DNA of 21,081 nucleotides from a virus, in the IMG/VR virus record IMGVR_UViG_3300013132_000310, positions 1 to 21,081 of that record; one strand, 5' to 3'. The notes under the pieces are model-generated. The model saw only the letters and a list, made by a program, of their open reading frames with translations. It was not told the DNA's origin and searched no databases. Positions within the stretch are counted from its first letter, which is position 1. Each line of letters starts with the position of its first letter. The translations under genes were made by a program, and so were the position numbers. Below are positions 1 through 21,081 of the stretch, in pieces.

Positions 1-1
1 C

Positions 2-625
2 CAATTTGTTGTTTGTCATATTTTTCATCATGCCAATATATTAAACAAGGTTTATATGACCACTGCGTCATTGCCCTGTAGATATGAAATAACTAGCACC
101 GGAGCAGCAGGATCGATGAGACAAATATGTTCCAGTGTTATATCCGAAGGCGGATATATCAATCGAAGTACCACTCGTGCGATCGGAACTAGTTTAACTG
201 GTAGAGAATTAAGTAATCTTGTTTATAGACCACTGGTTTGTATACGACTCAAATCTAGCAGACTAGATAGTATCGTGGTTCCGACCAAATTTGATCTATA
301 CGGTCTTCAACAGGCCGCATTCGTTTATCGAGTAATTCTAAATCCTACCTTAACCAATGCCAATTGGGTATCAGCCGGAACAGATAGTGCCATAGAATAT
401 GATCTCAGTGCCACTGCACTATCCGGGGGAATAATCTTAGATCAAGGTATTTTTGTTGGATCTAATAAAGGAGGAACTGCTAGTGTTAGTTCCGCCGATG
501 TTGATTTCAGTCAACAACTAGGACGTACCGTAGACGGGGTCAGCGACATATGGTGTCTCGCTGCTATAGCAACTACTAACAATGATGATGCTGTGGCCAG
601 TATCAGTTGGCAGGAACATTTATAA
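2..625 (+). CDS. Probable virion structural protein, C-terminal part (5' end outside window)
   Basis: The reading frame is open from the first bases of the window, so the ATG at 56 is internal and the true start lies upstream. The residues encoded before that ATG (FHHANILNKVY) run smoothly into YMTTASLPCRYEI and then RQICSSVISEGGY. I recall this pattern (HH-N-I-x-Y-x-TT-x-LP-x-RYEI, followed by KQICS-x-VISEGG) from large phage structural proteins, which is the basis for the call. The visible 207 residues are rich in Ser, Thr, Gly and Ala with short beta-like stretches, and show no enzyme motif or membrane segment. The stop codon overlaps the next start by one base (TAATG), so the two are translationally coupled. 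The specific virion role (capsid, neck or tail) cannot be told from the sequence. Confidence 0.6.
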   Translation, partial: QFVVCHIFHHANILNKVYMTTASLPCRYEITSTGAAGSMRQICSSVISEGGYINRSTTRAIGTSLTGRELSNLVYRPLVCIRLKSSRLDSIVVPTKFDLYGLQQAAFVYRVILNPTLTNANWVSAGTDSAIEYDLSATALSGGIILDQGIFVGSNKGGTASVSSADVDFSQQLGRTVDGVSDIWCLAAIATTNNDDAVASISWQEHL

Positions 626-1035
626 TGAGAAAATACATACAAATACTCGAAGCAGTTGACAAGGGCTGTCCTGTTGCTACATATGACATAGATGTCAATC
701 TAAAGAATCGTCAAAAGGCCATCGATGAATATCATTATGGTCCCGCCAATCCCAGAGAACCCGGCGATTATTGGAAGAAGGCCGCAGATCGTTGGAATGT
801 GCCTGAAAAAATTGTTAAGACTATGAAATGCGAAAACTGTGCGGCCTTTGATGTCAGCGATGATATGCGTCGTTGTATAGAGGATGGCATACGCGGTGAT
901 GATAACAAAATTGCCGATGCTTGGGCACCAATCGAATTAGCCGATATCGGATACTGTACATTCTTGAAATTTAAATGTGCAGGAACTAGAACATGTTCGG
1001 CCTGGATCACCGGTGGTCCTATTACAAAAGATTGA
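625..1035 (+). CDS. Small cysteine-rich phage protein, possible metal or Fe-S binder
   Basis: This encodes 136 aa. I chose the ATG at 625, which shares a base with the upstream TAA, over an upstream in-frame ATG at 607 that would overlap the previous gene. The C-terminal half carries ordered cysteines: KCENCAAF, then RRCIEDG, then GYCTFLKFKC and RTCSAW, ending GGPI. The CxxC followed by a later C and a terminal C-S/A-W resembles the layout of high-potential iron-sulfur proteins, though a zinc-binding fold is equally possible. I recall similar Cys-rich proteins next to virion genes in other myoviruses, without a known function. No signal peptide or membrane segment is visible. It is probably co-transcribed with the virion gene in front of it. 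Confidence 0.7.
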   Translation: MRKYIQILEAVDKGCPVATYDIDVNLKNRQKAIDEYHYGPANPREPGDYWKKAADRWNVPEKIVKTMKCENCAAFDVSDDMRRCIEDGIRGDDNKIADAWAPIELADIGYCTFLKFKCAGTRTCSAWITGGPITKD

Positions 1036-1059
1036 AATTGCTCAAGCACCGAACAATTT

Positions 1060-1067
1060 TATAAATA
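1060..1067 (+). promoter_or_regulatory. T4-type late promoter (TATAAATA)
   Basis: An exact copy of the T4 late promoter box TATAAATA lies in the gap between two genes. It is 7 nt upstream of a very strong ribosome binding site and 20 nt upstream of an ATG. Late transcription would begin roughly 5-7 nt downstream of the box, giving a short leader. In T4 this box is read by gp55 with gp33 and the sliding clamp gp45; gp45 is encoded in this window, and gp55 is not seen. Confidence 0.65.
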
Positions 1068-1074
1068 TTTTTTC

Positions 1075-1083
1075 AAAGGAGGT
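1075..1083 (+). promoter_or_regulatory. Near-perfect Shine-Dalgarno (AAAGGAGGT)
   Basis: This is the longest anti-16S match I noticed in the window. It lies 5 nt before the ATG at 1088, not before the longer gene at 1111, so it decides that translation first enters the 8-codon ORF. Confidence 0.7.
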
Positions 1084-1087
1084 AATC

Positions 1088-1114
1088 ATGATTGTCGAAC
1101 GCCGTACCAAATGA
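1088..1114 (+). CDS. 8-codon leader ORF (MIVERRTK) coupled to the next gene
   Basis: A short ORF begins 5 nt after AAAGGAGGT and ends in a TGA that overlaps the ATG at 1111 (ATGA). Ribosomes finishing here could reinitiate directly on the downstream gene, which has no good ribosome binding site of its own. It may be a coupling leader. Alternatively it could be the real N-terminus joined to the downstream frame by a frameshift or a sequencing error. The peptide is Arg-rich and shows no stalling motif that I recognise. Confidence 0.4.
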   Translation: MIVERRTK

Positions 1115-1740
1115 ACGCTTTGTATGTTAAATCTCAAGTAGTAGAACGCAATCCCTATTACTTTGAGCCATGTTTGGAAGAAGAACTCAGTGATGATCCA
1201 ACATCCGACTTTGATCCAAATGGGTTTGGGCTCACTGAGTTAGAAATAGCTCTTGTTAGAGCTAATCAGGGAGAGTTTTATAAGCCCGATTATCTCACAC
1301 AAAAAACAGATTGGATCGGGCAACCAACTGTGAAATCCGGTATTGTACTTAACCACAGTTTTATTTTATACCGAAGAGCCTACGAAGGCGCTGCCGCAGA
1401 TTTTTTATGGCGTTTATCAGAAAAGGATCCCAGAGTTCATCGTGTACTTCAACAACGCCCGAGATTTGGACTAGATCTCTGCGTTGAATATATACAGCCC
1501 AACGGCACGATATTCGAAGTTTTACATTGGGAGTACGATAACTCCGATCCCGAGCACATCGAATACTATCGAGATCTTTACCAAGAAAAATTCTTAAATA
1601 CAGATTGGGAACACGCTGCTCAACATCTTTTAAAAAAGAAATCAGAGTGGCACGGTCTTGCTTGGTTCCCTCAAAGCAAATATAAATGTGATTACTTTGG
1701 TATCATACCCGAAAACTTCGGACAAGTGCTTTGGCGGTAG
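1111..1740 (+). CDS. Conserved phage protein of unknown function, 209 aa
   Basis: I do not recognise a named family. The protein is rich in aromatic and acidic residues, with a Glu/Asp-rich N-terminus (EPCLEEELSDD at about 20-30). A C-terminal block contains FEVLHWEYD, a long amphipathic stretch, DW near the middle of it, and then KSEWHGLAWF and KYKCDYFGI. I associate that ending with hypothetical proteins of T4-like marine phages. No membrane segment is visible. The start ATG overlaps the stop of an 8-codon ORF and lacks its own strong ribosome binding site, so expression probably depends on coupling and on the TATAAATA promoter at 1060. A late role (virion or assembly) is an inference from that promoter only. 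Confidence 0.75.
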   Translation: MNALYVKSQVVERNPYYFEPCLEEELSDDPTSDFDPNGFGLTELEIALVRANQGEFYKPDYLTQKTDWIGQPTVKSGIVLNHSFILYRRAYEGAAADFLWRLSEKDPRVHRVLQQRPRFGLDLCVEYIQPNGTIFEVLHWEYDNSDPEHIEYYRDLYQEKFLNTDWEHAAQHLLKKKSEWHGLAWFPQSKYKCDYFGIIPENFGQVLWR

Positions 1741-1754
1741 TTATATAAAATAAT

Positions 1755-1783
1755 TTGCTTTATCTATAAAATAAGTATATACT
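1755..1783 (+). promoter_or_regulatory. Sigma70-like promoter TTGCTT-N17-TATACT
   Basis: The -35 box TTGCTT (1755-1760) and -10 box TATACT (1778-1783) are 17 nt apart in the gap before the DsbA-like gene. Transcription would start near 1790, leaving a very short leader with AAGGAG at 1791-1796 near its 5' end. A TATAAAATA stretch inside the spacer could instead be a degraded late promoter, so the class is uncertain. Confidence 0.5.
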
Positions 1784-1802
1784 CTATATCAAGGAGAATA
1801 CC

Positions 1803-2063
1803 ATGGCACAAAGAATGTTTTCCGCTGAAGGAAAAGCAAAACTCACTCAACTAGTCAATGAAGGAATTTCGGTTATGAGTGAAGTTCAAACTCTGCAAGA
1901 AGGACTAAACGAAACCATTAAAGCAGTTGCCGAAGAACTAGAAATCAAACCTGCACTGCTTAAAAAAGCGATTCGAATTGCTCAAAAGAGTAAATTCACC
2001 GATACAAATCGCGATCACGAAGAACTAACTAACATCCTCGAAACTGTAGGACGTACACTATAA
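1803..2063 (+). CDS. dsbA: DsbA-like small DNA-binding protein
   Basis: This encodes 86 aa, with AAGGAG six nucleotides before the ATG. It is all-helical in appearance: a Lys-rich N-terminus (FSAEGKAKLTQLVNEG), a middle with heptad-like spacing, IKPALLKKAIRIAQKS, and an acidic tail ending in ILETVGRTL. Size, charge pattern and position beside replication genes match the T4 DsbA family. DsbA is a double-stranded DNA-binding protein of about 89 aa that binds late promoter regions. No residue-level signature proves the call; the alternative is a generic small phage DNA-binding or accessory protein. Its stop codon is followed at once by the polymerase ATG (TAAATG), so the two are coupled. Confidence 0.5.
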   Translation: MAQRMFSAEGKAKLTQLVNEGISVMSEVQTLQEGLNETIKAVAEELEIKPALLKKAIRIAQKSKFTDTNRDHEELTNILETVGRTL

Positions 2064-4205
2064 ATGTATGTTGACGCCATACATGATCGTAATAACGATC
2101 GTATTCATGTCGTAGAACGTGTAAAAGGCGAAAGGGTATACAGAGAATACCCGGCTAATTACGTTTTTTATTATGACGATCCACGCGGACGATACCGTAC
2201 TATCTACGGTACTCCAGTAGGAAAGTTTAACACACATAACAGCAAAGAATTTCAAAAAGAATTAAGAATTCACAGTAAACAGAAACTCTGGGAAAGCGAT
2301 ATTAATCCAGTGTTTCGTGCATTGAGCGAACATTATTTAGGTGCACAGTCACCAAAACTTCAAACATGTTTCTTTGATATTGAAGTTGATTTTGATCCAG
2401 CACGCGGATATTCAAAACCCGAGGATCCGTTTAACGCTATTACTTCAATTTCCATGTATATGGACTGGACCGAACAATTAATCACATTAGTTGTTCCTCC
2501 TAAATCTCTGAGTTGGGACAGTGCAAAAGAAATCACCGATCGATGGGAAAATTGTTTTCTTTTCGAAAGAGAGGAAGACATGCTTAACACATTCTTGGAT
2601 CTTATCGAGGATGCCGATGTATTAAGTGGATGGAACTCAGAAGGCTTTGATATTCCGTATATGGTCATGCGTATCATCCGTGTACTCAGCAAGGATGATA
2701 CACGTAGATTCTGCCTATGGAATCAATTGCCTAGACAACGTACATTTGAACGATTCGGTGCAGAGAATATCACTTTTGACTTGTTCGGTCGTGTGCACAT
2801 GGACTATATGCAATTGTATCGAAAATATACCTATGAAGAACGTCATAGTTATAGTTTAGATGCTATCGGCGAATACGAAGAAGTTGGTGGCAAAGTGGCC
2901 TATGAAGGTACATTAGACCAACTATACAACAGAGAATTTAGTAAATTTATCGATTATAATCGACAAGACGTTTTACTGTTGGCTAAACTAGATAAGAAAT
3001 TGCGATTTCTTGATTTAGCTAACGAACTTGCACACGACAATACTGTATTGTTGCCAACAACAATGGGAGCTGTCGCAGTCACTGAGCAGGCTATTATTAA
3101 CGAAGCTCATGCAAGAAATATGATTGTACCAAACCGTCGCGAACATGGCGGGGACACTCAAGCAGCCGGGGCCTATGTGGCTTACCCAAAACAGGGTATG
3201 CATAGGGATATTGGTGCTATTGACTTAAACAGTCTATATCCATCAGCTATTCGAGCACTTAACATGGGACCGGAGACTATTGTGGGACAACTACGTCTTA
3301 CAATGACTGAGAAATATATTCAAGAAAAAATGGAGTCCGGCAGCAGTTTTGCTGACGCCTGGGAGGGACTGTTTGGTACACTCGAATATACAGCAGTAAT
3401 GGAAGGACAAGTTGGCACTGAAATCACCATTGATTGGGAAGATGGTAATGTGACTGATATGCCTGCTGTGGATGTTTGGAGGCTGATATTTCAAGGTGGA
3501 CAACCTTGGGCATTGAGTGCTAACGGAACTATTTTCCGCTATGACTCAAAAGGAGTAGTGCCAGGTTTGCTTGAACGCTGGTACGCAGAACGTAAAGACC
3601 TACAAAAGAAAAAGAAGGAAGCCGAAAACGATGCGGATCGAGCGTTTTGGGATAAAAGGCAATTGGTCAAGAAGATTAACCTTAACAGCCTGTATGGTGC
3701 TATACTTAATCCTGGTTGTCGTTTCTTTGATAAAAGGATTGGTCAGTCCACCACTCTAACAGGCCGTGTAATTGCCCGCCATATGGATTCATTTGTTAAC
3801 GAATGTATTACTGGAAAATATGATCACGTCGGTGAAGCTATTATCTACGGAGATAGTGTCACTAAAGATACCTTAATTAAAACCAGCGACGGCGAAATCA
3901 CCATCGAACAGCTATATAATCAATGTTTAGATCACTGCATTATCGAAGATAAAGAGTATGGCACTAAATCATTGACTAAAGTAGTGGGATTTAATGCCTT
4001 TGAGGATAATCCATTAATGAGTCCCATTTCCTATGTGATGCGTCATCGTACCAAAAAGAAAATCTATCAAATAGAATTAGAAAATGGTAAAAGTGTTAAA
4101 GTCACCGAAGATCATAGTGTTATGGTAGATCGTGATGGATTTCTATTAGAAGTAAAACCTACAGAAATACTAGAAAACGACCTAATTATTTGTCTTAAGA
4201 ACTAA
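2064..4205 (+). CDS. 43: DNA polymerase gp43, N-terminal extein (1-597) fused to N-half of a split intein (598-713)
   Basis: Residues 1-597 are a T4-type family B replicative polymerase. The 3'-5' exonuclease has FFDIEVDFD (Asp105, Glu107) and an ExoIII motif YNRQD. Polymerase motif A is DLNSLYPS from Asp387, and motif B is KKINLNSLYG near 535-546. The protein stops inside motif C, after YGD. From Ser598 (nt 3855) the sequence is intein: SVTKDTLIKTSDG is a standard block A, and VTEDHSVMV holds the block B TxxH (intein residues 84-87). The intein half ends at a TAA with no C-terminal blocks. The rest of the polymerase, starting TDS, is encoded by the gene at 5158. The two exteins total 883 aa, against 898 for T4 gp43. 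This half has the exonuclease and most of the polymerase domain but lacks the second catalytic aspartate, so it needs protein trans-splicing. Confidence 0.95.
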   Translation: MYVDAIHDRNNDRIHVVERVKGERVYREYPANYVFYYDDPRGRYRTIYGTPVGKFNTHNSKEFQKELRIHSKQKLWESDINPVFRALSEHYLGAQSPKLQTCFFDIEVDFDPARGYSKPEDPFNAITSISMYMDWTEQLITLVVPPKSLSWDSAKEITDRWENCFLFEREEDMLNTFLDLIEDADVLSGWNSEGFDIPYMVMRIIRVLSKDDTRRFCLWNQLPRQRTFERFGAENITFDLFGRVHMDYMQLYRKYTYEERHSYSLDAIGEYEEVGGKVAYEGTLDQLYNREFSKFIDYNRQDVLLLAKLDKKLRFLDLANELAHDNTVLLPTTMGAVAVTEQAIINEAHARNMIVPNRREHGGDTQAAGAYVAYPKQGMHRDIGAIDLNSLYPSAIRALNMGPETIVGQLRLTMTEKYIQEKMESGSSFADAWEGLFGTLEYTAVMEGQVGTEITIDWEDGNVTDMPAVDVWRLIFQGGQPWALSANGTIFRYDSKGVVPGLLERWYAERKDLQKKKKEAENDADRAFWDKRQLVKKINLNSLYGAILNPGCRFFDKRIGQSTTLTGRVIARHMDSFVNECITGKYDHVGEAIIYGDSVTKDTLIKTSDGEITIEQLYNQCLDHCIIEDKEYGTKSLTKVVGFNAFEDNPLMSPISYVMRHRTKKKIYQIELENGKSVKVTEDHSVMVDRDGFLLEVKPTEILENDLIICLKN
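3855..4202 (+). other. Split intein N-half (116 residues)
   Basis: The segment begins with Ser directly after YGD and carries block A (residues 1-13) and block B (TEDH, 84-87). It ends at the stop codon without blocks F and G. The first residue is Ser rather than the more usual Cys. It is acidic to neutral with a Lys-rich patch (HRTKKK, 64-69). Its partner is the 42-residue half at 5158-5283, which ends HN before Thr. Confidence 0.92.
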
Positions 4206-4233
4206 ATATATGACAACAGGAGTGTCGTCATAT
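4201..4233 (+). promoter_or_regulatory. Hairpin covering the endonuclease ribosome binding site, with a late-promoter-like box in front
   Basis: ATATGAC (4208-4214) and GTCATAT (4227-4233) form a perfect 7-bp inverted repeat. The 12-nt loop contains AGGAG, and the 3' arm includes the first two bases of the ATG at 4232. Directly in front is ACTAAATA (4201-4208), 6 of 8 matches to the T4 late box TATAAATA. On read-through RNA the hairpin would hide the start codon. A transcript started about 5-7 nt after the box would lose the 5' arm and open it. T4 uses this logic for I-TevI and several other genes. Confidence 0.5.
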
Positions 4234-5182
4234 GCCAAAATGTCTTGAATGTGGATTTGAGTCTGTTAGACTACAATGGACTCATTTTAAGTATAAATGT
4301 ACTGGTAAGTTTAATAATGGTACAGAGTATCTAAAAGTTTATCCAAATGCTCTGTTAATCGACCCTTCGTTGGCGAAATTGTCTGCTATGACATTAGATA
4401 ATCAAGTTAAAAAATATGGTATTGATGAGGGACATCGACGATGGAATTTATATCGAGAAAAACAGGCTTATACTAATAGTTTTGAACATAAAAAAGAAAA
4501 GTATGGATGGACCAAAGAACAGTTTGATCACTATAATTCATCTCGTGCCCAAACACTAGAAAAAATGATAGAACGACATGGGGAAACCGAAGGTGTTAAA
4601 CGTTGGCAGATTTATTGTGAAAGACAGGCATACACGAATACTAAAAATTATTTTATAGAAAAATACGGTCCAGAAAAAGGATATCAAAAATATCTAGAGG
4701 TCAATAAAAACAAAGCAGTTGGCAATCCATTGATACTGGCAGAAAAAATGGAAATCACAGTTGAAGAAGCTACCGATATAATTATCAAAAGACAAAAGAA
4801 TTTTTTCTCAAGCAATCTAGAAAAAGAATTTACTTCATTGCTAGAAAAAAAGATTGGGTACTTAGAGCACACTACTTTTTCAAATCCTTTTGGAAAATGG
4901 TCGTCTCTTCTAAATACCTATGTGATATATGATATCAAACATAAAGATTGTATAATAGAATTTAACGGTGATTACTGGCATGCTAATCCAAAATTATTTG
5001 AGGATACCGCAGAGATTAGAGGAAAATCTGCCACAGAAATTAGAAAACGTGATATGCTAAAATTAAAAACAGTAGAAGATCAAGGATTTAGAACTCTTGT
5101 TGTATGGGAATCGGATTTTATTAACAACAAACAACAAACCATAGAAAAGGTATCAGAATGGATATTGAACGAACAAAAGTAA
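4232..5182 (+). CDS. Homing endonuclease, Vsr-like (EDxHD) type, free-standing between the split intein halves
   Basis: This encodes 316 aa. The N-terminus has a CxxC-x10-H-x4-C zinc-finger-like motif (Cys4, Cys7, His18, Cys23). The middle (about 58-165) holds repeated helical units, KYG-x2-EGH-RRW-x3-Y then QAYTN, with related copies near 111-135 and 141-155; repeats of this kind are DNA-contacting modules in phage homing endonucleases. The C-terminus (about 195-300) is Vsr-like: YDI (Asp234), EFNGDYWHANP (Glu243, Asp247, His250), KRDMLK (Asp274) and FRTLVVWESD. This is the endonuclease family first described beside split inteins in fractured phage genes. The codons look more AT-rich than the polymerase, fitting separate mobility. 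The predicted role is to cut uninterrupted gp43 alleles near motif C and spread the element. The last 25 nt overlap the next gene. Confidence 0.9.
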   Translation: MPKCLECGFESVRLQWTHFKYKCTGKFNNGTEYLKVYPNALLIDPSLAKLSAMTLDNQVKKYGIDEGHRRWNLYREKQAYTNSFEHKKEKYGWTKEQFDHYNSSRAQTLEKMIERHGETEGVKRWQIYCERQAYTNTKNYFIEKYGPEKGYQKYLEVNKNKAVGNPLILAEKMEITVEEATDIIIKRQKNFFSSNLEKEFTSLLEKKIGYLEHTTFSNPFGKWSSLLNTYVIYDIKHKDCIIEFNGDYWHANPKLFEDTAEIRGKSATEIRKRDMLKLKTVEDQGFRTLVVWESDFINNKQQTIEKVSEWILNEQK

Positions 5183-5283
5183 AATCGATTACTTGCTTGG
5201 GAGAAATAGACGATTATGTATATGATATTAGCGTAGAGGATCAAGATCCATTCTTTTTTGGCAACGATATACTTCTACATAAT
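5158..5283 (+). other. Split intein C-half (42 residues)
   Basis: It carries intein blocks F and G and ends in the conserved His-Asn, followed by extein Thr as the +1 nucleophile. Its length of about 40 residues is usual for the C-half of naturally split inteins. Confidence 0.92.
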
Positions 5284-6144
5284 ACAGATTCGGTATATTT
5301 CAGTGCTTGGCCTGCTGTTGCTCAAGAGGTTGAGTCTGGCCAAATGTCCTGGGATCGAGATACTTGTATTCAACTGTATGATAGTATTGCTGAACAAGTT
5401 AACGAAAGTTTTCCTGAGTTTATGGAACGAGCCTGTCATTGCCCAAGAGAAATGGGCAGTATTATCAAAGCTGGTCGAGAACTAATTGCCGGCAAAGGTC
5501 TATTCATTAAAAAGAAACGCTATGCAGTATTGATTTACGACCTCGAAGGTAAACGACTAGATGTTGACGGAAAGCCTGGCAAGGTCAAGGCTATGGGTCT
5601 TGATCTTAAACGTAGCGATACACCTAAAGTTGTGCAAGAATTTCTGAGTAGTATTCTACTTAAGGTATTAACTGGATCCGATCGCGATGAAATTATTGCC
5701 GAGATTCGATCATTCAAGGAAGAATTTATCAAACGACCGGCTTGGGAAAAAGGTACACCTAAACGTGTAAACAATTTAACCAAATATACTGCCGAAGAAC
5801 AACGACTAGGCAAAGCCAACATGCCCGGACATGTTCGTGCTGCGATGAACTGGAACAATCTTAAAAAGATGTATGGTGACAACTACAGCATGAACATTGT
5901 TGATGGTATGAAAACCATTGTTTGCAAACTCAAAGACAATCCATTGAAATTGACCAGTATAGGCTATCCCACCGACGAGGCACGTATTCCACAATGGTTT
6001 AAAGATTTACCATTCGACGACGGATTAATGGAAGATACCATCGTTGATCAAAAACTAGAAAATTTACTAGGTGTACTCAAGTGGGACATAACTAGTAATG
6101 TAGATATTAAATCTTCTTTCTCATCTTTTTTCAAAATCGTTTAA
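5158..6144 (+). CDS. 43: DNA polymerase gp43, C-half of split intein (1-42) fused to C-terminal extein (43-328)
   Basis: Residues 1-42 are a split intein C-half. YVYDISVEDQDPFFFGND is a block F, and LLHN before Thr43 is block G with the splice junction. The extein resumes TDSVYFSAW, completing motif C (YGD|TDS). It continues with KKKRYAVLIYD, the thumb region, and a C-terminal tail ending SSFSSFFKIV that looks like a clamp-binding peptide, as in T4 gp43. The start ATG lies inside the endonuclease gene and has AAAAGG (5145-5150) seven nucleotides upstream, so this half is made by its own initiation. After trans-splicing with the product of the gene at 2064 the polymerase would be 883 aa. Alone, this half lacks the exonuclease domain and motifs A and B. 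Confidence 0.95.
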   Translation: MDIERTKVKSITCLGEIDDYVYDISVEDQDPFFFGNDILLHNTDSVYFSAWPAVAQEVESGQMSWDRDTCIQLYDSIAEQVNESFPEFMERACHCPREMGSIIKAGRELIAGKGLFIKKKRYAVLIYDLEGKRLDVDGKPGKVKAMGLDLKRSDTPKVVQEFLSSILLKVLTGSDRDEIIAEIRSFKEEFIKRPAWEKGTPKRVNNLTKYTAEEQRLGKANMPGHVRAAMNWNNLKKMYGDNYSMNIVDGMKTIVCKLKDNPLKLTSIGYPTDEARIPQWFKDLPFDDGLMEDTIVDQKLENLLGVLKWDITSNVDIKSSFSSFFKIV

Positions 6145-6160
6145 ATCTCTGTCTAAATCA

Positions 6161-6190
6161 TTGACAGGTCTAAATATCACTATCTATAAT
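6161..6190 (+). promoter_or_regulatory. Strong sigma70-like promoter TTGACA-N18-TATAAT
   Basis: Both boxes match the bacterial consensus exactly (6161-6166 and 6185-6190), with an 18-nt spacer, in the gap before the clamp gene. The -35 box lies between two copies of GTCTAAAT (6151-6158 and 6168-6175). It also overlaps a CTGTC/GACAG inverted repeat (6149-6153/6163-6167), so a regulator could bind here. It probably drives the long operon that follows. Confidence 0.75.
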
Positions 6191-6209
6191 AATACCAACG
6201 GAGAGTATA

Positions 6210-6929
6210 ATGAAAGATCATCTATTAGATATCATTAAAAGCACACATGGTCTCAATGACATATCAGTTATTAAAGTCATTGGCACCGAAACTGAAACTA
6301 AACTTGCTGCTGTGGGCGGCCAATCGGTTGTCGTATCCGGTCGATTTCATAATCCACTGCCGGACTTTATTGGTCATTTCGGCATGCCAAATCTCAGTCG
6401 ACTTTTAGTGACACTGAACACCGACGAATATCGTGAAGAAGCAAATATCACTATGGTTCAAGAAAACGGAGAACCATCGTCGATTAACTTTGAAAACAAG
6501 TATGGTGATTTTAAGAACACCTATAGGCTAATGAGCAAAACTGTGGCCGATACACTAGTGCCAGATCTTGAGTTCACTGGTGCAAAATGGCATGTAGAAC
6601 TTGTGCCTACTGTACAAAGTATTCAACGATTGAAATTTCAAAGCACAATTAATAATTCAGAAAATCTTTTTTCTGTAAAGACTGACGAAAAAAACAATTT
6701 GGTACTTAAATTCGGTGACCCAGCTAGCGGAACAGGACAATTTGTTTTTCAAAGCTCAGTGTCCGGTGTGTTAAAATCAGAACGCTATTATCCGATTCAG
6801 TTGTTTTTATCCATCCTAAATCTCAATGGCGATAAAACTATGAAATTTAGCAATGATGGAGTGGCAATGATCACAGTGGACTCAGGATTAGGTTTGTATA
6901 CTTACACCATGCCCGCAGTACAAAAATGA
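6210..6929 (+). CDS. 45: Sliding clamp (DNA polymerase processivity factor, gp45-like)
   Basis: This encodes 239 aa, against 228 for T4 gp45. Several stretches fit the T4-type trimeric clamp: LPDFIGHFGMPNLSRLLVTLN at about 48-68 aligns with the interdomain segment of T4 gp45 that names the clamp fold. The C-terminal half is beta-rich, with repeated FQSS/FKxQ strands and an ending GLGLYTYTMP. The first residues (MKDHLLDIIKSTHGL) form the expected N-terminal helix. The gene follows the polymerase directly, as in many T4-like genomes, and has the strongest promoter in the window. In T4 the clamp also activates late transcription, which fits the late promoter at 1060. The stop overlaps the next ATG by 4 nt. 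Confidence 0.88.
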   Translation: MKDHLLDIIKSTHGLNDISVIKVIGTETETKLAAVGGQSVVVSGRFHNPLPDFIGHFGMPNLSRLLVTLNTDEYREEANITMVQENGEPSSINFENKYGDFKNTYRLMSKTVADTLVPDLEFTGAKWHVELVPTVQSIQRLKFQSTINNSENLFSVKTDEKNNLVLKFGDPASGTGQFVFQSSVSGVLKSERYYPIQLFLSILNLNGDKTMKFSNDGVAMITVDSGLGLYTYTMPAVQK

Positions 6930-7261
6930 TTACGTTAAATGCAGTTTATCCTGTGGAGGGGTCACTTAACCGCTCCTACATCTATAAGGCTAACTCAACC
7001 AATGATTTGGCTTGCCAGGTAAGATATAATTTTAATCTTAATCAAATGGAAATATTTGATGGAAATGCCTGGCAAGTATTTAAATTCGATATCAATGTGG
7101 GATTCGATACCGAGTCAACGGAAGTGCTTAATTGGGCACGTGAACATCGTGCCGAACAAAAACGCTTGCAAGAACTATGCAAAGAATATCCTAGTATTGC
7201 TGACATCAAAGAAAAATTAGATCTAATGGTAGCATTAGTAAAAGAAAAAGAAGATGCTTGA
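6926..7261 (+). CDS. Small conserved phage protein, 111 aa, unknown
   Basis: The start overlaps the clamp stop (ATGA). The N-terminal half reads like a virion or tail-type module: VRYNFNLNQMEIFDGNAWQVF has the 'YN-x-DG-x-W' pattern common in phage fibre and structural proteins. The C-terminal half is a charged helix (VLNWAREHRAEQKRLQELCKEYP to LVKEKEDA), probably a coiled coil. A protein with the same two-part design lies at 12738. I recall both types as paired hypothetical proteins in T4-like marine phages. No function is known to me. Confidence 0.72.
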   Translation: MITLNAVYPVEGSLNRSYIYKANSTNDLACQVRYNFNLNQMEIFDGNAWQVFKFDINVGFDTESTEVLNWAREHRAEQKRLQELCKEYPSIADIKEKLDLMVALVKEKEDA

Positions 7262-8879
7262 ACAAGACAATCTAACACAAAAACAAAAAGATTATGCTGT
7301 TTTCCTTCCAGCTATCTCTGGATTCTATGCTACCTTCATAGGCAAACAAAGAGTCGAGCAATATGTAGATCCTGCTCGTATGCCTGCTACTATTAAAGAT
7401 ATGGAACAACTCAATTGGCTTAACAGTCAACGAGGGTTGTTTACTTATCAGTGGAGTCTATATTCGGGTGGTCATGCTAACTTAGATCTATCTAAAGTAG
7501 ATTCCAGTGAGGATATGGTTCGAAAAAGAGAACCCGGTACTTTTATGCTAGGGGACTCAGGAGGATTCCAGATTGCCAAAGGTCTTTGGCCTGGTGAATG
7601 GCGTGATCCTACTAGTGCCGAAGTAAAAAATACGATGGCAGCATTAGTAGCTGCCGGTCCTGTTATTACCACCAACAAAAAAGGTAAAACAATCACTGTT
7701 GATCCTGCACGGCAATATCAAGATCGTATTGATGCTGCACAGAAGAAACGCGAAAGTGTATTGCGGTGGTTAGATGGCATTGCAGACTATGGCATGATCC
7801 TAGATATACCCACATGGGTAGTTGTAGATAAACGAGTGGGCGAACTTTGTGGAATCACTACGCATAGCGAAGCAGTAAATGCAACCAAATACAATAATGA
7901 ATACTTTATCGCTAATCGAAAGGGTATCCAAGAGGGCGGTGCACGTTTCTTAAATGTATTGCAAGGTGCCAATCACGACGAAGCCGATGATTGGTATGAA
8001 ACCATGAAGCACTATTGTGATCCCAAACAATATCCAGGACGTCACTTTGATGGATGGGCCATGGGAGGTCAGAATATGTGTGATGTTCATCTTATTTTAA
8101 GAAGAATTATAACTTTAAAATATGATAATTTACTACAGCCAGGTGTGCATGATTGGATGCATTTTCTAGGAACTAGTAAACTAGAGTGGGCAGTATTACT
8201 AACTGTGATTCAACGTGCAGTGAGAAAATATGTAAATCCGAACTTCACTATTAGTTTTGATTGTGCTAGTCCGTTTTTAGCCACAGCAAATGGCCAGATC
8301 TACCACGAAATTGATCTCCCACAGGACGAAAAATGGACCTATCGTATGAGTCCGGGAATTGATGACAAGAAATATGCCACCGATTCTCGAGCAATGCGTG
8401 ATGTTTTCTTACAAGATTTCCCTCAGAGATTTAAAAAGTTTGATGAAAGCCCAATCAGTGCCAGATGCCAAATTCGAGATATTTGTGTTTACAAGCCCGG
8501 CGATCTAAATAAACTGGGCAAAGAAGGACGTACCAGTTGGGATAGTTTTAGCTATGCACTTCAAATGGGTCATAATGTTTGGACACATATTCAAGCGGTA
8601 CAAGAAGCAAATAGGCAGTTCGACCAAGGACGTTGGCCGGCAATGATGAGATATAGTAAAGGTGAGTTTGATTTCTTTGCAGATATTGTAGAGCGTATTT
8701 TTCAAGCACCTACTCTAGAAGATGCATTGAAGATCATCAATAAAGAAGAATATGCCTCACAAACCGGATATTGGACTGAAATAATCGGTGGACGAGGTTT
8801 TGTAGGTAAACGTGCATATAATGCAACAACAAATTATAATAAATTTTTTAAGGTAGCAAGCAATGGAACGACCGTATGA
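7254..8879 (+). CDS. dpdA: DpdA-like 7-deazaguanine DNA transglycosylase (TGT superfamily)
   Basis: This encodes 541 aa with a TGT-type barrel. MLGDSGGFQ (Asp101) matches the TGT DSGGYQ base-binding motif. RFLNVLQGAN (231-240) and FDGWAMGGQ (265-273) match later barrel strands. FDCASPFLATANGQ (335-348) aligns with TGT FDCVLPTRSGR, so Asp336 is the likely nucleophile. Cys405, Cys411 and His440 (in YALQMGHN) could be remnants of the TGT zinc site. It is much longer than bacterial TGT, as phage DpdA proteins are. DpdA swaps guanine in DNA for a 7-deazaguanine base and so protects phage DNA from restriction. folE, queE and a queD-like gene in the same window support DNA rather than tRNA as the substrate. 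The start overlaps the previous gene by 8 nt. Confidence 0.85.
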   Translation: MLEQDNLTQKQKDYAVFLPAISGFYATFIGKQRVEQYVDPARMPATIKDMEQLNWLNSQRGLFTYQWSLYSGGHANLDLSKVDSSEDMVRKREPGTFMLGDSGGFQIAKGLWPGEWRDPTSAEVKNTMAALVAAGPVITTNKKGKTITVDPARQYQDRIDAAQKKRESVLRWLDGIADYGMILDIPTWVVVDKRVGELCGITTHSEAVNATKYNNEYFIANRKGIQEGGARFLNVLQGANHDEADDWYETMKHYCDPKQYPGRHFDGWAMGGQNMCDVHLILRRIITLKYDNLLQPGVHDWMHFLGTSKLEWAVLLTVIQRAVRKYVNPNFTISFDCASPFLATANGQIYHEIDLPQDEKWTYRMSPGIDDKKYATDSRAMRDVFLQDFPQRFKKFDESPISARCQIRDICVYKPGDLNKLGKEGRTSWDSFSYALQMGHNVWTHIQAVQEANRQFDQGRWPAMMRYSKGEFDFFADIVERIFQAPTLEDALKIINKEEYASQTGYWTEIIGGRGFVGKRAYNATTNYNKFFKVASNGTTV

Positions 8880-9390
8880 AAATGTAATTTCGTCATCGCC
8901 TACTATGTTTGTGGGTATCGAAGTAGAACATAGCCCAGCTTATGGAAAGAAAACTCTGTTTGTAGTAGGTGTACACTCGCCGAGTGAAATTTTGTCTATA
9001 GCCGAAGAACACCAAGTTGAGCATGTGTATATTGGTGCTAATCAGAGTTTTCCTAAACTAAATGTCAACGATTTTACCAGTTGGCAACCATGGGAAAGAC
9101 TGATCGAGGCTATACTTGGTAAAGACTATTACTGTACACTGGATTTTCCAGTTGAATGTGTCGAGGGAGTATTAGAAACCGGATTTACAGAAAACTATCT
9201 CTTTATTCCCATGATTTCGGTTAAATTGCCCTATATACAACAGTTGGGATATAATGCTACAATTAAACTTGACGACATTGACTTTGCAAAAACTAACCCC
9301 GGAGTTTGGTGTCATCGAGTGCACGAGTTAATGAACTTAAAACAATATACCCCTTGGACTAATTACACTAAAGACCAAATTGTAAAATGA
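8863..9390 (+). CDS. Conserved phage protein next to dpdA, 175 aa, unknown
   Basis: The ATG at 8863 has AAGG nine nucleotides upstream and overlaps dpdA by 17 nt; an in-frame ATG at 8905 (MFVGIEVEHSP) is a second candidate. Visible blocks are FVGIEVEHSPAYGKKTLFVVG, HVYIGANQSF, YYCTLDFPVECVE and TNPGVWCHRVHELM. The N-terminal block (Glu/His beside a hydrophobic strand) and the spaced Asp, Cys and His residues suggest an alpha/beta enzyme-like fold. I do not know a named family. I recall relatives beside dpdA-type genes in marine phages, so a part in base modification is a reasonable inference, not a demonstrated one. The stop overlaps the next ATG (ATGA). Confidence 0.78.
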   Translation: MERPYENVISSSPTMFVGIEVEHSPAYGKKTLFVVGVHSPSEILSIAEEHQVEHVYIGANQSFPKLNVNDFTSWQPWERLIEAILGKDYYCTLDFPVECVEGVLETGFTENYLFIPMISVKLPYIQQLGYNATIKLDDIDFAKTNPGVWCHRVHELMNLKQYTPWTNYTKDQIVK

Positions 9391-9836
9391 TTACACAAGA
9401 ACAAAGAGAAAAAATTACTAGAATCATGCATGCCTGCGAAAGAAAGATTTGGGTCACTTTCCAAAAAGAAGGAATCCATCGTTATCCTGCGGCAGCAACT
9501 GATCCACAACTAGCCACAGGAGATCAATATGATGTCAGCTTTTTGGCGAGTCCTCATCGTCATATCTTTCATTTTCGTGTTTGGATTAATGTCTATCACG
9601 ATGACCGAGACATCGAATTTATCCAATTCAAACGTTGGCTCGAACAACTGTATTCTGGCGCATCGAGTGTTCTGTCGCTAGACTACAAAAGTTGCGAAAT
9701 GATTGCAGATGATCTTTATTTGCAAATCGCAAGTCGTTATCCAGGACGGGCTGTCTGGATCGAAGTAAGTGAAGACGGCGAAAATGGCTGTCTTATCAAG
9801 TACGAAACTCACAAACCACAACTGATCTCTCTATAA
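9387..9836 (+). CDS. QueD-like T-fold protein (possible 6-carboxytetrahydropterin synthase)
   Basis: This encodes 149 aa. The order of features follows E. coli QueD. An early His in a hydrophobic strand (GIHRYP, His31) comes first, then HRHIFHFRVWINV (His57, His59), corresponding to HGHSFMVRLEI. IEFIQFKRWL corresponds to the IDFAELK helix. KSCEMIADDLYLQIA then IEVSEDGENGC (Glu129) corresponds to TSEVLAKWIW then VKETCTAGC. These positions would give the three zinc histidines and the pterin-binding Glu. The QueD catalytic Cys before HGH is absent here (SPHRH), so activity is uncertain. QueD makes 6-carboxytetrahydropterin between FolE and QueE, both encoded nearby, which supports the call. Alternatively it is a non-catalytic T-fold relative. 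Confidence 0.5.
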   Translation: MITQEQREKITRIMHACERKIWVTFQKEGIHRYPAAATDPQLATGDQYDVSFLASPHRHIFHFRVWINVYHDDRDIEFIQFKRWLEQLYSGASSVLSLDYKSCEMIADDLYLQIASRYPGRAVWIEVSEDGENGCLIKYETHKPQLISL

Positions 9837-9848
9837 AAGGAAATAAAC

Positions 9849-10097
9849 ATGGCCGGTAATGTATCAGCATATATCAAATCCTATCAACAAAATAACAAAG
9901 CCACAGTTGATGCAATCTTTGATCAACTAGAACAGTATCGCGAATTTTGCGTTAACTATGGCTATGCTTATAACCCAGCCCATCTTAACAAAGAAAATAA
10001 CGGAACTTACAAAGAGTTCGTGAAACTTCAACGCGGTCGCGAACCACGCAACCGTTGGATCGAAGACGCTAAGAAATTCAGTGGCAACAATGACTAA
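9849..10097 (+). CDS. Small conserved phage protein, 82 aa, unknown
   Basis: AAAGGA sits a few bases before the ATG. The protein is basic and helical. It has AYIKSYQQNN at the start, then FCVNYGYAYNPAHLNKEN, and GREPRNRWIEDAKKF near the end. I recognise the FC-x-YGY-x-YN pattern from hypothetical proteins of T4-like phages but know no function. It overlaps the following Acb1-like gene by 8 nt, so the two are probably made together. Confidence 0.72.
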   Translation: MAGNVSAYIKSYQQNNKATVDAIFDQLEQYREFCVNYGYAYNPAHLNKENNGTYKEFVKLQRGREPRNRWIEDAKKFSGNND

Positions 10098-10599
10098 GAA
10101 TCTACGCGAATATATCGATCTTGTTGAAAGCGAACAAGATCATCCCGATGGCACCTATGCTGAGGTCACACCAACTCCTAAATCTCTTCGTACAGTTGAA
10201 AGTCTTATTGCTAAACTAGGCATCAAAGAACCCACACCTAGCAACGAAATTCATTGCACTATAACTTATAGTCGCAAACCTTGTCCGGCGCTGGCTGACT
10301 ACAAACCACAGCTACCAGTATCGGCTCGTGTACACGGGTTTCGTGTATTTCCTATGCGTAGTGGGGGAAACTGTTTGGTAATGGAACTAGACAGCCCTGG
10401 TATTACAGATCTACATGAATATGCTCGCAGTTTGGGTTGCAGTCATGACTATCCAGAATACACGCCGCACGTCACGCTAACGTATAATTGGTCTTCGGAA
10501 TCTGTACCCGATGTAGATATTTCGAATATTAAATTAGCCTTTGATCGGTTTGAAGTTAAACCACTTCGGCCAGATTACGTTCCAGGACAAGACGAATGA
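10090..10599 (+). CDS. acb1: Acb1-like anti-CBASS 2H phosphoesterase
   Basis: From the ATG at 10090 the protein is 169 aa; a GTG at 10081 would add three residues. Two HxT motifs of the 2H phosphoesterase fold are clear: IHCTITYSRK (His55, Thr57) and YPEYTPHVTLTY (His127, Thr129). The surrounding text (LGIKEPTPSNEIHCT, GGNCLVMELDSP, CSHDYPEYTPHVTL) follows what I recall of T4 Acb1 (57B), which cleaves cyclic di- and trinucleotide signals and so blocks CBASS abortive infection. T4 Acb1 is about 152 aa; the extra N-terminal 30 or so residues here (NLREYIDLVESEQ) resemble a common phage leader. A general 2'-5' RNA ligase/LigT-like role is the main alternative. It sits in an operon with dpdA, in keeping with a counter-defence cluster. 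Confidence 0.75.
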   Translation: MTKNLREYIDLVESEQDHPDGTYAEVTPTPKSLRTVESLIAKLGIKEPTPSNEIHCTITYSRKPCPALADYKPQLPVSARVHGFRVFPMRSGGNCLVMELDSPGITDLHEYARSLGCSHDYPEYTPHVTLTYNWSSESVPDVDISNIKLAFDRFEVKPLRPDYVPGQDE

Positions 10600-11783
10600 G
10601 AAAAATTTTCTATATGGGCCTTGAGCCTTATCAAGGTCGTTATACTCTACAATTGCAGGAATGGAATGAACGTGTATTTCAACGTCGAGGCATCAACTAC
10701 GAAGTTGTGCTCGGAGATACACTAACCAGTGATCAAAGTATTGTGACCGGTCAGGTGCTTGATGCACATGGTCGAACGTATTATAGTTTGACTCAAATGG
10801 CTCGTCTGGTTGCGTTAATGAAACAGGGTCAAATTACTAACGACGATGTGGTATATTTCGAAGATATGTATACCACAGGTCTGGATGCACTTGGATATAT
10901 CATGGACCAAGTTGATCCTGCATATCGTCCTCGTGTATTTGTACGCTGCCTTGCTCAAACAGTAGACCCCGACGATTTTCTGCATGTCTGGAATATGACC
11001 GACTGGATGCGGCATTATGAAGCCAGCACCAATGCTATTGTAAAGAAATCAGGTGGTGCAGTATTAGCTAGTACCGAAGAAATGGTAGCTCATATGCGTG
11101 TGGCAGGGTGGGATGTTCCAATCTATAACATCAGTGGTCTGGCATTCGGAAAAGACGAAGTAAAAAGCCGTGTTTTCGACATTAAACCTTTTGAGCAACG
11201 GGCCATGCGTGTGGGGTTTGCTGCTCGTTGGGATCAAGAAAAGCAACCAGGTTTCTTTATGGATCTTATCGAAATCTGGCATCAAAGATTCCCAACAGTA
11301 AAAGTTAACTTTTCTATTTTTGCTGGTGGACCACTACGAAGCAACAATCCCGAATACGTAAATCGTGCTCGTGAGTTGGCTGCAAAAGGTCAACTAGAGA
11401 TTCATGAAAATCTTAAGAAAAATGACTACTATGCATTGCTAAATGACACTCGTGTACTTTTTAATTGTGCACTACAGGATTGGGTATCTAACACTATTAG
11501 CGAAGCCGATGCATTGGGATGTAATGTATTATTTCCAGCATATCGCAGTTTTCCAGAAACGTTGTCTAATGATCACACCAGAATGTATGTGCCTTGGAGC
11601 ACCGATGATGTGATCAACAAAATGCATTATTTGCTTGCTGATCGACATCATCAACAAGGCCAACTTAGTGATTGGACTGATGGTTGTATTGATCGTATCT
11701 GTGACATCATGGAAGGCCATGGTGAACAGTGGGCACGTAATACAAGAAACTATCGAGATCATCTAGCACAATCTAAATACTAA
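10596..11783 (+). CDS. GT-B glycosyltransferase (GT4-like)
   Basis: This encodes 395 aa. The C-terminal Rossmann half is clear: RVGFAARWDQEKQPGFF (205-221), VNFSIFAGGP (237-246), a helix-turn region ending in LEIHENLKKNDYY, and the nucleotide-sugar site SNTISEADALGCNVLFP (298-313, Glu303) with FPE at 319-321. The N-terminal half (1-195) would bind the acceptor and includes DDVVYFEDMYTTG. It resembles phage glycosyltransferases more than host polysaccharide enzymes. Targets could be a modified DNA base, a virion protein or host surface sugars. The adjacent galE-like gene would supply UDP-galactose or a related sugar. The start overlaps the Acb1-like stop (ATGA), and the next gene starts one base after this stop. 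Confidence 0.78.
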   Translation: MRKIFYMGLEPYQGRYTLQLQEWNERVFQRRGINYEVVLGDTLTSDQSIVTGQVLDAHGRTYYSLTQMARLVALMKQGQITNDDVVYFEDMYTTGLDALGYIMDQVDPAYRPRVFVRCLAQTVDPDDFLHVWNMTDWMRHYEASTNAIVKKSGGAVLASTEEMVAHMRVAGWDVPIYNISGLAFGKDEVKSRVFDIKPFEQRAMRVGFAARWDQEKQPGFFMDLIEIWHQRFPTVKVNFSIFAGGPLRSNNPEYVNRARELAAKGQLEIHENLKKNDYYALLNDTRVLFNCALQDWVSNTISEADALGCNVLFPAYRSFPETLSNDHTRMYVPWSTDDVINKMHYLLADRHHQQGQLSDWTDGCIDRICDIMEGHGEQWARNTRNYRDHLAQSKY

Positions 11784-11784
11784 T

Positions 11785-12741
11785 ATGTCATACTTTAAAT
11801 ATGTTGCAGTCACAGGAGCATCGGGCTATATCGGTGGTCAAACCTGTATTGAACTTAAAACACATGGGTATCAAATTATCGGCATTGATTTGAGGCCTTT
11901 ACCCGAGCATTTGAAGCCGTTTGTGAATCATTTTGTGGTAAAAAACGCATCAGATGCCGCCGATCTTATCTCTGATGTAGATGGCATAGTTCACTGTGCA
12001 GGAACTAGTTTAGTAGGGCCATCATCCAATGATCCGGCACTATACTATCAAAACAATGTTGGTGCCACTGCAAGAATGTTAGAAATTCTAAATTGGAATC
12101 AATGGCGGGGGAGGTTTGTATTCAGTAGCAGTGCAGCAGTATATGGTTCTCCCAAATCAGTTCCTATTTCGGAAAATGCACCACGTTGGCCAGTTAATGT
12201 TTATGGTAAAAGTAAACTGTACTGCGAAGAATTAATTTCCGATAGTGCTCGTGCATATAAATTCACCGCGGCAAGTCTAAGATATTTCAATGCCTGCGGA
12301 GCAGATCTTAAGGGCCGGCATGGACAAGAACCCAATGCCACACATATCTTTGCCCGTGTATTTGAAGCAATCAAAAATGGTCGGCCTATTGAAATTTACG
12401 GAGATGACTATTCAACCCCAGATGGAACTTGTGTAAGAGACTACATTCATGTAGTTGATATCGCTCGTGCTCATAGATTAGCTCTAGAAAAATCCTTGCC
12501 GATTGGTAATAATATTTTTAATATTGGAACTAAAAAAGGTCATTCGGTTTTAGATATTGTTAAAGAAACTCAACGTGTGTTAGGGCAAACAGCCGAGATC
12601 GTCGTTAAACCACGGCGAATCGGAGATCCTGCTGAATTAGTATCTAATACGGATTTTTTCAATAGTTATTTTCAATGGTCTCCAGAGGATTCGGACTTAT
12701 CAACAATTATTAAATCGTTGAAAAAGTGGTACCATGTATGA
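11785..12741 (+). CDS. galE: NAD-dependent nucleotide-sugar epimerase (GalE-like)
   Basis: This encodes 318 aa in the extended short-chain dehydrogenase fold. The NAD site is GASGYIGG (11-18). The catalytic set is FSSSAAVYG (Ser116) and YGKSK (Tyr140, Lys144). SLRYFNACGAD and CVRDYIHVVDIARAH are the standard UDP-glucose 4-epimerase stretches for substrate binding. It is shorter than E. coli GalE (338 aa) but complete from N- to C-terminus. It interconverts UDP-glucose and UDP-galactose, or a related pair; substrate specificity cannot be read from the sequence. It lies directly behind the glycosyltransferase, so the two probably act in one glycosylation step. Confidence 0.9.
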   Translation: MSYFKYVAVTGASGYIGGQTCIELKTHGYQIIGIDLRPLPEHLKPFVNHFVVKNASDAADLISDVDGIVHCAGTSLVGPSSNDPALYYQNNVGATARMLEILNWNQWRGRFVFSSSAAVYGSPKSVPISENAPRWPVNVYGKSKLYCEELISDSARAYKFTAASLRYFNACGADLKGRHGQEPNATHIFARVFEAIKNGRPIEIYGDDYSTPDGTCVRDYIHVVDIARAHRLALEKSLPIGNNIFNIGTKKGHSVLDIVKETQRVLGQTAEIVVKPRRIGDPAELVSNTDFFNSYFQWSPEDSDLSTIIKSLKKWYHV

Positions 12742-13037
12742 GTACCGGTTCGTTTTCGCTTGTTGGAGTCACTGATACATTACTTAATATAAGCCCCACA
12801 ACCACAACTGATCATGCTTTACATGTAAAAGGTTGTGCTGTATTTGAAAAAGAAGTAATTCTCAACAACGGACAAGACCTAATAGAAAGATTAGAAGCGA
12901 TTGAACAAAGGTTGGATATGCCCAGTAGAAATGTTATACTAGAAGCCAAGTACGAGCGTCTTCGAGAACTAGCTAAACTATATCACGAAGAGCTCGAAAG
13001 ATGCCGTACCTGGGAAGCACTACAGAAAGAAGATTAA
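12738..13037 (+). CDS. Small structural-like phage protein with C-terminal helix, 99 aa
   Basis: I chose the ATG at 12738, which overlaps the galE-like stop (ATGA), over a GTG at 12726. The N-terminal half (DTLLNISPTTTTDHALHVKGCAVFEKEVILNNGQ, read in parts) has the 'HV-x-G-x-A-x-F-x-G/K-x-V' beta pattern of phage structural proteins. The second half is a charged helix: LIERLEAIEQRLDM, then YERLRELAKLYHEEL and TWEALQKED. I recall this design from small hypothetical proteins of marine T4-like phages. It matches the layout of the protein at 6926. No enzyme motif is visible. Confidence 0.72.
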   Translation: MSTGSFSLVGVTDTLLNISPTTTTDHALHVKGCAVFEKEVILNNGQDLIERLEAIEQRLDMPSRNVILEAKYERLRELAKLYHEELERCRTWEALQKED

Positions 13038-13043
13038 TCAACT

Positions 13044-13406
13044 ATGACTGACTTAGAAAAGGCACTAAACGATGGCGTGGCTCCTTGGAAAGAAATCGAA
13101 TATCGTACAAAACAATTTTGGATCTTCCGTGATGGGTTTCCAGTCTCAGAAGGACATTTGTTATTTGTGCCGACCTACACAAACTCAGAATGTCTCGAGG
13201 CCTGTTATCGGGCCGCCTACAAATGGGGACACGATGGGCTCGAACTCGAACGTTGGACCGGTTTTAACATCGGGCAAAACATCGGAGTTTCTGCCGGGCA
13301 AACTGTAATGTACCCACATGTACATATGATACCACGCAGAACAGGCGATTGTGAAAACCCACGTGGTGGTGTGCGGCATGTTATTCCTGGCCGTGGCTAC
13401 TACTAA
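13044..13406 (+). CDS. HIT family hydrolase-like protein
   Basis: This encodes 120 aa. FPVSEGHLLFVP (32-43) is the N-terminal HIT strand pattern. GFNIGQNIGVSAGQTVMYPHVHMIPRR (read in parts, 73-99) followed by NPRGGVR is the C-terminal HIT signature. Compared with the usual HxHxHx-IPR, the first His is Tyr90, while His92 (the nucleophile position) and His94 are kept. HIT proteins hydrolyse nucleotide phosphoramidates, AppppA-type dinucleotides or adenylated intermediates. In a phage, the target is unknown. Length is normal for a minimal HIT domain. It is the last gene of the operon before the short gap ahead of folE. Confidence 0.82.
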   Translation: MTDLEKALNDGVAPWKEIEYRTKQFWIFRDGFPVSEGHLLFVPTYTNSECLEACYRAAYKWGHDGLELERWTGFNIGQNIGVSAGQTVMYPHVHMIPRRTGDCENPRGGVRHVIPGRGYY

Positions 13407-13453
13407 TCTAAATACAACTACGTCATCCACGACAATAACTCGGAGAATATATT

Positions 13454-14248
13454 TTGACCTATATACTAAAAACTGATTTCGAAGCAGATACTGATACTGT
13501 GGGCAAATCTAAACATGAATTTATTCAGCTGGACATTCCGGTTTATACTACCGCAGAAAATGTCACACCACCAGGACGTAATCTCAGCGAAGTGATCCGC
13601 GAACGTATTCAACGTGATGGTGCACGTTTTCATGCCAACGATAACATCAGCGATTATATTAACGAACATGAACTAGATGCTCTAGTCGACGAAGTAGCTT
13701 GCCAGTTTCAAGGTGTACTAAATGCATTGGTAATTGATACTGCGAACGATCACAACACACAAGAAACTGCACGTCGTGTGGCTAAAATGTTTGTGCGTGA
13801 AACGTTTAGCGGCCGATATCGTCCTGTTCCTAAGGTCACAGCATTTCCTAACATGGGATATAAAAGTCTGTACACTACAGGACCAATTAGTATTCGTAGT
13901 ACCTGTGCACATCATTTCCAAAATATCGTAGGACGTTGTTGGGTGGGCATTGTGCCCGAAGATGAAGTGATTGGACTCAGTAAATTCAATCGTCTTGTAC
14001 ATCATATTTGCGAACGTCCCCAAATTCAAGAAGAAATGACAACACAGATTGCTGATGCACTTAAACAATATGCCAAGACTGAGCATATTGCAGTAGTAGT
14101 CAAAGCCGAGCATCATTGTATGACCATGCGTGGTGTGCGTGAACACGAAAATGACATGGTCACTGCTATCATGCTAGGTGCTTTTAACACAGACCCAGCA
14201 TTGAAAAAAGAGTTTTACGATATTCTTAAACTAAACAAAACGGAATAA
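13454..14248 (+). CDS. folE: GTP cyclohydrolase I (FolE)
   Basis: This encodes 264 aa from a TTG start with GGAG eight nucleotides upstream; no in-frame ATG precedes the conserved core. The core holds the zinc ligands Cys151 and His154 (STCAHHF) and Cys222 (AEHHCM), with catalytic His153 and His220. It also has GLSKFNRLV, QIQEEMTTQIADAL and TMRGVRE, all typical of GTP cyclohydrolase I. The N-terminal 70 residues are longer than needed and less recognisable. It converts GTP to 7,8-dihydroneopterin triphosphate, the first step of 7-deazaguanine (and folate) synthesis. With queE, a queD-like gene and dpdA nearby, supply of precursor for DNA modification is the likely role. Confidence 0.93.
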   Translation: MTYILKTDFEADTDTVGKSKHEFIQLDIPVYTTAENVTPPGRNLSEVIRERIQRDGARFHANDNISDYINEHELDALVDEVACQFQGVLNALVIDTANDHNTQETARRVAKMFVRETFSGRYRPVPKVTAFPNMGYKSLYTTGPISIRSTCAHHFQNIVGRCWVGIVPEDEVIGLSKFNRLVHHICERPQIQEEMTTQIADALKQYAKTEHIAVVVKAEHHCMTMRGVREHENDMVTAIMLGAFNTDPALKKEFYDILKLNKTE

Positions 14249-14250
14249 TC

Positions 14251-14529
14251 ATGGCACGTAAAAAGAAACCAGAAGCAGTTGAAGTAATTACCGAGCCACA
14301 AGTAGTTCGTGGTAGCCATCTCACAGTCACAACTTACCCCGACGGCCGAGTCGACACCGAATGGGACTGGGAACAACTAGCCCAAGATATTGATCGAGCA
14401 ATTAAAGAATATGGCAACAATCAAACCATCACGAAAATTGACAACGAAGTCGCACCTGTTCCGAAAATATCTAGTAGAAGGTCAAGTACCGTCAAGAGTC
14501 GTAAGAAAAAGGAAAACAACAGTGTTTAA
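14251..14529 (+). CDS. Small basic phage protein, 92 aa, unknown
   Basis: It begins two bases after the folE stop. Both ends are Lys/Arg-rich (MARKKKPEA, and SSRRSSTVKSRKKKEN), and the core reads SHLTVTTYPDGRVDTEWDWEQLAQDIDRAIKE in parts: a beta hairpin with 'YPDGR' followed by an acidic helix. I recall the LTVTTYPDGR-type core from hypothetical phage proteins. The basic, disordered-looking tail could bind nucleic acid. It overlaps the next gene by 8 nt. Confidence 0.7.
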   Translation: MARKKKPEAVEVITEPQVVRGSHLTVTTYPDGRVDTEWDWEQLAQDIDRAIKEYGNNQTITKIDNEVAPVPKISSRRSSTVKSRKKKENNSV

Positions 14530-14818
14530 TCGTTTAGGTTCGGCCATTTATCAATGGCTACAACGTGCTTACTCTGTACATACCTCCGGCGAAGAACTCC
14601 ATGAAGAGCGTGACGTACCCGATCGAGGTCCGTCCATTGACAGCAAAGAGCTTTGCACTCTAAATATTTACAAAGCCTCAGGTGGTTTCATTTTAGAATT
14701 TCGTCGCAATGACCCAAAGAAAGACGAATACGATTATGATCTACATGTTATACACGACGACATTAATGCAGAGCAAGCAATAACACGTATTATTCAATTG
14801 GAGATGATGAAATCTTAA
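14522..14818 (+). CDS. Small conserved phage protein, 98 aa, unknown
   Basis: I chose the GTG at 14522, which has AAGGA about 8 nt upstream and overlaps the previous stop by 8 nt. An ATG at 14390 in the same frame would bury 44 residues in the previous gene. Visible blocks are ERDVPDRGPSIDSKELCTLNIYKASGGFILEFRR and DLHVIHDDINAEQAITRIIQLEMM, read in parts. The pattern 'LNIYKASGG-x-E' followed by 'LH-I-DD' is one I recall in T4-like phage hypotheticals. No function is known to me. Its end overlaps the start region of a membrane protein in another frame. Confidence 0.72.
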   Translation: MFNRLGSAIYQWLQRAYSVHTSGEELHEERDVPDRGPSIDSKELCTLNIYKASGGFILEFRRNDPKKDEYDYDLHVIHDDINAEQAITRIIQLEMMKS

Positions 14819-15039
14819 CAAAATCAAATTTCGAACTTGTACTAAAATGGACAGCCAATATTATCATTTTGATTGCTGCCATTGCTACCAGTTTTGATTT
14901 TGTGCCGTTAAACAAGTATCTATTTTTAATCGGCAGTCTTGGTTGGATGTTAGTGGGTTTTCTATGGCGACAACCTAGTCTATGGACAATGAATTTAGTA
15001 GTCAGCGGCATCTATATACTTGGCTTCTTATCTAAATAA
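14812..15039 (+). CDS. Small membrane protein without a standard start codon, about 75 aa
   Basis: An open frame, with no ATG, GTG or TTG near its beginning, encodes LTKSNFELVLKWTANIIILIAA and then three hydrophobic stretches: about 13-26 (NIIILIAAIATSF), 33-48 (YLFLIGSLGWMLVGF) and 55-72 (TMNLVVSGIYILGFL). Basic and Trp residues (WRQPSLW) lie between them. The design matches small membrane proteins I recall from marine myoviruses, whose N-terminus reads much like TK-x-N-x-EL-x-LKW. GGAG at 14800-14803 lies eight nucleotides before an ATC at 14812, the likeliest initiation site; an ATT at 14797 is another. It could also be a recently broken gene or depend on coupling to the gene it overlaps. 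Confidence 0.55.
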   Translation: MLTKSNFELVLKWTANIIILIAAIATSFDFVPLNKYLFLIGSLGWMLVGFLWRQPSLWTMNLVVSGIYILGFLSK

Positions 15040-15048
15040 CTATATAAT
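15020..15048 (+). promoter_or_regulatory. Sigma70-like promoter TTGGCT-N17-TATAAT
   Basis: The -10 box TATAAT (15043-15048) is exact and the -35 box TTGGCT (15020-15025) matches 4 of 6, spaced 17 nt. It overlaps the end of the membrane protein gene and would serve queE, with a start near 15055. Confidence 0.5.
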
Positions 15049-15072
15049 ATAAAAAAAACAAAAGAGCTTTTT

Positions 15073-15924
15073 ATGAAAATTAAAGTTAGTGAACTATTCT
15101 ATTCGGTGCAGGGAGAGGGAAGGTATATGGGGGTGCCCAGTGTCTTCTTAAGAACTTTCGGTTGTAATTTCACCTGTGACGGGTTTGGAATGCCCAAAGG
15201 AGAACGATCAAATGAGCGAAACTTGGTTGCAACTCGTGTCAACGAGTTTAAACAGTATAGAGATTTACCTCTTGTTAATACCGGTTGCGATTCTTATGCT
15301 AGCTGGGATCCTAGGTTCAAACACCTTTCACCGCTACTTACAACAGATAGCATTGCAGAGAGCATCTGTGCGATGCTACCCCACAAAAAATGGCAAGATG
15401 AACATCTAGTAATCACTGGCGGTGAGCCATTACTAGGATGGCAACGAGCATATCCTAGTCTATTAGATCATAAACTCATGCGTGAGCTATCCGAGATCAC
15501 ATTTGAAACAAATGGTACACAGGAGTTGGAGCCCGAGTTTGTGGAGTATCTACAGGAATGGCATCGTTGGTATATTAATGGTCCAAAAGAAATCACGTTT
15601 AGTGTTAGTCCAAAATTATCGGTATCTGGTCATACTGCCGATGAAGCTATCAAGCCCGAAGTGATTCGTCAATATGAATCCATTGGATACACTTATCTTA
15701 AGTTTGTGGTCACTGGCCCAAATGACGCTGAAGAAATCTTAAACACAGTTAAAGTTTATCGAGCCGAAGGCTTTACCGGTCCTGTATACTTGATGCCTGT
15801 TGGTGGTGTCGACAGTGTATATCATATGCATAATCGTCAAGTAGCAGAGTTAGCAATGAAATTAGGGTTAAGATATAGTGATCGGCTTCAAGTTCCATTG
15901 TTCAAGAATGCATGGGGCACGTAA
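15073..15924 (+). CDS. queE: 7-carboxy-7-deazaguanine synthase (QueE), expanded radical-SAM motif
   Basis: This encodes 283 aa. LFYSVQGEGRYMGVPSVFLR (9-28) is the QueE N-terminus. The 4Fe-4S cysteines are Cys31 and Cys35 (GCNFTC) and, after 36 residues, Cys72 in GCDSYASWD, which aligns with the CDSxxTWD that normally follows two residues after the second Cys. So the radical-SAM motif is CX3C-X36-C here. VITGGEPLL (113-121), FETNGTQ and SVSPKLS are the SAM and substrate-binding stretches. It turns 6-carboxytetrahydropterin into 7-carboxy-7-deazaguanine (CDG). It would work after FolE and a QueD activity and before DpdA. It has its own sigma70-like promoter. Confidence 0.92.
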   Translation: MKIKVSELFYSVQGEGRYMGVPSVFLRTFGCNFTCDGFGMPKGERSNERNLVATRVNEFKQYRDLPLVNTGCDSYASWDPRFKHLSPLLTTDSIAESICAMLPHKKWQDEHLVITGGEPLLGWQRAYPSLLDHKLMRELSEITFETNGTQELEPEFVEYLQEWHRWYINGPKEITFSVSPKLSVSGHTADEAIKPEVIRQYESIGYTYLKFVVTGPNDAEEILNTVKVYRAEGFTGPVYLMPVGGVDSVYHMHNRQVAELAMKLGLRYSDRLQVPLFKNAWGT

Positions 15925-15935
15925 ATACATTTACC

Positions 15936-16394
15936 ATGACAACAAATTCTGCTCAAGGTCGCAACAGTCGAGATCTAGAAGTCGGTAATTCTGTGATCTC
16001 ATTTTTTAATCGCAATGTTTCGCAATATCCCACTGAGGTAGGTAGTACCTTTTTTGCCCCAGTGGATATCAAAGAACAGAAAGATGTTATACTAAATGTT
16101 GCTCGTGCTAATGCCGAACAAGAATATCAAAGAATAATGAGTCTTGTTCGAGTGCTACAAGACCAAGCAGAAAATCTTCAAAAACGATTGGCACTAACTG
16201 AACTAGTACATCAAGCTAAATTTAATTTTAAACCCGTAGTTAATTCACTATATTGGTTAGTCGAAACCGACAATGAAACTATTTTAACCCCGTTAGGCCC
16301 CGATGATTGGAGTACCAGTGCACCAAATAATTATAAGTATATAAATCAACTTAAATTTTTAGGTGACTTCACCTGGATCAATATTGAGAGTTAA
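15936..16394 (+). CDS. DUF2452-like protein, 152 aa
   Basis: I chose the ATG at 15936 (MTTNSAQGRN); an in-frame ATG at 15912 would overlap queE by 13 nt and cannot be excluded. Features: an N-terminal segment NPxGRN-like (SAQGRNSRDLEVGNSV), a long helix (VARANAEQEYQRIMSLVRVLQDQ, in parts) continuing as a coiled coil, then LVHQAKFNFKPVVNSLYWL, LGPDDWS and LGDFTWI. The ending 'A-x-F-x-FKP-V...YWL...L-GPDDW...FLGDFTW' is what I recall of DUF2452 proteins, which are found in phages and bacteria without a known role. Confidence 0.72.
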   Translation: MTTNSAQGRNSRDLEVGNSVISFFNRNVSQYPTEVGSTFFAPVDIKEQKDVILNVARANAEQEYQRIMSLVRVLQDQAENLQKRLALTELVHQAKFNFKPVVNSLYWLVETDNETILTPLGPDDWSTSAPNNYKYINQLKFLGDFTWINIES

Positions 16395-16396
16395 AA

Positions 16397-16828
16397 ATGA
16401 ATGAAAATTTAGATCGACTTTATACCGATGCTCAGGAGTGGGCGAAAGAAAAGGCCAGCAACGACACACAGGCCATGATGAAAAAATTTGCCGAATTATT
16501 GATCGAACGATCCATTTCCATTATGAGCGAAAAAGACTATCATGGCGAATGGTTGGGAGAGGAAATCAAACGACATTTTGGGTTTAATTCTGAAACCAAG
16601 CCTGCAAACGGAGTAGAAGGTATACTTATCAGTACTATCGACGGAAAATATCTTTTGAGAGTATATGATTCAAATCACGACTCACAGGACTTTATTATAA
16701 AACACGCAGATCTATCAATTAAAATACTTGATAACGATGCATACTTCTACACAAATGACAACGACCCTGACTGCGCTGGATATATCGATTATAGTCCTAA
16801 AACATTAGGAAAAAACATAAATGTATAA
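16397..16828 (+). CDS. Conserved phage protein, 143 aa, unknown
   Basis: Two parts are visible. The N-terminal 70 residues are helical, with KKFAELLIERSISIMSEKD and WLGEEIKRHFGF; I recall this 'FAELI-x-E...EEIK-x-HFG' pattern from many phage hypotheticals, sometimes as a stand-alone protein. The C-terminal part (about 75-143) has a short beta-rich domain: DGKYLLRVYD, FIIKHADLSIKILDNDAYFY, and GYIDYSPKTLGK. It begins two bases after the preceding stop and overlaps the next small gene by 8 nt. No catalytic motif is seen. Confidence 0.75.
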   Translation: MNENLDRLYTDAQEWAKEKASNDTQAMMKKFAELLIERSISIMSEKDYHGEWLGEEIKRHFGFNSETKPANGVEGILISTIDGKYLLRVYDSNHDSQDFIIKHADLSIKILDNDAYFYTNDNDPDCAGYIDYSPKTLGKNINV

Positions 16829-17000
16829 CATAATACTAACCAAAAATCAAATTTGGCAATTAGCTACTATTGTTCAGCAATATGATGTTGAACAAATTAA
16901 ATTAAATATTAGTAGCCCTAGCGGTATTGGTCCATCAATGACAGTCGAGTTTGGGAACAAAGAAGAACAAATCGATATCACCGATGTTTCTAATTGGTAA
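16821..17000 (+). CDS. Small phage protein, 59 aa, unknown
   Basis: The ATG overlaps the previous gene by 8 nt, and the frame runs 60 codons to a TAA at 16998. It reads MYNIILTKNQIWQLATIVQQ, then a beta segment with SSPSGIGPSMTVEF and IDITDVSNW at the end. The 'SSPSGIG' followed by 'V-x-F...IDITD-x-x-x-W' resembles small conserved phage proteins I have seen in T4-like genomes. The tight overlaps on both sides and the full use of the space between neighbours support a real gene. Confidence 0.7.
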   Translation: MYNIILTKNQIWQLATIVQQYDVEQIKLNISSPSGIGPSMTVEFGNKEEQIDITDVSNW

Positions 17001-17009
17001 GGAAACAGT

Positions 17010-17471
17010 ATGTTAAACTTTTTTAAAAATCTCAAATCAAATAAATCTTCAAAAGAATCTGTTCAAACATCGGTCGAATCAACTCCGGTACAGGCACAAG
17101 AAGAAATCAAACCAGTTAAGCCAAAAAAACCTCGCCCACCAAAAAAACCTCGCGTCGAGACGGTTAATCAACTTAGTCCAAAAGAGTTAGCCACACAACA
17201 AGGCGAACCCTGGGTACAGATTATTAGTTTAGAAATCGATCCCACCGATCTCAGCAATGGTGCCATTGAATTAGATTGGAATGATATTTTTGTAGCACGT
17301 TTAGTCAAAGCTGGCTACTGTGGAAAAACCGATCAACAAATTGTGGATCAATGGTTTACCACAGTTTGCAGAAACATTGTGTTAGAGACATTCGAACAGT
17401 CAATGGCCGATCCGGAACGAAGAATGGTCAAAAAACAAGACATTGGTAATGGTAGATCTGAGTTCAGTTGA
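17010..17471 (+). CDS. Conserved phage protein with Pro/Lys-rich N-terminus, 153 aa
   Basis: AAGGA lies eight nucleotides upstream of the ATG. Residues 1-55 look disordered, with Ser/Glu then KPKKPRPPKKPRV. The folded part (about 56-140) has SPKELATQQGEPWVQI, DLSNGAIELDWNDIFVARLVKAGYCG and QIVDQWFTTVCRNIVLETFEQ in parts, followed by MADPERR. I recognise the 'KELAT-x-x-GEP-x-V...G-x-x-ELDWN...L-x-x-AGY-x-G' block from hypothetical proteins of T4-like phages. Function unknown. The basic tail could contact DNA or RNA. The -35 box of the next promoter overlaps its stop codon. Confidence 0.75.
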   Translation: MLNFFKNLKSNKSSKESVQTSVESTPVQAQEEIKPVKPKKPRPPKKPRVETVNQLSPKELATQQGEPWVQIISLEIDPTDLSNGAIELDWNDIFVARLVKAGYCGKTDQQIVDQWFTTVCRNIVLETFEQSMADPERRMVKKQDIGNGRSEFS

Positions 17472-17496
17472 CCTTTTTTATTTTCTGTGTTATAAT
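17468..17496 (+). promoter_or_regulatory. Sigma70-like promoter TTGACC-N17-TATAAT
   Basis: The -35 (17468-17473) and -10 (17491-17496) boxes are 17 nt apart with a T-rich spacer, directly before the exonuclease gene. The same TTGACC-N17-TATAAT form recurs at 21030, and TTGACC-N17-TACAAT at 20765. Confidence 0.72.
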
Positions 17497-17526
17497 TGAC
17501 CTATCCTCATATTCTAAGGACAGTCA

Positions 17527-18531
17527 ATGAGCCGTTTTATTCTTGTAGATTTTACAAATCTATATTTTCGTGGTCGGCATACTGCTACTAGATCAGCAGA
17601 TCTCGAAGATCGACTGGGCATGGCAATTCATACCACTCTTGCCAGTATTAATAAATGTTGGCGTTTACTCAACGCCGATCATGTGGTAATTGCATTAGAA
17701 GGGCGTAGTTGGCGGCGAGATCACTACCCAGCATACAAGGCTCAACGTCATGCAGCTCGTGCTGCATTGAGTCCAAAAGACGCCGAAGAAGATCGATTGT
17801 TTTGGGAAACTTTGGATCAACTTAAAGATTTTTTTATCAATAAAACTAACTGTACTATCCTACAGCATCCCAATCTCGAAGCCGACGATCTAATTGCAGG
17901 TTGGATCCAAAATCATCCTAATGATAGCCATGTTATTGTCAGTACCGATGGCGACTTTGCACAACTACTATCCAACAACGTAGAACAATATAACGGTGTA
18001 TCTGGACAGCTAATTAACCTCGAAGGCTATTTTGACGAAAAACGAAAACCAGTCAAAGACAAAAAAACTGGTGAAATTAAGTCTGCACCAGACCCTGCTT
18101 GGCTATTGTTTGAAAAATGTATGCGTGGAGATGTCAGCGACAATATCTTCAGTGCATATCCGGGTGTACGAGAGAAAGGCACTAAAAATAAAATTGGTCT
18201 TCGTGAAGCCTTTGCTGATCGAGAGAACAAAGGATATAACTGGAACAATATGATGCTCCAACGCTGGACTGACCACAACGGTGTTGAACAACGTGTTCTA
18301 GACTGCTATAATCGCAATGTATTACTGTGTGATCTAACAGCACAACCCGAGGAAGTCAAAGGTCAGATCAACGAAACAGTGAAAATTGCTTCGGTAGCAA
18401 GATCCACACAAATGATCGGTGTGCATTTTCTTAAATTTTGTGGTCGTCATAATCTTACTAAAATTAGCGAACAGGCTCAACAATATGCAGAAATTTTCTC
18501 AGCAAAGTACCCTGCGAATGCCCAGCGATGA
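17527..18531 (+). CDS. rnh: 5'-3' exonuclease / RNase H (T4 Rnh-like, FEN family)
   Basis: This encodes 334 aa (T4 Rnh is 305). The metal-binding acidic residues of the flap nuclease family are in order: Asp8 (ILVDFTN), Glu118/Asp120/Asp121 (LEADDLIA), Asp141 and Asp143 (STDGDFAQLL), and Asp202/Asp205 (RGDVSDNIF), followed by the helix-hairpin-helix-like YPGVREKG. A Lys-rich loop (KRKPVKDKKTGEIK, about 172-185) precedes the last acidic cluster. In T4 this enzyme removes RNA primers and flaps from lagging strands. It has its own sigma70-like promoter and TAAGGA in front of the ATG. The next gene overlaps it by 14 nt. Confidence 0.9.
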   Translation: MSRFILVDFTNLYFRGRHTATRSADLEDRLGMAIHTTLASINKCWRLLNADHVVIALEGRSWRRDHYPAYKAQRHAARAALSPKDAEEDRLFWETLDQLKDFFINKTNCTILQHPNLEADDLIAGWIQNHPNDSHVIVSTDGDFAQLLSNNVEQYNGVSGQLINLEGYFDEKRKPVKDKKTGEIKSAPDPAWLLFEKCMRGDVSDNIFSAYPGVREKGTKNKIGLREAFADRENKGYNWNNMMLQRWTDHNGVEQRVLDCYNRNVLLCDLTAQPEEVKGQINETVKIASVARSTQMIGVHFLKFCGRHNLTKISEQAQQYAEIFSAKYPANAQR

Positions 18532-19108
18532 TGTTTACCTACGTCAACTACTTAAACCCGATCTTGTTAATGGGCCATGGATCGCCGGTGGTGCAGTAAT
18601 ACAATGGTTTCGTGGGCAACCAGTACAAGGGCATGACGTAGATGTGTTCTTTAAAAATCAACAACAATACGAAGAATGGGACAAAGTTTTTCAACACACA
18701 ACAGCAGCAGTCTTTGAATACCCAAGCGGGATTTCTAACAACACAAAAGATTGCAGTCTAATATTCAGTAGCAATAATGCTCGAACATACAAATATGAGC
18801 ATTGGCACTTACAACTGATTCGATCCCGTTTTTATGATTCGGTAGATGAATTACTAGATTACTTTGATATCACTGCATGTAAAATTGCCACAGATGGTCG
18901 AGTCTGGTATACAAATAATCCCAAAACTATCGAACATATCGAAAATTATGTATTAGATATGGACGAAATTCGTCCCGAGAATGCTATTAAAAGACTATTT
19001 AAATATTGGACCTATAACTATCAACCAACGGTGGACCTAATTGAACGTATTCAGCAAACTCCTGACCTCCAAAACAATTTCTCAAACTCCACAGATTACG
19101 ACGCCTGA
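18518..19108 (+). CDS. Nucleotidyltransferase-fold protein
   Basis: From the ATG at 18518 it encodes 196 aa; an in-frame ATG at 18485 would add 11 residues and overlap the exonuclease gene more. The N-terminal WIAGGAVIQWFRGQPVQGHDVDVFF (in parts, 21-45) is the polymerase-beta nucleotidyltransferase signature, GG followed by DxD (Asp40, Asp42). The rest (YKYEHWHLQLI, ELLDYFDITACKIA) gives the third strand and an Asp (FDIT) that could be the third metal ligand. Members add nucleotides to tRNA, RNA, proteins or small molecules; the substrate is unknown here. It is smaller than a CCA-adding enzyme and has no obvious RNA-binding domain. Confidence 0.72.
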   Translation: MPSDDVYLRQLLKPDLVNGPWIAGGAVIQWFRGQPVQGHDVDVFFKNQQQYEEWDKVFQHTTAAVFEYPSGISNNTKDCSLIFSSNNARTYKYEHWHLQLIRSRFYDSVDELLDYFDITACKIATDGRVWYTNNPKTIEHIENYVLDMDEIRPENAIKRLFKYWTYNYQPTVDLIERIQQTPDLQNNFSNSTDYDA

Positions 19109-19445
19109 ATATACCTGGAGTCTACTCAGTCCTATACCAATCTACGTCGAAGGCAGTGAACCGCATAGGTACTGGTGGCATGGTGTGGGCGTCACCGAGC
19201 CCATGTTGCTGTGTTTGATTGGAAAGTATTGTTTTCATATTACCCCGACCCCGGAATGCAGAAAGATTGCTATACGTAGTCAATACGATGCCGAACTAAA
19301 TCATTTGTTTGAAGGACAAAATACTTTTAATGGAGAAGTCCCCGATGACGGACATTTTGGAATAATTGACTATGCTATTGCTAACAGAGAAAGACGTAGT
19401 TATTCAATAGTCGAAGTATTAAGTTGGATCAAGAAAAGGAAATAA
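19041..19445 (+). CDS. Hypothetical protein from a probable TTG start, about 134 aa
   Basis: The frame has no ATG before conserved-looking sequence. The best start is TTG at 19041, with GGTGGA five nucleotides upstream, overlapping the previous gene by 68 nt. A later ATT start (19077 or 19095) is possible. The protein has many Pro and aromatic residues: YTWSLLSPIPIYVEGSE, then HRYWWHGVGVTEPMLLCLIGKY, and PDDGHFGIIDYAIANRERRSY, with a basic end (WIKKRK). It shows no known motif. Coding potential looks good from about residue 20 on. The next gene starts two bases after the stop. Confidence 0.62.
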   Translation: MNVFSKLLTSKTISQTPQITTPEYTWSLLSPIPIYVEGSEPHRYWWHGVGVTEPMLLCLIGKYCFHITPTPECRKIAIRSQYDAELNHLFEGQNTFNGEVPDDGHFGIIDYAIANRERRSYSIVEVLSWIKKRK

Positions 19446-19447
19446 CA

Positions 19448-19912
19448 ATGATTGCTAAACCAGTTGTAAAAAATAAATTTTGGATTGTTGAAGAGGGCGG
19501 AGAAAAGGTAGCTACTATTCAACGTCATAACGATGGTATCTCGTATGTAAAAAATGATCATAGATATCAATTTGAAAATATTGATCTTCTAAAAAATCAT
19601 TATAATTTGCATTTTGATCGACCTGCGAACAAGGCAACAAAAACCAATAATAACGAAGTTTATAACTATCCCTGCGAAGGTAGTCCACACAATTTAGTAT
19701 GGGACATTAAACATCGTGTTCCTTTATACACAAAAAGTAAGAAAAGTAAATGTTTCTATGCTGCTGGATACTATGCTATGGATCAAGAAATTGTTTTTTG
19801 TCCAAAGTATATTTTTATAAATAGAGTTAGCTTCGTGGGTCCTTTTAAATCTAAACAAGAAGCTGAAATTGCACTAAATGTCAAAACCAGTACCATTAAC
19901 ACCGAGTCTTAA
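19448..19912 (+). CDS. Conserved phage protein, 154 aa, unknown
   Basis: The ATG at 19448 has a good AAAAGGA site about 7 nt upstream and is preferred to an in-frame TTG at 19424. The N-terminus MIAKPVVKNKFWIVEEGGEKVATIQ is one I recall, nearly as written, from hypothetical proteins of marine myoviruses. The remainder has repeated short beta elements (GISYVKNDHRYQFENI), NYPCEGSPHNLVWDIKHRVPLYTKS in parts, CFYAAGYYAM and FVGPFKSKQEAE. The fold and role are unknown. It overlaps the next gene by 35 nt. Confidence 0.75.
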   Translation: MIAKPVVKNKFWIVEEGGEKVATIQRHNDGISYVKNDHRYQFENIDLLKNHYNLHFDRPANKATKTNNNEVYNYPCEGSPHNLVWDIKHRVPLYTKSKKSKCFYAAGYYAMDQEIVFCPKYIFINRVSFVGPFKSKQEAEIALNVKTSTINTES

Positions 19913-20099
19913 TAAGCTCTGCGAAAAAATTCGTGTGATGAATCAAACCAACAATAAATCATTGGTTTTAACTGCCAGCGAAGCAAGAAATATTGAATCG
20001 GATTTAATGAGTTTATTGATGTTAGTTGCCGATTTGCAATCCGAGCGATTAAAACAAGCTCAATCTATAGAGATCGAAATCCAACCACCAAAATTTTAA
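19878..20099 (+). CDS. Small helical phage protein, 73 aa, unknown
   Basis: The ATG lies inside the previous gene. The protein looks wholly helical after a Pro-rich start: KLCEKIRVMNQ, then LTASEARNIESDLMSLLMLVADLQSE in parts. The 'LTA-x-EA-x-x-(hydrophobic)-x-x-D' block is common in small T4-like phage proteins that I cannot name. Its TAA is immediately followed by the next ATG. No motif indicates function. Confidence 0.65.
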   Translation: MSKPVPLTPSLNKLCEKIRVMNQTNNKSLVLTASEARNIESDLMSLLMLVADLQSERLKQAQSIEIEIQPPKF

Positions 20100-20417
20100 A
20101 TGAGCCGACCCAAACCCGATATACTGATCGAATCAGTAGACAAAAAAACTTATGTCAGTGAACAGATACTAAGCAGTCAAGGTATCTGGGCAGTATATTA
20201 TGAGGGTCGTCCAATTAATCTTCGTAATCAAAATTTGTTGGTTAGCTACCCTGGCCCTAGGTATAAAAAAACAGCATTTGCTAATCCCGGACATGCAATT
20301 AATCTTGCTAAGAAATTAAATACTCATCACCGCACTGATAAGTTCACTGTGGTAATTTTGAATCAAGGAGAACAGATATATCCTCCAAAGACACAAAAGG
20401 ACTCAGAAATCAGCTGA
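20100..20417 (+). CDS. Small phage protein, 105 aa, unknown
   Basis: It begins directly after the previous stop (TAAATG). It is basic and beta-rich: KKTYVSEQILSSQGIWAVYYEGRPINLRNQ in parts, a Pro/Gly-rich loop (YPGPRYKKTAFANPGHAINLAKKLN) and a strand FTVVILNQGEQIY. The 'WAVYYEGRPINLR' and 'F-x-N-x-GHA-x-NLAKKLN' pieces recall small phage hypothetical proteins without known function. Its 3' end overlaps a probable next gene in another frame. Confidence 0.7.
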   Translation: MSRPKPDILIESVDKKTYVSEQILSSQGIWAVYYEGRPINLRNQNLLVSYPGPRYKKTAFANPGHAINLAKKLNTHHRTDKFTVVILNQGEQIYPPKTQKDSEIS

Positions 20418-20740
20418 TCGACGGTTTGACTGATTTAGCCCAAGAAAAAGGCATATCGTCGACCCAACTTCGATTAGATTCAAGTCATTGGTGGTGGTAT
20501 CCCCACAGCCGTCCTAGCCTTCGGTTGAATGTCAACGGGCATCGATATTTAAAAAACATCCTAGGATTATTTTCCTATCATATTGTCACACCAGAACCAT
20601 TAAATAACCGTCAATTACTTAAATTGGTTGACTATTGTCAAGGGCCATTTTATATCAAAGGCAGCACCGAGGTGTTCTTATATAGTCAAGCAGACAGTGT
20701 TTTTCTAGCGTTGTCTAATAACAACATTGACGGTTTGTAG
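20378..20740 (+). CDS. Small phage protein, probable ATA start, about 120 aa
   Basis: The frame ends at 20740 and has no ATG near its beginning. A TTG at 20426 gives 104 aa but has no ribosome binding site. Upstream in the same frame an ATA at 20378 has a full AAGGAG (20365-20370) seven nucleotides before it and gives MSSKDTKGLRNQLIDGLTDL as a natural-looking N-terminus, so I prefer it. The protein has SSHWWWYPHSRPSLRLNVNGHRYLKN in parts and GPFYIKGSTEVFLYSQ; no family is recognised. The overlap with the preceding gene is 40 nt. A CTG at 20414 is a third possible start. Confidence 0.58.
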   Translation: MSSKDTKGLRNQLIDGLTDLAQEKGISSTQLRLDSSHWWWYPHSRPSLRLNVNGHRYLKNILGLFSYHIVTPEPLNNRQLLKLVDYCQGPFYIKGSTEVFLYSQADSVFLALSNNNIDGL

Positions 20741-20764
20741 CACAAAAACAACAAAAAATTTCGG

Positions 20765-20793
20765 TTGACCGCTTAAATAAATGGTGCTACAAT
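20765..20793 (+). promoter_or_regulatory. Sigma70-like promoter TTGACC-N17-TACAAT
   Basis: The boxes lie at 20765-20770 and 20788-20793 in the gap before the last gene, and match the form at 17468 and 21030. The predicted start is near 20800, leaving a leader of about 20 nt with GGAG. Confidence 0.7.
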
Positions 20794-20822
20794 AGTGGTA
20801 CAGTAAGCGAACGGAGTCAATG

Positions 20823-21038
20823 ATGAAACATGGTTATTTGGTATTGGGCCGTTGTGAAATTTTTGGTGAGATCAGCTACGGTAGTTTTCGAACTTTGAGC
20901 GAGGCTCAAACAAAGTACCTCTCTGTTCAAAAATCTATTAACATCACCGAATACGAGCGTGGACACCTGCGTTTGGTTGAACTTGTTGAACGCAAAATTG
21001 CTCCGTTGCGTAATTGCAACAGTTCGAACTTGACCTAA
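20823..21038 (+). CDS. Small phage protein, 71 aa, unknown, with its own promoter
   Basis: Two ATGs are in tandem. The second (20823) has GGAG six nucleotides upstream, against three for the first (20820), so I use the second. The protein starts KHGYLVLGRCEIFGEISYGSF, continues with a charged helix (SEAQTKYLSVQKS), and ends LVELVERKIAPLR. No motif is recognised. It stands alone between two sigma70-like promoters, which suggests an early-expressed accessory protein; that timing is inferred. Confidence 0.68.
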   Translation: MKHGYLVLGRCEIFGEISYGSFRTLSEAQTKYLSVQKSINITEYERGHLRLVELVERKIAPLRNCNSSNLT

Positions 21039-21058
21039 TATTTCTTTTGTCATATAAT
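21030..21058 (+). promoter_or_regulatory. Sigma70-like promoter TTGACC-N17-TATAAT at window end
   Basis: The boxes are at 21030-21035 and 21053-21058. They overlap the end of the preceding gene and point out of the window. The spacer resembles that of the promoter at 17468 (T-rich with a TTTTGT core). Confidence 0.7.
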
Positions 21059-21081
21059 ACTGAAACTGAAACTTTTTACAG

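What the first reader, a model, noticed from the sequence alone, without database searches (positions are those of the whole stretch)
3840..5300. Replicative DNA polymerase broken at its catalytic YGD|TDS motif by a split intein with an endonuclease gene between the halves
Seen: gp43 stops after YGD plus 116 intein residues; a separate 316-aa endonuclease gene follows; then 42 intein residues ending HN precede TDS and the rest of gp43. The exteins add up to 883 aa, close to T4 gp43. Known: split inteins with a free-standing Vsr-like endonuclease ('fractured genes') were described from marine phage metagenomes, and motif C is a known intein site in family B polymerases. Inference: the phage relies on protein trans-splicing to make any active polymerase, since each half holds one of the two motif C aspartates. 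The Ser1/Thr+1 junction is less common than Cys-based pairs and may be a fast, unstudied splicing pair.
Basis: partly seen in the sequence, partly recalled or inferred. Interest (0 to 1): 0.85.

Follow-up and report, generated by a model that had tools for sequence, protein, structure and literature searches.

The report
Split intein in phage DNA polymerase
This phage's DNA polymerase is made as two separate proteins that a pair of intein halves should stitch together, with a mobile DNA-cutting gene parked between them; such arrangements are known, but here the cutter's switch can be read and relatives are seen losing the cutter and becoming one gene again.

Summary
gp43 is cut at YGD|TDS (extein 597 + 286 = 883 aa) by a 116-aa intein-N and a 42-aa intein-C, with a 316-aa Vsr-fold endonuclease gene between. 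Close relatives (L008-L010) carry a seamless empty site.

The kind is known: 'fractured gene' split inteins with Vsr-like endonucleases occur in Aeromonas, Campylobacter, Tenacibaculum and Prevotella phages, and Aes123 PolB1 has a crystal structure and ultra-fast trans-splicing. The YGD|TDS site with Ser1/Thr+1 is the pol-c intein allele, split also in Nanoarchaeum. So 'unstudied splicing pair' is only partly fair.

(2) The intein moves: near-identical inteins sit in strongly diverged polymerases, with co-conversion only on the C-extein side. (3) At least 12 relatives deleted the endonuclease, and three or four re-fused into contiguous inteins; one keeps the old C-half start and the endonuclease's last 11 codons out of frame.

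Trans-splicing, promoter use and cleavage are inferred, not shown.

The parts
2064..3854 (+). gp43 (family B DNA polymerase) extein-N, 597 aa, ending YGD (first motif C aspartate)
   Evidence: Pfam DNA_pol_B and DNA_pol_B_exo1; phrog_262 E 4e-141; collinear with intein-less L008-L010 at 80-82% nt identity
3855..4205 (+). intein-N, 116 aa plus stop: Ser1, block B T84/H87, NX-motif H64
   Evidence: Pfam Intein_splicing E 4e-10; best solved match Aes123 PolB1 9hth E 6e-14; S1, H64, T84, H87 invariant in 27 relatives
4201..4208 (+). late-promoter-type element (ACTAAATA, 6 of 8 to T4 TATAAATA), overlapping the intein-N stop codon
   Evidence: TAAATA in 35 of 37 distinct leaders, 33 of them at -29 to -33 from the endonuclease ATG; TAAATA is the most strand-biased upstream hexamer in a relative's genome; gp55-type late sigma factor in 7 of 8 relatives
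4208..4233 (+). RNA hairpin: Shine-Dalgarno GGAG (4219-4222) in the loop, endonuclease AUG (4232-4234) in the 3' arm
   Evidence: z -3.3; stability lost when the 5' arm is cut; pair counts over 27 leaders
4232..5182 (+). free-standing Vsr-like homing endonuclease, 316 aa: N-terminal C4-C7-H18-C23 cluster, helical repeats, Vsr-fold nuclease with D234, E243...H250
   Evidence: AlphaFold2 pLDDT 91.7; Foldseek Vsr 1cw0/1vsr; phmmer hits only Vsr, weakly; residues invariant in 37 relatives
5158..5283 (+). intein-C, 42 aa, own ATG inside the endonuclease 3' end, AAAGG Shine-Dalgarno upstream, ends His-Asn
   Evidence: Pfam Intein_splicing E 3e-7; N42 and Thr+1 invariant in 23 relatives; constant 25-nt overlap
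5284..6144 (+). gp43 extein-C, 286 aa, starting TDS (Thr+1 and second motif C aspartate)
   Evidence: phrog_262 E 7e-49 over profile positions 578-852; seamless against L008-L010
5284..5323 (+). inferred target side of the endonuclease on intein-less gp43 (first 30-40 nt of extein-C)
   Evidence: co-conversion limited to this side in three recent transfers

Best explanation
A mobile 'fractured gene' element in the replicative polymerase of a T4-like, probably jumbo, phage. Both polymerase pieces are translated separately and rejoined by trans-splicing (Ser1 oxyester, Thr+1 branch, Asn42 cyclisation). The endonuclease is silent on the early/middle gp43 transcript because a hairpin hides its ribosome site and start codon. 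Late in infection a gp55-type promoter starts transcription within the hairpin's 5' arm, so the hairpin cannot form and the endonuclease is made. It cuts intein-less gp43 of a co-infecting phage on the C-extein side of the insertion site, and repair copies intein halves and endonuclease in. In other lineages the endonuclease gene is then deleted, leaving a bare split intein or, if in frame, a contiguous one. Shown by sequence: anatomy, conservation, leader, recent transfer, deletions, re-fusions. Inferred: splicing, promoter start point, repression, cleavage.
For: Anatomy and seamless empty site. Catalytic residues invariant, purifying selection on halves and endonuclease, omega about 0.05-0.19 where measurable. 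Contiguous relative L173 models as an intein (pLDDT 94), best match 9HTH. Endonuclease matches Vsr. Leader. Mobility: extein tree rejected by endonuclease and intein data (delta lnL 657 and 323); L006/L171 inteins 99% identical with extein third positions at 45%; L121/L223 98% against 54%; downstream 30 nt 93-100% identical against a 99th percentile of 87% in 293 control pairs. Decay and re-fusion.
Against: No protein or transcript data. The window's promoter element matches T4's consensus at only 6 of 8, and exact TATAAATA is not over-represented in four relatives' genomes; part of the TAAATA enrichment comes from TAA stop codons. Hairpin support is moderate: the two middle pairs fail in about half the leaders, 9 of 500 shuffles reach the observed pairing, and L123 lacks the hairpin. 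Only three pairs show the co-conversion.
Confidence: 0.8

Rival explanations
1. The two polymerase pieces work as a non-covalent two-subunit enzyme and the intein halves are relics, as with the split gp43A/gp43B of Aeromonas phage 25.
For: Split T4-like gp43 pieces without an intein co-purify as an active enzyme (reviewed in PMC2988022).
Against: Here the break separates the two motif C aspartates and puts 116 and 42 extra residues into the active site. Ser1, block B, Asn42 and Thr+1 are invariant across dozens of relatives and the halves stay under purifying selection; split relatives that lost the endonuclease keep the splice junction residues.
Confidence: 0.07
2. The contiguous relatives are the ancestral state, and the split forms arose from them by endonuclease insertion, so there was no re-fusion.
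For: Split inteins are generally held to derive from contiguous ones (PMC12707363); SCTP-2 has a contiguous intein at this site.
Against: Four contiguous forms fall at separate places within the split clade. L223 keeps the Shine-Dalgarno, the ATG of the C-half gene and, out of frame, the endonuclease's last 11 codons and stop; L173 and L183 keep decayed traces. This rival may still hold for the deep origin.
Confidence: 0.12
3. The leader is an ordinary strong ribosome site, and TAAATA plus hairpin are by-products of a TAA stop followed by an AT-rich palindrome around ATATG.
For: The basal pairs are largely invariant ATAT:ATAT and the middle pairs fail in half the leaders.
Against: Mean z -2.6 against shuffled 5' arms, 13 of 31 leaders in the lowest 2%; true register 77% paired against 54% or less when slid; different sequences make the same lock (L131, L144 pair CTCC with the Shine-Dalgarno).
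Confidence: 0.2
4. Assembly join or chimera of two templates.
For: The window is a 21-kb metagenomic virus record without read data.
Against: The same junctions and overlap recur in dozens of independent contigs, and the same layout in isolated phages.
Confidence: 0.01

Closest known systems
Aes123/Aes508 PolB1 split intein with VSR endonuclease (Aeromonas phages); CP21, PTm1 and Lak phages alike
   Same: Split intein in T4-like gp43 motif C, Vsr-like endonuclease between halves (36.6% identity over 83%), intein-N 36% identical; known to trans-splice (PMC11923092, PDB 9HTH)
   Different: Inserted 2 aa downstream, after the second motif C aspartate (xDTD|S) with Ser+1; in Aes phages the endonuclease gene overlaps intein-N, so no ATAAATA-hairpin leader was seen there
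MIJ3/PA5oct/Paride split PolB intein (PMC6892783)
   Same: Nearest named intein-N (41%) in the nearest named polymerases (49%); split with an endonuclease between
   Different: Endonuclease annotated HNH, unrelated; site DTD|S with Ser+1
pol-c intein allele: Mimivirus PolB, archaeal PolB, split Nanoarchaeum equitans PolB
   Same: Exact site YGD|TDS; Ser1, Asn, Thr+1 in Mimivirus; Nanoarchaeum broken at the same site (PMC549080)
   Different: Mimivirus carries a LAGLIDADG domain inside a contiguous intein; Nanoarchaeum has two separate genes (NEQ068, NEQ528)
I-TevI, I-TevII, I-TevIII, SegB and mobE regulation (PMC2988022)
   Same: Late promoter plus hairpin sequestering the endonuclease ribosome site within an early/middle transcript
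   Different: Those are group I intron or free-standing endonucleases of GIY-YIG/HNH type; here a Vsr-like one between intein halves, expression unmeasured

Membership tests
Fractured gene (split intein plus free-standing endonuclease) | Host gene in two ORFs, each carrying one intein half at the break | tested here: met
Fractured gene (split intein plus free-standing endonuclease) | Free-standing endonuclease gene of the Vsr-like family between the halves | tested here: met
   Foldseek Vsr probability 1.00; homologues annotated VSR. The defining paper (Dassa 2009) was not readable here
Fractured gene (split intein plus free-standing endonuclease) | Halves trans-splice | not testable with these tools
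   needs protein
pol-c intein allele | Insertion at YGD|TDS with Ser1, C-terminal Asn, Thr+1 | tested here: met
pol-c intein allele | Closer to pol-c inteins than to inteins at other sites | tested here: inconclusive
   Best solved hit is Aes123 PolB1 (2 aa away), second the archaeal PI-PkoII intein; no tree with archaeal inteins was made
Ser1 (cysteine-independent) class 1 inteins | NX-motif His preceded by Arg/Lys, block B Thr and His, Ser1, Ser/Thr+1 | tested here: met
   R63-H64, T84, H87, S1, T+1 invariant; motif as defined in PMC10189870
I-TevI-type late-timed endonuclease control | Late promoter element just upstream and hairpin sequestering the ribosome site | tested here: met
   moderate strength
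I-TevI-type late-timed endonuclease control | Repression on early transcripts and late-only protein | not testable with these tools
   needs RNA and reporter work

The most novel reading that the evidence does not exclude
The broken-gene state is a reversible stage of the homing cycle: a split-intein element spreads with a late-timed, hairpin-locked endonuclease, then repeatedly loses the endonuclease, and several lineages turn from trans-splicing back to cis-splicing by simple deletion.
Probability: 0.7. Interest if true: 0.62.

Novelty: new variant of a known kind. Interest (0 to 1): 0.52.

Why it matters
Split inteins are usually explained as broken contiguous ones, and the reverse step is rarely considered. 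This family offers natural before-and-after pairs (L121 and L223 inteins are 98% identical at the nucleotide level, one split, one contiguous), so the cost and benefit of splitting can be measured directly. It also suggests how a phage tolerates a DNA cutter inside its own polymerase gene, and gives a large set of Ser1/Thr+1 split inteins for protein engineering.

Tried and rejected
A scan of bacterial and archaeal genome contigs with the polymerase found no relative. Rfam has no match for the leader, so the hairpin is not a described family. Exact TATAAATA is not enriched in four relatives' genomes; I kept the late-promoter reading only because ATAAATA/TAAATA is strongly enriched upstream of genes. 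No TAAATA lies in the 130 nt upstream of the three major capsid genes whose starts could be read, which neither helps nor refutes. Clustering of endonuclease loss on the tree is no better than shuffled labels, which fits many independent losses. Census proportions are not prevalence, because the searches favour endonuclease-bearing loci. Dassa 2009 could not be read.

Full report
Observation. The three ORFs are as described. Extein-N ends ...IIYGD at 3854; intein-N (116 aa) ends at the TAA 4203-4205; the 316-aa endonuclease gene is 4232-5182; intein-C starts at ATG 5158, inside the endonuclease's last 25 nt, and ends His-Asn at 5283; extein-C begins TDS. Exteins total 883 aa. Pfam, PHROGs and NCBIfam agree on polymerase and intein. 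Contigs L008-L010, about 90% identical in the exteins, have YGD directly followed by TDS.

What is already known. Searching annotated phages with the intein and endonuclease finds the same layout in Aeromonas phages (labelled 'intein-containing split DNA polymerase' and 'VSR endonuclease'), Campylobacter CP21, Tenacibaculum PTm1, Prevotella Lak phages and Klebsiella KP13-7. The Pseudomonas MIJ3 group has a related split intein with an unrelated HNH endonuclease. The Aes123 intein is crystallised and ultra-fast. Two insertion points must be kept apart: window family, KP13-7 and SCTP-2 at YGD|TDS (Thr+1), and Aes123, CP21, PTm1, MIJ3 and Lak 2 aa downstream, after the second aspartate (Ser+1). 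The first is the pol-c site of Mimivirus and archaea, at which Nanoarchaeum PolB is split.

Is the intein likely active? Across 27 intein-N and 23 intein-C relatives Ser1, the NX histidine (R63-H64), T84, H87, Asn42 and Thr+1 never change. Omega is about 0.05-0.19 for intein halves and endonuclease where synonymous change is not saturated and divergence is sufficient. The contiguous relative L173 models with pLDDT 94 and matches 9HTH best (TM 0.89, E 9e-14).

The endonuclease. AlphaFold2 with 37 relatives gives pLDDT 91.7; the C-terminal domain matches E. coli Vsr (1cw0, 1vsr; probability 1.00 and 0.99, E 5e-3 and 2e-2), and no other structure comes close. D234, E243, G246, Y248, W249, H250 and an N-terminal C4/C7/H18/C23 cluster are invariant.

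The leader. In 35 of 37 distinct relatives TAAATA lies upstream of the endonuclease ATG, 33 of them at -29 to -33, often with the intein-N stop as its TAA. It is followed by a hairpin whose loop holds the Shine-Dalgarno GGAG and whose 3' arm holds the AUG. Mean folding energy falls from -7.2 to -1.2 kcal/mol when the 5' arm is removed at the expected late start. In 27 aligned leaders 77% of pair cells form, against at most 54% when slid, with 5 pairs changed on both sides; 9 of 500 shuffles do as well. This is moderate support. T4-like late transcription in these phages is supported by a gp55-type factor in 7 of 8 relatives and by TAAATA being the most strand-biased hexamer upstream of genes in one relative's genome, 3.9 against 0.33 per kb in gene bodies, most often at -25 to -35. 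The logic equals I-TevI, SegB and mobE. A possible reason (inference): ribosomes translating the endonuclease run over the start of the intein-C gene, so early translation could starve the C-half of the polymerase.

Mobility. Extein and endonuclease/intein trees reject each other strongly. L006 and L171 share inteins 99% identical in nucleotides (third positions 99%) while extein flanks are 72% identical (third positions 45%); L121 and L223 are similar (98% against 77%). In three such transfers the first 30 nt of extein-C are also 93-100% identical, beyond the 99th percentile of control pairs (87%), whereas the extein-N side is at background (67-77%). I read this as co-conversion on one side, hence cleavage on the C-extein side (inference).

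Decay and re-fusion. Among 92 distinct inteins fetched, 58 are split with a full endonuclease gene, about 11 split with a remnant, about six split with nothing recognisable left, and four in this clade contiguous (SCTP-2 is a fifth, on a long branch). Joint sequences: L223 reads CTAAAAGGTAAAAAAATGGATATTG, joining intein-N directly to the Shine-Dalgarno and ATG of the former C-half gene; in another frame it still encodes KVKKWILKEQL-stop, the endonuclease's C-terminus as in its sister L121. L173 and L183 hold decayed versions. The tree puts L223 beside L121 (100/97), L183 beside L124 (98/88), L173 beside L196 (95/90) and L180 near L121/L223, and its well-supported branches force at least 12 changes of the endonuclease-less label. 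So trans-to-cis reversion happened three or four times. I found no report of this in the open literature searched, but that search is limited.

Verdict. The added interest lies in the timed leader, one-sided co-conversion and natural re-fusion.

Noticed in passing
window 10081-10599 (+): Strong Pfam match to the anti-CBASS protein Acb1 (E 2e-29, over cut-off), a likely counter-defence gene.
   Followed up: no
window 13454-14248 and 15073-15924 (+): GTP cyclohydrolase I (FolE) and a QueE-like radical SAM protein (below QueE cut-offs): may be part of a 7-deazaguanine DNA modification pathway.
   Followed up: no
window 7254-8879 (+): 541-aa protein with no Pfam, PHROGs or NCBIfam match in these searches, just downstream of the gp43 region.
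   Followed up: no
L133, L145, L151, L153, L154-L158, L160, L161: Same intein and Vsr-like endonuclease family inserted 2 aa downstream, at DTD|S instead of YGD|TDS: a shift of insertion site by 6 nt within one family.
   Followed up: partly
L135:4538-6484, L139:5793-7844: Additional ORFs besides the endonuclease lie between the two intein halves, so the gap tolerates further cargo.
   Followed up: no
L254 and L001: Split inteins whose gap holds other sequence instead of the Vsr-like endonuclease (HNH in L001), suggesting exchange of endonucleases at one intein.
   Followed up: no
L090, L016, L123: Motif C reads YND, YSD or YAD before the intein instead of YGD.
   Followed up: no
L165 (Aes508) 452-5774: gp43 here is broken several times over: gp43A, a GIY-YIG endonuclease, a group I intron annotation and the split intein.
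   Followed up: no
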